64,000 nt of DNA. Origin: Collimonas fungivorans Ter331 (GTDB lineage Bacteria > Pseudomonadota > Gammaproteobacteria > Burkholderiales > Burkholderiaceae_D). Made by a program: the position numbers and the translations under genes. The stretch's first letter is position 1; each line of letters starts with the position of its first letter. Under the pieces are notes generated by a model. That model did no database searches. It was not told where the DNA came from and saw nothing but the letters and a program-made list of their open reading frames with translations. Positions 1-64,000 of the stretch are shown here, piece by piece. The DNA lies in assembly GCF_000221045.1 (NCBI RefSeq), contig NC_015856.1, positions 3,120,542-3,184,541 on the forward strand, written 5' to 3'.

Positions 1-355
1 TCAGGAAAAGCGTGGAAATATCCGCCGGATCGAATGAAAAATCGTGCAGCACGTCGTTAACCACCGCGATCAGCATATTGTCGACCAGTTCGATACGGGT
101 CGAGCGCTGTCCTTCGTGCAATGTCTCGTAGAATTCATCGCCGAGCTCGGCGTGTTTCTTCAGCCACTTCTCGCTGGCGGTGTTGGCCAGGTTGAAGTGC
201 AGCCAGATGAACTGGCCCGGATGCTGGCCGCGCGCAGCCAGCCACTCCTCCGCCTGCTTCGATTCAATGGCCTGCCCTTGCGTGTCCTTGTCGAATAAAT
301 ATCCGCATACCAGGCCGGTCTGATCCGAGCCGTAAGGCAGTGTCACCGTCTGCAT
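1..355 (-). CDS. ZntB/CorA-like divalent cation transporter, N-terminal fragment
   Basis: The minus strand encodes 118 codons that run off the left edge of the window, so only the cytoplasmic N-terminal part is present. The residues GLVCGYLFDKD, a W-L-A pair, IWLHFNLAN and SEKWLKKH follow the pattern of the alpha/beta funnel domain of ZntB/CorA-type transporters, which move Zn2+ or Mg2+ across the inner membrane. The diagnostic GxN motif and the two C-terminal membrane helices lie outside the window. The ATG at 355 is preferred because GGGGGA lies just upstream; an in-frame ATG at 367 has no such site. Zinc versus magnesium cannot be decided from this fragment. Confidence 0.62.
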   Translation of the reverse strand, partial: MQTVTLPYGSDQTGLVCGYLFDKDTQGQAIESKQAEEWLAARGQHPGQFIWLHFNLANTASEKWLKKHAELGDEFYETLHEGQRSTRIELVDNMLIAVVNDVLHDFSFDPADISTLFL

Positions 356-416
356 CGCTTCCCCCATCAACCCAAACGCACAGTTTAGCGCAGGCTGCCG
401 GTGGCTCGCAGGCATT

Positions 417-1076
417 CTAATAAATTCCGGGAATCAGCCGCGATGTACGGGAGCGGTAAGCTTCATAAGCGGCGCCAAACTGGCTGTGCAGCAGCGCCTC
501 TTCGGCGCGCATGCGGGCCAGCAGCGGCGGGATCATGAGCAGCGTGAGCAGCACGCCGAGGCCGGAACGGAATACCAGGGACCAGCCCAGCGAATTTACC
601 AGCAAGCCCAGGTAACTGGGATGGCGGATGACGCCATAGATGCCGTCGGTGACCAGCTCATGCCCCGGCTGGATCGCCACCAGGCCGCTGAAACGGCGAC
701 CGAGAATGAAGACCGGCCCCAGCCTCAGCGCGCCGCCGGCGATGAACAGGACCACGCCAGCCCAGCGCAGCGCGTCGCCGCCGAAGGTCCAGAAGCCGAT
801 GCGGTCGGAATAGGCCGGCAAGTAGGCTTGCAGCAGCCCGATCAGTCCGACGGTAGGGATGATCCAGCGGTTGCCGCGGTCCTCGCGCTCGCCGGAACTC
901 AGGTTGGCGCCGGTGAAAAGCGCCGCGCCGGCCATGACGATCAATGCGGCGGCAGTGACGGACAGCGCCGGCCGCGAGAAAAAGGCGGAAAATCCGCCCT
1001 CGCCTAGAATCGCGAGCCAAAGGTAGGCCAGGCTCGCCGCTATGGTGAAGATCGCCAGTCTGGGTGTGAGCTGCAT
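417..1076 (-). CDS. Isoprenylcysteine carboxyl methyltransferase (ICMT)-like membrane protein
   Basis: This 219-residue protein is hydrophobic, with about five membrane segments. Its C-terminal part has the ICMT/PEMT-like signature: GIYGVIRHPSYLG near residue 145, then EEALL...FGAAYEAYRSR near the C-terminus. The family uses S-adenosylmethionine at the membrane to methylate lipids or small acceptors. Bacterial members are mostly uncharacterised, so the substrate is unknown. A strong ribosome site (AGGGAGG) precedes the ATG at 1076. It lies 65 bp downstream of gltS on the same strand and may be co-transcribed, but no functional link is evident. Confidence 0.8.
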   Translation of the reverse strand: MQLTPRLAIFTIAASLAYLWLAILGEGGFSAFFSRPALSVTAAALIVMAGAALFTGANLSSGEREDRGNRWIIPTVGLIGLLQAYLPAYSDRIGFWTFGGDALRWAGVVLFIAGGALRLGPVFILGRRFSGLVAIQPGHELVTDGIYGVIRHPSYLGLLVNSLGWSLVFRSGLGVLLTLLMIPPLLARMRAEEALLHSQFGAAYEAYRSRTSRLIPGIY

Positions 1077-1141
1077 GAGCGCCTCCCTGATTTGAACCTT
1101 CTTTATTATAGCCAGCCGCAGCCTTGTCCGAGGGCGTCAGC

Positions 1142-2353
1142 CTAGTTGTAGATCGGCAGCGCCAGGAACAGCTTGATGACGATCGCATTGGCGATATCGA
1201 TGAAAAATGCGCTCACCATCGGCACCACCAGGAACGCCAGGTGCGATGGCCCGAAACGGTCGGTCACCGCCTGCATGTTGGCGATCGCGGTCGGCGTCGC
1301 ACCCAGGCCGAAACCGCAATGGCCGGCCGCCAGCACCGCCGCGTCATAGTTCTTGCCCATCAAGCGGAATGTCACGAAAATCGCATAGGCAGCCATCGCT
1401 ACTGCCTGCACCGTCAGGATCAGCAGCACCGGCAGCGCCAGCGAAGCCAGGTCCCACAAGCGCAGGCTCATCAGCGCCATCGCTAGGAACAGGGACAAGC
1501 TGACGTTGCCCAAGACCTGGATGGCGCGCTCGAAAATCTTGTAGCCGACCAGCAGCGATAAACCGTTGCTCAATATGACGCCGACAAACAGCACGCAGAC
1601 AAACGTCGGCAATTCAAACGCGCTGCCATTGAGCTGGTTGGCAATCATGGTGCCGGCGGAAAGGCTGACCGCGATCAGGGCCAGCGCCTCGATGAATGCC
1701 TGCGGCGTGATCAGCTGCACCGCTTTCGGCTGTTCGAAACTCAGCGGCACGCTGTCATCGCTGGTTTTGCCGGTCTCGGCAGACGGCAACTTGACGCGCT
1801 TGACCAGGAACTTGGCCACCGGACCGCCGATCAGGCCGCCCAGGATCAGGCCGAATGTTGCGCAGGCTATGGCAATCTCGGTGGCCGCCGCCAGGCCGTG
1901 GCGCTCGGAAAATACGCGGCCCCAGGCGGCGCCGGTGCCGTGGCCGCCCGACAAAGAAATCGAAGCGCCCAGCAAGCCGATCAAGGGATCGAGGCCCATG
2001 AGTTTCGCCATGCCGATGCCGATGGCGTCCTGCAACACCAGCAGCCCCAGCACCACGCCCAGGAACAGGACCAGGGTGCGGCCGCCGGCTTTCAGGCTGG
2101 CGAGATTGGCGTTCAGGCCGATGGTGGCGAAAAATGCCAGCATCAGCGGCCCTTGCAGGCTGCTGTCGAACTGTACCTGGACGCTGGAAAAGCTGCGCAG
2201 CCCGAACATCAGCAAAGCGACCAGCAAGCCGCCTATCACCGGCTCGGGAATGCTGTAGGCCTTCAACAGCGAGGAAGACGCCACCAGCTTGCGTCCAAGC
2301 AGCAGCACCAGCGATGCCGCTACCAGGGTTTCCAAGGTATCCAGTCTAATCAT
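1142..2353 (-). CDS. gltS: Sodium/glutamate symporter GltS
   Basis: The 403-residue protein is predicted to import glutamate with Na+ through the inner membrane. The whole length is hydrophobic, with ten or more membrane segments. The opening MIRLDTLETLVAASLVLLLG, the SIPEPVIGGLL segment, the glycine-rich SLSGGHGTGAAWG loop near residue 130 and the GHCGFGLGATPTAIANMQ loop near residue 350 are the two inverted-repeat re-entrant motifs of the ESS/GltS family. The length matches the usual 400 residues. GAGAGGAAACAG precedes the ATG. The upstream region is AT-rich. Confidence 0.95.
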   Translation of the reverse strand: MIRLDTLETLVAASLVLLLGRKLVASSSLLKAYSIPEPVIGGLLVALLMFGLRSFSSVQVQFDSSLQGPLMLAFFATIGLNANLASLKAGGRTLVLFLGVVLGLLVLQDAIGIGMAKLMGLDPLIGLLGASISLSGGHGTGAAWGRVFSERHGLAAATEIAIACATFGLILGGLIGGPVAKFLVKRVKLPSAETGKTSDDSVPLSFEQPKAVQLITPQAFIEALALIAVSLSAGTMIANQLNGSAFELPTFVCVLFVGVILSNGLSLLVGYKIFERAIQVLGNVSLSLFLAMALMSLRLWDLASLALPVLLILTVQAVAMAAYAIFVTFRLMGKNYDAAVLAAGHCGFGLGATPTAIANMQAVTDRFGPSHLAFLVVPMVSAFFIDIANAIVIKLFLALPIYN

Positions 2354-2676
2354 CTGTTTCCTCTCATCGTTTGATCAAATGCCAACACAAAGCCGATGTA
2401 CCGAAATGGTTGTCGTGCGTAATTGTGCACTAAATTGTTACCTGATCGTTGCCTGGACAATGTTAATTATGAATGTTTTTATTGTAGGAAAAAACCGACA
2501 AATATTGCCAATTCCAGAATTTTTATCTAACAATCTTTAACAAACTATTGTTTTTTTTGAAAATCAAATTAACATACGAACAATTGGTAAAAAATTAAGC
2601 AAATCGATGCTCTAGAACCCGGAACAAGACCCGGTCGCGGTAGTGTTGCGACGCGTAATTTTGGAAGGCAAGTACA
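2354..2676. other. AT-rich divergent intergenic region
   Basis: The 323-bp gap between gltS (leftward) and a small gene (rightward) is AT-rich with long A and T runs around 2540-2600. It probably holds both promoters. I could not fix a -35/-10 pair with confidence, and I see no gene or RNA here. Confidence 0.4.
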
Positions 2677-2997
2677 GTGAGAACCAAGGATCTTAGTACA
2701 TTACAGACGATTTTCTGTGTCATCGCTCTCGCCCCTGGCATCTGGTATTTCTTCTGCGACGGCATCGAGGTGCTGGCAAGGCAGAATACACGCGCCATCG
2801 ACAGGAACGTGGCGTTCCAGACCGTTGCCCAGTATCACATCGCCAAACGCAGCGGACTGGCAAGGGTCGCCTGTGCCCAGGCGGCTGCGGCATCGACTTC
2901 GTTTCTGCGGGCGAACGATGAAAAAGACTATGAACAGTGGAAAAACACCGAGAGGTCGGACTGCAAGATCGCCGGTATAGAAATGGCGTCCAATTAG
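2677..2997 (+). CDS. Small protein of unknown function with one N-terminal membrane helix
   Basis: This 106-residue protein starts at a GTG at 2677, supported by GGAAGG about 8 bases upstream. Residues 9-27 (LQTIFCVIALAPGIWYFF) form a likely membrane anchor. The rest is polar and contains two cysteines (VACAQ, SDCKI). I recognise no family. It stands alone between gltS and a gene-poor stretch. A signal-anchor topology with the C-terminus in the periplasm is likely but not proven. Confidence 0.5.
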   Translation: MRTKDLSTLQTIFCVIALAPGIWYFFCDGIEVLARQNTRAIDRNVAFQTVAQYHIAKRSGLARVACAQAAAASTSFLRANDEKDYEQWKNTERSDCKIAGIEMASN

Positions 2998-3135
2998 CAC
3001 GAAAGCCAGGATGTGCGGTTTCGGCTATAACCGCTTGTTAATGTGAAATCGGCCTCGATGCCGCCCCCCAGACTAGCGCCGCCGCCGTCGTTAAGCGATA
3101 CAGTCTTGCCCCCTCCTCCCAAGTCGCGCCGTTGA

Positions 3136-3450
3136 TCAGCGGTCCTGCGGTTCTGGCTCATGCAGCCAAGTCCGCCTGCGTATGCAGCAGGCCGGATGAA
3201 CGAATGCAGTGCTGGCCGGGGTTGCAGTGGGTTCCGGTGAGGTTTCCGGTGTGATGGGCGTTTCTGGCATTGTGATTGTGACCGGCAGCGTGCCGGGACA
3301 TGCAGGTGCGGCTGGCATCACTGCCGGCGCGGGTGCGGCGGGCGTAGCGCTTGTACCGCCAACGCTTGTCACCGGCGGCAGGTCGCCGCCGTTGCCGCAC
3401 CTCGCCAGCAGCAGGGCTCCCAGGCTGGAAATAAAATGATGGCGCGATAT
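3136..3450 (-). pseudogene. Degraded lipoprotein leader plus Pro/Thr-rich linker
   Basis: On the minus strand an open frame reads ISSLGALLLARCGNGGD, a lipoprotein-like signal with an imperfect lipobox (LARC). It is followed by a linker of Ala/Pro/Thr repeats (TPETSPEPTATPAS). The frame then stops with no catalytic domain, and no good start codon is found upstream. The layout (lipobox, then low-complexity linker) matches the intact secreted enzymes beginning at 21969, 32840 and 33403. I interpret it as the front end of a lost member of that group. No gene was otherwise seen from 3000 to 3609. Confidence 0.35.
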
Positions 3451-3609
3451 GGCTTCGATATATTGTTCGAGACCGGCTCCTTTATCCGCTTCTGGTTTAT
3501 TTACAGGTTTTACTTTTCAACGACATATCCTTCTTGCACCATGAACCACTTGAGAAAGTGCCGTCGGGTTATTTGACGCAGAGGGTACGAGAAGTTGACC
3601 GGGCACTCG

Positions 3610-3999
3610 TCAAGAGTGCATGAATCCGCTCTTTGGCCGATCCCGGCGACTTCCCGCGGAGATCAGATAGTTGCAAAGCCATTCATAATGCACCTGAATT
3701 TCGGCAAGCATGCCGGCATATTGGTTTTCAATATCGCGAAGCAACTGGCAAGCCCTTTCGCGCATGGAATTTTCCATGTCGCCATGCTTTTCCAGCGCGT
3801 CGACAATGGCGTCGGCAACCCTGTCGTAGAACTGCAATTGATGCTGATCGCCGCAAATGCTCTCCCACTCTTCGCGAAATATCGTATCAAAAGTCAAGCT
3901 CTCGATAAATCGCGCGGCGCTGGTAGTTTCGTCCAGGTTGAAAGAACGCAGTATTTGCGCTATCAACAGGGCATCGTCATCTGAAATTTTCTCCGCCAT
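3610..3999 (-). CDS. Hypothetical 129-residue protein
   Basis: The protein begins MAEKISDDDALLIAQILRSF and is predicted to be mostly alpha-helical and acidic, without signal peptide or membrane helices. The minus-strand frame is chosen over the overlapping plus-strand frame because AAAGGAG lies 7 bases before its ATG and its composition is that of a soluble protein. It contains a single cysteine (ESICGDQ) and an aromatic-rich tail (HYEWLCNYLIS). I do not recognise a family. It is isolated, with its promoter presumably in 4000-4100. Confidence 0.55.
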   Translation of the reverse strand: MAEKISDDDALLIAQILRSFNLDETTSAARFIESLTFDTIFREEWESICGDQHQLQFYDRVADAIVDALEKHGDMENSMRERACQLLRDIENQYAGMLAEIQVHYEWLCNYLISAGSRRDRPKSGFMHS

Positions 4000-4018
4000 G
4001 TCAGCTCTCCTTTAATAT

Positions 4019-4457
4019 CGACTCTATCGATAGATCCTCGGTACTTATAGTGAGCAATGCAAAAAGCGATTCCAATCAGGGAATCCTGAAATTTGGGTAA
4101 GCATTTCCTTCATACCAGGGGCAGCGCACCAACTTCCCATTCCCAAAAACAACAACATTAGCGACAGTTGCCCCCTATCAACTCTCACGATCGGCCGCCC
4201 CACAGTTCGCGTAGGGAATTCCTGACAAGCCGCTTCCTGGATCCCACGCAAATATCAAGATCCCCTGATACCGCAATTCCCGTGTATTGCCTACTCTTGT
4301 CGCAAGTCGCCGATAAAAAAAGAGATGCCTCGCAAGGCTCCATTCATGCAGCAAACCAGGGTCCAATGATCCGGCGCATCTTCAAGAGGAAATACCATGC
4401 CGCATTCGCCATTAAGAAATATTCCGGGATTCGCGTTGATTTGCAACAATCGGCACG
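4019..4457. other. Intergenic region upstream of the GTPase/Roadblock cassette
   Basis: No convincing gene is present in these roughly 440 bases; the small open frames lack ribosome sites and coding character. The region probably contains the promoters of the leftward gene at 3999 and of the rightward cassette at 4464. Confidence 0.35.
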
Positions 4458-4463
4458 GTGTCC

Positions 4464-5162
4464 ATGATGCGTAAGACAACCTTCATTTCTGTCAAATATC
4501 TGGCTCAAAAAGAACTTCTGCGTTACGAACTCTTGATGCAGATAGCCGATGAAAAGACAGTGTTCCGCTGGATTTCGTCCGATCTCAAATTTGCCTCGGT
4601 AGTGCTGCTGGATCCCGCCATCTTCAAATCCCGTGAGGCGCTGCCGGCAAGCTGCATCTGCATCTGGATTTCCGACTCCGCCGTTCCCGCGGCCAAAAAA
4701 CACGACATGATCTTGCCGCTCAGCTTTCGCCTGCCGGACCTGATCAGCGTGCTGGACCGGGCGGCCTTGCGCATACTGGACATGAAGACTGAGCAGATCT
4801 GTCCCGGCGACGTAACCGATCCTTTTTATCACAGAACTTACCGAATCTCGAAATGGACCCAGCTGGAGCACAGTCTTTCAGCTATCCGGTTTCAGAAAAT
4901 CCTTGCAATCATGACCAAGCAATCCATCAACTGGCATTGGCTGCTTGCATACGGCGGGCTGACAGAGCGTGATGCTTATCTGTTTCTTGATGAACTAAGA
5001 AAGAGGAATGTGCTTATCGAAAGAATGAAATTGCCGGTCTCCCATGAAACTTCGCGCGTGACGTATGCAGACCAAAAGGAAAGCGGCGTCGGAATGTTTG
5101 TAAAGAAAATCAATCAATGGCTGGGCCGGAGCCGTTTGCAAGAACTGGAGAGAACGCCATAG
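4464..5162 (+). CDS. Unknown protein with C-terminal winged-helix-like segment, first gene of a GTPase/Roadblock cassette
   Basis: This protein of about 232 residues has no signal peptide. The first half (LLMQIADEKTVFRWISSDLK) is unassigned. Residues around 145-185 (QKILAIMTKQSINWHWLL, then AYGGLTERDAYLFLDELRKR) look like a winged-helix unit. Its stop codon overlaps the GTG start of the GTPase gene (TAGTG at 5160-5164), so the two are translationally coupled. By position it resembles the DUF742-type partner of actinobacterial conservons, but I see no clear sequence match. The start could also be the GTG at 4458. Confidence 0.6.
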   Translation: MMRKTTFISVKYLAQKELLRYELLMQIADEKTVFRWISSDLKFASVVLLDPAIFKSREALPASCICIWISDSAVPAAKKHDMILPLSFRLPDLISVLDRAALRILDMKTEQICPGDVTDPFYHRTYRISKWTQLEHSLSAIRFQKILAIMTKQSINWHWLLAYGGLTERDAYLFLDELRKRNVLIERMKLPVSHETSRVTYADQKESGVGMFVKKINQWLGRSRLQELERTP

Positions 5163-5686
5163 TGTGCATACTTAGAATCGTCCTGCTGGGACCGATGGGC
5201 ATAGGAAAAACGACGGCAATCCGCTCCTTGTGCGGCGACCTGATGGTCGATTGCGACGTTCCCAACATGGATCCTGCTTCGTCAGAAAAAACAAGTACGA
5301 CCGTGGGGGCAGACTTCGGCGTCGTCGACCTGGATGGCGGCGAGCAGCTGCATATCTACGGCAGCCCGGGACAGGACCGTTTCGATTTCATGCGCGGCTG
5401 GCTGCTCTCCATGGCAATCGGCGTGGTCGTCATGATCGACGCCAACGAAGCGGATGCCGTGCGGACGACGGAACGCTATCTGCAGACCGTCTTTGAAATT
5501 TCCGAAACCATGCCATGCATGCTGCTGCTGGCGCGCCCGATCAGTCCTGAGGCAAGCAACCGCTTCGCGTCGGAGCTGACCGCAGCGCTCGGTATCGCCG
5601 TACCCATGATCACCGTGGACGTACGCGAAAAATCGCAGATGCTGGACGCCCTGGATATATTTTCTTCGTTGCTGATAACAATATGA
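5162..5686 (+). CDS. Small Ras-like GTPase (COG2229/CvnD type)
   Basis: The 174-residue protein has a P-loop GPMGIGKTT near residue 10, a switch I threonine region TTVGADFG, and a G3 motif GSPGQDRFDFM in place of the usual DxxGQ. This is the pattern of the bacterial COG2229 GTPases found with Roadblock proteins. The usual NKxD specificity motif is missing; LLLARPIS stands in its place. It presumably switches a signalling complex between GTP and GDP states. The GTG at 5162 is chosen because GGAGAG lies upstream and it overlaps the previous stop. Its own end overlaps the next gene by ATGA. Confidence 0.82.
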   Translation: MCILRIVLLGPMGIGKTTAIRSLCGDLMVDCDVPNMDPASSEKTSTTVGADFGVVDLDGGEQLHIYGSPGQDRFDFMRGWLLSMAIGVVVMIDANEADAVRTTERYLQTVFEISETMPCMLLLARPISPEASNRFASELTAALGIAVPMITVDVREKSQMLDALDIFSSLLITI

Positions 5687-6093
5687 CTTCACATAAAGCA
5701 AATTTCGCCCCTGCATCGCTGGCAGCCCATCATGTATTCAATCAGCTCGGCTTGTCCCAGCACGGCATATCCACGGTGGTCATGACCACGCTTGACGGAC
5801 AGGAAATCGCTATCTACGATCCGGGGCAGAAATTCAATGCCATCCGCCTCTCGGCAATGACCAGTTCGCTGATTGCCATCGCGCGTTCAGTCGGCAAGGA
5901 AGTGGACTTCGACGGCTGCGATCGCCTGATGCTTGAAACCCCGGCGGGGAAAATCATTTTCCGGCCGGTCGGCAATCAATATCCCTATCTGCTGTGCGTG
6001 GTGGTCAACCGCGACGCCATCCTGGGTCACACGATATGGACGGTCGACAAGATCGTCAGCAATTTCATCCAGCGGATAAGCATGGATCAATAA
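5683..6093 (+). CDS. Roadblock/LC7-like protein 1
   Basis: The 136-residue soluble protein shows the Roadblock layout of alternating strand and helix: ISTVVMTTLDGQEIAIYD, then a long helix LSAMTSSLIAIARSVGKE, then DRLMLETPAGKIIFRPV and YLLCVVVNRDAILG. Such domains dimerise and act as GTPase-activating or scaffold partners of MglA/CvnD-type GTPases. The start overlaps the GTPase stop by ATGA, giving tight co-expression. It differs strongly from the second Roadblock protein at 6182, suggesting two non-redundant partners. Confidence 0.72.
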   Translation: MTSHKANFAPASLAAHHVFNQLGLSQHGISTVVMTTLDGQEIAIYDPGQKFNAIRLSAMTSSLIAIARSVGKEVDFDGCDRLMLETPAGKIIFRPVGNQYPYLLCVVVNRDAILGHTIWTVDKIVSNFIQRISMDQ

Positions 6094-6181
6094 TTAGTTT
6101 CACCCATCACCGAAGTTGGTCGGCCGGCGGTGATGTTTCTGTTTCATCCAACGCCGCTATTCATATAAACAGGGAAAAAAC

Positions 6182-6541
6182 ATGAGTAACATCAATGTCA
6201 TCGTTGACACATTACTGAAAATCGACGGCGCGCAGGCAGCTGCAGTCGTCGATAGCAACAGCGGGATGGTTCTGGGATCCGGCGGTACCGGCGTCGATCT
6301 CGAGCTGGCGGCAGCCGGCAATACAGAGGTAGTGCGCGCCAAGATGAAAACCATAAAAAGCCTTGGCCTGAACGACGTTATCGAAGATATCCTGATTACC
6401 CTCGGCAAGCAATACCACATCCTGCGCCCGATAGAGAAGTACGAAGGCCTGTTCATCTATGTGGTGCTCGACAAAAACAAAGCCAACCTGGCGCTGGCGC
6501 GCCGCAAAGTACTGGAAGTAGAACAAGCGCTCGAGATATAA
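6182..6541 (+). CDS. Roadblock/LC7 domain protein 2
   Basis: This 119-residue protein is a whole Roadblock/LC7 domain. It has MSNINVIVDTLLKIDGAQAA, the strand AAVVDSNSGMVLGSGG, the helix ELAAAGNTEVVRAKMKTIKS, and ILITLGKQYHILRPI, ending with YEGLFIYVVLDKNKANLALAR. It lies 88 bp after the first Roadblock gene, preceded by a purine-rich site (AGGGAAAAAAC). With the upstream GTPase it forms a small-G-protein module; the input and output are not visible in the window. Confidence 0.85.
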   Translation: MSNINVIVDTLLKIDGAQAAAVVDSNSGMVLGSGGTGVDLELAAAGNTEVVRAKMKTIKSLGLNDVIEDILITLGKQYHILRPIEKYEGLFIYVVLDKNKANLALARRKVLEVEQALEI

Positions 6542-6614
6542 CTACGTCTGGCAGGCGGACAATGATCCCAAGGTCAGGACGTAACGAAAACGTCCTCGCC
6601 TCGGGTGAAATTCC

Positions 6615-7526
6615 TCAGTCGTTGATTTTATCGGTAGGGTAAAGAATCGCATCCCGCAGCAGGTATCCCATCGGCATGTTCATGCTCTTGCCGCGCGGCG
6701 GAATCGGACTCATGAACCATTTGCTATAGATCTTCCGAAAATCGCCGTCATTCTGCATATTCGCCATTTGCCGGTCAACCGCTGCCTTGAACTCCGCATC
6801 GTCTTTGGTCAGCATGATAGCGTAGGGTTCTACCGAGAGCGGATCGCCGACGATCGCGAATTCTTCGGGATGCATCATATTCGCGCGAAGGCCGTACAGG
6901 ATAACGTCGTCCATCACGAACGCAGCGACCTGCCCCTTTTCCAGCATGCTGAACGATTCGGCGTGATCGGTTCCGTCAACCAGGTTCAGGGCTAGCACTC
7001 TCACCTTGTTTCTGTCGTTTAATAACTTGACAGTAGTGGTCCCCTTGGTTGTCACGACTTCTTTTCCGCGCAAATTTGCCCAGTTCTTGATGCCCGAATC
7101 CGTGCGCACCGCCATCCGTACGCCGGCAAAGAAATGCGGGACGGTAAACGCCACCTGCTTGCGGCGCTCGGCGTTATTGGTGGTGGTGCCGCATTCCAGG
7201 TCAGCCTGGCCGCTTGCAATGGCATTTATGCGAGTGGAAGGCGTCACAGCCATATATGCCACTTTCAACTGCGGCAGTTTCAATTCCTGCCGTATGCCTT
7301 CGATGATTTTCGAGCATAGGTCGATGGTAAAGCCAATCGGCTTCTTGTCCGCATCAAGGTATGAGAACGGCGCCGTGGTTTCCCGATAGGCGACCGTGAC
7401 AGTCTGGGTATCTCGGATCTTGGCCATGGTGGCGCCGGCGATCGCCTCCGGGGAAAACAGCAAGGAACTTAGCAACATCGTTCCAAAAAGAGAATATCCC
7501 GCCCGCAGAAAACCGTCAGTGTGCAT
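6615..7526 (-). CDS. Periplasmic amino-acid-type substrate-binding protein (GltI-like)
   Basis: The 303-residue protein is a family 3 solute-binding protein. It has a signal peptide ending near AIAGA, then VTVAYRETTAPFSYLDADKKPIG and GFTIDLCSKIIEGI. The ligand-anchoring RINAIASGQADLECGTTTNN follows, and later DGTDHAESFSMLEKGQVAAFVMDD. This pattern is typical of glutamate/aspartate-binding proteins. The ATG at 7526 is preferred to 7577 because it directly precedes the signal peptide and has CGAGGCG upstream. No permease or ATPase genes are adjacent, so it is an orphan component. gltS at 1142 is not part of the same system. Confidence 0.85.
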   Translation of the reverse strand: MHTDGFLRAGYSLFGTMLLSSLLFSPEAIAGATMAKIRDTQTVTVAYRETTAPFSYLDADKKPIGFTIDLCSKIIEGIRQELKLPQLKVAYMAVTPSTRINAIASGQADLECGTTTNNAERRKQVAFTVPHFFAGVRMAVRTDSGIKNWANLRGKEVVTTKGTTTVKLLNDRNKVRVLALNLVDGTDHAESFSMLEKGQVAAFVMDDVILYGLRANMMHPEEFAIVGDPLSVEPYAIMLTKDDAEFKAAVDRQMANMQNDGDFRKIYSKWFMSPIPPRGKSMNMPMGYLLRDAILYPTDKIND

Positions 7527-7685
7527 TGAATCGCCTCGTTGTGAGAAAAGAAGAATGCGAAATCCTGGAAAACGCATTTGGCAGCCATTGCGCCGCCATC
7601 AGGATAATCAGAGCTTGGCTGAAGGTATATCGGGAGATCCTGATCTTGATGTAGGGATAAAAGCCCCTGGAATCCAGCGCCTAGG

Positions 7686-7970
7686 CTATCTCGCAGCGCT
7701 GTCAGTTTGTCGCGAAAAAAATTCCCGGCCCCTGTCGATGGCGAGGGCGCCGTAAATAAAAAAAGCAACTAGCCCGATGCCGCATAAACCACTCAACAAA
7801 GTCAGGTCAGGGCTCCACGTTTCTCGGTCCAGGCGAAACACGATAAGAGCCGCTAGTGTGGCTCCCATCAATATACCCAGGACGCTTCCCACCGCCAAAT
7901 CGCTCACTCTCAGATGACTATTTTGCGACCGTATGAATTGCCAAATATCGTTGAACCTGAACGTTACCAT
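7686..7970 (-). CDS. Small membrane protein of unknown function (two helices)
   Basis: The 94-residue protein has two membrane segments, VGSVLGILMGATLAALIVF near residues 26-46 and LTLLSGLCGIGLVAFFIYGAL near 56-78. Charged ends flank them. GAGGATGAG precedes the ATG. It lies between the last gene of the pilus operon and the binding-protein gene on the same strand, 62 bp after the TonB-like gene. I do not recognise a family. It could be the distal gene of the pilus operon. Confidence 0.5.
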   Translation of the reverse strand: MVTFRFNDIWQFIRSQNSHLRVSDLAVGSVLGILMGATLAALIVFRLDRETWSPDLTLLSGLCGIGLVAFFIYGALAIDRGREFFSRQTDSAAR

Positions 7971-8032
7971 CTCATCCTCACCTGTAGATTTTCGTTTTCT
8001 TCCTGCACTGCTCTTGTCCTTCTCTTGCCCTT

Positions 8033-8682
8033 CTACTCGGACGCGCCGTTCTGTTCCGGACCGATATGGAATTCCAGGTCCTGGTACGAATTTACATCCG
8101 CCCCCGCCAACCTGGCCGGCATGAAAGACGTATGGCGCAACATCGTTTCGATTCGCTCCAGCGCTTGCTGGTCATCGTCAAGGGCTTGCAATTTATCGAT
8201 AGCGGTCACCACGCCGCTGGCGTCGATATATAGGCGCACGCGGATCGGCACCCCTGAGACCGCAACGCCTGCCAGCAAATCCGGATCCGGCGCGCTGAAT
8301 GGCAAGGCGCCCTTGTCTACTTCCTGCGGTCCGTAGAATATCGGAGCCTGTGGCACGGATGCAGGTGTTTCGATCGCATTGCGCTGCTGAGGCGGTCTAG
8401 CGGACTGGGTTTCATCCAATAGCGATTTCCTTGCAATTGATGGCGGCGCACCTGCGGCGACGGGAGAGACCATCGCAATAAGCTGCACCTCGATGCCTTT
8501 CTCCTGCCCCGTAGCGGCGAGCGCCGACGATAATCCGGCCAGATTGCTCTGATGCCACCAAAGCATCATTAGCGACATGTGGAACGCTATCGATGCCGCA
8601 ACGCCAAGCAAGCGATGCATATCGCTTACGCCACGCGAATCTGCCGCGCGCGGCCAGTCTCGAGAAGGTATTGCGGAAAACA

Positions 8683-8683
<1 letters not shown>
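8033..8683 (-). CDS. TonB C-terminal-like protein at the end of the pilus operon
   Basis: This 216-residue protein has one N-terminal membrane helix (GVAASIAFHMSLMMLWW near residue 27), a proline-rich middle, and a C-terminal segment. That segment, VPIRVRLYIDASGVVTAIDK, then MLRHTSFMPARLAGADV, resembles the TonB/TolA C-terminal fold. Its start overlaps the pilY1 stop (TGATG), so the two are translationally coupled. TonB-like proteins usually transmit inner-membrane energy to outer-membrane partners. Its role beside PilY1 is unknown. Confidence 0.62.
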
Positions 8684-12516
<3,833 letters not shown>

Positions 12517-12575
12517 GTACTGATGCTCCTGTTTATGCCGAATAGGTAAAAATGCGCCCGCCGGCCGCCTGCACT

Positions 12576-13217
12576 TTAGTGAGTGAAGGTAGTCTGGGTA
12601 AATGTCTGAGTGTTGCGCGGGCCGAGCGCCATGATCGTGAGCCGATAGACCGGCCCCAGGTCTGTGCTCACCTTTTTGGTGGCGTCGGATCCCCCTTTGT
12701 CATCAACAAAAGAACCCATGGTGCAAGCTGATTTGTCGGGCACCGTCGTGCCCGCTACGCACATGCGGTCAATCACGTAACGCAACCTGATACCGGTGGC
12801 GGTGTCGGTGATGTCATCTTTTTTTGCTGAAGCTATCAATATATTCGGGATGCCTGGAAATTTTGGCGAGGTTGACGGCAAGGCGTGTGCCCAGTAATTC
12901 TGGTCCGGCTGGTCGCTGTACAGAACCGTCTCCGACACTAGCGCACCGCTGACAAACCTGGTCCGGACTTCGGCTACGGCGCGTTCGGTCTGGTTCGCCA
13001 GATCGCGCTTGAAGGCTAGATTGCCGGCAGTCAGTAAAGAGGTGTCAGTCGAACTGATCAGCGCTACGCTGGCCAGCATCAATATCAGCAGGGAAATCAG
13101 CGCCATGATCAATACGGATCCGCGCTGCCTCATGCATCGGTTTGATGGCAGACGGGCCGTGGATGCCTGATGCGCATTGCCTGGCTCTGATGATGGAATA
13201 GAGAAAGATGGAATCAT
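12576..13217 (-). CDS. pilX: Type IV pilus minor-pilin assembly protein PilX
   Basis: The 213-residue protein has the PilX pattern. A positively charged stretch ends in MRQRGSVLIMALISLLILML near residue 28, and the helix continues SVALISSTDTSLLTAGNLAFKRDLANQTERAVAE. PilX is one of the minor pilins that form the initiation complex with PilV, PilW, FimT and PilY1. GAAGG precedes the ATG at 13217, 12 bases after the pilW stop. A start at the internal methionine (13136) would remove an unusual 27-residue leader and cannot be excluded. Confidence 0.85.
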   Translation of the reverse strand: MIPSFSIPSSEPGNAHQASTARLPSNRCMRQRGSVLIMALISLLILMLASVALISSTDTSLLTAGNLAFKRDLANQTERAVAEVRTRFVSGALVSETVLYSDQPDQNYWAHALPSTSPKFPGIPNILIASAKKDDITDTATGIRLRYVIDRMCVAGTTVPDKSACTMGSFVDDKGGSDATKKVSTDLGPVYRLTIMALGPRNTQTFTQTTFTH

Positions 13218-13229
13218 GGCATGCCTTCG

Positions 13230-14405
13230 TCAGTTGTTCACCACAAGCGCATTGCGCAGGGGAATCGTGGCGTCCAGCACGCGATATCGGAATTTCTGTT
13301 CCGCCTCGTTTAAAGTCTTGACATAAGGAAAATCCGTATCGCCGAACATGGCGGACAAGGTCGCCGGCGAAACCACATTCTTGTCCTCCACTGCGGACCG
13401 AGTGATCAAGCCGATACGGATTGCCTTGATGGCGGCAATCCGTTTGCCGGCATCGACGCTGCCATTCAGCAACGCGCTGGCAGCATAATTGCCCGTAGGC
13501 GCAATCCAGGCGATGGTGCCGTTGTTGCCTTGGTCGACACCATAGATCGCGTGCATCTCGAGCACGCCATCGGCAATCTGGTCGACACTGGTCGTAGTGC
13601 CATTCAATAGATCGAAGGCGACCAAGGCATTATCCGATCCGACGCCATAAAGCTGAAACGATGGGGTGGAACCAAGGTTGATAGCGACCGAGTTGGAAGA
13701 GTAGCTGGTCAGAGCCTTGTCGGTGCCGGCGGTATAAAATTTTCCACCCAGCGGCAACACACCGGTGCTCGCAGATCCCGAATACGTCTTGTCAACTGAC
13801 TCAACCAGACATGCAGGCAGCGACCCAGTGTTGTCGCTAGAACGCTCAGCCACCAGCAATTGCTGCCCTGCAGAAAAAGACAGCGTATTCAACAGGTGTA
13901 GCGCACTCGGACTGGCAGTCGGGACGCTGGTCGACTCGATCGGCATTTCACCATAGCCAGCAGAGCCCGCCATCACGATCAGGGTGTCGGAAAGCTTGCC
14001 ATTTGGGTCTTTCGAAATAATCACCGGCGCTATACGAAAAGCGCCGCCGATACTTGCCTTCAAACTGGAAAATGGATCCGGCAGTGAGGTCGGCGGGATC
14101 ATCGCCTTGTCGTTATTCTTGGCGTTGATCGCACAACCGAAGGTCAGCGTGTACTGTTGGGAAAACCCGGTGCCGGCGCTCCTGATGGCCTGGTCCAGCT
14201 GATACAGCGCGAAGGCGCCGTTCTGGTTCATGTCGTTAGCTCCGGTGGTGTTTCTTTTACGCGCTTCGCTGACCGAAATCACGCTGAAAATCGCCAGCGA
14301 CACCACCAGGCCGATGGCCATCGCCACCATCAGCTCGATCAGGCTCAAGCCGTGCTGGAATAGCGGATGCATCGGCGGCGCCGTGCTTTCTGATTGCTTC
14401 TTCAT
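13230..14405 (-). CDS. pilW: Type IV minor pilin PilW
   Basis: The 391-residue protein has a type III prepilin signal: HGLSLIELMVAMAIGLVVSL near residue 18, processed at G|L in place of the usual G|F. The helix is followed by QNGAFALYQLDQAIRSAG, typical of PilW. The ATG at 14405 overlaps the pilV stop by ATGA, so a longer open frame upstream is ignored. It takes part in pilus initiation together with PilV, PilX and PilY1. Confidence 0.9.
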   Translation of the reverse strand: MKKQSESTAPPMHPLFQHGLSLIELMVAMAIGLVVSLAIFSVISVSEARKRNTTGANDMNQNGAFALYQLDQAIRSAGTGFSQQYTLTFGCAINAKNNDKAMIPPTSLPDPFSSLKASIGGAFRIAPVIISKDPNGKLSDTLIVMAGSAGYGEMPIESTSVPTASPSALHLLNTLSFSAGQQLLVAERSSDNTGSLPACLVESVDKTYSGSASTGVLPLGGKFYTAGTDKALTSYSSNSVAINLGSTPSFQLYGVGSDNALVAFDLLNGTTTSVDQIADGVLEMHAIYGVDQGNNGTIAWIAPTGNYAASALLNGSVDAGKRIAAIKAIRIGLITRSAVEDKNVVSPATLSAMFGDTDFPYVKTLNEAEQKFRYRVLDATIPLRNALVVNN

Positions 14406-14833
14406 TGCACCACTACCTCGGTCGTATAAGTATGGCTGGCCGCCGCCGTATTGTTCTTCGTGGCCGCGGTCCAGCTGATGGTGATGACGACCAGGCTGGC
14501 ATTGCTCGCATCGAGCTGGGCGACGCCGCTGCCGCCATGGAACGCCGACTTCACCCTGGCCTGCCAGTTGGTGTAGTCCTTGGCATTGCCGCCGTCGGCG
14601 GCGCATAGCAGATCGCAACTGCCGTTGGCCAATTTGCTCTTGCTCCACAAGATGGCGACCAAGTTGTCGGCGAGCAGCGCCGCCTGGCTGCGATCTTCGG
14701 CGCTGATGGAATTATTGATGGTTGCGGCCTGCAATCCGACCAGCCCCAGGATGCCGAACGAAAAAATCAGGATCGCCGCCAGTACCTCGATCAGCATAAA
14801 GCCGCCTTGCCGTTTCAGGGAGTGTTTCGTCAT
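14402..14833 (-). CDS. pilV: Type IV minor pilin PilV
   Basis: The 143-residue prepilin begins MTKHSLKRQGGFMLIEVLAA, with cleavage expected at G|F. It continues with ILIFSFGILGLVGLQAATINNSISAEDRSQAALLADN, the classic PilV helix. A cysteine pair (GSCDLLCAADGG) may form a disulfide. The start lies directly against the fimT stop at 14834, and the end overlaps pilW by ATGA. Confidence 0.92.
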   Translation of the reverse strand: MTKHSLKRQGGFMLIEVLAAILIFSFGILGLVGLQAATINNSISAEDRSQAALLADNLVAILWSKSKLANGSCDLLCAADGGNAKDYTNWQARVKSAFHGGSGVAQLDASNASLVVITISWTAATKNNTAAASHTYTTEVVVQ

Positions 14834-15391
14834 TTAGCATCCCGTCGGCGTGGTATTGGACAAAGCGAGGTTCGGGTCGCACATGCGGATCTGCCCGCCT
14901 TGCGTAACGACCACCAAGAGCCGACGGTCGCCAGAATTTTTGATTTCGAATTTATAGGACGCCGCACCGGCATTGTTGAGCCGTCCGAGACTGGTGAAAG
15001 TCAGGGTATCGACGTCGCCCGTGACAGTGACATTGGCATTTGCGCCGCCCAGTGAAGAGCCTTGCACGTAGAGATCGGAGTCGGCCGCCAGCAACGAGGC
15101 GGTTTGCTGCACGTACCAGTTGCTGCCGGTTTTCGAGGCTGCCGCGTCCTTGGCCGGCGTGGCTGCCGTGAGCCGGAAATCAACCAATCGGCTACGCCGC
15201 ACGGCTTCGGTTTTTGCCAGCCGTATGCCGTTTTGCAGGGCTTCGGCGGTGGACCTGACCTTGGTATTCTGAATCCAGTTGGTGAACGACGGCAAAGCCA
15301 CAGTCATCAGGATCGCCGTCACGGCAATAGTGACCATCAATTCGATCAGGCTGAAACCGCGGCCGCCTGAAGGGGACTGCGTCACGCGCAT
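14834..15391 (-). CDS. fimT: GspH/FimT family pseudopilin
   Basis: The 185-residue protein has RGFSLIELMVTIAVTAILM with cleavage at G|F, followed by ALPSFTNWIQNTKVRSTAEALQNGIRLAKTEAVRRSRLV. This is the diagnostic FimT/GspH stretch. It is a minor (pseudo)pilin. The ATG at 15391 overlaps the pilE stop by 10 bp, which fixes the start; the longer frame upstream is a shadow of pilE. Confidence 0.9.
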   Translation of the reverse strand: MRVTQSPSGGRGFSLIELMVTIAVTAILMTVALPSFTNWIQNTKVRSTAEALQNGIRLAKTEAVRRSRLVDFRLTAATPAKDAAASKTGSNWYVQQTASLLAADSDLYVQGSSLGGANANVTVTGDVDTLTFTSLGRLNNAGAASYKFEIKNSGDRRLLVVVTQGGQIRMCDPNLALSNTTPTGC

Positions 15392-15804
15392 GGCTGCCCT
15401 TTTTTTACAATCCAGGCGCGGTCGCATGTGCTGCCCCAGCCGTCTTTCAGTCTCGTGGTGGCTTTGATCAGCCCCTTGCCGACAGTGTAGGTATAGGTAT
15501 AAATAAACGCGCTGACAGGTCCCTGCCCGGTAGCTGTGATGGCATATTCCTGGTCTGTCAGGGCGCAGGTAAACGTGAAATTTTTGGTGTTGCCGCCGCA
15601 AGGCCCGGCGGCATATTTCCGGTTATCCTGATAAAACTGCTCCAGCTGCGCTTGCTCGGAAGCCATGCCATTGGTGGCGTCTACCAGATACCCGCGCAAC
15701 ACATAATCGGCATAGTTTGGATAGGCGATCGCCGACAGGATCGCAATGATGGCGATCGTGATCATCAATTCAATCAAGGTAAAACCTTTGCTTGCCATGG
15801 CCAT
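15382..15804 (-). CDS. pilE: Type IV pilin PilE-like
   Basis: The 140-residue prepilin starts MAMASKGFTLIELMITIAII (cleavage at G|F) and continues AILSAIAYPNYADYVLRGYLVDATNGMASEQAQLEQFYQDNRKYA, the PilE minor-pilin signature. A C-terminal disulfide loop is possible (GPCGG, FTCAL, STCDR, QPCA). GAGAAGG lies 5 bases before the first ATG. It is the first gene of the operon that runs to pilY1 and the TonB-like gene, so the promoter lies in 15805-16000. Confidence 0.9.
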   Translation of the reverse strand: MAMASKGFTLIELMITIAIIAILSAIAYPNYADYVLRGYLVDATNGMASEQAQLEQFYQDNRKYAAGPCGGNTKNFTFTCALTDQEYAITATGQGPVSAFIYTYTYTVGKGLIKATTRLKDGWGSTCDRAWIVKKGQPCA

Positions 15805-16212
15805 GCCGACCTTCTCTTCAGATGTGATTTTTTAACAAACAAGCGATATCCAGAACCGGCTGCCATGGTATTTTTTTTGCATCGGCAAACAAGGAGCTTG
15901 ATGACACGACCAAACCGCAATGCCGGACAGACGCGAGAATAACAATTCTTTCATAGGGGAAATATCGTCATATCCTGAACTTTATGTAGGGATTTCCTTG
16001 CACCCGATAGACTGGACCTTGCCGCTGTATCAAGTAAAATCCAGGGCAGCAATAGAGGTAAAATATGCTACTAAAAATGGCAATTGAAAAAGAAAACCAT
16101 TACTTACCGAGAGGTGCGCGATAATGGCGAAAAAATCGATGGTTCCGCGCATGCAAGCTCATGACGCAAAGAGCGCGGCTGGCATTTCCATCCATAATGA
16201 ATTGAGGGATTC
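15805..16212. other. Divergent promoter region between the pilus operon and the response regulator
   Basis: These 408 bases separate pilE (leftward) and a LuxR-type regulator gene (rightward). No gene is seen. Promoters for both must lie here, but I could not assign boxes reliably. Confidence 0.4.
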
Positions 16213-16845
16213 ATGATACGAGTACTGATTGCCGACGATCACGCGATCATGCGTGAAGGACTGAAACAATTGTTTGCGCTTGGTAAAGAGGTGGCGGTAG
16301 CCGAGGAAGCCGTCAACGGCGGACAAGTGCTCGATGCCTTGCAGACGGGCGGCATCGACCTGGTATTGCTGGACATGACCATGCCGGGCGTCAGCGGCGT
16401 CAACCTTATCCAGCGTATCCGCGCCCACGAATCCAATCCGCCGATCCTGGTGCTCAGCATGCACAATGAGCTGCCGATTGCGCGCCGGGCCCTGGCCGCC
16501 GGCGCCGCCGGCTACCTGACCAAGGATAACAAACCGGAAATACTGATGGCCGCCATCCGCAAAGTGGTGGCAGGAGGACGCTTCATCGATCCTGAACTGG
16601 CAGAACAGATGGTATTCGAATCGAGCAGCTCCGACCAGCGCCCGCCGCATGAACTCCTATCCGACCGGGAGTTCCACATCCTGCGGCTGCTGGTGCGCGG
16701 CAAAAGCGTCAACGAAGTTGCCGAAGAACTGGCGATCAGCAACAAGACTGTCAGCACCCACAAGGCGCGGCTGATGCAGAAAATGAATTTCCAGAATAAT
16801 GCGGAGCTGGTGCGCTACGCAGTTACCTACAACCTGATCGAGTGA
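16213..16845 (+). CDS. NarL/FixJ-type response regulator
   Basis: The 210-residue protein has an N-terminal receiver: the acidic pair in MIRVLIADDHAIMREGLKQ, phosphoacceptor aspartate in LVLLDMTMPGVSG near residue 54, and lysine in GYLTKDN near 104. The C-terminal LuxR-type HTH reads LSDREFHILRLLVRGKSVNEVAEELAISNKTVSTHKARL. It is a DNA-binding transcription factor. Its stop lies 15 bp from the stop of the convergent sensor kinase gene, its probable partner. It also diverges from the pilus operon, a possible target. Confidence 0.92.
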   Translation: MIRVLIADDHAIMREGLKQLFALGKEVAVAEEAVNGGQVLDALQTGGIDLVLLDMTMPGVSGVNLIQRIRAHESNPPILVLSMHNELPIARRALAAGAAGYLTKDNKPEILMAAIRKVVAGGRFIDPELAEQMVFESSSSDQRPPHELLSDREFHILRLLVRGKSVNEVAEELAISNKTVSTHKARLMQKMNFQNNAELVRYAVTYNLIE

Positions 16846-16860
16846 CGACCAGCCCCGTCC

Positions 16861-19857
16861 TCATTGATTCTCTGCCGCATCGGCGATGGGAATCGACACC
16901 CTGATCGTGGCGCCGGCGCCGGGCTCGCTGAAAATACTCACCTCGCCGCCGAGCATGTGAGCCCGTTCGCGGATCCCGACCAGGCCGAATGATTTCTTTT
17001 TTTGTACGCTGACATCAAAACCCCTGCCGTTATCGCGTATCTCCAGCAAGTAATGTTTTTCCTTCCTCTCCAGGCTGATTTCTACCCGGCTCGCTTGCGC
17101 ATGGCGGCTGATATTGGTCAATGATTCCTGCGCGATACGGAAAATGGTCGTGGTCCGCTTGTCATCCAGGACAATGTTTTCCTCGCGCACATCGAGGCGG
17201 CACGGAATGCCGGTATTGGCGGTAAATTCTTCGGTCAGCCACTCCAGCGCCGACACTATTCCCATGTCCAGCGCCGACGGCCGCAGCGACGACACGACAT
17301 TGCGCACGACCTTGATGGTAGCGTCGACCAGTGTCACCATGCGTTCGATTTTTCCTTGCAGCGATGGATTTTTCCCTCCGAACTCCAGGCCCACCACCGA
17401 CACGCCCATGCGCAAAGCCGACAGGTGCTGACCCAGCTCATCATGGATTTCGCGCGTCAGGTGCTTGCGCTCTTCCTCCCGCGACGCTTCCAGTTCATAA
17501 GCGCGCTCCTGTGCCTGCTGTTCCTTGAGCTGTTGGCGGGCCTCCAGCCTGCGCACGCGGTAGCGATGCATCAGATACAGAAGCAGCAGCGACAGCAAGC
17601 CGCAAAAAGCGTAGAACGTCCAGGTAGACCACCACGGCGGCAAGATCACGACCTCGACTTCCGCCGTCGAAGAATAGGCCTGCATGGGGGCATTGTCGGC
17701 CGCCACCTGGAAACGATAATGGCCTGGAGGCAAAGCCGCGTAGCGCACTTCGGGGACGCTGGTCTTCGACCAGTCAGGTTCCAGCCCTTGCATGCGGTAA
17801 CGAAAATTCAGGGTCTCGCGGTTCTGGTAAGACAATGCAGCCAGCTTGAAATTGAGCGGGCCGGAGCTCCACGGCAAGCGCACAGGCTGGCCGCGGGCAA
17901 GGGTTTCGCCGTCGCGCCCGATGCTTTCCACCAGCACATCCAGCTGCAATGGCGCAAACAGCGATTCCGGCCGCAGGATGTGGGAGGCGCCGCCGCTGGT
18001 TGCTACCCACATCGAGCCGTCGCTGTCTTCGTAAAAGGAGCGCATGTCCGTGTCGTTCCATACCAGCCCGCTATCCTGGTTGAAAAACCGCCATTGCTTG
18101 TGATTCCATACACTGATTCCGGTATCCGTGGATACCCATAACCAGCCCCGGCTGTCTTCGAACAACGCCAACACCGACCGATTCTGCAGCAGCGGTGGCG
18201 TCACCTCGCTGATGTCCACCGCCTCGCCCCGTACGACGCCATGCCAGACATTCCCCGCTTCAGCGCCCAGCCACAATGTTTCGTTCTCGGTGCAAGCGAT
18301 GGCGGCAGGCTGGAAAACCTGCGCCGCCGGCCTAGTTCGCGGCTTGCGCCAATGCACACCGTCAAAACGCAGCAGCCCTTTGTCGGTAACAAACCACAGC
18401 ACCCCGTCCCGGCCCTCGCAGCCTTGGTAGGCGTCGATATCCTCAATCGAAAGAAACTCCGTTACTTTTACCGGAACCGGATTGGATTGCGGCTGCTTGA
18501 TGCTGTAAATGCCGATCTCGGTAGCAATCCAGAGTTGTCCAGAGCGGTCGAAAAACAGGCTATTGATCGATGGCAGCTGAGCGACCTTGACGTCCGTTTC
18601 GGTACCGCTCCCACGGCGAACCAGGAGCCCTGAAAGCGAGCCGGCCCAGATATTGCCCTGGGCATCTTCAGCCATATTGGCCCATTGATGGGAGGTGCCG
18701 CCATAAGTTCCTGCAGTAACGGAAAAATATCCATTCTTCTGCAATATGGCGGAACCGGAACGAGTGCCGACATGCAGCAAATTTTGCCGGTCGCGCAAGA
18801 ACGACAGCACGACATTGCTGGGCAGGCCTTGCCTGGAAGTCCAGTTCTCCCAGTTCGGATAACCTATCCAATGTATCAGCCCATGGCCCGCCGATCCGAG
18901 CCAGACGCCGCCGTCGCGATCAAACAGGATGGAATTGATGCCGCCGCCTACTATCAGTCCGCTGGACTCGCTAAAGGATTCCCAGCTCTTGCCGTTCCAG
19001 CGCAGGATGCCTTCGTCTTGCCGGCTGAAAATCCTGCCGGTGGCGTCCATCGCCAGGAACGGGACTCCGTGCGCCTTCTGCTGCTGGTTCGGGTCTGGCG
19101 AACGGTCCTGGAAGACATGGCCACCTGGCGGCAGCACAAATATCTTGTGACTGCCACGCGCCCAGAGCATGCCTTGACGGTCATGAAGAATGGCGTGCCA
19201 ATTTTCGCCGGCGGGCAAACCGCTTTCCTTCCCCAGGACCGACAGCTTCCCCTGGTCGTAATGGCACAGCGTGAGGTCGCATCCCATCCACAAATCTCCG
19301 TGCGGACCGACATAGATGCTGAACAGGGTTTTCATCTCGGGATGAAGCGACAGTTGCTCTGCATCGAAAAACTCATGAGCCTGCCAGGAATGGCCTTGGT
19401 CCGCGGACAACAACAGCCACAAGCGGTCCCGGCTGGTCACCAGCAGACGGTCCGGCCCCAGGGTGGCGAAGGTCTGTCCTTGATAGAAAGCGAATTGTAC
19501 ATTTTGAAATTGCATGGACACGAAACGCTGCCCCTGCCACAGGTATAAACCTTCGGTGGTGCCGACCCACAGCCGGCCGCTGCCGTCGACATGCAGTGCG
19601 GTGATATACGGCGTGGGCAATCCTTGGCGCAGTTCAAAACGCTGGAAGCGCGCGCCGTCGTAGCGGAACAAACCGTTCGGGGTGCCAATCCACAGATAGC
19701 CGCCAGGCTCCTGCGCCAGGGCGCTGACAACCATGTTTGTCAAACCATCCGACTGACTGTAGTAACGCAGCGGCAGTTGCTGGCAAATTGCCGCCGGCAA
19801 CAGGCAAATCAACCACAGCATTACGATCAGTCGACGACACCAGCGCAAACTCATCAT
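16861..19857 (-). CDS. Sensor histidine kinase with two-component-regulator propeller (reg_prop) periplasmic domain
   Basis: The 998-residue protein has a signal/anchor (LIVMLWLICLLPAAICQQ) and then many propeller repeats of the type PGGYLWIGTPNGLFRYDG. A Y_Y_Y domain (NFRYRMQGLEPDWS, then LPPGHYRFQVAADN) precedes the membrane helix LLSLLLLYLMHRYRV near residue 755. The HisKA_3 histidine lies in REIHDELGQHLSAL near residue 804. The HATPase ends with NISRHAQASRVEIS and DNGRGFDV. It probably senses an extracytoplasmic ligand, often polysaccharide-derived in this architecture, and phosphorylates the regulator encoded convergently at 16213. AGGAACC precedes the ATG. Confidence 0.92.
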   Translation of the reverse strand: MMSLRWCRRLIVMLWLICLLPAAICQQLPLRYYSQSDGLTNMVVSALAQEPGGYLWIGTPNGLFRYDGARFQRFELRQGLPTPYITALHVDGSGRLWVGTTEGLYLWQGQRFVSMQFQNVQFAFYQGQTFATLGPDRLLVTSRDRLWLLLSADQGHSWQAHEFFDAEQLSLHPEMKTLFSIYVGPHGDLWMGCDLTLCHYDQGKLSVLGKESGLPAGENWHAILHDRQGMLWARGSHKIFVLPPGGHVFQDRSPDPNQQQKAHGVPFLAMDATGRIFSRQDEGILRWNGKSWESFSESSGLIVGGGINSILFDRDGGVWLGSAGHGLIHWIGYPNWENWTSRQGLPSNVVLSFLRDRQNLLHVGTRSGSAILQKNGYFSVTAGTYGGTSHQWANMAEDAQGNIWAGSLSGLLVRRGSGTETDVKVAQLPSINSLFFDRSGQLWIATEIGIYSIKQPQSNPVPVKVTEFLSIEDIDAYQGCEGRDGVLWFVTDKGLLRFDGVHWRKPRTRPAAQVFQPAAIACTENETLWLGAEAGNVWHGVVRGEAVDISEVTPPLLQNRSVLALFEDSRGWLWVSTDTGISVWNHKQWRFFNQDSGLVWNDTDMRSFYEDSDGSMWVATSGGASHILRPESLFAPLQLDVLVESIGRDGETLARGQPVRLPWSSGPLNFKLAALSYQNRETLNFRYRMQGLEPDWSKTSVPEVRYAALPPGHYRFQVAADNAPMQAYSSTAEVEVVILPPWWSTWTFYAFCGLLSLLLLYLMHRYRVRRLEARQQLKEQQAQERAYELEASREEERKHLTREIHDELGQHLSALRMGVSVVGLEFGGKNPSLQGKIERMVTLVDATIKVVRNVVSSLRPSALDMGIVSALEWLTEEFTANTGIPCRLDVREENIVLDDKRTTTIFRIAQESLTNISRHAQASRVEISLERKEKHYLLEIRDNGRGFDVSVQKKKSFGLVGIRERAHMLGGEVSIFSEPGAGATIRVSIPIADAAENQ

Positions 19858-20023
19858 TCAGGTTCCTATTGCCATTTGAGGACAAGGCTTTCCCAAGGAT
19901 GCCTTATGCAGCATGATATGGCAAAAATCCTTATGCAGGCATCCAATTGATACCTACCGTTCACAGGGTCCCCATGGCAACCGGACCCAAAATACAGGTC
20001 CGACCTGGAACATGCCGCTGCGT

Positions 20024-20257
20024 CTAAAAAAAACTCTTCAGCTCAGCAATTGAAAAATTGCTGGTTTCATGGAGGCTGATCAGGATGGATGCGCCGACCC
20101 GCAGCCGGCCATGGCGGATTTTACTGATGACAGGCGGAGCCACTTCGAGGCGGCGCGAAAGTGCGGCGTCGTTTTTCAGTCCCAGCTTGGCGATGACGGC
20201 GTCCAGCATCTTGTTGGCATTTTTAATGTACTCAGCCGTGTCGTCTGCATTCTTCAT
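20024..20257 (-). CDS. Small XRE-like helix-turn-helix protein
   Basis: The 77-residue protein contains a compact HTH: KLGLKNDAALSRRLEVAPPVISKIRHGRL resembles the Cro/CI-type fold, with the recognition helix near PPVISKIRHG. It is likely a small DNA-binding regulator, targets unknown. GAAGG lies 8 bases before the ATG. The 296 bases to its right up to the next gene show nothing recognisable. Confidence 0.7.
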   Translation of the reverse strand: MKNADDTAEYIKNANKMLDAVIAKLGLKNDAALSRRLEVAPPVISKIRHGRLRVGASILISLHETSNFSIAELKSFF

Positions 20258-20553
20258 TACTTGCCTTCGGTTGTTAAGATGAAATCAGATGAATTTACAA
20301 AAATGCTATTTTATTTTTATATTCCATTAGCAGATATGCTAATGGACCCGAGGAACGGAGGGCATCAGGAAATCATGATTTTCGGGTGGGCGCGCGCGAA
20401 ACCGGCGTCGGGAATTCCTTACGCCGCGTCAATTAGCCGACAACGGAACGGCGTACCATCCGGCATGGGAGCGTTGCATCCGTAGCTCAACCCAGGAGAC
20501 CCAAGCTGTAACGCTTGAGTAACCAGGTTGTCGCCGATGGTGCACTGCCATCG

Positions 20554-22310
<1,757 letters not shown>

Positions 22311-23030
22311 TCACTGAGTGCGGCGACCTGAGGTTCCCTGCATAGAAAATTCAACCGGTAACGTCGGCGCGGAAATCAGATTATTTAATCCGGCCTGTTC
22401 TATCGCGGCAACCATTGCTTGATAACCTTCTTTGCTGTCCCGGTACAGCAATACAACAGAAAATTCCTTATCCGCTGGATCGTTCGACGCAAGAACGATG
22501 GCTTCGGCTCCAGCCGCACGGAGCTGCGAAGCAATTGCCTGTGCGCGCTGTTCGAACGCAAATATAGCGCCTACATGTCGACGCTTGGCGACTGCTTCTG
22601 ATTGGCTGTAGGTGAGTTTTGCAGATGGAGGAAGTGTCTTCGCCGGTTCTGCCGTGACAATTTCTGGGGCATGTAGAGCAGCAGCCTGATCACTTACCGT
22701 ATTTGAATTTGCCGCCTCTATCTGATATTCATTGCCATCAACAAGTACCAACGTCAGTCCTCGTTCCCCAAGTGATTTTTTAAACTGGATAAAAATCTCA
22801 TCCGGTGAAAGCGGCTCGCTTGAGGCAAGGTTAATTGTTCCCCCTACTTCTCGAGCTAAATGAATCGAGCGGCCCGAATATTGACTGACCAGGCGTGTTG
22901 CATCCGGCAATCCGATATCTCGCCAAATGACATAAAACCGGTCTTCACAAAAGGCCGCTGTCGTGTATGAAAACGATAGAAGCGTCAATAGATACGTCGC
23001 GATCTTTTTTAATATTGATATCTGAAACAT
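22311..23030 (-). CDS. Secretin-N-domain-like periplasmic protein of unknown function
   Basis: The protein of about 239 residues has a signal peptide (YLLTLLSFSYTTAAFC). A segment RDIGLPDATRLVSQYSGRSI, then GGTINLASSEPLSPDEIFIQFKKSLGERGLTLVL, resembles N0/N1 domains of secretins such as GspD. The C-terminal half (AFEQRAQAIASQLRAAGAEA, then GYQAMVAAIEQAGLNNLISA) repeats a small alpha/beta shape. No secretin pore follows, so it is an orphan N-domain protein. A TTG twelve bases upstream (23042) is an alternative start. A sigma-54-type promoter lies about 215 bases upstream. Confidence 0.55.
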   Translation of the reverse strand: MFQISILKKIATYLLTLLSFSYTTAAFCEDRFYVIWRDIGLPDATRLVSQYSGRSIHLAREVGGTINLASSEPLSPDEIFIQFKKSLGERGLTLVLVDGNEYQIEAANSNTVSDQAAALHAPEIVTAEPAKTLPPSAKLTYSQSEAVAKRRHVGAIFAFEQRAQAIASQLRAAGAEAIVLASNDPADKEFSVVLLYRDSKEGYQAMVAAIEQAGLNNLISAPTLPVEFSMQGTSGRRTQ

Positions 23031-23245
23031 AACTCCCAACAATTATCGCGGCATCCCGCAGACGTATTCCGCAGGCAAATTTCTCATGCGATCTTGACTG
23101 CTGACATGTGCTTGCGAGATACATGACAGCAGTCCGAATGTCACATCAATGCGGCGGTTTCGGCTGTGCTCAAAGCTCCCTCATAGATGTGGACTCCACT
23201 GAAGTACGGATCAGTGCCGTACTGTGACCATTAGGCAGTAGCAGT

Positions 23246-23261
23246 AGCACGATCCGTGCCA
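23246..23261 (-). promoter_or_regulatory. Sigma-54-type promoter, copy 1
   Basis: Minus strand TGGCACGGATCGTGCT has GG and GC ten bases apart, matching the -24/-12 consensus TGGCAC-N5-TTGCW except for one base (GTGC for TTGC). Two near-identical copies stand at 32981-32996 and 33349-33364. It points toward the gene at 23030. Confidence 0.65.
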
Positions 23262-23380
23262 AATCGAATGTTTAGCATGCAGTCAAACGAATCCAGATGA
23301 AACATCAGAAAGCGAGCCGCACTTGCACTACCAAGTACATGGACAAAAATTTGACCAAAAATAAAAAAACTGACAAATAT

Positions 23381-23394
23381 TGTTAGCGCTATCA
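23381..23394. promoter_or_regulatory. Palindrome TGTTAGCGCTATCA, candidate activator site
   Basis: This one-mismatch version of TGTTAGCGCTAACA lies 120 bases upstream of the sigma-54-type element at 23246-23261. The arrangement repeats at 33219-33232, and about 65 adjacent bases are also conserved. The spacing suits an enhancer site for a sigma-54 activator; a LacI-type operator is the alternative. The remaining bases from 23400 to 23722 hold no gene I can support. Confidence 0.5.
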
Positions 23395-23722
23395 CCAACT
23401 GCCGCGGTTTTGTGTAACTTGGAGTCGGTTAAATTTTCTACGCGAACGAGGTCACAAAATGATATCGAAAGAAAAATATCATGGGCGACATGATAATCAC
23501 AAAAAAATCGAAGATACAGAAAACCTTTAGCCTCATCCATGGCGTGCTGATAGACCGATTCTCGGCCCAACTGCAGAAAAGGATACAGAGTTGGTCCTTG
23601 GTGAATCTGCTCTGGCTGGACCGCTACAAGAAGATGCAGGCCAAGCATATGTTGGCGTCGGAGTTGAGCCGTCACCTGCGTGCGATACCGTTCCAGCACA
23701 TGACCCTACCTCTCGCGCATGC

Positions 23723-24634
23723 TCATGCCGTGGGCGTACATGCTGATGCCTCTTTCAGCATTTCATAGAGATTCTGCGCAGCTGGCGAGAACACGCGGCC
23801 GGATCGGCGAATAATGCCCAATGTACGCGTGATAGCCGGCTCCTTGAGCGGGATTGCGCGCAGGACGCTTAAGTGATCCGACGGCATCGCAAGTTGCGGC
23901 ACCACGGCAATGCCGAGCCCGGCCTTCACCATCTCAAGCAACGTTGAAACATGGCGCACTTCAATGAACGAAGCGGGCTGTTTTTCCGACGGCGCCATCG
24001 CCATATCCAGCATCATCCGGTTACCGCTCGATTTGGCTACCGTCATGTAGGGATATTTGCCGATATCTTGCCAGCCGACGGCGCGCCGGCGCGCCAATGG
24101 ATGGCCGGGCAAGCAGGCCATCACAAAACTCTCCCGCATGATCGGTTCGAAGTCGATGCCCTGTTCCTGCGTGCCGAGAAAATTGATGCCGAAATCGGAA
24201 TCTCCGCGGGCAACGTTGTTCAGCACTTCATGTGCCCCTTCGTCCACGATGCGGATGCGAATCGAGGGAAATTGCGCATTGAAGCGCTGCAGGATCGGCG
24301 CCAGAAAATTGTGTGCTATCGAAGGCACGCAGGCCACCGTGATCTGGCCAAAATGCGTATAGGAAATGTCGCTGATGTTGTGCAAAGACGTTTCGACGCC
24401 ATCGAGGATCTCGACTGCCTTGGCGAAAAACTCACGCCCTACCAGGGTTAGCGCCACGCGCCGGGTAGTGCGTTCAAACAGTTTGACGTTGAGTGCGTCT
24501 TCCAGCTTGCCGATACGGCGTGACAGCGCCGGCTGCGAGATATTCAGCGCCAGCGCCGCCGCCCGGAAACCACCCTGCTCCACCACCGCCACCATGGCTT
24601 GCAGGTCGCTTAAATCAAAACGTAGTCGATACAT
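23723..24634 (-). CDS. LysR-type transcriptional regulator
   Basis: The 303-residue protein has an N-terminal HTH (LSDLQAMVAVVEQGGFRAAALALNISQPALSRRIGKLEDALNVKLFERTTRR). The periplasmic-binding-like effector domain begins at GQITVACVPSIAHNFLAPIL. It diverges from the ModA-family gene at 24760 across 125 bp, the usual layout for a LysR regulator and its target. The ATG at 24634 is preferred over the GTG at 24652 because AAGG is properly spaced. It probably responds to a tricarboxylic acid if the neighbouring functional call is right. Confidence 0.93.
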   Translation of the reverse strand: MYRLRFDLSDLQAMVAVVEQGGFRAAALALNISQPALSRRIGKLEDALNVKLFERTTRRVALTLVGREFFAKAVEILDGVETSLHNISDISYTHFGQITVACVPSIAHNFLAPILQRFNAQFPSIRIRIVDEGAHEVLNNVARGDSDFGINFLGTQEQGIDFEPIMRESFVMACLPGHPLARRRAVGWQDIGKYPYMTVAKSSGNRMMLDMAMAPSEKQPASFIEVRHVSTLLEMVKAGLGIAVVPQLAMPSDHLSVLRAIPLKEPAITRTLGIIRRSGRVFSPAAQNLYEMLKEASACTPTA

Positions 24635-24759
24635 TATTGATACCTTAGACACATCAAAAGTAAATATTTATGCATTTTACTTTATCAATCAGGTTCGTGA
24701 TAATTGTTCGACAAAACCTCAATTGCAGCGCAGTTGCATAAAAACAGGAGACAAAGAAA

Positions 24760-25542
24760 GTGCGTATCAAACAAACAATTTACCGACTGTTCGCTCTCGG
24801 CGCGGTCAGCCTGGCCCTATTGTCCAGCGCGGCTCAGGCTGAAGAGGTCAACGTGATGATTTCGGGCGGCTTCACTGCGGCCTACAAAGCATTGGCGCCT
24901 CAATTCGAGGCGGCTACCGGCAACACCTTGTCCACCGCCTTCGGCCCCTCGATGGGCAAGGCGCCGGAGGCGATTCCCAACCGCCTCGAACGCGGCGAAT
25001 CGGCCGATGTCGTGATCATGGTCGGTTATGCGCTGAGCGACCTGATCAAGCAGGGCAAAGTCGATGCCGACAGTCGCGTCGACCTGGCCGATTCCCGCAT
25101 CGGCATGGCGGTCAAAGCGGGTGCTGCGAAGCCAGACATCAGCACGGTGGAGGGTTTGAAATCAGCCATGCTCAACGCTAAATCGATCGCCTATTCCGAC
25201 AGCGCGAGCGGCGTCTATATCGAGCGCGAACTGTTCAAAAAGCTGGGTATCGAAGAACAAGTCAAACCAAAAGCACGCATGATCCAGAAAACTCCCGTCG
25301 GATCGCTGGTGGCTAGCGGCGAATTCGAACTAGGCTTCCAGCAGGTAAGCGAAATTCTACCGGTGCAAGGGGTCGACTTTGTCGCCAGGATTCCGGAGCA
25401 GGTCCAAAGCATCACCACGTTCTCAGCCGGAATACCGGTCGGCGCCAAACATCCGGATGCCGCTCGTGCATTGATCCGTTACCTAGCCTCGCCCGAGGCG
25501 CGCGACGAAGTGATCAAAAGCGGACTGGATCCGAAGCATTAA
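24760..25542 (+). CDS. ModA-family periplasmic protein, candidate aconitate isomerase
   Basis: The 260-residue protein has a signal peptide ending at SSAAQAEE and a type II periplasmic-binding fold: VNVMISGGFTAAYKALAPQFEAATG, RLERGESADVVIMVG, SIAYSDSASGVYIERELFKKLGI, and FELGFQQVSEILPVQGV. It belongs to the molybdate-binding-protein superfamily, but no modBC genes follow. Known bacterial aconitate isomerases, which interconvert trans- and cis-aconitate in the periplasm, are members of this superfamily. The next gene is a TcuC-type tricarboxylate symporter, which favours that role. This function is inference; a simple binding protein is the alternative. GGAG precedes the GTG start. Confidence 0.72.
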   Translation: MRIKQTIYRLFALGAVSLALLSSAAQAEEVNVMISGGFTAAYKALAPQFEAATGNTLSTAFGPSMGKAPEAIPNRLERGESADVVIMVGYALSDLIKQGKVDADSRVDLADSRIGMAVKAGAAKPDISTVEGLKSAMLNAKSIAYSDSASGVYIERELFKKLGIEEQVKPKARMIQKTPVGSLVASGEFELGFQQVSEILPVQGVDFVARIPEQVQSITTFSAGIPVGAKHPDAARALIRYLASPEARDEVIKSGLDPKH

Positions 25543-25632
25543 CTTCGCCTGCGCTATCAGCAACGGTATTCGTAGAAGTCTGCGCCATGCCCTTGCGTGA
25601 GGCGCAGGGCTCCAATCGCTTGTGAGATCAAA

Positions 25633-26952
25633 ATGACAGCCATCGCAGCAGCAACTCCGTCGAAATTCGGCACGGTCCTCCGTGTCACCAGCGGTAATTT
25701 CATGGAAATGTTCGACTTTTTCCTGTTCGGATTTTACGCCACCTACATTTCCAAAACCTTCTTTCCCTCGGGCGACGAATTCGCCTCATTGATGCTGACT
25801 TTCATGACCTTCGGCGCCGGCTTTTTGATGCGTCCGCTCGGCGCCATCCTGCTCGGCGCCTACGTCGACCGCGTCGGCCGCCGCCAGGGTTTGATCGTGA
25901 CCCTGGCCCTGATGGCGCTTGGCACGGTTCTGATTGCTTTCGTGCCGGGCTTTGCGACCATAGGCTATCTGGCGCCATTCCTGGTGCTGATCGGCCGTTT
26001 GCTACAAGGTTTTTCCGCCGGCGTCGAACTGGGCGGCGTCTCGGTCTATCTGGCTGAGATGGCAACGCCGGGCAACAAGGGCTTCTACGTCAGCTGGCAA
26101 TCGGCCAGCCAGCAGGTGGCGATCATCGTCGCGGCAGCATTGGGCTACGCACTTAACATATGGTTGACCCCGCTGCAAATTGGTTCCTGGGGCTGGCGTG
26201 TTCCGTTCTTCATCGGTTGCATGATCGTGCCGGTACTGTTCATGATCCGCCGCTCCTTGCAGGAAACGGAGGAGTTCATGAAACGCAAGCAGCGTCCCGA
26301 TACGCGTGCCATTTTCCGCTCGATGCTCGACAACTGGGGCCTGGTGATCACCGGGATGATGCTGGTGGCGATGACCACCGTCTCGTTCTACCTGATCACA
26401 ATTTACACTCCAACTTTCGGCAAGAACGTACTCAAGCTCAGTACTGCCGACAGCCTGATCGTGACCCTGTGCGTTGGCATTTCCAACTTTATCTGGCTGC
26501 CGATCATGGGCGCGCTGTCGGACCGGATCGGTCGTCGTCCTATCCTGATTTTCTTCACCGTGCTGACCGTTCTGAGCGCCTATCCAGCCATGACCTGGCT
26601 AACCAGCGCACCCAGTTTCGAGAAGATGCTGGTGGTCGAGCTGTGGCTGTCGTTCCTGTATGCCAGCTACAACGGGGCTATGGTCGTCGCGCTGACCGAG
26701 GTAATGCCGGTCGAGGTGCGCACAGCTGGCTTTTCCCTGGCCTACAGCCTGGCGACAGCGATTTTTGGCGGCTTCACGCCGGCTATCGCCACCGCGTTGA
26801 TCGAAGCGACGGGCGATAAGGCCGCGCCGGGCTTATGGATGACATTTGCCGCAGTGTGCGGACTGATCGCGACGCTGGTGCTGTACCGCAAACGCAGCGT
26901 TAAATATCGGCCAGACTCCGAGGAACAATACCCCATCCAAAACGCGCCTTAA
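25633..26952 (+). CDS. tcuC: MFS tricarboxylate/proton symporter (TcuC/CitA-like)
   Basis: The 439-residue protein has 12 membrane segments. It has the metabolite:H+ symporter signatures: [19 protein letters not shown] near the N-terminus, then [27 protein letters not shown] and [37 protein letters not shown] comes midway, and [23 protein letters not shown] near the end. These are typical of citrate/tricarballylate transporters. It follows the ModA-family gene by about 90 bp on the same strand and is followed by a terminator, so the two form an operon. trans-Aconitate or citrate uptake is the likely role. Confidence 0.85.
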
Positions 26953-27006
26953 AGAAGGACGAGGCCGATTGCTGCAAGCGCGAAGCTACCCTCGCAACCA
27001 GTAAAA

Positions 27007-27048
27007 ACGGACCAGCTACTAGCTTTAGTGGCTGGTCCGTCTTCATTT
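27007..27048 (+). terminator. Rho-independent terminator after the tcuC-like gene
   Basis: A 15-bp stem (27007-27021 with 27026-27040, one G-T pair) with a GCTT loop is followed by CTTCATTTT. It ends the ModA-family/tcuC operon. The rest of 26953-27376 contains no gene I can support. Confidence 0.85.
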
Positions 27049-27376
27049 TGGCCCGGACTTCATCGTCCTCTAGTTCGATTTGAGTTTTCCCTAAGATGCC
27101 GGAGTCGTCGCCGTGTAGTCGGTTTGATTATATTGCCAGGCCCGTTTATTGCTTTTGCACTCTACAATTTTCTTTAAGGAATGGTCTAAAGAAAATACTA
27201 TTGTGGAAAGTTTTGTTCTCGGTTGGGGTGGTGGCTATGTGCTTGCCGGCTTGGTTATCCGCTTCATTCTTCTTCAAGTGCCGGAGAAATGATATCGATA
27301 GTCCGCTCACGACGCGGCCTGCCACTAATCGTCTCGGCGCCGATCTTTCTATCCATCTCGCTTATTTTTATTTCTC

Positions 27377-29443
27377 ATGCCTACTCCACATTCTTTGACC
27401 CGGAACTACCTTGCTGCACTGATCGTTTCTCTTGTAGCTGCCGGCTGCGGCGGTGGCGGTGGCGATGGCAGTACAACGAGCGGCACGACCAGCAGTAACG
27501 CCAGCACTACAACGACGGTTGTCGATATTACCGCGGCTATCCTCGCTAATCAGAACATCGCGCTCAGCACCGACTCCGTTATCAATCTACCGGCCGGCGT
27601 CACTACTTATACTGGAGTGATCTCGGGCCAAGGAACGCTGCTCTTAAATCCTGCGGCAGGCAGTAGCCATCCGAGCACTTTTGTCCTCACTCAGGCCAGC
27701 ACATTCATGCTACCCGACAGTCGGCAGGTTGAGACAGTGACAAAATCCGTCTATCCTGGCATGGGATATGCCCTCAGCATTACCGGAAGTAATCCTCCGG
27801 TGCTGACTATCAACCCTGGCGTAACGCTGCAAATCGGCAGCAATACCAGCGCGGATAACTCGCCGAATATTATCGCCACCTCAGACAGCAAAAACCTGGC
27901 TAGCGTGGTCAACAGAGAGATCAATCTCAACAACATTCTCAACAACGGCGCCATCGTTCTGAACAGTGCCCAGTTCATTCTGCTTGGGCAAGTCAGCGGT
28001 ACCGGCTCCATCTCGCAGCTGCCGAACGTTTGGGGCGGCAATTCGATGGGCGGCGTCAGTCCATTCACCGGCGTCCTGGCGCTGAGCGCCGGACAGGATT
28101 TCGGGACGAATCACGTCAGCCCATCGATACCCAATGCCAAGGCAGTGGTCAATGAAGGGTCGTGGCTGGTCTGGAGTGCGCCCAACAGTGTTGTGACTGT
28201 CACGCAGAATATCTACGAGGCGAGTTTTGGCGGAGACATCAATTTCCATCCCATCGGCAATTCAAGGATCATCATGCGCGGCGTTTATAGCCACACGGAC
28301 AACAGCCCGCACGGCAGCGCTAATCTGGTCAATCCCGGCTTGAGCGACGCCAGCCTGAATCTGGCGAAAGTGATTTACCGCGGCGGCCCGAATGACGCCA
28401 ATGGCAACGACGGCAGCTATAGAGGCATCAATATCGAAAGCGGCGGCACGGTCCAATGGGGAGACGGCACGACCCACGACTTTTTCCTGCCCTCCGCGCC
28501 GTCGCCGTTCGCGGTGAGCCCGGCGCTGGGAGCAAAGAATGCCTATATCAACCTGCATCGAGGCGGCACCCTGGCCTTGAACTACAATGGCCCGGTCGCG
28601 CTGAACGTAGGAATTACCGGCGGTGGCGGCGGTCCTGACCGGGACGGCAGTGCAGGAACGGGCAATGTCACCATCATGTCGACCGCCGGCAACGACGTCA
28701 CCTTCAGCCAGCCACAGAATTACAACGGCGTCACCACCATCGGCGCGAAGGCCATTTTACGGCTAGGAACCGGTTCGCCGCAGCCTTTGAACTACGATAA
28801 GCTGGTCTATAACAGCGCGACTCAACAATACGTCAAGAGCACGACGTTGCAGGCAACTTACAGCGGCGACAGCAGTTTGCTGACGGCAGAGTCGGCCGGC
28901 GGCGCATCGACCGACAGCATCGTCAACGACGGCAGCCTGATTGTTCAAAACACGACCGACGCCATCACGCTTTCCAATATCAGCGGCAGTGGGACTTTCC
29001 TGCAGAATGGTACAGCCAGCACTACCTTGCGCAACAACAGCTTCAGCGGAACTGCCGTCATCAACAGCGGTAGCGTACTGGCGGCCAGCGCTAATGCTTT
29101 CGGCAGCGGCAACCTGATTAACAATGCCGGCCTCGGACTGGGAAACACCCAGTTTGAGCTGACGTTGGGCGGCAGTTATCAACAAAACGCAGGCGGTTCT
29201 TTGACATTGTCAATCAACGGCACCAGCAAGGGCGTCGACTACGGCCATCTGACGGTGCCCGGCCCGGTTGTTTTGGGTGGTGTCCTGGCATTAAAATTCA
29301 ACGGCACTTTCACAAGCGGCCAGAAATTTGCATTGATCGATGCCGGTGGCGGGATCAGCGGTTCTTTCAGCAGTGTTACGAGTTCCGGGCCTGCCGTCGA
29401 CATCACGTTGAATGGCGGTGTTTTGTATGCGACAGTGAGGTAA
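27377..29443 (+). CDS. Lipoprotein with autotransporter-passenger-like beta-helix repeats
   Basis: The 688-residue protein has a lipobox VAAGC near residue 24, followed by a run of glycines and a Ser/Thr-rich linker. The body is beta-helix-like: TYTGVISGQGTLLLNP, NNGAIVLNSAQFILLGQVSG, YNGVTTIGAKAILRLGTG, GGSLTLSINGTSKGVDYGHLTVPGPVVLGG. The last stretch (GGVLALKFNGTFTSGQKFALIDAGGGISGSFSS) is the pattern that normally precedes an autotransporter barrel. Here the protein ends without a barrel, so it is anchored as a lipoprotein instead. Function is unknown. No clear ribosome site precedes the ATG. Confidence 0.75.
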   Translation: MPTPHSLTRNYLAALIVSLVAAGCGGGGGDGSTTSGTTSSNASTTTTVVDITAAILANQNIALSTDSVINLPAGVTTYTGVISGQGTLLLNPAAGSSHPSTFVLTQASTFMLPDSRQVETVTKSVYPGMGYALSITGSNPPVLTINPGVTLQIGSNTSADNSPNIIATSDSKNLASVVNREINLNNILNNGAIVLNSAQFILLGQVSGTGSISQLPNVWGGNSMGGVSPFTGVLALSAGQDFGTNHVSPSIPNAKAVVNEGSWLVWSAPNSVVTVTQNIYEASFGGDINFHPIGNSRIIMRGVYSHTDNSPHGSANLVNPGLSDASLNLAKVIYRGGPNDANGNDGSYRGINIESGGTVQWGDGTTHDFFLPSAPSPFAVSPALGAKNAYINLHRGGTLALNYNGPVALNVGITGGGGGPDRDGSAGTGNVTIMSTAGNDVTFSQPQNYNGVTTIGAKAILRLGTGSPQPLNYDKLVYNSATQQYVKSTTLQATYSGDSSLLTAESAGGASTDSIVNDGSLIVQNTTDAITLSNISGSGTFLQNGTASTTLRNNSFSGTAVINSGSVLAASANAFGSGNLINNAGLGLGNTQFELTLGGSYQQNAGGSLTLSINGTSKGVDYGHLTVPGPVVLGGVLALKFNGTFTSGQKFALIDAGGGISGSFSSVTSSGPAVDITLNGGVLYATVR

Positions 29444-29614
29444 AGCAGCAACCAGCACATCGTTAGCCGGCGCCAAGGCAAGTTGTTGCTCGGGCCGGCC
29501 AGCGATGGAAGCTACCTATGCAACCGGGAGCGGATGACCAAGGCTATTTTCTTAACGTCTCGGCGATTCTCAATCGAAGTAGCTCAATACTGCTCGGCGG
29601 GAAGAATTATCCCC

Positions 29615-30044
29615 AGCTCCATTAGCCGAGGCCCACCATGTGTTCGGCATCTGGTACAGCAACACGTCGGACATCGCGCCAACCGCGATCATCGGGGCAT
29701 GCACCGCTTGAACAAAGCGAATTTCGCGATCCTGCACCGGTTCGGGCCATGCAATATGCCACGCTTCACCGATCTCAATGAGCAACTCAGCGAAATTTAC
29801 TGCGCAGCCGATCCGGCTGGATGAGCATTGCCTCATCCAGCCGTCGGGGTGAATCGACCTGCCGACGATCCTCGATGGAACATGGAACATCGACTGCGTC
29901 GTCGCCACGCTGGGGTTAAAGGAGATAACTCAGGGCATACCGATCCGCTAGCCGATCCGCTAGCCGAGCAGCTACACCGATGCGAACCCGGCGCGCCGGG
30001 CGATCTTTGAATACGACCGGCTGGCGCGCAGCATTACGCGCTGA
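29615..30044 (+). pseudogene. Decayed Tn3-family transposase (TnpA C-terminal fragment)
   Basis: Pieces in all three plus-strand frames line up with the end of a Tn3-type TnpA. They are FGIWYSNTSDIAPTAI; then after a frameshift DHRGMHRLNKANFAILHRFG and MPRFTDLNEQLSEIY; then NIDCVVATLGLKEITQGI; then NPARRAIFEYDRLARSI. Several stops and a 12-bp tandem duplication (CCGATCCGCTAG, near 29939-29963) break it. No intact transposase or terminal repeats were seen. It abuts the block of secreted polysaccharide enzymes that follows. Confidence 0.7.
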
Positions 30045-30104
30045 TCAAGTCGATTTCTCCGGCCACATGGCTGCATGTGCACTTGAATCGGCGCCACGGC
30101 CTCA

Positions 30105-32840
30105 CTACGGCTTGGACGCGAACAGCCCAAATTCGGCGAGATCCGTAAAGGTGCTATCGCCATTATTGGCTGTGATGTTGAGCCGGTAGTAGCGATAGGA
30201 GGCCGGATTCGCGATCGTGTAGGTCTTCAGCTTTAAGCGTGTGGCAAACACCTGGTTGCTTTGGGTGTCGAGCGTGGTCCAGGTAGAGCCGTCGGTGGAG
30301 CCCTGGAACTGCCAGTCCTTCGGATCGCGCGGGTCCCTGTCGTTGGCGCTGATGACCGTATAGCGCTGGACGCGCTCCGTGTGGCCGAGGTCGTACTGCA
30401 GCCAGCCGCTCACGCCCGTGTGGAACCATTCCGTCCCCGAGTTTTGGTCGAAGGCGCTTCTGGCGTTGGTCGGGTTGTTCGCACTGTCATTGGCGGCGCC
30501 ACCGGTGGCGACGTTCACCATCGGATGCTCCGGCGTAGCGCTGTCCGCGGGAGAATTATCGCTCGTGCCGGCGGCGTTGGTCGCCGTGACGGTGTAGTAG
30601 TAGGTCGTGCCGTTGATCACCGACTTGTCCGTGTAGCTGCTGCCCGTGACACCCGACGCGACGGTTGTGGTTGGGCCGCCGCTGAAGGCGGCGCGCTTGA
30701 CCGTGTAGCTGGTGGCGCCGAAGGACGCCTGCCAGCGCAGCGGGACCGCGCCATCGCCCGGCGAGGCCAGCAGCATGGCGGGCGCCGCTGGGATGACGCT
30801 CGGCGCACCACCGTCGCCGCCGGTGATCTGCACATTGCTGAAGGTGGAGCTGTTCAGGGTGTTATTGGCGACTGAGGAGACCACCAGGCCGACATAGATC
30901 GTATCGGGAACAGGGGCATCGATGCGGCCGACATCGGTGGCAGCCCAATTGGTGCCATCGGGAGAAAGGTAGCCGGTGATGATGTTCCCGACGCGCTCGA
31001 GCTTCACCCAGTACGAGGGCGTGGCGCTGGCGATGCCCAGGGCTTTGGTCCCATAGTTCGAACCACCATACACGGCGAGTTTCTGCATGTTCTGTTCGGC
31101 ATTGCCTCTGCTAGCGATGGCCATCCAGGCGCGCGGAGCCCCTTGTTCCAGGCTTGTGCGGATCATCACGCCCGCCACTGCGGCCGGACTGGTGTTCTGG
31201 ACGGACTCGACTTTCGCGATGATGGCGCCATTGCCGGTGATGGCCTTGTAGGTGAAGTGGAAAGCGTCTTGCGTGCGCCAGAAGATATCGTTACCCGCTC
31301 CCTGCACTATCCATTTGCCGTCGGCGTATGTGGCCCCGCCCGCCGGGGCGGCGCCCCCGATGTCAGCATTGCTGAATCCCGAGGTGATCGAGGTAGTCGA
31401 CGGAATCGGCAGCGCCGGCGGCGGCGTCGCCTTCGTGGTGTCGGAATCCTTGAGGAACATGAAGCTGTCGCCGTCCACCGGCATCCAGAGGCGCCTCTGC
31501 GCGATGAAGGGTGCCTGGAGCCCCTTGCGGAGAACGTAGGCGCCATAAATCTGGGTCAGCGCCACGCTCCCGCCATTGGCTCCGTTCCAGCCGTGCCCGG
31601 TGCGGTCGGAGGTGTAGTACGCATCGGTGGTGCCGAAAGGAAGCGCTACCGTGGGGACGAGCTCGTTCACCCTCGCGAAATATTCACCCGCGGCCAGCAG
31701 GCGATTGTCAAGATCGGAATAGATGTCGATGCCTTGGCTCCAGAGCGCCTCGGCGAGCATGGTCAGCGACTTGAGCTGTCCATAAGAATGTCCTTGGTCG
31801 CGAAGGTAGTCGCCGAGCATGCCGATGTCGTTGGAATTGCGCAGTCCGATATGGGCTAGCGTACGAGCCTGATAGACCACCTTGTCCAATGCCTCGATGT
31901 CGTCGTTGTAGATCGCCAGCAGTCCAAGAGCGGTGAGGGCCAGTGCGCCCTTGTTGGCGGCACCGAAGGAGCTCTCGCCATAGGGGTTCGATGCTGGCAT
32001 CAGGACGTCCTTGAAGTATTTCTTGACGATCGCCGTGTCGGCTTCCGTCCAGCCCGGCCATGTGCTGCGCAGGATGTCCGCGCCGCCCACGACCTGGAGA
32101 GCGTAATCGCCCAGATCGAGCATCGACTCGCGACCCGAGAATTCAGTCTGGGTGCTCGCCCACGCGATAAGGATCTCGCGCGCCTTCTTCGCGTATCGGT
32201 CGTCCTGGGTGAAATACCACATCCGCGAGAGATTCCAGATCGCGACCATGTCCTTGCGCCAGGGCCAGAGATTCGCGTCCGGGGCGCGGCTCACTTTCGC
32301 GAACGGGCCTGCCATGCCATAGGTGAGATGGGCCTTGCCGTCATTCGCCAACTGGTTGTAGGCGGACTTCCACGGCTCCTTGCCCTGATCGACGTACGCC
32401 TTGAGAGTCTGGAGATCCGAGAGGGTGAGCGGAGCGCCCGGATGCTTGATAACGCGGACCGCTGGAGTACCTCCCACTGGAGTACCTCCCACTGGGGTAC
32501 CTCCCACTGGAGTACCTCCCACTGGAGTACCTCCCACTGGGGCACCTCCCACCGGAGTATTTCCCACCGGAGTATTTCCCACCGGAGTATTTCCCACCGG
32601 AGTATTTCCCACTGGGGTATTTCCCACTGGGGTATTTCCCACTGGGGTATTTCCCACTGGGGTATTTCCCGCCGGAGTACTTCCCACTGGAGCCCCGTCC
32701 ACCTGAGTATTTCCCACTGGAGCACCTCCCGCTGGGGCGCCTTCCGCAAAGGAATTTCCCATCGGTTCGCCACCGCAAGCGCCGAGTATCAGGCAGGTAG
32801 AGATTGTTATAAAAATTTGTTTTTTCACAAAAAAAGTCAT
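30105..32840 (-). CDS. Multidomain secreted lipoprotein: alginate-lyase-like catalytic domain, lamin-G-like, FN3 and F5/8 type C domains
   Basis: The 911-residue protein begins [15 protein letters not shown] and has lipobox LGAC near residue 21. [11 protein letters not shown] pentapeptide linker follows. Residues about 130-480 resemble the alginate-lyase (PL5-type/AlgLyase) alpha-barrel: [52 protein letters not shown] and [27 protein letters not shown]1349/concanavalin-like domain ([24 protein letters not shown]), an FN3 domain ([15 protein letters not shown]) and a C-terminal discoidin/CBM32-like domain ([17 protein letters not shown]) follow. It probably degrades an acidic polysaccharide outside the cell. 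The start is fixed by the signal peptide; the ribosome site is weak. Confidence 0.82.
32461..32735 (-). repeat. 15-bp tandem repeats encoding [10 protein letters not shown] linker
   Basis: About 18 copies of a 15-bp unit (plus strand ACTGGAGTACCTCCC and variants with TTTCCC) encode the linker of the lyase lipoprotein. Blocks of identical variants show recent local duplication. Confidence 0.92.
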
Positions 32841-32980
32841 TTTATTCAAAAGAAAAAGGTGTCCGTAAAAATAATTTTTCCATCCGATCAAAGGGGAAAA
32901 GTTATTTTTCCAGAAGGAATTTCGAATGGTAATAAGGTGCGGGATCGATACGCGCGCAGCCATCTTTGGGGGACACCATC

Positions 32981-32996
32981 AGCACAATCCGTGCCA
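32981..32996 (-). promoter_or_regulatory. Sigma-54-type promoter, copy 2
   Basis: Minus strand TGGCACGGATTGTGCT matches the -24/-12 consensus with GG and GC ten bases apart. It stands about 140 bases before the ATG of the alginate-lyase-like gene at 32840. Confidence 0.68.
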
Positions 32997-33218
32997 TATT
33001 AAATTTCCAACACGAAGCCGAATGAATGAGAAGAACATGCCGAAATCGTGAAGTGACTTTGACTGAAGGACGAAAAAGTCGACAACTTTCGGGTATGACA
33101 GGCTGGTCAAACTGACCGAGTCGATTCAGCAAGCAAAAGACAAACTGGATTTCCATTGTTTCGAATTTTGAGTGCGGTCATTTGGGCCTGCTCAAGTTAA
33201 ACGAGACTGCCCAGCCGG

Positions 33219-33232
33219 TGTTAGCGCTAACA
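33219..33232. promoter_or_regulatory. Perfect 14-bp palindrome TGTTAGCGCTAACA, candidate enhancer
   Basis: The palindrome lies between the divergent lyase and GH74 genes. It is 117 bases upstream of the sigma-54-type element of the GH74 gene and 223 bases from that of the lyase gene. The same site with one mismatch, in the same setting, is at 23381-23394. It may bind a sigma-54 activator; a LacI-type repressor is the alternative. Confidence 0.58.
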
Positions 33233-33348
33233 AAATTTGTCAGTTTTTTTGTTTTTTGGTCAATATTCTGTCCATATCCTGGCGGCACAAGGTCGGATCA
33301 CCTTCGGCCTTTTTGCCTGAATTCCTACTGCGTATTCGATATTCGATG

Positions 33349-33364
33349 TGGCACGGATAGTGCT
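33349..33364 (+). promoter_or_regulatory. Sigma-54-type promoter, copy 3
   Basis: Plus strand TGGCACGGATAGTGCT matches the -24/-12 consensus with correct spacing. The expected transcription start is near 33375, giving a short leader of about 27 bases before the GH74 ATG at 33403. Confidence 0.7.
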
Positions 33365-33402
33365 ATGAAGTTTCCATATGACAACTATTGCACACGAAAA
33401 AT

Positions 33403-35865
33403 ATGACATTTCTTTTTAAAAAACAGTTCTTTATCACGATCTCTGCCTGCCTGATACTCAGCGCGTGTGGTGCCGGCACGAGTGATTTCGGAACAGGCTC
33501 TTCCTCAGCCGGCATGGCGGCCATTCCAGCCGGCGCGGGGTCTACGCCAGCCAGCACAGGTTCCACGCCAACTGGAACGGGCTCTACGCCAACCGACACG
33601 CGCTCCACGCCAACTGGAACGGATTCCACGCCAACCGGCACGGGGTCTACACCAAATAATGGATCCGGTGACACCTCGACCGGCAGTACGGCGGCCACCT
33701 GGACCAGCGTCAAGTGGGGCGGCGGCGGCTATGTCAGCGGCCTGATCTATCATCCGACGTCGCCGGACGTCTTGTACGCCCGGACGGACATTGGCGGCGC
33801 CTACCGCTGGAACCAGGCCACGTCGCAATGGATGCCCATCACCGATGGCCTGCGTTTCGGCCAGGCCGAGTCCGCCTTCCACTACGTCGAAAGCATCGCC
33901 CTCGATCCCACCAACGACCAGCTCGTCTATTTGGTCGGGGGCAATGGCGGCAACGGTCGGCTGTATACTTCCAGCGACCGCGGCAACAGCTGGACGTGGG
34001 TCAGCCTGCCATTCATGGTGAACGGCAACGCTGCGGGCCGGGCGATCGGCGAGCGCCTGAGGCTCGATCCGACCAATCCGTCGACGATGTTCTACGGTTC
34101 GCGTAATGCCGGCTTGTGGAAGAGCGCGGACTCGGGCCGCACCTGGGCGCAGGTCACGGGATTGTCTTCCCTCAATATGAACACCGCCGCGGTTGGCGTC
34201 GAGCAGATCATCTTCGACAATGGGAACGTGGGCGGCGGCCAGACGACCTGGAACATGTGGGCCGCGGTCGCCCCCGACTATGCCAACGCGGCAGGCCTGA
34301 CCTCGACCTTCTACAAGTCCAGCAACGGCGGCTCTTCATGGACGCCGGTCGCGGTGCCGACCGCGGTCGTCGGGTATTACATCCCGCACTTCGCGCGCGC
34401 CGCCGATGGCATGTACTACGTGGTGTTCAACAAGAACGCGGGCCCGGGCGGTGACGGTCCCGGCTACCTCTACAAGTATAGCGGTCTTAGCGGCGTCTGG
34501 ACCTTGCTTAGCAGCACCACCGCGGGCGGCTACGGCGGCGTGTCCGTCTATGGCAGCGGCCCGACCACCCGCGTCGCGCTGGCTGTGACCAATACCTGGA
34601 CCGATTTCCCCGGCCAGAAGATCACCCAGTTGTCCGACAATGCCGGCAGCACCTGGCGCGAAATCGAGTCCCAGATGCCCCACACGCAGACCACCTCCGG
34701 GTACTGGGGCTGGAATGATGACGTCGAAATCGATCCGAACAACCGCGACCACATCATGCACCTTGACGGCCCCGGCATCTGGGAGACGATGAACGCCTCG
34801 TCGGCGACACCGAGCTGGACCCTGAAGGTAACCGGCATCGAGGAGACTGCCACCCTGGCCGTCACCACCCCGCCAGCCGGTGCGACGTACAAGCTCATCA
34901 ACAGCGGGGGCGACATCGGCACCTGGGTCCAGACGGACCTCGCGACGATGCCAACCAAAGGCCCCACCACGGGCTGGACCAACGGCAATTCGGCCGACAT
35001 GAGCTGGTCCGATCCGCAATACATTGCCGCTGTCGCCACCACCAACGGGTCCGGTGGCGCAGGATACGGCTACTGGTCGGGCGACGGCGGCGCCACGTGG
35101 GCGAACTTCGCCACCCTGCCTGCCGGCGCCGCGGCCGATGGGCGCGAAGCGTCCAACATCGTTGTCACCGCACGCAACAAGGCGATCTGGGCGCCGTCCA
35201 ATGCGGTGCCGTCCTACACCACCGACAATGGCGCCAGCTGGACAGCGACGAATCTCCCCGCGCTGACGGTGTTCGACGGCTGGACGCGCGCCTACCGGCT
35301 CGCGGTGGACCGCAAGAACCCGAACAAGGTCTATGCCTACGATTCGGGCGGTGTATGGTGGTCGAAAACGCCAGGCAGGGTTTATGTCTCGACGGATGGC
35401 GGCCATACCTTCACGCTGAGCCAGGGCTCGGTGTCGGCGGGGCTACGCGCCAATCCGTGGCAAGCCACCTCGCTGGCCGTCAATCCGAACGTCGAGGGCG
35501 ACGTCTGGCTGGCTGATGGCGATACCGTGTACCACTCGGTCGACTCGGGCGCCACCTGGACCAAGCTCAACAACTTCGCGTCTATCTTCAGCAACGGCAA
35601 CGGGGCACCCGACGCGCAGGGTGCCAGCGCTGTGGCCCTGGGCAAGGCAGCCGTTGGCGCGCCGTACTCGGCCGCAATCTACGTGGTGGGTGTGATCAAC
35701 GGCCAGTGGGGCGTGTGGGCTTCCGACAATGCAGGCAGCACCTGGACCCGCTTCAACGACGATGCCCACCAGTTCGGCGGCATCGGTGCGATGGCGGCTG
35801 ACTGGAACATCTACGGCCGGATCTACGTCAACGGCACGGGCCGCGGCTTGCTGTATTCCAATTAA
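33403..35865 (+). CDS. Secreted lipoprotein glycoside hydrolase family 74 (xyloglucanase-like)
   Basis: The 820-residue protein begins MTFLFKKQFFITISACLIL with lipobox LSAC, almost the same leader as the divergent lyase. A seven-residue STPTGTG linker follows. The catalytic part opens with SVKWGGGGYVSGLIYHPTSP, then DVLYARTDIGGAYRWNQATSQW. It shows many Asp-box-like turns (SSDRGNSWTWV, SADSGRTWAQV, SSNGGSSWTPV, STDGGHTFTLS, SVDSGATWTKL), the GH74 two-propeller pattern. Acidic residues of the GH74 active site probably include DIGG and the DDVEID segment. The substrate is likely xyloglucan, extracellular. GC content is higher than in flanking genes, hinting at transfer. A sigma-54-type promoter lies just upstream. 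Confidence 0.9.
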   Translation: MTFLFKKQFFITISACLILSACGAGTSDFGTGSSSAGMAAIPAGAGSTPASTGSTPTGTGSTPTDTRSTPTGTDSTPTGTGSTPNNGSGDTSTGSTAATWTSVKWGGGGYVSGLIYHPTSPDVLYARTDIGGAYRWNQATSQWMPITDGLRFGQAESAFHYVESIALDPTNDQLVYLVGGNGGNGRLYTSSDRGNSWTWVSLPFMVNGNAAGRAIGERLRLDPTNPSTMFYGSRNAGLWKSADSGRTWAQVTGLSSLNMNTAAVGVEQIIFDNGNVGGGQTTWNMWAAVAPDYANAAGLTSTFYKSSNGGSSWTPVAVPTAVVGYYIPHFARAADGMYYVVFNKNAGPGGDGPGYLYKYSGLSGVWTLLSSTTAGGYGGVSVYGSGPTTRVALAVTNTWTDFPGQKITQLSDNAGSTWREIESQMPHTQTTSGYWGWNDDVEIDPNNRDHIMHLDGPGIWETMNASSATPSWTLKVTGIEETATLAVTTPPAGATYKLINSGGDIGTWVQTDLATMPTKGPTTGWTNGNSADMSWSDPQYIAAVATTNGSGGAGYGYWSGDGGATWANFATLPAGAAADGREASNIVVTARNKAIWAPSNAVPSYTTDNGASWTATNLPALTVFDGWTRAYRLAVDRKNPNKVYAYDSGGVWWSKTPGRVYVSTDGGHTFTLSQGSVSAGLRANPWQATSLAVNPNVEGDVWLADGDTVYHSVDSGATWTKLNNFASIFSNGNGAPDAQGASAVALGKAAVGAPYSAAIYVVGVINGQWGVWASDNAGSTWTRFNDDAHQFGGIGAMAADWNIYGRIYVNGTGRGLLYSN
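33535..33660 (+). repeat. 21-bp repeats encoding STPTGTG linker
   Basis: About five imperfect copies of a 21-bp unit encode the Ser/Thr/Pro linker between lipobox and GH74 domain. It is analogous to, but different from, the linkers at 21611 and 32461. Confidence 0.85.
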
Positions 35866-35885
35866 GATCGCCTGATCGCGGGTGG

Positions 35886-35916
35886 ACAAGGGCGGCTGCG
35901 GCTGCCCTTGTTATTT
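35886..35916 (+). terminator. Rho-independent terminator after the GH74 gene
   Basis: ACAAGGGC (35886-35893) pairs with GCCCTTGT (35904-35911), with an inner GGC/GCT extension, followed by TATTTT. The remaining bases to 36300 show no gene. Confidence 0.8.
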
Positions 35917-36300
35917 TGGGTTGCTGGATAGCGACGCTGGCGCGGTTGGCGCCCTGGCGCATTCCGCCCGGCGCCAGGATGGCCCCATTACTGACTCGTT
36001 TTCAGTCCACGGTGTTTCAATCAACTCACCGGTGCGGACCAACAGCATAATTCGCGTCAGCAACGGGTTGGCATGAACATACGCGCTTCGCGATCGCTCA
36101 AGGCCGATTACAGTCCTTCCAACGCAGCTTAATCTAGACTGACTCTGCGCTCAGCAGCGCATCGCTATCACACCTACTTAGCTAATCTAGAGCAAGAATT
36201 TCCGTTGTGCATGGCCAGGAGACTTTCCACCCAATTCGCTTGTCCCAAAGGTCAAAGGCGTGCCCCCATAAGGCGGTCTGCTCACATGAGTGGTTGCGGA

Positions 36301-37515
36301 CTAAAACCTTCTGGGAGAATCCTGCATATCCTGGCGCACATGTGTTTCGCCTTCAAAACCTGTCTTTTGAATCTTCAATAGCTTGTCGTCCGCCTCTTCG
36401 GAAATTGGCGAAGTTGCCGGGTTAGTCGCCTCAATTAATGCCGTCACCACGTCGGTGGTTACAAGCGCGTCTTCTTTATTTGGTAAGCTGGCAACCAAAG
36501 CCGCAACTATCTTCAAGCTGGGAAAAACATAGATTCGCTGGCCTTTGAATCCGCTGGCAAAAAAGAACTGTACTCCAAGTACTCGACCAATCCACCAGTG
36601 AAGACCATAGCGACTGCTGACCCCTGGCGCCGATGCCAGATCGGGATAAGTTGCGGAGAAAATGCGAACGCCATTCCATTCTCCGTTTTGCAAATAAAGT
36701 TGGCCGAGTTTCAGCATATCCATCGGACGCAGTCGCAGCCCCCACCCTCCCGGCAAACGCCCTCCTTGGTCAGGAAACCACCAAGCGTAATTGGTCATGT
36801 GTAATGGCTTGAACAATGTTTTTCCTGCAAAATCGAGCAGATTGTCGCCAGAAATTCCGGCAATCACAGTTCCAGTCATTACGGCATCCGCATCTGAATA
36901 GTTAAAGCGGGTGCCAGGAGTCGCAATAATGTTTTGACTCACGACAGCACCGATCCGGTCTTGCCTGGCATCGTAAATGGGATTGCTGCTAGGGTCATGC
37001 TTGTAGTCAAACCCCGAACTCATTTGCATGACATTTTTAAGGGTAATGTTTTCTAGTTTATTCCAGCCATCCCCTCGCAGGCCTGATGGTCGTTCAATCA
37101 ATCCAGTTATTGGCGTGTCGAGATTTTTTAATTTTTCTTGGTACAACAGTGCGCCAACTAATGTCGAAGAGATTGATTTCGTCACCGAATACATGGCATG
37201 GTTATGACTTCTGCCTATTCCAGTCTTATATCTCTCCATCACGATTTGACAATCACGCATGACTACCAAACCACGCACGTCATATTTACCTTCGTCTAGC
37301 TGTTGCAACAAAGCGATCAGGCGCTCCGATGAAACGCCTTCTGCGGAGGGGGCCGCGCTGCCGATATCTTCACCGATACCCGGGGCACAGTGTCCATCTG
37401 TAGCGTTCGCATGGTGACTAGAAAAGACAATCAGACATAGCGCAAGTGCCGTCCATAAGGCGCTTCTTATTTCCCATGTACCCATATTTTTATGTCGTCC
37501 TGTGGATGCAGTCAT
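36301..37515 (-). CDS. Serine hydrolase, class C beta-lactamase/esterase family
   Basis: The 404-residue protein has a signal peptide (LWTALALCLIVFSSHHANA). It carries the SxxK catalytic motif in MYSVTKSISSTLVGALL near residue 110, a YxN-like tyrosine motif FNYSDADAV near 203, and a C-terminal SGFKGQRIYVFPSLK near 335 in place of the KTG box. These fit the beta-lactamase/DD-peptidase/EstB superfamily. The true substrate is unknown; an esterase or peptidase role is more likely than resistance. The start could instead be the ATG at 37485, which leaves a shorter n-region. Confidence 0.85.
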   Translation of the reverse strand: MTASTGRHKNMGTWEIRSALWTALALCLIVFSSHHANATDGHCAPGIGEDIGSAAPSAEGVSSERLIALLQQLDEGKYDVRGLVVMRDCQIVMERYKTGIGRSHNHAMYSVTKSISSTLVGALLYQEKLKNLDTPITGLIERPSGLRGDGWNKLENITLKNVMQMSSGFDYKHDPSSNPIYDARQDRIGAVVSQNIIATPGTRFNYSDADAVMTGTVIAGISGDNLLDFAGKTLFKPLHMTNYAWWFPDQGGRLPGGWGLRLRPMDMLKLGQLYLQNGEWNGVRIFSATYPDLASAPGVSSRYGLHWWIGRVLGVQFFFASGFKGQRIYVFPSLKIVAALVASLPNKEDALVTTDVVTALIEATNPATSPISEEADDKLLKIQKTGFEGETHVRQDMQDSPRRF

Positions 37516-37635
37516 GATTGTTCGTTTGCGCGCAGAATTGACCTGCTCCTCTCTGCATTGCTTGGTGAACGCAGTGAGTCGGTCGTAAAACCCTCTGAAT
37601 CCAAAATCGATGAACTCTTCGTGGAGCGGCCTAAG

Positions 37636-37830
37636 ACTACGCCGCCGCTTGCGCGATTATGCCACTTCGGTCCTTGAGCCAGCCTAAAAGCTGGAAGGCG
37701 TATCGGTCGATGGCGCTAGCCGATTGACGCTCAGCATAGGCCGACTCGGGCATTTCCGAACGCAAGCAGCGCCGGACAGTGTGCGCGAGATCCCCAGTCG
37801 CTTGGCGATCTCCCTTAGTAGAACCTGGCC
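37636..37830 (-). pseudogene. IS21-family transposase IstA N-terminal remnant
   Basis: Minus strand GQVLLREIAKRLGISR, then after a one-base frameshift TVRRCLRSEMPESAYAERQS, match the HTH start of IstA proteins. The fragment is truncated on both sides and no istB is present. It lies between the serine hydrolase and PAP2 genes, in a stretch (37516-37876) without an intact gene. Confidence 0.58.
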
Positions 37831-37876
37831 CCGCAGGTCCCAACTGCATAAAGGAAAATGCCAATCCGCTTGGCTT

Positions 37877-39841
37877 TTAGGCGCCGATACGCAATTGCAA
37901 TCCAGTATTGCTGTAAAGCGGAGTCGCGGAGAAACCGTCTATGGAAATCGTATCGAATTTCCCTTTAAAACTGGTCGCGACGATGATGTTGATCGTGTCG
38001 CCGACGGCCGGTTTATAGCCGCCCTGGAATTTGACGTGAAGAATGCCGCCGGCAACGGTCATGTTTCCGGCGACGGCAAGCGTCCCTTGCTGAGCGCTTC
38101 CTACATTCAGTTCCAATGTGCTGTTCGCCAATTGCGTATATTTCCCGCGGATTGCCAGTGCGCCAGGCGCATTGCTTGCCAGCGTGCCGCCGCTGACGTA
38201 CACATCGCTCGCACCAAACGCTGACACGGAATCCGCTTCCAGCGTCCCTGCCTCCAGCTGCGCACCGCCGCTCCAGGTATTGTTGCCGCTTAATTTCAGC
38301 ACCCCGCTCCCTTGCTTCGTCAGCTTGCCAGCACCTGATATATCGTTCCGCCAGTTATCGACGGCGTAAAAGCCTCCCTTGCTGGCATCCATCGATACCA
38401 CGACATTGCCGTTGAAGACCGCATATCCGTCCGCTGCGGCAAAAAGATTGAGGCGTCCCCAGCCCTCGGCGTCGTCCAGAACCGGATATCCGGAGGCAAT
38501 CGCAGTCGTTTTCAACACCACGCGGCGCTGAACATCGCTGAGATAAGGCAAGCGTGTCTCCAACAGCACCTCGGCGCCTTTGGGTACGATGGCGGGCCTT
38601 GTCGCTGCGCCTGTTTGTGTAAAACCATAGGTGGTGCGGCGCAAATAATTTACCTTGTTGCTGGCATAATCTGCAAACCGGTCTGTGGTAGCGCTAGCAG
38701 AGTGAGCAAAAGCATTAAAGGTGTCGGCAGTCGTATTGGTTTGCGCCATAAGCGCCGTCCGGGCCAATGCCACAACAGCCGCTTTTGCAGCCGCATTAGC
38801 TGGATCGTTCAGATTGGCGGCAACCACGGCCTGGCCAAGTACGCGTCCGCTCATCACGTCCAATGGCGAGTGCATGCCAGCCAGAATCCGGTTCTCTCCC
38901 AATTCCAGGCCACGGCTGATGATCTCTTGGAATCGTTCAGGTACTGCATAAGCCATCGCCACCGTGTCGCGGGTAGCCTCCGCCGAGTGACCGCTGGTAA
39001 AACCGCCATCGGTTGCGGGTGTCGGACTCTTCGCAGGCACCAGGGCAGGTACGACAACCACGCTGCTGCTCCAGCGAAATGGCCGAGCATATTTGTAAAA
39101 ACGTTTGGCGGGTTCCGTTGATCCGTTGTTGCCCATGGCGTTGACAAAATCGACAACCCCGCCAAATGCCGGATTGGCACTGCCGCCGACACCGGTATTA
39201 TTACCGCTGTCGTTGTACAAAACAGTGGTGGCGTCGGCCGGGACCGCGGTAATGCTTGTAGTCTGCTGCGCTGCCTGGCGCCATGCTGTCGTCAGCGGGC
39301 CCATGCCATCCGTGACGCTATATCCTTTGCCGCGACGATCGTCCAGATAAGCGGCCGTTGCCTGATCTGCAGTGCGATTGGAGGTCGCCGCGACTACATA
39401 CTGGATGTTCGCGTTGTGCACGGCTGCGTTGAGTATCGTTCCGCCCGGGGTTCCGTCGTTCGGAAGACCTGTCCAGGCCGACGGCGCGACGGCAGGAAAA
39501 CTGCCGACGGCGGGTGCAGTGACGCCGGCATCGACAATATCGGTGAGTGGCTGCCATATCTGCTTGAAACCCGCCAACAGACGCACGCCGGCATTCGTTT
39601 CCAGCGTTGCATAACGCGCATCCCCACGCTGGTTGCTCGCCACATCATCCACAAAAGCGGGGATCGATGCCGCAACTGGCGCGGTATCGACATATCCCGG
39701 GTCGGCCGGCGGCGGGGGAATGACCAATGCCGTGGATTGCGGGTCCAGTTGATCCGATCCTCCGCCGCAAGCTGTTAATGCCAACGCTGCGCTGAGGGCG
39801 AGCGCCAGCGGCCGATGCAGGGAGGATTGTCGTAGTCGCAT
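37877..39841 (-). CDS. PAP2-type phosphatase lipoprotein with C-terminal autotransporter-repeat tail
   Basis: The 654-residue protein has lipobox LTAC near residue 25. The PAP2 superfamily motifs are all visible: KYARPFRW near residue 250, GFTSGHSAEATRD near 282, and ENRILAGMHSPLDVMSGR near 318 with the catalytic histidine. The C-terminal 180 residues hold the autotransporter-associated repeat (GKLTKQGSGVLKLSGNNTWSGGAQLEAGTLEAD) and a beta-helix tail but no barrel. It probably removes phosphate from extracellular substrates. GAAGG lies 8 bases before the ATG. Confidence 0.87.
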   Translation of the reverse strand: MRLRQSSLHRPLALALSAALALTACGGGSDQLDPQSTALVIPPPPADPGYVDTAPVAASIPAFVDDVASNQRGDARYATLETNAGVRLLAGFKQIWQPLTDIVDAGVTAPAVGSFPAVAPSAWTGLPNDGTPGGTILNAAVHNANIQYVVAATSNRTADQATAAYLDDRRGKGYSVTDGMGPLTTAWRQAAQQTTSITAVPADATTVLYNDSGNNTGVGGSANPAFGGVVDFVNAMGNNGSTEPAKRFYKYARPFRWSSSVVVVPALVPAKSPTPATDGGFTSGHSAEATRDTVAMAYAVPERFQEIISRGLELGENRILAGMHSPLDVMSGRVLGQAVVAANLNDPANAAAKAAVVALARTALMAQTNTTADTFNAFAHSASATTDRFADYASNKVNYLRRTTYGFTQTGAATRPAIVPKGAEVLLETRLPYLSDVQRRVVLKTTAIASGYPVLDDAEGWGRLNLFAAADGYAVFNGNVVVSMDASKGGFYAVDNWRNDISGAGKLTKQGSGVLKLSGNNTWSGGAQLEAGTLEADSVSAFGASDVYVSGGTLASNAPGALAIRGKYTQLANSTLELNVGSAQQGTLAVAGNMTVAGGILHVKFQGGYKPAVGDTINIIVATSFKGKFDTISIDGFSATPLYSNTGLQLRIGA

Positions 39842-40194
39842 TTTCTATGCCTTCATTTATAAGAAACAAAACGAAGGGATGATAGCGACCAAATGCTACA
39901 ACAGCATGACGTCATAGCCAGCAATGGCATCCAAAATTCGCTTTGATTTTGGGCGGTGGCAGCACCACCAATGGCGCGACCTTGGTAGGCGGGCAAGACG
40001 CTGCGGGTTACTACGTGACAGTGCAATGACGGCACAACGAAGGAAAATGAACTGCGGTTGGCGCGGTTCGCATCATAGGGAAATTCCTACGATGAAATGC
40101 CTGAATGCTGCATAAAAATCAAGGCTTCCTGATACCTCGCATCCGTTCCGCCAACTAACCTTGGAACACCCCGACTTCATAAATTAAAACAACC
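39842..40194. other. Divergent intergenic region with a possible coding remnant
   Basis: The 353 bases separate the PAP2 and autotransporter genes. From about 39940 to 40029 a plus-strand frame reads LILGGGSTTNGATLVGGQDA and AGYYVTVQ before a stop. It looks like the end of a lost protein. Otherwise nothing is recognised. Confidence 0.3.
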
Positions 40195-42915
40195 ATGTCC
40201 CATCCCGTCTGCTATCGTTTTGTGCTTTCCGCCGCTTCATCCATTTTGCTGATACCCATGCTGAGTGTAAAACCCGGGACTGCCTACGCAGCCTGCAACA
40301 CCTCAGGACAATCCACAATCTGCGATACCGGCACGCCCAACCCCTGGACAACTACGATAGGCGCAGGCAACCTGGCGGCCGAAGATGGCAGGACGATCAC
40401 AGTCGGTGCAGGCAGCCGGATCGCAGTCGACGATGCCAACGCCATCAGCCTGCGCGACAATGCAAACATAAGGGTCCAGAACGGCGGCACGGTAAGCGCC
40501 AACGGGATCGGCGGTTCCGGACTCTATAAGACCGGCGCCAATACGGTCGAGTTTCTCAATAACGGCACTTTGACTATCGATCAAGGTGGCCAGGTCCTGG
40601 CGACCGGCACCGAATTCAATGCCGAAGCAATCAATCCGCAAGGCAGCGGCAATCTCATCATCAACAACGGCGTGATCAAGGCAGATCATGTCGCCGCCAT
40701 CTGGTTTCAGAATACGAACGGGTTAAACACCATCGTCAACAATGAAACAGGCGTCATCCAGGCGCCTGGCGACGTAATCGGCGCATCCGGCAACGGCGCG
40801 GTCGACTTTACCAATAAAGGGCGGATCATCGGCAACCTTGTTTTTTCCGGCGGCGATGACAGGTTGCGGCTTTATACCGGGTCGGTAATTACTGGTAATT
40901 TCGATGGCGGTGAAGGTAACAACACTCTTTTCCTGAGCGGGACCGGTAGCGCGTCCCTGCCTGGCAGTATTGTACATTTCTCGTCGCTTATCAAAAACGA
41001 TACGGGAACCTGGACCCTGACCGCTCCCATTGCCGGAATCGGGATTGTCGAAGTTCAGCAAGGGACGTTGGCATTGACTGCTAACAACAGCGCGTATAAG
41101 GGCCAGATGAGGGTCGACGCGGCAGGCGTGCTTGAAGCTCGCGCACAAAACCTGCCGCTTACCGTTGTGGACAATGGCCTGGTGCGCTTTGCGCAACCCG
41201 ACAATGGCACTTATACCGGTCTCATTTCAGGCACCGGCGCGGTCGAAAAGACCGGGGGCGGCACCTTGGTGCTGGCGCCGACGGCTTCTGGCGGCAATAC
41301 CTATTCCGGCGGCACGAAGATTTCTGCTGGAACGCTGGCAGTGGGCGACGCGGCGCACGCAACGGCGGCATTGTCCGGCGGCGGCAATACGACCGTCGCC
41401 TCGGGCGCCACGCTCGGCGGCTACGGCAGCGTCACAGGATCGGTAACCAACAACGGCACCATTGCGGCGGCCAATGCTTTGCCTCAATTTGCCGGCTCGA
41501 GCAACGGCAGCTTTACGATCAACGGGCCATTGACCAACGCCGGCCTGCTGCAAATAGGCGGCCAAGGGGTTGGCAACCGGCTCAATGTTGTCGGCAACTA
41601 TGTCGGCCAAAAGGGCAGCATTGCCCTCAACACCTTCCTCGCAGGCGATGGCGCGGCATCTGACCGGTTAGTGATCAATGGCGGCGCCGCCAGCGGTTCG
41701 TCCAGCTTGCGCATCACGAATGCCGGTGGTCCTGGCGCGGCCATCGTCGCCGATGGCATTGAGGTGGTGCAGACCGTGAACGGCGCGACGACCACGGCAG
41801 ACGCATTTGCACTTGCGGCGCCGGTCAAGGCTGGCGCCTATTCTTACTATCTTGCCAAGGGTGGCGTGACCAGCGGCACCTCGGAAAACTGGTATCTGCG
41901 CAACATCGTGACGCCTACCCCGCCCGCAGTTGTGCCGTCGACCGGCTCTGGAGAAATTCCGCTGTATCGCCCCGAAGTCCCTATCTATACGGAAGTTGCC
42001 AGCGTCGCCCGGCAAGTCAATATCCAGCAACTCGATAATTTCCATGACAGGCAAGGAGAGCAATCGCTGTTGACCGAGAACGGCGATCTGCCTGCGGCCT
42101 GGGGCCGTGTCTGGGGCAGCCGCACCAAGCAACGCCAGGATGGTACTGTCTCGCCGCAATTCGACGGTTCAATGACGGGAATACAGGTCGGCCACGACAT
42201 CTATGCCGATACCGACGCCAGCGGCCAACGCAATCATTACGGTCTGTTTGCAGGCTTTGCGCATGCCACCGGCAAGGTCAACGGTTTTGCGATGGCGGTG
42301 CAGAATCTGGATGTCGGCAACCTGGCCATCGATGCATACAGTCTGGGCGGCTACTGGACCCACGTCGGCCCGAGCGGCTGGTACACGGATGCCGTGCTGA
42401 TGGGAAGTTCACTGTCGGCGGATCCGCGCTCGCACGATGGCGTGGGCGCGCACACGCACGGCAGCGCACTCGTCGGATCCATCGAGGGCGGCCTGCCAAT
42501 GCCACTGGGGGCGGACCTGACCATCGAGCCTCAGGCGCAAGTGATCTGGCAAAACCTGTCGCTGAATGACTTGAATGACGGTGTGTCGGCAGTGGGTTTC
42601 AACAACGGCAATGCCTTCCTGGCCCGCCTCGGCGTGCGGTTGAAAAGCCGTTTTGAAACATCGGGAGCGATTTGGCAGCCATATCTGCGCCTGAACCTGC
42701 TGCGCAGTTTCGGTTCTCATGACAGCACCACCTTTGACGGCACTACAGTGATTTCGAACGGGTCGAATCAGACGGCGGGCCAGCTCAACGCCGGCCTGGT
42801 CGCCACAATCAACAAGTCGACCAGTGCGTTTGTGACTGCAACTTACACCACCAACCTCGGCGGAGCGCAACAGCGCACGGTGATGGCGGATGCCAGCATA
42901 CGCTGGAGTTGGTGA
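40195..42915 (+). CDS. Autotransporter (type Va) with beta-helix passenger and C-terminal barrel
   Basis: The 906-residue protein has a signal peptide ending near GTAYAAC. A beta-helical passenger follows with the PATR repeat GTGAVEKTGGGTLVLAPTASGGNTYSGGTKISAGTLAVG near residue 345. The autotransporter barrel begins at WGRVWGSRTKQRQ near residue 635. It continues MTGIQVGHDIYADTDASGQRNHYGLFAGFAHATG and ends in ADASIRWSW, the aromatic C-terminus needed for BAM insertion. Adhesion or surface display is the likely role. Unlike the two lipoproteins with similar repeats (27377 and 37877), this one is complete. Confidence 0.92.
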   Translation: MSHPVCYRFVLSAASSILLIPMLSVKPGTAYAACNTSGQSTICDTGTPNPWTTTIGAGNLAAEDGRTITVGAGSRIAVDDANAISLRDNANIRVQNGGTVSANGIGGSGLYKTGANTVEFLNNGTLTIDQGGQVLATGTEFNAEAINPQGSGNLIINNGVIKADHVAAIWFQNTNGLNTIVNNETGVIQAPGDVIGASGNGAVDFTNKGRIIGNLVFSGGDDRLRLYTGSVITGNFDGGEGNNTLFLSGTGSASLPGSIVHFSSLIKNDTGTWTLTAPIAGIGIVEVQQGTLALTANNSAYKGQMRVDAAGVLEARAQNLPLTVVDNGLVRFAQPDNGTYTGLISGTGAVEKTGGGTLVLAPTASGGNTYSGGTKISAGTLAVGDAAHATAALSGGGNTTVASGATLGGYGSVTGSVTNNGTIAAANALPQFAGSSNGSFTINGPLTNAGLLQIGGQGVGNRLNVVGNYVGQKGSIALNTFLAGDGAASDRLVINGGAASGSSSLRITNAGGPGAAIVADGIEVVQTVNGATTTADAFALAAPVKAGAYSYYLAKGGVTSGTSENWYLRNIVTPTPPAVVPSTGSGEIPLYRPEVPIYTEVASVARQVNIQQLDNFHDRQGEQSLLTENGDLPAAWGRVWGSRTKQRQDGTVSPQFDGSMTGIQVGHDIYADTDASGQRNHYGLFAGFAHATGKVNGFAMAVQNLDVGNLAIDAYSLGGYWTHVGPSGWYTDAVLMGSSLSADPRSHDGVGAHTHGSALVGSIEGGLPMPLGADLTIEPQAQVIWQNLSLNDLNDGVSAVGFNNGNAFLARLGVRLKSRFETSGAIWQPYLRLNLLRSFGSHDSTTFDGTTVISNGSNQTAGQLNAGLVATINKSTSAFVTATYTTNLGGAQQRTVMADASIRWSW

Positions 42916-43073
42916 CCTGCTGCGCCGGGCGCTGCCATCAGTGTAGAAAAAGCGGGCGCCGTCATGGAGAAACAGCACCCGCCTGCTGCACCAGGGAAGC
43001 TGTGATGCCGCCAGCAGCGCTGGGGATAACGCGCTTTACGCTGCTGTTCTCCAGGCAGAGCGGCGTTGATTAA

Positions 43074-44792
43074 TTAAAATTGATCCCATTCGCTGCCGGC
43101 GGCGGCAGAGGCGTTCGCCACGCGTTTGAATGTTTTCACATTCGCCGACGGCAGCCTGGCGTTGCGGGCCGCGACATATACAGGCGCGGCAGCAACCGGC
43201 GCCGGACGGCCGGCCGCCTTAAAAGACGCGCCGGCATGCGCTTGTGTTCCCTCGGTCAAAAACACTCTGACCACTTGCACCAGATTGCCGGCCTGGTCCT
43301 GCAGCGACGCGGCGGCAGCCGCGGCCTGCTCCACCAGGGCGGCATTCTGCTGCGTGACGTGGTCCATCTGCATGATTGCCTGATTAACCTGTTCGATGCC
43401 CGCAGTCTGCTCCTGGCTGGCCGCCGTGATTTCGCTCATGATGTCGGTTACGCGCTTGACGCTGTCGACGATCTCGCCCATGGTGGCGCCGGCCTGGCCG
43501 ACCAGCTTGACGCCGACATCGACTTTTTCCACCGAGTCGTCGATCAAGTGTTTGATCTCTTTAGCCGCAACTGCCGAACGTTGCGCCAGGTTGCGCACCT
43601 CGCTGGCCACCACCGCAAACCCACGTCCCTGCTCGCCGGCCCGCGCCGCTTCCACCGCCGCATTCAGCGCCAGGATATTGGTCTGGAACGCGATATTATC
43701 GATCACGCCGATGATATCCACGATCTTCTTGGCCGATGTATTGATCAGGTCCATCGTCTCTACCACTTGCGACACCACACCGCCGCCCTTGAGCGCGACG
43801 CCGGACGCCGACACTGCGAGTTGATTGGCTTGCCGCGCATTGTCGGCATTCTGTTTCACGGTGCTGGTCAACTGCTCCATCGACGCCGCGGTTTCTTCAA
43901 GCGAACTGGCCTGCTGTTCGGTGCGCGACGATAAATCAAGATTGCCCGAGGCGATTTGGTTTGATGCGGTAGCGATGGTATCGGTGCCGCTGCGCACTTC
44001 GCTGACGACCTTCCGCAAGCTGTCATTCATGTCTTTCAATGCCTGCATCAGCTGACCGGTTTCGTCGGTGGTTTTAACTTCTATGCGGCTGCTCAGGTCG
44101 CCGGAAGCCACGGTCTGCGCGACCTTGATTGCCTCGCCCAACGGACGGGTGATGGAGCGAGAGATCAGGAAGGCGCAAACCGCGCCCAAAACAATCACCA
44201 ATACACCCAGCAGCAGCATGAGGTTGAAGCTGCGGCTGTACAGTTCGGCAATCTGCTGTCCGGTCTGGTCGATGTTTTTCCTTTGCAAGGAAAGAAACGC
44301 AAACAGTTCGCCTTGGTAACTTTTCGCGGTCGGCATGAATTCGCTATTGTAGATTTTCGATGCTTCCTCAGCCTTGCCGCCCTGCTTAGCTTTCATCGCC
44401 GCGACCTTGGACTGCTGGTATTTTTCGCGCAGCGTCTTGATCAGCGCATATTTCTCTTTCTCCAAGGATGAGGTCAATAGCGGTTCAAGCGAATTCTGGA
44501 TTTCGGTGCCTTTCTTGGCGCTGGCATCGATGTCTTCCGCGAACGTCGTCGCCAAAGTGTCATCTGTACTTTTAACAATGAACGAGGTGCGAGCGATGGC
44601 AGCGTTGGTGAGGACCGACCAGTCGGACACTATCCGTTCTTTTGCCAGAGGGCTTTCCATCATGCGCTGGGTCTCCATCGCCACCTGGCGCAGGTTCCAT
44701 ATGCCGATGGCGATCGACATGACGGAAAGAGAAAGGACAATGGCGAACCCGATTCCCATCCGCGTACCGACTTTGAGATTAACGATTTTCAT
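43074..44792 (-). CDS. Methyl-accepting chemotaxis protein (4HB ligand-binding type) with C-terminal tether
   Basis: The 572-residue chemoreceptor has a first membrane helix near residues 12-32 and a periplasmic four-helix-bundle domain. A second helix ([21 protein letters not shown]) near 190-210 and HAMP ([23 protein letters not shown]) follow. The cytoplasmic hairpin contains the invariant tip [37 protein letters not shown]. The protein ends EWDQF, similar to the NWETF pentapeptide that recruits CheR/CheB in high-abundance receptors. The ligand is unknown. The promoter must lie in the 412-bp gap to the right. Confidence 0.95.
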
Positions 44793-45204
44793 TTTTATTT
44801 TCTTCTGTAAAGAGTGCGGTTAATAAGCGCCAAAGTCGCTTTTTCTCAGCCGCGAGTTTTCCCATCGCTCCCACTTCCGTGCGAGACGTCGGCGTGTTGA
44901 TATTGACCAGGATCCGCGAAATCTGATGACATTCCCTCAACAACATCGCCCATAACTGAGATAACGGCAAAAATCGTGTTTTTTTTAGGGAGGCATGCTC
45001 GAATCTGATTTCATATCAAATTGGACAGTTATAAATAAATGTGATCATCTTCAAAGAAATTTAAAATCTTCCCAATACACCCCAGAGTCTTTATATTCTG
45101 TTGAGCGTTTCAAGCGGGAAGCGCGGCTGAAGCAAGTAAACAGCCGCTTCCCCACAGCCGGAATTCAGCCTAACCATCCGAAATTTAGACGGGAGATCAC
45201 AGTA
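44793..45204. other. Divergent region between chemoreceptor and peptidase genes
   Basis: No supported gene is present. A 63-codon minus-strand frame overlaps the chemoreceptor start but shows no ribosome site or homology. AT-rich bases at 44980-45090 probably hold both promoters. Confidence 0.35.
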
Positions 45205-46449
45205 ATGTTCCATTTTTCACGATCCGCATTCGTATCAAGCCTGAGTGTAGGCATCGCCCTTGGTTTAGCCGCGCCCTCTTCTTTTGCCGAACCCGACAAG
45301 CAGGTTTATGAAAAAGCCGAGCAATACAAGGGCGATGCCTTGAAACTGCTAGAACGGCTGGTGAATATCGATACCGGCACCGGCGACGAACAGGGGTTGA
45401 GCCAGGTCAGCGGGATAGTGATTGAAGAACTGAAAAAAATCGGGGCACACGTTGAAACCTATCCGGCGGCCGCGCCCGCAAATGGCAATAACGTGGTGGC
45501 GACATTCTCCGGAACCGGCAAAGGAAAGATTTTGCTGATGGCGCACATGGATACGGTGTTCAAGCACGGAACCGCCACGGCAAAGCCGTTTTATATCAAA
45601 GACAGCCGGGCTTACGGTCCTGGTGTCATGGATGACAAAGGAGGCATCGTCGCCGGCCTGTATGCGTTGAAAATCCTGCAACAGTTGGGTTTCAAAGATT
45701 ACGCCCAGATTACTTTATTGCTCAACTCTAACGAAGAGACCGGTTCCGCCGGTTCACGCGCCCTGATCGAAAAAATCGCCAGGCAGCACGATGTGGTGCT
45801 TAATCTCGAACCGGGCCGGGCGGCCGACGGCCTGGTGGTGTGGCGCAAAGGCAGCGGCACGGTGAAGGTTGAAGTTACCGGCAAGGCAGCGCACGCCGGC
45901 GTGGCGCCCGACAGCGGCCGCAATGCAGCGATGGAAGTCGCACACCAGATATTGCAGCTCGGCCAGCTCGGTGATCGCGAAAAACAAACGACAGTCAACT
46001 TTACCGTGATAAACGCGGGCGGCGCCACTAACGTCATCCCAGATCATGCGACAGCCTTCGGCGACGTGCGCGTCGCGGTTCCCGAGGAGTTCGACCGTGT
46101 CGAAAAAGACCTGGCCAAGATGTCGGAGAAAAAATTGATCCCCGATACCCAGGTAACGACGCGCTTGACCCGCGGATTCCCACCGATGCCGGCAAACCCG
46201 CAATCGGAAGCACTCGCTGCCAAGGCGCAGGCCATCTATGGCGAGTTAGGAAAAAAGCTGACGCTTGAGGGCAGCGGCGGCGCAGCGGATTCGAGCCTCT
46301 CGGCCGGCGTCGGGATTCCGACGCTGGATGGCTTCGGCATTGTTGGCGGCGGTATCCATACACCCGAGGAATACGCCGAAGTCGACAGCATCGTGCCGCG
46401 CTTTTATTTGCTAACCCGGATGCTTATGGATCTGGGCAAGCGGAAATAA
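45205..46449 (+). CDS. M20-family zinc metallopeptidase, glutamate carboxypeptidase-like
   Basis: The 414-residue protein has a signal peptide ending at SSFAEP. Its dinuclear zinc motifs are MAHMDTVF near residue 116, GPGVMDDKGG near 145, catalytic NSNEETGSAGSR near 180, and NLEPGR near 205. A dimerisation domain carries VTGKAAHAGVAPDSGRNA. These match periplasmic carboxypeptidase G2-like enzymes, which release C-terminal glutamate from peptides or folates. GGGAG precedes the ATG at 45205; the longer upstream frame lacks a signal peptide. Confidence 0.9.
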   Translation: MFHFSRSAFVSSLSVGIALGLAAPSSFAEPDKQVYEKAEQYKGDALKLLERLVNIDTGTGDEQGLSQVSGIVIEELKKIGAHVETYPAAAPANGNNVVATFSGTGKGKILLMAHMDTVFKHGTATAKPFYIKDSRAYGPGVMDDKGGIVAGLYALKILQQLGFKDYAQITLLLNSNEETGSAGSRALIEKIARQHDVVLNLEPGRAADGLVVWRKGSGTVKVEVTGKAAHAGVAPDSGRNAAMEVAHQILQLGQLGDREKQTTVNFTVINAGGATNVIPDHATAFGDVRVAVPEEFDRVEKDLAKMSEKKLIPDTQVTTRLTRGFPPMPANPQSEALAAKAQAIYGELGKKLTLEGSGGAADSSLSAGVGIPTLDGFGIVGGGIHTPEEYAEVDSIVPRFYLLTRMLMDLGKRK

Positions 46450-46493
46450 GGCCCCGATCGGCCAGTATTCGGTTGAAAACCTTATTCGCAGCC

Positions 46494-46581
46494 GTAGGGT
46501 GGGCACATCGTGCCCACGCGGTATTCAAATAGGCAAGTGCGTCATGTGAATTCACGCGTGGGCACGATGTGCCCACCCTAC
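46494..46581. repeat. Perfect 27-bp inverted repeat (REP/BIME-like or small MITE)
   Basis: The arm 46494-46520 is the exact reverse complement of 46555-46581, with a 34-base spacer. Each arm itself contains a palindrome (GTGGGCAC, 3 bases, GTGCCCAC). It sits between two convergent genes, where it could act as a bidirectional terminator or be a mobile REP element. Confidence 0.9.
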
Positions 46582-46621
46582 TTTGCAGTCCCTGTCTAGG
46601 CGACCCCGGCTAGGCGCCCCA

Positions 46622-47023
46622 TCAAAACAGCTTCTGCCATTGATCCTGCTTCTGCATATCCGCACGGGTATTAACTTCGAGCAGGACACCGCCGGGCGTG
46701 CGGCAAAAGAAGCGCGATCCGCGCGAGTTGTTGAAGACCTCCGTCTCCATGCTAACCCCGCCCTCCAGGAATTCCGTATAGAGGGCATGGACCTCATCCA
46801 GGCTGTCGACCTCCACGCCGAAGTGGAAGTTTTTTGGCCAGGCCGGCACGTCCTCTGCGACGTGATCCAGGACAATGTCGAAATCATTTCGCTTGAGCAG
46901 GCAGCTCTCGCCAGCGGCAACGATCTCGCAGCCGAGGTATTTTTCGAAAAACGCAGCGGTCTCGGCGACGTTGGTGGTGGGAAAGCTCAAGTGATTCAGC
47001 TTTGCTTGTTTATGAGTATTCAT
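46622..47023 (-). CDS. VOC/glyoxalase-fold metalloprotein
   Basis: The 133-residue protein has two beta-alpha-beta-beta-beta modules. It has LNHLSFPTTNVAETAAFFEKYLG at the start, NFHFGVEVDSLDEVHALYTEF in the middle and FFCRTPGGVLLEVNTR at the end. Candidate metal ligands are His in LNHLSF, His in FHFGV and Glu in LLEVN. Members bind a divalent ion and act in detoxification or ring cleavage; no substrate can be named. The ATG at 47023 is preferred over an upstream TTG at 47038. Confidence 0.82.
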   Translation of the reverse strand: MNTHKQAKLNHLSFPTTNVAETAAFFEKYLGCEIVAAGESCLLKRNDFDIVLDHVAEDVPAWPKNFHFGVEVDSLDEVHALYTEFLEGGVSMETEVFNNSRGSRFFCRTPGGVLLEVNTRADMQKQDQWQKLF

Positions 47024-47387
47024 GAAAAGATCTCGCAAAAAGGTTGAAATGGCAATGAAGGAAGCTGTCAGCGACCCGGCTCTGTGCGGCTGTGCGCCTC
47101 TCCACTACATCCATTTTGCGAGTAATTACTCAATTTTTAAACTCGTATTGGACCTGCACCTCCTATAGCGCGCGAGGCAGCAATGGCGGGGATTTCCGCG
47201 CCAAGCGCGGCAACAGCCTGACGATTGCTCGCTTTTTTCGGAACCCGGCTCGCCGTCTCATTGATTCCAAAATCGTTTTCGTCATAAGCATGTTCGAAGA
47301 GATTCGTTCTCAAGTTTTTCGGCACTCTCTATCATCGGCACATTGGTCATAACCTGTCATGACAGGATTGATGTGTAAAGAGCGAAC
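47024..47387. other. Divergent promoter region of the GntR operon
   Basis: These 364 bases between the VOC and GntR genes contain no gene. They carry the palindromic operator described at 47353-47366, 21 bases before the GntR start. Confidence 0.45.
47353..47366. promoter_or_regulatory. Perfect palindrome CCTGTCATGACAGG, candidate GntR operator
   Basis: The 14-bp perfect palindrome stands 21 bases upstream of the GntR/UTRA gene. The core TGTCATGACA resembles HutC-subfamily operators (TGTnTAnACA type), suggesting autoregulation and control of the downstream operon. Confidence 0.55.
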
Positions 47388-48161
47388 ATGGCAAATGCAA
47401 TAAACAGTTTTCAGATAGTCGATCCCTCGCCCATACCCTTGTATGTCCAGGTCAAGGACCTGCTGCGCGCGCGCATCTTCGATGGCAGCTACGCTCCGCA
47501 TGCGCAGCTACCGCCCGAGAGCGGGCTGGGCGCCATCTTCGGCGTCAGCCGCATTACCGTACGCCAGGCCCTGAGCGACTTGCAGCGTGAAGGCGTCATC
47601 TTCAAGATTCCCGGCAAGGGGACTTTCGTGGCAAAGAAAAAGGCAGCGCAGCAACTTACCCACCTGGAAGGCTTCGCCGAGGCCATGACGCGCGAGGGAT
47701 ATCAAATCTATAACCGCGTGGTCGGGCATCACGCCATCCCCGCTACCGCCGAAGTAGCGCAGCAGCTGGGTGTGGAGGCCGGCACAAGCGTAGCGGAAAT
47801 CCGCCGCGTGCGTCATCTGAACGGTGAACCGGTTTCTCTGGAAATCACTTATTTGCCGGAACAGCTTGGCCAGCGCCTGCGTAATGAAGATTTGACCAAC
47901 CGGGATATTTTCCTGATCTTCGAGAACGATTTCGGCATCGCGCTGGGCCACGCCGACCTGCAAATCGGCGCCGTCACCGCCGACAGGACACTGGCTGATG
48001 CACTACAGGTCAGCGAAGGCAGCGCGCTATTGCGCATTGAGCGCCTGACCTATACCGCCGAAGGAAAACCGCTGGATTTCGAATATCTCTACTTTCGCAG
48101 CGAAACCTTTCAATACCACCTACGTATCGCACGGCGACCGGCTCCCGTCGGATCCGAGTGA
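47388..48161 (+). CDS. GntR-family transcriptional regulator, HutC/UTRA subfamily
   Basis: The 257-residue protein has an N-terminal winged HTH (PLYVQVKDLLRARIFDGSYAPHAQLPPESGLGAIFGVSRITVRQALSDLQREGVI). The C-terminal UTRA ligand-binding domain contains TSVAEIRRVRHLNGEPVSLEITYLPEQLG and LLRIERLTYTAEGKPLDFEYLYFRSETFQYHLRI. It ends 22 bp before the flavoprotein gene on the same strand, so it is the first gene of that operon and its probable local regulator. The ligand is unknown. Confidence 0.93.
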   Translation: MANAINSFQIVDPSPIPLYVQVKDLLRARIFDGSYAPHAQLPPESGLGAIFGVSRITVRQALSDLQREGVIFKIPGKGTFVAKKKAAQQLTHLEGFAEAMTREGYQIYNRVVGHHAIPATAEVAQQLGVEAGTSVAEIRRVRHLNGEPVSLEITYLPEQLGQRLRNEDLTNRDIFLIFENDFGIALGHADLQIGAVTADRTLADALQVSEGSALLRIERLTYTAEGKPLDFEYLYFRSETFQYHLRIARRPAPVGSE

Positions 48162-48183
48162 ATCAGGGCCACAGGAGAGCATC

Positions 48184-49938
48184 ATGGAAACCCATATCCA
48201 GACGGTAGACGTACTGGTCATCGGCGGCGGCACAGCAGGGCCGATGGCTGCAGCAAAAGCCAAGGAAGCCAATCCGGCCTTGCGCGTGCTGCTGCTGGAA
48301 AAAGCCAACGTCAAGCGCAGCGGCGCCATCTCGATGGGCATGGACGGCCTCAATAACGCCATCGTGCCCGGCTTCGCCACGCCAGAGCAATATGTAAAGG
48401 AAATTACCACTGCCAACGATGGCATCGTCAATCAGAAGACGGTCATGGCGTATGCGCAGAACAGTTTCCCCATGATTGAGGAACTAGACCGCTGGGGCGT
48501 CAAGTTCGAGAAGGATGAAACCGGCGACTACGCCATGCGCAAGGTGCACCACATGGGGACGTACGTATTGCCGATGCCGGAAGGCCACGATATCAAGAAA
48601 GTGCTGTACCGCCGCCTCAAGCGAGCCCGCGTCGAGATCACCAACCGCCTGGTGGCGACCCGCCTGCTTACGGCCGGCGATGGCAGCATCGCCGGCGCCA
48701 TGGCGTTCGACTGCCGTACCGGCGACTTCCACGTGATCCGCGCCAAGACTGTCGTGTTGTCGACCGGCGCCGCCGGCCGCCTTGGCCTGCCCGCCTCCGG
48801 CTATCTGTTCGGCACTTATGAAAACCCGACCAATGCCGGTGACGGCTACAGCATGGCGTATCACGCCGGCGCCGAGTTATCGGGCATCGAATGCTTCCAG
48901 ATCAATCCCTTGATCAAGGACTACAACGGCCCGGCCTGCGCTTATGTCACGGGCCCGTTCGGCGGCTTCACGACAAACAGCCATGGCGAACGCTTCATCG
49001 AGTGCGATTACTGGAGCGGCCAGATGATGCAAGAGTTCTATAACGAGCTGCAAGGCGGCAAGGGACCGGTATTCCTCAAGCTGGACCACCTTGCGGAAGA
49101 AACCATCAGCACCATCGAAACCATCCTGCACACTAACGAGCGCCCTAGCCGCGGCCGATTCCACGAAGGGCGCGGCACCAATTACCGTGAACAGATGGTG
49201 GAAATGCACATCTCCGAGATCGGTTTGTGCAGCGGCCATTCAGCGTCCGGCGTATGGGTCAACGAACATGCCGAGACCACGGTTCCAGGCTTATATGCGG
49301 CTGGCGACCTGGCCTGCGTACCGCATAACTACATGCTGGGCGCCTTCGTCTACGGCAAACTGGCTGGTGAAAGCGCTGCACGCTATTGCGCTGAAAAACC
49401 GCTGGCGGAAATCAGCCAGGACCAGGTCGAGACAGAACGAGCGCGTGTCTGGGCGCCGCTCGACCGGGTTGACGGCCTGCCGCCGGCGCAGGTGGAGTAC
49501 AAGCTGCGCCGCATGGTCAACGATTACCTGCAGCCGCCCAAGATTACACGCAAGATGGAAATCGGCCTCTCGCGTTTCGAAGCGATCCGCGCAGACCTCG
49601 ACCGCCTGCAGGCGCGCAATCCGCACGAGCTTATGCGCGCAATGGAAATCCACGCCATCCGCGACTGCGCCGAAATGGCCGCACGGGCTTCGCTGTATCG
49701 TACCGAAAGCCGCTGGGGCTTGTACCACAACCGAATCGATTATCCGGAGCGCAACGATGCCGAATGGCTGGTGCATGTACAGGTGAAGAAAGAGCAGGAG
49801 CAGATGACCTGCTTCAAGCGTCCTCTCGAGCCCTATATCCTCGCCCTCGACGAAAACGAAAAATCGGCCTACCAGCATCTGCGCATAAAAAAAGACGCCG
49901 CGACCGAAACCAGACTGGCCGAGCCCTCGGCAGCCTGA
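48184..49938 (+). CDS. FAD-dependent oxidoreductase, AprA/fumarate-reductase flavoprotein-like
   Basis: The 584-residue protein opens with the FAD dinucleotide motif VLVIGGGTAGPMAAAKAKE near residue 10. Then come KANVKRSGAISMGMDGLNN (like the AprA segment around RSGA) and VLSTGAAGRLGLPASGYLFGTYENPTNAGDGYSMAYHAGAE. The later GLYAAGDLACVPHNYMLGAFVYGKLAGESAARY binds FAD. It resembles the adenylylsulfate-reductase alpha branch of the succinate dehydrogenase/fumarate reductase family more than true fumarate reductases. It is followed by a two-cluster ferredoxin, as in AprAB. The substrate is unknown. GGAG lies before the ATG. Confidence 0.85.
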   Translation: METHIQTVDVLVIGGGTAGPMAAAKAKEANPALRVLLLEKANVKRSGAISMGMDGLNNAIVPGFATPEQYVKEITTANDGIVNQKTVMAYAQNSFPMIEELDRWGVKFEKDETGDYAMRKVHHMGTYVLPMPEGHDIKKVLYRRLKRARVEITNRLVATRLLTAGDGSIAGAMAFDCRTGDFHVIRAKTVVLSTGAAGRLGLPASGYLFGTYENPTNAGDGYSMAYHAGAELSGIECFQINPLIKDYNGPACAYVTGPFGGFTTNSHGERFIECDYWSGQMMQEFYNELQGGKGPVFLKLDHLAEETISTIETILHTNERPSRGRFHEGRGTNYREQMVEMHISEIGLCSGHSASGVWVNEHAETTVPGLYAAGDLACVPHNYMLGAFVYGKLAGESAARYCAEKPLAEISQDQVETERARVWAPLDRVDGLPPAQVEYKLRRMVNDYLQPPKITRKMEIGLSRFEAIRADLDRLQARNPHELMRAMEIHAIRDCAEMAARASLYRTESRWGLYHNRIDYPERNDAEWLVHVQVKKEQEQMTCFKRPLEPYILALDENEKSAYQHLRIKKDAATETRLAEPSAA

Positions 49939-49957
49939 CCCCAAACCAGGATACCCC

Positions 49958-50191
49958 ATGCCAACCGCCTTCAGCATCACCAGCGTCCCGGTCCGGATCG
50001 AGGAGGACAAATGCATCGCCGACAAGGGCTGCACCGTTTGCGTCGACGTCTGTCCGCTCGACGTGCTTGCCATCGACCTGACCAAAGGCAAGGCATTCAT
50101 GAAATTCGACGAATGCTGGTACTGCATGCCATGCGAGAAGGACTGTCCCACGGGAGCGGTCCATGTCGACATACCTTATCTGCTGCGCTGA
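49958..50191 (+). CDS. Two [4Fe-4S]-cluster ferredoxin, AprB-like
   Basis: The 77-residue protein has the cysteine patterns CIADKGCTVCVDVCPLDVL and CWYCMPCEKDCPTGAV, enough ligands for two [4Fe-4S] clusters. It resembles the N-terminal part of AprB but lacks the C-terminal tail that wraps AprA. It lies 20 bp downstream of the flavoprotein gene and is its likely electron partner. Confidence 0.9.
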   Translation: MPTAFSITSVPVRIEEDKCIADKGCTVCVDVCPLDVLAIDLTKGKAFMKFDECWYCMPCEKDCPTGAVHVDIPYLLR

Positions 50192-50229
50192 TCCAGAACC
50201 GGTTCCGTCTTTTCATCAGGGAAATAACA

Positions 50230-51642
50230 ATGCATTTTCGTCAAAACCTATATATAACCTTGTTCGGCCTGGCGCTGCTCGCGGGTTCCGCCAGCGCGGA
50301 GACCATCCGCATCGCTATCGGCACCCAGGACACGACGATCAACTGCGCCACCGGCGGTCTCCTGATACGCGAATTGAAACTGCTGGAGAAATATCTGCCG
50401 CACGAAGGCAAGTACAAGGACGCACAATATGACATCCAATGGAAAAACTTTACCTCGGGCGCGCCGCTGACCAATGAAATGGTGGCCGGCAAACTGGATA
50501 TCGGTTCGATGGCGGATTTCCCCGGTTCCTTCAATGGCGCCGCCCATCAGAAAGCCGGCAAGCGCAGCATATTCGTCACGGTGCTATCGGGCAGCATTAC
50601 CGGCAGCGGCAACGGCATTGTGGTGCCGAAAGCTTCCACGGTGCAGTCGCTGGCGGAATTAAAAGGCAAAACCATCTCAGTGCCGTTCGCCTCCACTGCC
50701 CACGGCATGCTGCTGCGCGCCGTCAAGGCGCAAGGCTGGGATCCGGAAAAGGATGTCAACATCGTCACCCAGGCCCCCGAAGTTGCCGGCTCCGCTCTCC
50801 AAAGCAACAAGATCGACGCCCACGCCGACTTCGTTCCCTTCGCCGAACTGTTCCCGCATCGCGGCTTTGCCCGCAAGATCTTCGACGGCTCGCAGACCGG
50901 CACGCCTACGTTGCACGGCAGCCTGGTCGATGCTGACTATGCAAAGAAATATCCTGAGATCGTGGTCGCCTACCTGCGCGCCGCCATCGAAGCGGACCGC
51001 CTGATTGCTGCCGAGCCAGAGAAATATAGCGAATTGATCGAAAAAATCACCGGCATCGACGCTGAAGTGAACTATCTGTTCCACGGCCCGCTTGGCCTGC
51101 AGACGCGCGACTTTACCTGGAAACCGGAATATCGCCAGGCGGTGAAGACTTCGATCGACACGCTGAAAGCCATGAAGCGCACCGAAACCGATCTCGATGC
51201 CGCCAGCTTCATCGTCGATGACTACATCCGGGCAGCATTCAAGCAATCCGGCCTCGACTACGAGGCCCACCTCAAGAATTACGCTAAACAGCCGCTGACG
51301 GCAAAAGATGCCTTGAGCGGAAAAACGATCGCTGACCCCAGGCGCGTGGGCCAGATATGGGTACAGGGTGAACCGCTGGTACGCCACTATGCTTCGCTGG
51401 AAAATGCCTTGTCGGAAGCACGCAAACTGGAAAAGTCCGGCAAGAAGATCCGCACCGTCTATGCGCATGACCGCGAAACCGGCCTGAAACTGCTGGCCGC
51501 GGATGCCTGGTTTGTACAAAGCAAGGGCGAAGTCAGCGCATTCCTGCTGAAGAGTTCGGCGGAAACCTGGGCCAGGAAAAACAATGGCACGGTGCTCGAC
51601 TTCAGCGCCGCCAAAGCAGGCGGTCCGGTTTCAACTTTGTAA
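50230..51642 (+). CDS. TauA/SsuA-type substrate-binding protein with C-terminal NosL-like domain
   Basis: The 470-residue protein has a signal peptide (ITLFGLALLAGSASAE). A nitrate/sulfonate-type binding domain follows: IRIAIGTQDTTINCATGGLL, KLDIGSMADFPGSFNGA, LKGKTISVPFASTAHGMLLRAV and DAHADFVPFAELFPHRGFAR. It is about 140 residues longer than typical members. The extra C-terminal part (KIRTVYAHDRETGLKLLAADAWFVQSKGEVSAFLLKSSAETWARKNNGTVLDF) has the order of elements of a NosL-like domain. AGGGAA precedes the ATG at 50230. It feeds the permease and ATPase encoded next. The ligand may be a sulfonate or other small anion. Confidence 0.82.
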   Translation: MHFRQNLYITLFGLALLAGSASAETIRIAIGTQDTTINCATGGLLIRELKLLEKYLPHEGKYKDAQYDIQWKNFTSGAPLTNEMVAGKLDIGSMADFPGSFNGAAHQKAGKRSIFVTVLSGSITGSGNGIVVPKASTVQSLAELKGKTISVPFASTAHGMLLRAVKAQGWDPEKDVNIVTQAPEVAGSALQSNKIDAHADFVPFAELFPHRGFARKIFDGSQTGTPTLHGSLVDADYAKKYPEIVVAYLRAAIEADRLIAAEPEKYSELIEKITGIDAEVNYLFHGPLGLQTRDFTWKPEYRQAVKTSIDTLKAMKRTETDLDAASFIVDDYIRAAFKQSGLDYEAHLKNYAKQPLTAKDALSGKTIADPRRVGQIWVQGEPLVRHYASLENALSEARKLEKSGKKIRTVYAHDRETGLKLLAADAWFVQSKGEVSAFLLKSSAETWARKNNGTVLDFSAAKAGGPVSTL

Positions 51643-51666
51643 CCAACGTAGCGACGGAGTCGGACC

Positions 51667-52536
51667 ATGGCCTTGAGTTATCCATTTGACACGGCGGAAG
51701 ATGGCGACCGCCAAGACGAGCCGCCATGGCGCTTGCCGGCGTCGTTCTCATTCGGTATTTTTTTTCCCCAATGGCTGCATTACGGACTGCGCCTGGCGTC
51801 CGTCGTTGCCTGCGTATTGCTGTGGCAATGGGCATCCAGCACTCACCTTAACCTGGGGTTGATCACTTTCCAGAACGTGCCATCACCCAAGGAAGTCATG
51901 CAGGCGGCGTGGAACCTGGCGCAATCGCCCAAACTGCTGGCGCACCTGGGTGCAAGCCTATATCGGGTGTTTGCCGGGTTCATCGTGGCGGCGCTGGCCG
52001 GCATCGTCCTGGGCATGCTGATTGGACGCGTACGCTGGCTGGCCGACATCTTGATGCCGCCGCTGGAACTGTTGCGGCCGATCCCGGCGGTAGCCTGGAT
52101 TCCGCTGGCGATCCTGATGTTTCCTTCTTCGGAAATATCGATGATCTATATCACCTTCATCGGCGCGCTGTTCCCGATCCTGCTGAACACTATCCATGGC
52201 GTGGAAGGCGTTGATCCGCGCTTGATCGCTTCTGCCCGCAGCCTTGGCAGCGGCCGCAGAAGCATCTTTTCCGAAGTTATCCTGCCGGCGGCAGCCCCCG
52301 GCATCGTCACCGGTTTGTCGATCGGCATGGGAACCGCCTGGTTCTGCCTGGTCACCGCGGAAATGATCGCCGGCCAGTTCGGCATCGGTTATTACACCTG
52401 GGCTTCCTACACTATCCAGAACTATGCCGACATCATCGTCGGCATGCTGCTCATCGGCGCCATGGGTATGGGCAGCAGCGCCTTGATCAAGAAACTGGGC
52501 AATGCGCTGATGCCCTGGTATCTGCTGCAAAGGTAA
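51667..52536 (+). CDS. ABC transporter permease, SsuC/TauC type
   Basis: The 289-residue inner-membrane protein has six likely helices after a polar N-terminus of about 30 residues. The EAA loop reads DPRLIASARSLGSGRRSIFSEVILPAAAPGIVTGLSIG near residue 180. PPLELLRPIPAVAWIPLAILMF is typical of the nitrate/sulfonate/taurine permeases. It lies between the binding-protein and ATPase genes. GGAG is found 8 bases before the ATG. Confidence 0.93.
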   Translation: MALSYPFDTAEDGDRQDEPPWRLPASFSFGIFFPQWLHYGLRLASVVACVLLWQWASSTHLNLGLITFQNVPSPKEVMQAAWNLAQSPKLLAHLGASLYRVFAGFIVAALAGIVLGMLIGRVRWLADILMPPLELLRPIPAVAWIPLAILMFPSSEISMIYITFIGALFPILLNTIHGVEGVDPRLIASARSLGSGRRSIFSEVILPAAAPGIVTGLSIGMGTAWFCLVTAEMIAGQFGIGYYTWASYTIQNYADIIVGMLLIGAMGMGSSALIKKLGNALMPWYLLQR

Positions 52537-52541
52537 ACAAC

Positions 52542-53384
52542 ATGACAACGGCACAATTTGGCAAGATCGACATCGATCGCCTGCATATCCAGCTGGGTAA
52601 AGGCAAGCGTCGCTTCGAAGCACTGCACGATGTTTCCATGTCGATCGCGCCGGGTGAGTTTGTCTGCGTGCTTGGCCCCTCCGGCTGCGGCAAGTCGACG
52701 CTGCTGGGCGCCGTGGCCGGCCATCTGCCTGCCAGCGAAGGCAGCGTCCATGTCGACGATGCGGCGGTCGACGGCCCGCATCCGGACCGTGGGCTGGTGT
52801 TCCAGCATCACACGCTGTTTCCCTGGAAAAAAGTGCTCGACAATGTCGCTTTCGGCTTGAAAATGAAAGGCCTTGCGCGCGGCGAACGTCATCAAAGGGC
52901 GCGCAATCTGCTCAAGCTGGTGGGGTTGGAAGGTTTCGAGCATTGCTATCCGGCCCATTTGTCGGGCGGCATGCAGCAGCGCGTCGAAATTGCCCGTGTC
53001 CTGATCAATCATCCGCGCGTGATGCTGATGGATGAGCCATTTGGCGCGCTCGACGCGCAGACGCGCCTGAAAATGCAAGAGCTGTTGCTGGAAGTATGGG
53101 CAGGCATCAAGACCACAATCCTGTTCATCACGCACGATATCGACGAAGCGCTGTTCCTGGCCGACCGCATCCTGATATTGAGCCCGCGGCCGGGACGCAT
53201 CATCGAAGAAATCAAACTGGAGTTTCCCCGGCCGCGCGGACCGGAACTGGTGACTTCGCTGCAATTCACCGAGTTCAAGCGCCATTGCCTGGCGCTGCTT
53301 CATCCCGAAGCCAAAGTCAGGCCGCTGGAACGGCTCAGTCCGCTAGGCGCACCCAACCTGACCGATATTCAATTTGCCATTTAA
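52542..53384 (+). CDS. ABC transporter ATP-binding protein, SsuB/TauB type
   Basis: The 280-residue ATPase has all motifs: Walker A GPSGCGKSTLL near residue 45, Q-loop LVFQHHTLFPW near 87, signature LSGGMQQRVEIARVL near 140, Walker B VMLMDEPFGALD near 160 and the switch histidine FITHDIDEALFLADRI near 195. It powers the adjacent permease. The C-terminal extension after residue 240 is short. It starts 5 bp after the permease stop. Confidence 0.95.
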   Translation: MTTAQFGKIDIDRLHIQLGKGKRRFEALHDVSMSIAPGEFVCVLGPSGCGKSTLLGAVAGHLPASEGSVHVDDAAVDGPHPDRGLVFQHHTLFPWKKVLDNVAFGLKMKGLARGERHQRARNLLKLVGLEGFEHCYPAHLSGGMQQRVEIARVLINHPRVMLMDEPFGALDAQTRLKMQELLLEVWAGIKTTILFITHDIDEALFLADRILILSPRPGRIIEEIKLEFPRPRGPELVTSLQFTEFKRHCLALLHPEAKVRPLERLSPLGAPNLTDIQFAI

Positions 53385-53393
53385 GGAAATGTA

Positions 53394-54365
53394 GTGAGCG
53401 CCGTCAACCATCATTACCAGGAAAGCCATGAAATCCGCCAGTTCCGTGAACGCTTGCGTGACGCCGATAGCGCCGTACGGCGCATAGCAGTGCTGGACCT
53501 GATCGACGTCGCCGGCGACGAACATGCGTCCTTGCTGGTGGAAACACTCAAGGACGCGGCTGCCGATGTGCGGCTAGAAGCAGCACGGGCGCTGGAAGCG
53601 TTCGAGAGCCGAGCCAGCGTCATCGGTCTGATCGGATTATTAACTGACGATGACAGCAAGGTACGCGAAGCTGCCGCCCACACGCTAAGCGAATTGAAAG
53701 ACCCCGCATCGGCAGCAATACTGTTGCCGCATGCCTCGGACGAGCGCTCTTTCGTCCGCGTAGCCGTCCTGCGTGCGCTGCGTGAACTGCGCGCACCGGA
53801 AAGCCTGGAGCCGGCTTTGTCGGCATTGATGCATGCCGATGCTGCCGTGCGGCGCGAAGCAATTTCGGTACTTGGTTACCTGAAACAGATTCGCGCGCTT
53901 GCGCCCATCATGCAGTTGGCTACCAGCGACCCGGATCCGGAAGTGCGACGAGCGGCGTCCGGCGCCCTGGGTTTCGCCATCGATGACAGCGTATTGCCGG
54001 CGCTACTGACGACTCTGCACGATGCCGCCTGGCAGGTCCGCGAAGAAGCGGCCACCACCCTTGGCAAGTTGCGCCTGGCTGCGGCAGCCGACGAACTGAT
54101 CAAGGCTTTGGAAGACCCTTACTGGCAAGTGAGGCTGCGCGCAGCGCGCAGCCTTGGACGGCTACGCAGCACCGCCGCCGTGATACCCTTGCTGCAAACC
54201 TTGCAGCACGAGATCAGCAACCTGCGCAAGGAAGCCGCCTTGTCGTTGGGAGAGATCCGCCACACAGCTGCACTGCCCTCTTTGCTGGCCGCAGAACAAG
54301 ATCCTGATCCAGAAGTCCGCAAGGCGGTACGGCTGGCGATAGAACAAATCCGCAGCGGTACCTAA
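53394..54365 (+). CDS. HEAT-repeat protein
   Basis: The 323-residue protein is built from about nine HEAT/PBS-lyase-type repeats of roughly 31 residues. Examples are VRLEAARALEAFESRASVIGLIGLLTDDDSKVREAAAHTLSELKDP and VRREAISVLGYLKQIRALAPIMQLATSDPDPEVRRAASGAL. The first 20 residues are histidine-containing (MSAVNHHYQESHEIRQF). No signal peptide is present, so it acts in the cytoplasm, perhaps as a scaffold or maturation factor for the flavoprotein/ferredoxin pair. The start is the GTG at 53394, with AAGGAAAT upstream. Confidence 0.88.
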   Translation: MSAVNHHYQESHEIRQFRERLRDADSAVRRIAVLDLIDVAGDEHASLLVETLKDAAADVRLEAARALEAFESRASVIGLIGLLTDDDSKVREAAAHTLSELKDPASAAILLPHASDERSFVRVAVLRALRELRAPESLEPALSALMHADAAVRREAISVLGYLKQIRALAPIMQLATSDPDPEVRRAASGALGFAIDDSVLPALLTTLHDAAWQVREEAATTLGKLRLAAAADELIKALEDPYWQVRLRAARSLGRLRSTAAVIPLLQTLQHEISNLRKEAALSLGEIRHTAALPSLLAAEQDPDPEVRKAVRLAIEQIRSGT

Positions 54366-54376
54366 GCCGCCAAGCC

Positions 54377-54679
54377 ATGCCATATCCCGTCAACATCGAA
54401 AATCAACTAGCCGGAGGCTTACTGCGCATCAACTGGGATGACGGTATCGAGCAATACTTGTCGCACAGCTTGTTGCGCAGCCGCTGCCAATGCGCGGATT
54501 GCAAGGCCATCCGATCGCACTCGAAGGCCGAATTATTGGTACAGGCGGACATTGGACTGACCGAAATCCGTTTGATCGGGCACTATGGGATTCAACTGAT
54601 ATTCAGCGATGGACATGCGCGCGGCATCTACCCCTGGCCCTATCTGCGAATTATCTCTGATCCCAACGGCGCGATGTAG
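54377..54679 (+). CDS. DUF971-family protein (gamma-butyrobetaine hydroxylase N-domain-like)
   Basis: The 100-residue protein has the whole DUF971 layout: LLRINWDDGIEQYLSHSLLRSRCQCADCKAI with a zinc-type CxCxxC motif, then YGIQLIFSDGHARGIYPWPYLR. DUF971 domains occur alone or at the start of 2-oxoglutarate-dependent hydroxylases and near Fe-S proteins. It starts 11 bp after the HEAT-protein stop and ends the operon that begins with GntR. Confidence 0.88.
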   Translation: MPYPVNIENQLAGGLLRINWDDGIEQYLSHSLLRSRCQCADCKAIRSHSKAELLVQADIGLTEIRLIGHYGIQLIFSDGHARGIYPWPYLRIISDPNGAM

Positions 54680-54933
54680 ATTTGAAGCGATGGTTCTTGC
54701 GGGCGCCCCCGGACGGGCCACGGATATTTCTTGAAAGAGGTATCGGATTTCTCGCGATGTCAATCGCGGAAATCACGGCATCACCACATCTTTACGCTCT
54801 CATCCTCCGGCAGCAGCCAACAATCGCAAACGCGCTGAACGCCACTCAGCCAGACATCTTATGCGCTGCTGATGGGCATCAGCCAGCGCCACCGGCGTAC
54901 TCGGTATATGTATTACTCATGCACCGGCATTAA
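54680..54933. other. Intergenic stretch after the DUF971 gene
   Basis: An 83-codon open frame is present but has no homology or coding pattern that I can see. I regard the stretch as non-coding. Confidence 0.3.
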
Positions 54934-55203
54934 TTGCCCAATGAGGGAAGGGGGAAATCTGGGGAACCGAAAGACGTTTACTCAAAATACATGTCAGGCT
55001 ATTCTGCGGGTGACGTATATTGTTCCGATGCCAACCAAAAACAAGTTCATGCCATGCACAACCACATCTATCAATTGGTAAACGGCCGCCATGGACGTTT
55101 CCTGGTCAATCCACATGAACGGGATCCGCGGCAATTTCCTATGCGCTGCCAACATCCAAATGCACATCCGCATTGTATTTTTCAAACCATGAAAGAAGCT
55201 TAA
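54934..55203 (+). pseudogene. Unassigned C-terminal coding remnant preceding a glycosyltransferase fragment
   Basis: The frame ends YQLVNGRHGRFLVNPHERD, RQFPMRCQHPNAHPHCIFQ, TMKEA. Its TAA is directly followed by the ATG of the glycosyltransferase remnant (TAAATG), as in a former operon. I do not recognise a family. Confidence 0.3.
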
Positions 55204-55365
55204 ATGAATCCCGATGTCTCGTGCATCATTCCCTCTTTCAATGGAATGGACCGGCTGGGTGCGCCGTGCAATCGGTACTGAACCAGCAAGGCGTGAATGT
55301 GGAAGTTGTTGGACGATTACAGCAACGCCGAAACACGCTGCTTCATCCTCGAGCTAGCTAATCAC
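55204..55365 (+). pseudogene. Glycosyltransferase family 2 remnant
   Basis: MNPDVSCIIPSFNGMDRL followed, in shifted frames, by AVQSVLNQQGVNVEVV and LDDYSNAE match the start of a GT-A family 2 enzyme (VSxIIPxxN ... SVLxQ ... DDxS). Two frameshifts and truncation make it non-functional. Confidence 0.6.
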
Positions 55366-55374
55366 GCAGTCAGT

Positions 55375-55740
55375 TTATAAGCCCTTTAACGAATAACTAG
55401 TTCCACAATCTTCGGTCCATTGCCCCACATTACCCAGCATGTCATATAACCCCCACGGATTAGGAGGGAATGCCCCAACCGGAGAGGTTGTCGGGTAACC
55501 ATCATTACAATCAGCATCAAGAGCATGGGTGTTGTATCCAGAAAGATCGACCGTTTTAGTCGCCTGGTCTCCGGAATTTACGAACTGGCATTGTTTTGAT
55601 GGCTCATTCCAATAAGTAGGTGTCGTCGTTCCAGCTCTTGTCGCATACTCCCATTCAGCCTCGGTCGGCAAACGATATTGGGCGTGGGAGCAACATCAAA
55701 ATTACAACCAGTCATCTCAACCAATATAAAATTAACGTCA
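55375..55740 (-). pseudogene. Formylglycine-generating-enzyme-like (SUMF1/FGE) fragment
   Basis: Minus strand 55375-55671 reads [21 protein letters not shown] (leading residue in frame), then [20 protein letters not shown] and QWTEDC, the core of the FGE-sulfatase fold. The protein stops shortly after this core, without the final strands and catalytic cysteine pair. Upstream residues are out of frame ([10 protein letters not shown]), so this is a broken gene. FGE activates sulfatases by oxidising cysteine; no sulfatase is in the window. Confidence 0.7.
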
Positions 55741-57237
55741 GTGAAGAACCGACAAATTCAGTGTCCCAATGCTAGCGGCAAGTTGAATCTTTGCATTCTG
55801 CCAACCGGCTAACGCTGCAATACGCTGTTGTTGGGCATTGGCCAATGCAGTCTGAGTTGTGATCAATTCTAAAATACCTGTTACGCCTTTGGTATAACGC
55901 GCCTGAGCTGCTTCAAATGCTGCTTTGGCGCTGTCGAGAATTTCCTGGCTAGTACGCAAATTATCGGTGTCAACCCTCAGTGTCTGATAGCTAGTCCATA
56001 CGCCCGATGCGACCTGTAACTCGGCATCAGTCAGACTTGCTTCTTTACCCTCGATCTGCGCCTGGGCCCCACGGATTTGATAGGTTCTTGTAAAACCTTC
56101 AAAGAAAGGGATGTTGATTTGAATGCCGATGGAACGGTCCCGGCTGGTTTCACCATAGTATTGCTGGCCGGCGCCAGAACTCTGCGGTTGATTGTTATAG
56201 TTGTATTTCCCCACAAAACTGATCGTGGGCCGTCCTTGCGCACGAATCATTTTTTCGTTAGCTTGCGCCGCTGCCAGATCAGCCCTAGCGGCGACCAGCG
56301 AAGGATGTCGCTCCTGGGCGCTTTGCAACAATTCAACTACCGATCGAACAAAGGCTGTATCAGGCAATACTGGGGTATTTGTTTCCGCAAGGTGTATGCC
56401 TGCATTTGGCTTTTGTCCGATGTCTATCGCAAGCTGACCGAGCGCGGACTGCCAATCGCCCTCGGCTTTGCTCCGATTGAATTTGGCTTGTGAATAGGCT
56501 GTTTGCGCTTGTAATTGATCGCTAATCGCCGCTACACCATGGCGCACACGGATGACAGCGGCATCAAAGACGCGCTGGGTGTCCGCTTCAATATCTTGCG
56601 TTGATTGCGCATTTTTTTGCGCCACGAGAGCGGCATAGTAATCTTTGACGGTGTTGGCGAAAACCGCCTGCAGCGTACTGTCTTGTCCTGCCAATGCTGA
56701 AGCCAGCAAGCTTTTTGCATAGCTAACGTTAGCCGATCTGGCGCCAAAATCATAAAGCACCCAATTCAACGTCAGAGCGGCGTTCTGGTAGCTGCTGTCT
56801 GATTGCACGTAAAAAGGGGCAGATGGCGTCCCATGATTGGTAGAACGATCTTTCGCAGCCTGCCCGGTGCCAGTCAATGTCGGCAGATAAGCAGCCTTGG
56901 AAAGGCCAACTTGCGCAGCCTGTACTTTAACGTTAACCCAAGCTTCTCGGGTTTTAGGGTTATGGCACAAAGCTGCCGACACAACGTCAAGTAAAGTGAG
57001 TTCCGTCTTTGCATTATCGGTACAAATTGCGATTGACGGCGAACCATCAAACATTTGTCCAGCAGGCATTACGGGTACCGCATCCAATTGGCGCAATGGG
57101 TCACGTAATCCCAAATCAATACCAAAACATGGCGCAACGCCACACCAACACACTACCAACAAGATGGCTTTGTACATGACGCGCCCGCTGAATTTCCACA
57201 TATTAGTGACATGCATGAATTGATTTGGCAGCGTCAT
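55738..57237 (-). CDS. TolC-family outer membrane channel of a type I secretion locus
   Basis: The 499-residue protein has an N-terminal signal segment (YKAILLVVCWCGVAPCFG) and the two-fold TolC/OEP repeat. The halves are LTLLDVVSAALCHNPKTREAWVNVKVQAAQVGLSKAAYLPTLT, with LNWVLYDFG after it, and later HPSLVAARADLAAAQANEKMIRAQGRPTISFVGKYNYN, with IPFFEGF after it. It forms the outer-membrane tunnel for the HlyD adaptor at the right edge. The ATG at 57237 follows the hydroxylase stop by 3 bases; a start at the internal Met before YKAILL (57177) is also possible. Confidence 0.9.
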   Translation of the reverse strand: MTLPNQFMHVTNMWKFSGRVMYKAILLVVCWCGVAPCFGIDLGLRDPLRQLDAVPVMPAGQMFDGSPSIAICTDNAKTELTLLDVVSAALCHNPKTREAWVNVKVQAAQVGLSKAAYLPTLTGTGQAAKDRSTNHGTPSAPFYVQSDSSYQNAALTLNWVLYDFGARSANVSYAKSLLASALAGQDSTLQAVFANTVKDYYAALVAQKNAQSTQDIEADTQRVFDAAVIRVRHGVAAISDQLQAQTAYSQAKFNRSKAEGDWQSALGQLAIDIGQKPNAGIHLAETNTPVLPDTAFVRSVVELLQSAQERHPSLVAARADLAAAQANEKMIRAQGRPTISFVGKYNYNNQPQSSGAGQQYYGETSRDRSIGIQINIPFFEGFTRTYQIRGAQAQIEGKEASLTDAELQVASGVWTSYQTLRVDTDNLRTSQEILDSAKAAFEAAQARYTKGVTGILELITTQTALANAQQQRIAALAGWQNAKIQLAASIGTLNLSVLH

Positions 57238-57240
57238 TTT

Positions 57241-58110
57241 TTAGCGATATTCATTCTGTCGCACCCACTTTGTGGCAATCCATTTTTCTCCTTCGATGAC
57301 AGGGCTACCACCATGAAAACTTAGGGAATCAAGTTGGTTCTCTGCATTAGTATAAGAAAAATAGATCGCACTTCCTTTTGCCGGGACTATAGACAGTCCA
57401 TTTCTAGGAAAAATGGTTTCACCGCCACCGTCGACATCGTTAAGGTAAATAATCAAGGTCGCAGTGCGTTGCCCCCCGCGTGCAAGATGCTTCGCGCTGC
57501 CAGGCGCGTCTGGGCGAAAATAATCATAGTGAGGCCTGTATTCCCCGCCCATTTGATAATTGAGAATCTGTAGTCCTTCACCATGACTCTCAGGCACCTG
57601 CATCAGAGCTGCAAGGCGCTTGTCGATCATGGCAATAAATGGCGTTGTTCCGCGATGGAAAAACGTACCGCTGCTGGTACGGTGTTCGTGGAGTTTGGTG
57701 TTGCCCGTCTGATGATCCACGACACCTGAGCGCAACAATTTCGTTTTGGATAAGGCAATCAGCTGATCGCACTCGTCGTGCGACAACACGTTACCAAACA
57801 AAATAGCACGTGGCTTTTCCAGTTTCATAAGCACGGCAATGTTATGACCGTCGATATGGACCTTATTGCCGGTATTCAGGCCGCATCCTTCATACCGATA
57901 TTCTTTCGGTACGGCGTCAGTTACTGTAGTTGCATCAGGTGCTGCGGCTGACGCTCGAATGCGCTCCAGAGTGCGTGACGCTATGGTTGCTGCAGCAAGT
58001 TCATTGCCGAATTTCGCCTTAACCATAGCATCGATCAGCTTTTTCTCCGATACGCCCCGCAAGACATTTTCGTCAATCCAGCGTATCCATTCCGGTGGAA
58101 TTTGATTCAT
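57241..58110 (-). CDS. 2-oxoglutarate/Fe(II) dioxygenase, prolyl-4-hydroxylase-like
   Basis: The 289-residue protein has a C-terminal double-stranded beta-helix hydroxylase domain. It has HEHRTSSGTFFHRGTTPFIAMIDKRLAAL and ILNYQMGGEYRPHYDYF with the HxD iron ligands. GGQRTATLIIYLNDVDGGGETIFP follows, and SFHGGSPVIEGEKWIATKWVR holds the distal histidine and 2-oxoglutarate-binding lysine. These match bacterial P4H proteins. The N-terminal 90 residues are helical and unassigned. It sits between the repeat-protein and TolC genes and could hydroxylate prolines of the secreted repeat protein (inference). Confidence 0.9.
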   Translation of the reverse strand: MNQIPPEWIRWIDENVLRGVSEKKLIDAMVKAKFGNELAAATIASRTLERIRASAAAPDATTVTDAVPKEYRYEGCGLNTGNKVHIDGHNIAVLMKLEKPRAILFGNVLSHDECDQLIALSKTKLLRSGVVDHQTGNTKLHEHRTSSGTFFHRGTTPFIAMIDKRLAALMQVPESHGEGLQILNYQMGGEYRPHYDYFRPDAPGSAKHLARGGQRTATLIIYLNDVDGGGETIFPRNGLSIVPAKGSAIYFSYTNAENQLDSLSFHGGSPVIEGEKWIATKWVRQNEYR

Positions 58111-58136
58111 TTTTCTACAATCAGCTAAAAACGAAA

Positions 58137-58166
58137 ATCACCGCGCTGAAGGTTATGCGCGGTGAT
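58137..58166 (-). terminator. Rho-independent terminator after the repeat-protein gene
   Basis: ATCACCGCGC (58137-58146) pairs with GCGCGGTGAT (58157-58166). Read on the minus strand, the hairpin is followed by TTTTCGTTTTT. It separates the repeat-protein gene from the hydroxylase gene, so the latter needs readthrough or its own promoter. Confidence 0.8.
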
Positions 58167-58216
58167 CGGGTTACCCTAATAACGGATTAAGCATCAACAG
58201 ATGCACGTTAAGCTTG

Positions 58217-60868
58217 CTAACGCCGATCTGACGCCGTCAGGTGAGGTATCTCCGCATTGACGTGTACTAATGAGAAATGCGTATCAATACCGGCGCTGCC
58301 ATCCGTGAACGCGGCCATGCTTTGCGTCAAATTATGCAACGATCTCATGACCTCAGGATCAGGTGAGGCGGTAGCAGGACGAAGTAATGCATTCACTCTG
58401 GCAGTTGGACTAGGATTCAAACTAGCTAGAGCTTGATAGGCCAGATTGACACCGGCAAGATGTCCTATCGTGCCATCCACCCAGGTAAACGTACTCTCAT
58501 TAAGAATGGTATTACCATTATTATTGAGTTGTTCGGCAGCCGTATTCAAGTTGATAGAGGAAATACCCAATTGATTCAAAGAATACAATTCGCCTTGCTG
58601 GAAGTTGGCATCACCGTTCGGATCTACCCACACCTTCAGACTATTCCATAACGGGTTGCTGGCGTCTAGTTCACCACCAGTCTGATTGGCTAATGTGGAT
58701 AATGCTCCGAAGCCAGCCACCAAACTCGTGTCGTTCGTTACGGTACCTGTGTTATTGGGATCGTAGACCAACATGCCTTCCCCGGCAGCCGCCCAACCGG
58801 TTTGGACCTTTTGGCCATTGTTCTGCATATCAAAATGCGCTGGAGAATTGGATAGCCCGACGGTGTCTACTGCCTTGCCTTTCAGATTCAAAATAATAGG
58901 GTCTTCTGGTGGAGGTGACGGCTCATCCGGTGGAGGTGACGGCTCATCCGGCGGTGGTGACGGCTCACCCGGCGGTGGTGACGGCTCACCCGGCGGTGGT
59001 GGCGGCTCAATCGGCGGCGGTGGCGGCTCTGGATTATAAACAGTCAGTGGCGGCTCGGTAGGATCCTCGTCAGTAAATGATCCCGAATCGGTCGCTCCAA
59101 CATCCATATCGATCCCTTGATAATTAGCGCTTGCAAGCACAGTACTCCAATTCACAGTCCCATCCGTGTTATTGCCAAACTCGGAGACCGTTGTAGTATT
59201 GTTCGCATTGAAATTCATCAGAACGTTTCTGCCATCAACTTGTTCATTGAATTCAAGCGTTTGCTTTCCCGCCGTGTTGTAGCCCGCTTCAAGCAATTTA
59301 TCCAGCCCATTGTTCAAAGCCAAACCATCGTTGGAAGTAAGGTAAATATCTTTACCGCCGCCGGCCACAGCCGCTTCGCTGGCCTGCACGTCCGTCGATG
59401 TACCCTGCAATATCTGGCTAGCAATCGCAGCGCCCCAATTGATCGTGCCATCTGGATTATTCGCATACTCCAGCATCGTCGTTGTGCCGTTGCCGTTTAT
59501 ATTCATCTCAATGCTGCTGCCATTGGTCTGTTCATTGAGTTCGACAATTTGTTTGCCTGAGGCGTCATAGCCTGCCTCGACCATCTTGTCCTGGCCATTA
59601 TTCAACGCTAAGCCATCATTGGTCGTAAGGAAAATATCTTTACCGCCGCCGGCCACAGCCGCTTCGCTGGCCTGCACGTCCGTCGATGTACCCTGCAATA
59701 TCTGGCTAGCAATCGCAGCGCCCCAATTGATCGTGCCATCTGGATTATTCGCATACTCCAGCATCGTCGTTGTGCCGTTGCCGTTTATATTCATCTCAAT
59801 GCTGCTGCCATTGGTCTGTTCATTGAGTTCGACAATTTGTTTGCCTGAGGCGTCATAGCCTGCCTCGACCATCTTGTCCTGGCCATTATTCAACGCTAAG
59901 CCATCATTGGTCGTAAGGAAAATATCTTTACCGCCGCCGGCCACAGCCGCTTCGCTGGCCTGCACGTCCGTCGATGTGCCCTGCAATATCTGGCTAGCAA
60001 TCGCAGCGCCCCAATTGATCGTGCCATCTGGATTATTCGCATACTCCAGCATCGTCGTTGTGCCGTTGCCGTTTATATTCATCTCAATGCTGCTGCCATT
60101 GGTCTGTTCATTGAGTTCGACAATTTGTTTGCCTGAGGCGTTATAGCCTGCCTCGACCATCTTGTCCTGGCCATTATTCAACGCTAAGCCATCATTGGTC
60201 GTAAGGAAAATATCTTTACCGCCGCCGGCCACAGCCGCTTCGCTGGCCTGCACGTCCGTCGATGTGCCCTGCAATATCTGGCTAGCAATCGCAGCGCCCC
60301 AATTGATCGTGCCATCTGGATTATTCGCATACTCCAGCATCGTCGTTGTGCCGTTGCCGTTTATATTCATCTCAATGCTGCTGCCATTAGTCTGTTCATT
60401 GAGTTCGACAATTTGTTTGCCTGAGGCGTCATAGCCTGCCTCGACCAACTTATCTTGACCATTGTTGAGTGCAAGACCATCTGCGCTTGTGAGGTAAATA
60501 TCTTTTTCACCACTTGCCCGGGTAACCTCAGAGGTTTGAATATTGAAATCTTTTCCGATCAATATTTGTTGCTCATTCACGCCTGCGGATGCATTGACTT
60601 CATTTACCGTAATCTTACTGCCGTCAGTGGAACTGCTTAGGGTGAGTTTTGTACCATCGGACTCGGTGGTCGTCAGCGATGCACCGGCCCCGCCGGAGTA
60701 TGTATTTCCTGTGCCATTGATTGTTGCCTGCGCACCAGCGGCGAGTGTAATGGTGGCACTACTTATCGTCTCGATAGCACCTGTTCCTGAAATGGCGGAG
60801 CTAACAACACCATTGGATGTCGTGGTGACGGTGTCGTCATATTGAGTGACGCCGCTAGCTGTAATGCC
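58217..60868 (-). CDS. C-terminal part of giant type I-secreted repeat protein (after amber codon)
   Basis: The frame is open from 60868 down to 58217 and is in phase with the upstream half at 60869-62209. The first ATG after the amber codon is at 60580, giving 787 residues. Four nearly identical 96-residue repeats (GKDIFLTTNDGLALNNGQDKMVEAGYDASGKQIVELNEQTNG...) lie between diverged flanking copies. A Pro-rich segment (PPPPGEPSPPPGEPSPPPDE and on) follows. The C-terminal FrpC/hemolysin-like domain has GWAAAGEGMLVYDPNN, LKVWVDPNGDANFQQGELYSL and LGISSINLN, and may bind calcium. Secretion by the neighbouring HlyD/TolC system is likely. Confidence 0.8.
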   Translation of the reverse strand, partial: GITASGVTQYDDTVTTTSNGVVSSAISGTGAIETISSATITLAAGAQATINGTGNTYSGGAGASLTTTESDGTKLTLSSSTDGSKITVNEVNASAGVNEQQILIGKDFNIQTSEVTRASGEKDIYLTSADGLALNNGQDKLVEAGYDASGKQIVELNEQTNGSSIEMNINGNGTTTMLEYANNPDGTINWGAAIASQILQGTSTDVQASEAAVAGGGKDIFLTTNDGLALNNGQDKMVEAGYNASGKQIVELNEQTNGSSIEMNINGNGTTTMLEYANNPDGTINWGAAIASQILQGTSTDVQASEAAVAGGGKDIFLTTNDGLALNNGQDKMVEAGYDASGKQIVELNEQTNGSSIEMNINGNGTTTMLEYANNPDGTINWGAAIASQILQGTSTDVQASEAAVAGGGKDIFLTTNDGLALNNGQDKMVEAGYDASGKQIVELNEQTNGSSIEMNINGNGTTTMLEYANNPDGTINWGAAIASQILQGTSTDVQASEAAVAGGGKDIYLTSNDGLALNNGLDKLLEAGYNTAGKQTLEFNEQVDGRNVLMNFNANNTTTVSEFGNNTDGTVNWSTVLASANYQGIDMDVGATDSGSFTDEDPTEPPLTVYNPEPPPPPIEPPPPPGEPSPPPGEPSPPPDEPSPPPDEPSPPPEDPIILNLKGKAVDTVGLSNSPAHFDMQNNGQKVQTGWAAAGEGMLVYDPNNTGTVTNDTSLVAGFGALSTLANQTGGELDASNPLWNSLKVWVDPNGDANFQQGELYSLNQLGISSINLNTAAEQLNNNGNTILNESTFTWVDGTIGHLAGVNLAYQALASLNPSPTARVNALLRPATASPDPEVMRSLHNLTQSMAAFTDGSAGIDTHFSLVHVNAEIPHLTASDRR
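58905..59033 (-). repeat. Pro-rich (PSPPPxE) tandem repeat
   Basis: Units of 18 bases encode PSPPPGE/PSPPPDE-type hexapeptide-like repeats, about six copies, just before the C-terminal domain of the repeat protein. They are candidate targets of the adjacent prolyl hydroxylase. Confidence 0.85.
59340..60440 (-). repeat. 288-bp near-perfect tandem repeats inside the secreted protein gene
   Basis: The anchor CTGCACGTCCGTCGATGT recurs at 59384, 59672, 59960 and 60248, exactly 288 bases apart. Only a few bases differ among the copies. The unit encodes 96 residues. Such identity points to recent expansion or gene conversion. Confidence 0.95.
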
Positions 60869-60871
60869 CTA
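60869..60871 (-). other. In-frame amber (TAG) codon interrupting the repeat protein
   Basis: The 62209 start and the downstream open frame share the same phase (differences are multiples of three). The only interruption over 1331 codons is this TAG, between VDNT and GITASGVTQYDD. One base change from CAG would restore a single protein. Confidence 0.85.
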
Positions 60872-62209
60872 TGTATTATCAACAATCGCACCGCTGGCAT
60901 TTGTTGTTTGAATATTCGTTGTAAGCGTAGCGGCAAGACTCGGACTTGAAGTTAGCGCATTTGCAAAAAGGTCTTCGCCATTACTGGCATCGTAGGTATA
61001 TAACGAACCACTATTATTTTGCGCAGTAATATTGCCGCTTGCATCTTGATACAACAACCCGGCACTTGTCACGATTGTGCCTTGTCCATTACTATTTAGC
61101 GCCCCGTAAATATTGTCTTGATAATCTGCGTAACAAACTTGCGTATTTTGATCGACATACCCGTTCGCAACATAGTTGTTGTAAATCGCTTGTGCTTGTT
61201 GAGTATAGTTAGCAATAGATTCAGTCGAAATAGTCCCGTCATTGGCAATCAACGTCGCTGTTCCCAACGCGGTAGACACCACTGCTATCTGGCCAGAATT
61301 TTGTGCAACGATTGAAATATTTTGTCCCGACGATTGCTGCAACACATTAGTCAATGAACTCGTTTGTGCGGCACTATCTGGAATATTGTCTGAGCTAGTC
61401 TGGTTTGATCCGATCCCCGGAACATACCCACTTGCGTTGGATGGCAATTGGATAATTTGCCCGGTACGAATGCTATTAGGATCAACAATTTGCGGATTGA
61501 CTGCAGTAAGTTGAGCCAACGAAATGCCATTGGCTTGTGCAATGCCAGAGAGCGTCTGGCCATTTTGTACTGTGAGAGCACCGTCAGCACCAGTATAGTC
61601 CGATGAAGGTCGAAACTGCATAATCTGCGCAGCAAGCGTAGCTGTATCGCTTTGAGGAGGGGTTGCCGATGCTGAAACTTGTGGGACTGCTGACGCCGCG
61701 ACGGTACTGTTAAGTGCCTGGGCTTGTGCGGCTTGCTGAGATGTTGCCGTCGTATTCGGTGGCGGTTCCCCATTGACATATCCGAGCGACGTTTGACAAG
61801 CAGCCGTAGCGGCTTTCTGAGCAGCGGTACCGACAAAATACCCTGCCAGAAGCTGGCCAAATGCGCCAGTAGGCTTAGCTGCCGCAGCGGCTCCAATACC
61901 TGCTAGCGCACCTGCCGCAACTCCAAGGATAGTACAACCGGGACTCGAAGAACCTGGGCTTGTTGCGACACCGACCACAACATTGATACCCAAGCCAATA
62001 TAGCCAATGGGACCAGGAAGCCGTCCGGCTTCACCTGCCCCAGTTGCTAGTCCGCTGTATAACGCTGATGATCCTGCACCAAAGGCATCAGCCGCCGCAT
62101 TTCCTGGGCCATCCTTTCCCTTGTAGCCCTGAGCATTCAGATTTCCTAAGAAATTATTTACTGACTGAATAACATTTGCTTGCCCGCTTGAATTCGTTGC
62201 TCCGCCCAT
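60869..62209 (-). CDS. N-terminal part of giant type I-secreted repeat protein, with LysM domain
   Basis: The 446-residue part begins MGGATNSSGQANVIQSVNNF and has glycine-zipper-like segments: GPIGYIGLGINVVVGVATSP, and ILGVAAGALAGIGAAAAAKP. A LysM domain follows (LTVQNGQTLSGIAQANGISLAQLTAVNPQIVDPNSIRTGQIIQLP) near residues 212-258, which binds glycan. It ends with repeats leading into the amber codon. No Sec signal is present, as expected for type I export. It starts right after the stop of the membrane protein gene at 62211, so the two are coupled. Confidence 0.78.
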   Translation of the reverse strand: MGGATNSSGQANVIQSVNNFLGNLNAQGYKGKDGPGNAAADAFGAGSSALYSGLATGAGEAGRLPGPIGYIGLGINVVVGVATSPGSSSPGCTILGVAAGALAGIGAAAAAKPTGAFGQLLAGYFVGTAAQKAATAACQTSLGYVNGEPPPNTTATSQQAAQAQALNSTVAASAVPQVSASATPPQSDTATLAAQIMQFRPSSDYTGADGALTVQNGQTLSGIAQANGISLAQLTAVNPQIVDPNSIRTGQIIQLPSNASGYVPGIGSNQTSSDNIPDSAAQTSSLTNVLQQSSGQNISIVAQNSGQIAVVSTALGTATLIANDGTISTESIANYTQQAQAIYNNYVANGYVDQNTQVCYADYQDNIYGALNSNGQGTIVTSAGLLYQDASGNITAQNNSGSLYTYDASNGEDLFANALTSSPSLAATLTTNIQTTNASGAIVDNT

Positions 62210-62210
62210 A

Positions 62211-62759
62211 TTAAATTCCCCTCGTTTTTTTATTTAAATTAAACCGACGACACCCAGTCCCTAGAATTAATCCAGGTAAATATAAAGCGCCTGCAGTCAT
62301 CCCCCAAGCTATAAGTCGGAATGGAATAGCATCGCTTACTTGGCTTATAAATGGACTCAAAAAACCTCCCAAAAACGGGAATACCCACACAAATACAAAT
62401 ACAAACAGAAATACAACGCACATCCCCAAAAAGCTAACCTGACTTGCCATCACCATGTTTTTATATTTTTTCTCGGTTAGAAAAAAGGCCGAGAAAAAAC
62501 CAAGAATAAAAAAAATGGGAGATATTCCCCAAAAACCCGCATAGAAAACTCCCCAAAAATTATTGTACGGCGGAGAGTGCCCTATCAAATTACTAAGGGC
62601 TGGAACGATGGATGCCATAGTATTTATGAACGACAAAGCAAACGGCGTATCTGCCCACGCTTTTGGAAAAACATAAGACATGAATAAAACGTAAAAAACA
62701 ATGATTGCGCATGCTGTCCAACCGTAATGCGATTCTTTTTTAAACAATGTATTTTTCAT
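62211..62759 (-). CDS. Small membrane protein of the type I secretion locus
   Basis: The 182-residue protein has about four membrane helices: WTACAIIVFYVLFMSYVF, FYAGFWGISPIFFILGFFSAFFL, FLGMCVVFLFVFVFVWVFPFLGG, and LIAWGMTAGALYLPGLILG. I recognise no family. Its stop lies one base before the ATG of the repeat protein gene, which implies co-translation; an immunity, chaperone or membrane-partner role is possible but unproven. Confidence 0.65.
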   Translation of the reverse strand: MKNTLFKKESHYGWTACAIIVFYVLFMSYVFPKAWADTPFALSFINTMASIVPALSNLIGHSPPYNNFWGVFYAGFWGISPIFFILGFFSAFFLTEKKYKNMVMASQVSFLGMCVVFLFVFVFVWVFPFLGGFLSPFISQVSDAIPFRLIAWGMTAGALYLPGLILGTGCRRFNLNKKTRGI

Positions 62760-62997
62760 CAGATTTACCGGACGGTTTCCAATTTATGAGGAAATTCTGT
62801 ATAGCTTTGAACAGACTAATCGAATCCATTCATTGAGTAATTATTCAGACTCTATGAGAAACATCATTTTTTGCCCATGAAACGCCTAAAAATCGGGCAA
62901 AAAAATATCTCAAAAGCCAGTTCTTGATATCCAAATCGCTATGAAAGCATTTTTTCATAGCAGCTGAATGCCACAAACTTTCAATCTTCATGTCATT
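62760..62997. other. Promoter region between HlyD and the membrane-protein gene
   Basis: The 238 bases are AT-rich and contain no gene. They probably hold the promoter for the leftward genes from 62759 and the end of the hlyD transcript. Confidence 0.35.
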
Positions 62998-64000
62998 TCA
63001 TCGCTCCCTTAATGCCTCACCCCGATATTTCAGCAACGGTGTCAGCAAATACTCAATAATCCGTCGTTGCTCCGTTTTGATCTCCACCGAACTCGCCATA
63101 CCCGGCGCCAATGCTTCACTCTTGCCGTCAGCAATGATGCTTGATTTCAGCAAGTTGATACGCGCCGGGTAAATCAACCCGAGCTTGTCATCCTTGACTG
63201 CATCCTGCGAAATCGAAATCACCCGACCAGGCAGCGTGCCGTAATGGGTATAAGGAAAAGCATCGAGCTTGATTGCCGCGTCTTGACCAGGCCGCACAAA
63301 TCCAATGTCCTGATTCAGAATCTGTACTTCGATTTCCAAACCTGCATCATCTGGCACAAGTACCAGTAATTCTTGCGCCGGTGTCACGACACCACCCACG
63401 GTATGAATCGCCAGTTGCTGGACCGTGCCAGCGACCGGCGCATTGAGGTGCGTTTGCGTTTGCTTCTGCTCAGATTTTGCTTCATCACCCTGTACCTGCG
63501 CCAGTTGCTGTTGCGCTTGGTTGAGCGCATCTAATTGTTCGCGCCGGAACTGCGCGATAGCGGTCTCGATGTCCTGCCGTTGTTCGGCAATGCCATCCGC
63601 AAGTTCGCGCGCGTAACTCTGCTGCGATGTCAGATCCTGCTCCACCTGAATTCGCGTCTGCTGTTTTTCCAGAACCGCATGGCGCGGAACATAATTCTGT
63701 CCTAGCAAAGATTGATAGTCGGCCTCCTCGGCACGGGCAATCGGCAGCGTCTGTTGTAGACCGTCGATCTTGTGCCGAGTCGTTTGCAGTTCCTGCTCAC
63801 GCTTTTGCAATTCGGCGCGCAGCGAGGTTAGCTTGCTGCGATATTCAATGAACGCGCCTTCAGCTAGTCGCTGGACATCGTGTTGTCGCTCTGGCGTAGC
63901 GTCGGCAATAGCTGGAAGCTGGGGTGGTTTGTTGTCTCGCTGAGCATCCAGCAGCGCTTGTGCCCGTTGAGCGGTCAGCATCGCATCAATCCGTGCAGTG
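62998..64000 (-). CDS. HlyD-family membrane fusion protein of type I secretion, 5' end outside the window
   Basis: The frame is open across the right edge, so the N-terminal membrane helix is missing. Visible parts are a long coiled coil (LRAELQKREQELQTTRHKIDGLQQ, QQQLAQVQGDEAKSEQKQ), a lipoyl half (HLNAPVAGTVQQLAIHTVGGVVTPAQELLVLVPDD), and a beta-barrel (GQDAAIKLDAFPYTHYGTLPGRVISIS). It ends SSVEIKTEQRRIIEYLLTPLLKYRGEALRER, the HlyD/LktD signature. It links the inner-membrane ABC exporter, presumably just beyond 64000, to the TolC protein at 55738. Confidence 0.92.
   Translation of the reverse strand, partial: TARIDAMLTAQRAQALLDAQRDNKPPQLPAIADATPERQHDVQRLAEGAFIEYRSKLTSLRAELQKREQELQTTRHKIDGLQQTLPIARAEEADYQSLLGQNYVPRHAVLEKQQTRIQVEQDLTSQQSYARELADGIAEQRQDIETAIAQFRREQLDALNQAQQQLAQVQGDEAKSEQKQTQTHLNAPVAGTVQQLAIHTVGGVVTPAQELLVLVPDDAGLEIEVQILNQDIGFVRPGQDAAIKLDAFPYTHYGTLPGRVISISQDAVKDDKLGLIYPARINLLKSSIIADGKSEALAPGMASSVEIKTEQRRIIEYLLTPLLKYRGEALRER

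Follow-up and report, generated by a model that had tools for sequence, protein, structure and literature searches.

A conserved operon pairing an APS-reductase-related flavoprotein with a sulfonate-class importer: a candidate organosulfur-scavenging unit in Collimonas fungivorans Ter331

An eight-gene operon found in a 64,000-nucleotide stretch of the Collimonas fungivorans Ter331 genome (hereafter, the window) combines an FAD flavoprotein related to APS and PAPS reductases, a two-cluster ferredoxin and an ABC importer, and on the sequence evidence there is about an even chance that it imports a sulfonate-like compound and releases the sulfur of this compound as sulfite in a ferredoxin-driven reaction. 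A broader proposal, which we advance tentatively and consider somewhat doubtful, is that the enzyme would form another branch, the third, of the APS-reductase family, with a role outside sulfate activation: it would need no oxygen, draw its electrons from ferredoxin, include a HEAT subunit and remove sulfite from a sulfonate-like compound after import. On this view plasmids would have carried the operon through Proteobacteria, Cyanobacteria and Actinobacteria, and proteobacterial copies would mostly be controlled by a ligand-sensing GntR regulator and operator of their own. According to the accessible part of a review (PMC4267179), sulfur in soils is for the most part organic, with sulfate esters and sulfonates making up much of it. 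Little is known of the enzymes that open the rarer sulfonates. The operon is widely shared in bacteria and strongly conserved, and it may belong to a common sulfur pathway of soils that has yet to be described. Everything needed for a direct test is encoded here, from a sensor and a candidate operator to the binding protein and the enzyme; if the best reading is true, it would supply a new substrate for the APS-reductase fold and a new marker for soil microbiology besides asfA.

All eight genes lie on the + strand at 47388-54679 in the order given below, with intergenic gaps of 22, 19, 38, 24, 5, 9 and 11 bp, so that the tight packing under one GntR gene described in the original prediction is borne out, with all genes present and gaps of 5-38 bp. 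The features are as follows.

47353..47366, no strand assigned: perfect palindrome CCTGTCATGACAGG (0 mismatches at 47353), candidate operator of the GntR regulator
47388..48161, +: GntR/UTRA (HutC-type) transcriptional regulator, 257 aa (PF00392, 77 bits; PF07702, 130.7 bits)
48184..49938, +: FAD flavoprotein, 584 aa, of the APS/PAPS-reductase-related clade (NCBIfam PRK08275), assigned by model score, tree and active-site comparison
49958..50191, +: 2x[4Fe-4S] ferredoxin, 77 aa (Fer4_7, 34 bits; two 4Fe-4S motifs, eight Cys)
50230..51642, +: periplasmic substrate-binding protein of the TauA/SsuA class, 470 aa (PF13379/PF09084; NMT1 domain)
51337..51606, +: NosL-like C-terminal domain of the binding protein (family-level match)
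51667..52536, +: ABC permease of the NrtB/SsuC/TauC class (PF00528, BPD_transp_1; ntrB 144.5 bits, cut-off 209.05)
52542..53384, +: ABC ATPase of the TauB class (PF00005, ABC_tran)
53394..54365, +: HEAT-repeat protein, 323 aa, GTG start (HEAT_2, 187.6 bits)
54377..54679, +: DUF971/GBBH-like_N protein, 100 aa, with CxCxxC and DGH motifs (PF06155, 77.8 bits)

A consensus scan returned 5 promoter-like sites (3.9 expected) and 15 terminator-like sites (8.9 expected, sd 3.0), only two of the latter on the + strand and none directly behind the last gene.

At least 573 stretches encode a relative of the flavoprotein, and in many hosts the operon is plasmid-borne. The genome-neighbourhood survey proposed with the original prediction found the gene set kept together: among the best 80 loci by similarity, less 13 with short flanks, ferredoxin and HEAT genes lie beside the flavoprotein gene in all 67, a GntR gene is near it in 66/67, a DUF971 gene in 55/67 and a binding-protein gene in 53/67. 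These figures lean to close relatives, since the loci were the best by similarity, and the conservation of the neighbourhood is far above chance. The palindrome recurs at these operons as well. It is found at most 160 bp upstream of the GntR gene, at four or fewer mismatches, in 57 of the 75 loci with a script-called GntR start, against 4.2% of control stretches. A degenerate form occurs 52 times in 2.38 Mb of locus sequence, 40 times before GntR and 12 times elsewhere, and on our reading all 12 of the latter lie within the operon or its downstream unit. The palindrome is thus a putative binding site of the GntR protein, which falls below the cut-off in all 25 NCBIfam models listed for it. A dedicated GntR rather than a sulfate-starvation regulator argues for induction by the substrate over a response to general sulfur limitation and, to that extent, weighs against the sulfur-scavenging reading set out below.

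The flavoprotein contains FAD_binding_2 and Succ_DH_flav_C domains, and by sequence it forms a separate clade next to APS/PAPS reductase. In the phylogenetic tree this clade falls together with AprA and the sequences of PAPS reductase type, apart from succinate dehydrogenase and AsfA (99/97); the tree has long branches, flagged by its tool as possible false joins, and was built with L042 trimmed to its first 575 residues and without L002_long, which is probably in a wrong frame. The best solved match is the alpha subunit of the assimilatory PAPS reductase of Methanothermococcus thermolithotrophicus (8a8o, 228.5 bits), and together with the tree it upholds the earlier description of an AprAB-like pair. 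In AprA, Arg265 and Trp234 are residues of the APS site, and Arg265 contacts the sulfo group. Alignment of these two positions, whose conservation had been put forward as a check, revealed replacement: Trp234 corresponds to Tyr212 and Arg265 to Leu243 in 11/11 window-type sequences compared (Archaeoglobus fulgidus numbering, counted on the 1jnr alignment), and AprA Arg260 is replaced too. Asn74 of AprA is kept as Asn57 in 11/11 sequences, and His352, also present in 11/11, is the likely counterpart of the AprA histidine that we take to be number 398. Because of the Tyr and Leu substitutions the flavoprotein is probably no APS reductase, and since the sulfo-contacting Arg of AprA is Leu here, the flavoprotein may not follow the AprA mechanism. 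Like AprAB, the operon has an FAD subunit and a two-cluster ferredoxin, but an importer, HEAT and GntR genes take the place of the sat/qmo genes that accompany AprAB. A relative from Ilyobacter shares with the window operon and the PAPS-reductase type the combination of flavoprotein and small ferredoxin; it differs in keeping the AprA Trp and both Arg and in lying with cysC, cysD and a gene for a GTP-binding protein.

It is very improbable that the flavoprotein is simply a true APS/PAPS reductase, or an ordinary fumarate reductase/succinate dehydrogenase, within an import operon, even though it belongs to the same fold family, has 8a8o as best solved match and exceeds the curated cut-off of NF006131 (PRK08275; 1087.5 bits, cut-off 587), a model named "fumarate reductase/succinate dehydrogenase flavoprotein subunit" after the annotation of its members. 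The score against the aprA model TIGR02061 is 183.8 bits (cut-off 641.75; 1080.8 for the true AprA of L011), that against PRK06854 is 305.4 (cut-off 557) and that against TIGR01812 (sdhA_frdA) is 171.9 (cut-off 567.3), with TIGR01816 and TIGR01176 missed by far as well. The site residues and these cut-offs led us to reject a plain APS/PAPS reductase, the gene having no cysC/cysD beside it, in contrast to the Ilyobacter operon; the cut-offs and the absence, in the alignment, of the HGANRLG active-site stretch of the host SdhA-like protein led us to reject a fumarate reductase/succinate dehydrogenase. An ordinary fumarate reductase is also the outcome that had been named as refuting the original prediction.

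The ferredoxin aligns with positions 5-64 only of the 132-position aprB model, and its eight-Cys pattern was detected by script in 85/88 relatives and by eye in L040, L041 and L042, in which the first spacing is shorter. The last two proteins of the operon had been regarded as having no known role here, which overlooks two associations. The HEAT protein aligns with the C-terminal portion of NF010374, a flavoprotein-HEAT model (123 bits), and in the actinobacterium Tsukamurella (L042) it is fused to the flavoprotein (35% identity over 253 aa), which argues for HEAT as part of the complex. In three cyanobacterial loci an Mrp/NBP35 iron-sulfur factor is listed and a DUF971 gene is not. CxCxxC and DGH, a possible metal site, occur together in 63/65 DUF971 sequences (four own-genome duplicates, L003, L008, L132 and L147, are excluded from the motif counts). 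HCF101 joins FSCA, ParA and DUF971 in one protein, and the function of DUF971 is called elusive, in the accessible portion of one article (PMC7980591). The operon resembles HCF101/Mrp (ApbC) factors in having DUF971 in most loci and FSCA-ParA in cyanobacteria, but its DUF971 stands alone, unlike that of HCF101.

All three importer proteins belong to the TauABC/SsuABC class, but none reaches a taurine or alkanesulfonate equivalog cut-off (TIGR01729, 94.3 of 304.25 bits; PRK11248, 267.5 of 357 bits for the ATPase; SsuA_fam, 118.6 bits for the binding protein, cut-off 163.5), and the NosL-like tail further sets the binding protein apart. In a profile search the nearest solved structure to the latter is TauA 6ssy (E=2.5e-25), and its three best solved relatives are named taurine or sulfonate binders, so that of the predicted sulfonate/nitrate class it is the sulfonate side that is supported. 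The predicted NosL-like tail is supported at the family level, where a 38-row profile matches solved NosL 7og7 over the tail (E=2.2e-4; 2hpu weakly, E=0.37) and the tail of the relative L060 reaches 29.3 bits against PF05573 (cut-off 24 bits), but the window tail alone scores 16.7 bits. Two Cys are found in 16/75 binding-protein tails and none in 59/75; since the window tail has none, a NosL-like copper site is unlikely there.

The suspected sulfur link gained support from the neighbours of the relatives, listed within about 12 kb, mostly in single loci and without a matched control set. In both Proteobacteria and cyanobacteria sulfur genes occur near the operon, among them TauE/SafE sulfite exporters, YeiH or sulfate-exporter-family genes (the L085 copy being below the model cut-off), a sulfhydrylase with YeeE, sulfonate ABC sets, LLM/NtaA monooxygenases (in several loci), immediately adjacent genes of the AsfAB type and an SrpI-type encapsulin shell gene adjoining that of an aminotransferase class-V protein. 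The reductive direction of the proposed reaction is suggested by genes for FdxA and a reductase of the FNR type that follow the importer genes in Methylobacterium and by a large Pyr_redox_2-domain protein (1199 aa in L062) encoded near the operon in 11 loci, in L069 directly behind a palindrome matching that of the operon. The host genome encodes SsuD and, elsewhere, two PAPS_reduct-domain matches, so APS reduction is not what the host lacks.

The conserved gene set, the grouping with AprA and PAPS reductase, the retained Asn74 and the likely counterpart of His398, an importer related to taurine/sulfonate binders and the sulfur neighbours together suggest a sulfur-scavenging unit. GntR would repress the operon via the 47353 palindrome, and binding of a ligand to the UTRA domain, probably of the substrate or of a compound like it, would lift the repression. 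The TauA/SsuA-type importer would take up a small organosulfur anion, either a sulfonate or another X-SO3 compound. In the cytoplasm the AprA-like flavoprotein might then form a complex with the ferredoxin and the HEAT protein, and this complex would receive electrons from NAD(P)H through the ferredoxin and cleave the X-S bond reductively via an N5-flavin-sulfite adduct, as in APS reductase, yielding sulfite for cysteine synthesis. HEAT may serve as a scaffold, possibly replacing the AprB tail, and DUF971 may aid maturation or insertion of iron-sulfur clusters. The import and cytoplasmic redox conversion of a possibly sulfur-containing compound, as originally suggested, is thus partly supported, by the importer class, the AprAB-like pair and the sulfur neighbours.

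Two other readings concern the substrate and the chemistry. The importer class also takes nitrate, bicarbonate, pyrimidines and further compounds, with relatives of other specificity placed lower in the profile search, and the flavoprotein could reduce some other imported organic or inorganic anion; we consider this unlikely, given that the three best solved relatives are taurine/sulfonate binders and that sulfur-gene neighbours occur in two phyla. The observations that speak against a sulfur compound are a cyanase together with an importer of the nitrate type, 9-13 kb away from the copy in Pseudanabaena, an ammonium transporter with glnK/glutamine genes beside another copy, and thiamine genes near a third. 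The sulfur-scavenging reading also has against it that in 14/67 full-flank loci no binding-protein match of 200 bits was found near the flavoprotein gene. The other reading takes the arylsulfonate (asf) system as its model. In the accessible sections of a review (PMC4267179), asf comprises a substrate-binding protein, an ABC transporter and a reductase/ferredoxin and is required besides ssu for aromatic sulfonates; asfRABC of Pseudomonas putida S-313 has a LysR regulator and its mutant loses arylsulfonate use; and asfA is reported in Variovorax, Acidovorax, Cupriavidus, Burkholderia and Pseudomonas. Flavoprotein and ferredoxin would then supply electrons for oxygen-dependent desulfonation, as said of AsfAB, by a separate monooxygenase (SsuD or an LLM enzyme), with the importer taking an aromatic sulfonate; in a stronger form, the AsfA of S-313 would belong to the window type, which would make the operon a member of the asf family.

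This asf-like reading seems to us rather unlikely, less so than a non-sulfur substrate. It draws on the similar gene set, an FAD flavoprotein and 2x[4Fe-4S] ferredoxin followed in some AsfA genomes by an SsuA/TauA-class binding protein and ABC genes; on the window type being carried by genera reported to have asfA and on the lack of CH34-type AsfA in the tested Pseudomonas carriers; and on the host SsuD and the nearby LLM monooxygenases. Against it, the window flavoprotein is only 26% identical to the presumed AsfA of Cupriavidus metallidurans CH34 and lies in a separate clade (100/100), the CH34 gene being identified by position only; AprA-like site residues kept in the flavoprotein are missing from the AsfA-type sequences; the regulator is GntR instead of the reported LysR; the core operon has no monooxygenase; and no HEAT/DUF971 gene is listed in the two AsfA-type loci that are annotated and have no window-type copy. 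In CH34 asfA/asfB are Rmet_4334/5, on the megaplasmid, and were placed by gene-number interpolation from six TauD genes and a NuoF anchor; another candidate pair (L126) adjoins this anchor, near Rmet_4301/2, and the placement is weakened by the absence of a LysR gene next to the presumed pair (ORF list, with Pfam scans of part of the neighbours). Since that megaplasmid carries no close window-type flavoprotein (best matches 30% and 28%), the candidate that the operon is simply asfAB was set back. The description "undescribed" stands for this exact operon, for which a literature search, judged partly by titles and abstract starts, returned nothing relevant, but needs qualification in that asfRABC is a close published analogue.

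In the window's own genome the only match to the AsfA type is the window flavoprotein itself (29%). Among 250 genomes of the order, the window type occurs in 15 (E<=1e-120), the AsfA type in 9 (E<=1e-100) and both in 4, the two draws of 250 being taken as the same and their unmatched genomes listed in part. Co-occurrence is suggestive, not strong: p=0.0009 by genome, with three of the four genomes from one genus, and p=0.087 by genus; counting a genus that has the two genes in separate genomes brings the latter to 0.009. The AsfA type was present in 5/50 window-type carriers (chosen from the 80 loci with preference for isolates), and, as the asf-like reading would favour, the operon has AsfA-type genes next to it in four records: L051, L133, S. 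fredii and S. americanum.

The operon at 47388-54679 is real and conserved, and consists of known kinds of parts arranged around an APS-reductase relative with an altered substrate site. The original prediction was correct in its coordinates and gene order, and domain-model scans confirmed its domain assignments. The eight genes, all on the forward strand, encode in order a GntR/UTRA regulator, FAD flavoprotein, two-cluster ferredoxin, binding protein, permease, ATPase, HEAT protein and DUF971 protein. The intergenic gaps are 5 to 38 bp, and the genome, of 5.19 Mb, comprises one contig with a completeness of 100. No description of the operon as such was found in the literature searched. Relatives of the flavoprotein were collected by scanning genome contigs, which yielded at least 573 encoding stretches; the best 80 were retained, and gene content was counted in the 67 of these with enough flank. 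Among the matches listed, the closest named flavoproteins are those of Herbaspirillum (90-91% identity) and Duganella (89-90%), and the window GntR is closest to Herbaspirillum (79-81%); the host probably belongs to Herbaspirillum or is a near relative of it. Within this sample of the best 80 of at least 573, ferredoxin and HEAT genes share the strand of the flavoprotein gene in 67/67 full-flank loci, and the counts for GntR, DUF971 and the binding protein are 66, 55 and 53; the most frequent arrangement (44/67) combines all five. The importer is absent from the operon in some Pseudomonas and Burkholderia loci, and Thiobacillus-like and related loci have an altered gene order with an extra FdxA-type ferredoxin. 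The flavoprotein also occurs in 53 plasmid records at 60-80% identity (five partial, 26-48% covered) from Burkholderiales, rhizobia, Acinetobacter, Acidithiobacillus, Methylobacterium, cyanobacteria and Actinobacteria, and its occurrence in the host's order is patchy (15 of 250 genomes), so that the picture is of a mobile, self-contained function. Immediately upstream of the operon lies an M20-family peptidase (44995-46449, forward strand; scanned from 45208), and M20 proteins are found near the operon also in Methylobacterium and S. fredii.

The flavoprotein scores far over the cut-off of NF006131, whose name refers to fumarate reductase, and well under those of AprA and of the established models for fumarate reductase and for succinate dehydrogenase. 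In a tree of 23 rows, which has several long branches and for which the tree tool warns of false joins, the flavoproteins of the window type form a single clade (97/99) that groups with AprA and the PAPS-reductase type, apart from succinate dehydrogenase and AsfA (99/97). Aligned with AprA, the window type has a counterpart of Asn74 (A. fulgidus numbering) and, we assume, of His398. All 11 window-type rows carry Tyr for Trp234, Phe or Tyr for Arg260 and Leu for Arg265, three residues retained in both the AprA row and the Ilyobacter PAPS-reductase-type row; as judged from these replacements, the window enzyme appears to be built on related lines but with a different substrate pocket. According to excerpts of PMC10322725, the PAPS reductase of M. 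thermolithotrophicus retains the residues proposed to be catalytic in APS reductase, and the mechanism put forward there has flavin N5 attack the sulfur as a nucleophile. A further AprAB-like pair, a 561 aa flavoprotein and a 66 aa ferredoxin (L010:1259-3156, a relative's locus in genome G044), has Val for Asn74 and for Arg265 and Leu for the His, and is possibly a further branch of these proteins.

One curated model spans flavoprotein and HEAT together, and the HEAT protein matches its C-terminal part; in the Tsukamurella plasmid copy the two proteins are fused (893 aa); the HEAT protein is thus very likely a subunit of the enzyme. Both CxCxxC and DGH are conserved in 63 of the 65 rows for the DUF971 protein. 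Three cyanobacterial plasmid loci for which no DUF971 gene is listed have a listed Mrp/NBP35 protein, with FSCA and ParA domains in both of those scanned (two of the three). According to excerpts of PMC7980591, the plant and protist factor HCF101 combines FSCA, ParA and DUF971, and CxCxxC occurs in most HCF101 DUF971 domains as well, so a role of the DUF971 protein in iron-sulfur maturation seems likely. Possible electron partners are encoded at other copies: in Methylobacterium the importer is followed by FdxA and an FNR-type reductase, and a large Pyr_redox_2-domain protein has relatives in 11 loci (one cut short).

L062:16979-20578, large Pyr_redox_2 protein, 1199 aa
L038:10574-14035, large Pyr_redox_2 protein, 1153 aa
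Nine other loci, relatives of these two

It is in Thiobacillus-like and related loci that the large protein accompanies the operon; apart from Pyr_redox_2, nothing in its L062 copy has a Pfam match at E<=1e-5. These partners suggest that electrons enter from NAD(P)H, i.e. that the enzyme reduces its substrate.

A candidate operator precedes the regulator gene.

47353-47366, perfect 14-bp palindrome CCTGTCATGACAGG, 21 bp upstream of the GntR start

Of 75 loci, 57 have a site with four or fewer mismatches in the 160 bp upstream of GntR, as against 4.2% for random stretches of the same loci. Across 2.38 Mb of relatives' loci there are 52 occurrences of a degenerate form, derived from the sites upstream of GntR, and 40 of them precede GntR, partly by construction. 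Of the other 12, sorted by hand, seven lie between the GntR and flavoprotein genes, in loci whose GntR lacks a good upstream site; three sit at GntR genes for which the script missed the start or called it too early; and one each precedes the binding protein (L072) and, downstream of the importer, the large oxidoreductase (L069). GntR and palindrome thus travel with the operon, and we infer that the regulator binds at 47353-47366. Crp/Fnr or LysR-type neighbours replace GntR at rhizobial, Methylobacterium and cyanobacterial copies.

The most likely job of the operon, a reading held with middling confidence, is to import a sulfonate-like compound and desulfurate it reductively. In a profile search the binding protein is closest to solved taurine and sulfonate binders, followed by a nitrate-class one. 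Its C-terminal tail is NosL-like and, in the window protein, contains no Cys, the residue that NosL uses for copper binding, so that copper binding in the same manner is unlikely. Genes within about 12 kb of the operon copies, read locus by locus, include TauE/SafE sulfite exporters (Aquabacterium, Pseudanabaena, Leptolyngbya and locus L118), YeiH or sulfate-exporter-family genes in some loci (that of L085 under the model cut-off), sulfonate importers with LLM or NtaA-type monooxygenases in others, and, each near one copy, O-acetylhomoserine sulfhydrylase with YeeE and an SrpI-type encapsulin. A non-sulfur substrate, which would fit the cyanase and nitrate-type importer, the ammonium and glutamine genes, and the thiamine genes, each set found near one copy, appears improbable.

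That the operon is asf itself, or an electron module like that of asf, is a somewhat stronger but still doubtful alternative. As given in excerpts of PMC4267179, the asf cluster comprises a substrate-binding protein, an ABC transporter, a reductase/ferredoxin and a LysR regulator, aromatic sulfonates require asf in addition to ssu, and P. putida S-313 mutated in asfA can no longer use aromatic sulfonates but still uses aliphatic ones. AsfA/AsfB of C. metallidurans CH34 are Rmet_4334/5 (PMC2864759, excerpt); their position on the megaplasmid, ~928-930 kb, was estimated by interpolating between TauD genes and from Rmet_4300, a NuoF homologue, and the genes there encode a flavoprotein (549 aa) and a two-cluster ferredoxin (111 aa). 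The window flavoprotein is 26% identical to this positionally assigned AsfA. Genes of the latter type are followed by ferredoxin, binding protein and ABC genes in three other genomes. In Andreprevotia one begins ~230 bp after a window-type operon and is followed by a ferredoxin; in genome G254 the two operons are convergent with a 4 bp overlap; and on S. fredii and S. americanum plasmids ~830 bp separate the two flavoprotein matches, although the S. fredii match, unannotated and in three pieces, may represent a broken gene. Of the 40 AsfA-type plasmid records listed, out of 59, eight also carry the window type. The window pair is thus related in kind to AsfAB and at times its neighbour, but in sequence, as compared with the CH34 type, it is not AsfAB. 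The weak points of this separation are that no LysR gene was found adjoining the CH34 pair and that, in those Pseudomonas carriers that were checked, the flavoprotein is of the window type, not the CH34 type. Near AsfA-type genes of C. metallidurans and S. fredii, fatty-acid-desaturase-family membrane proteins (L130:14984-16015 and L136:3178-4104, 39% identical) could be a missing oxygenase partner of aryl desulfonation.

Downstream of the operon, a 98 aa frame (55375-55671, reverse strand) aligns with the FGE-sulfatase domain at positions 112-193 out of 255 (70 bits); being a short piece of a formylglycine-generating-type enzyme, it is probably a gene remnant. Farther on, a 2OG-Fe(II) oxygenase-superfamily protein (57241-58110, reverse strand) adjoins an outer membrane efflux (OEP) protein (55738-57237).
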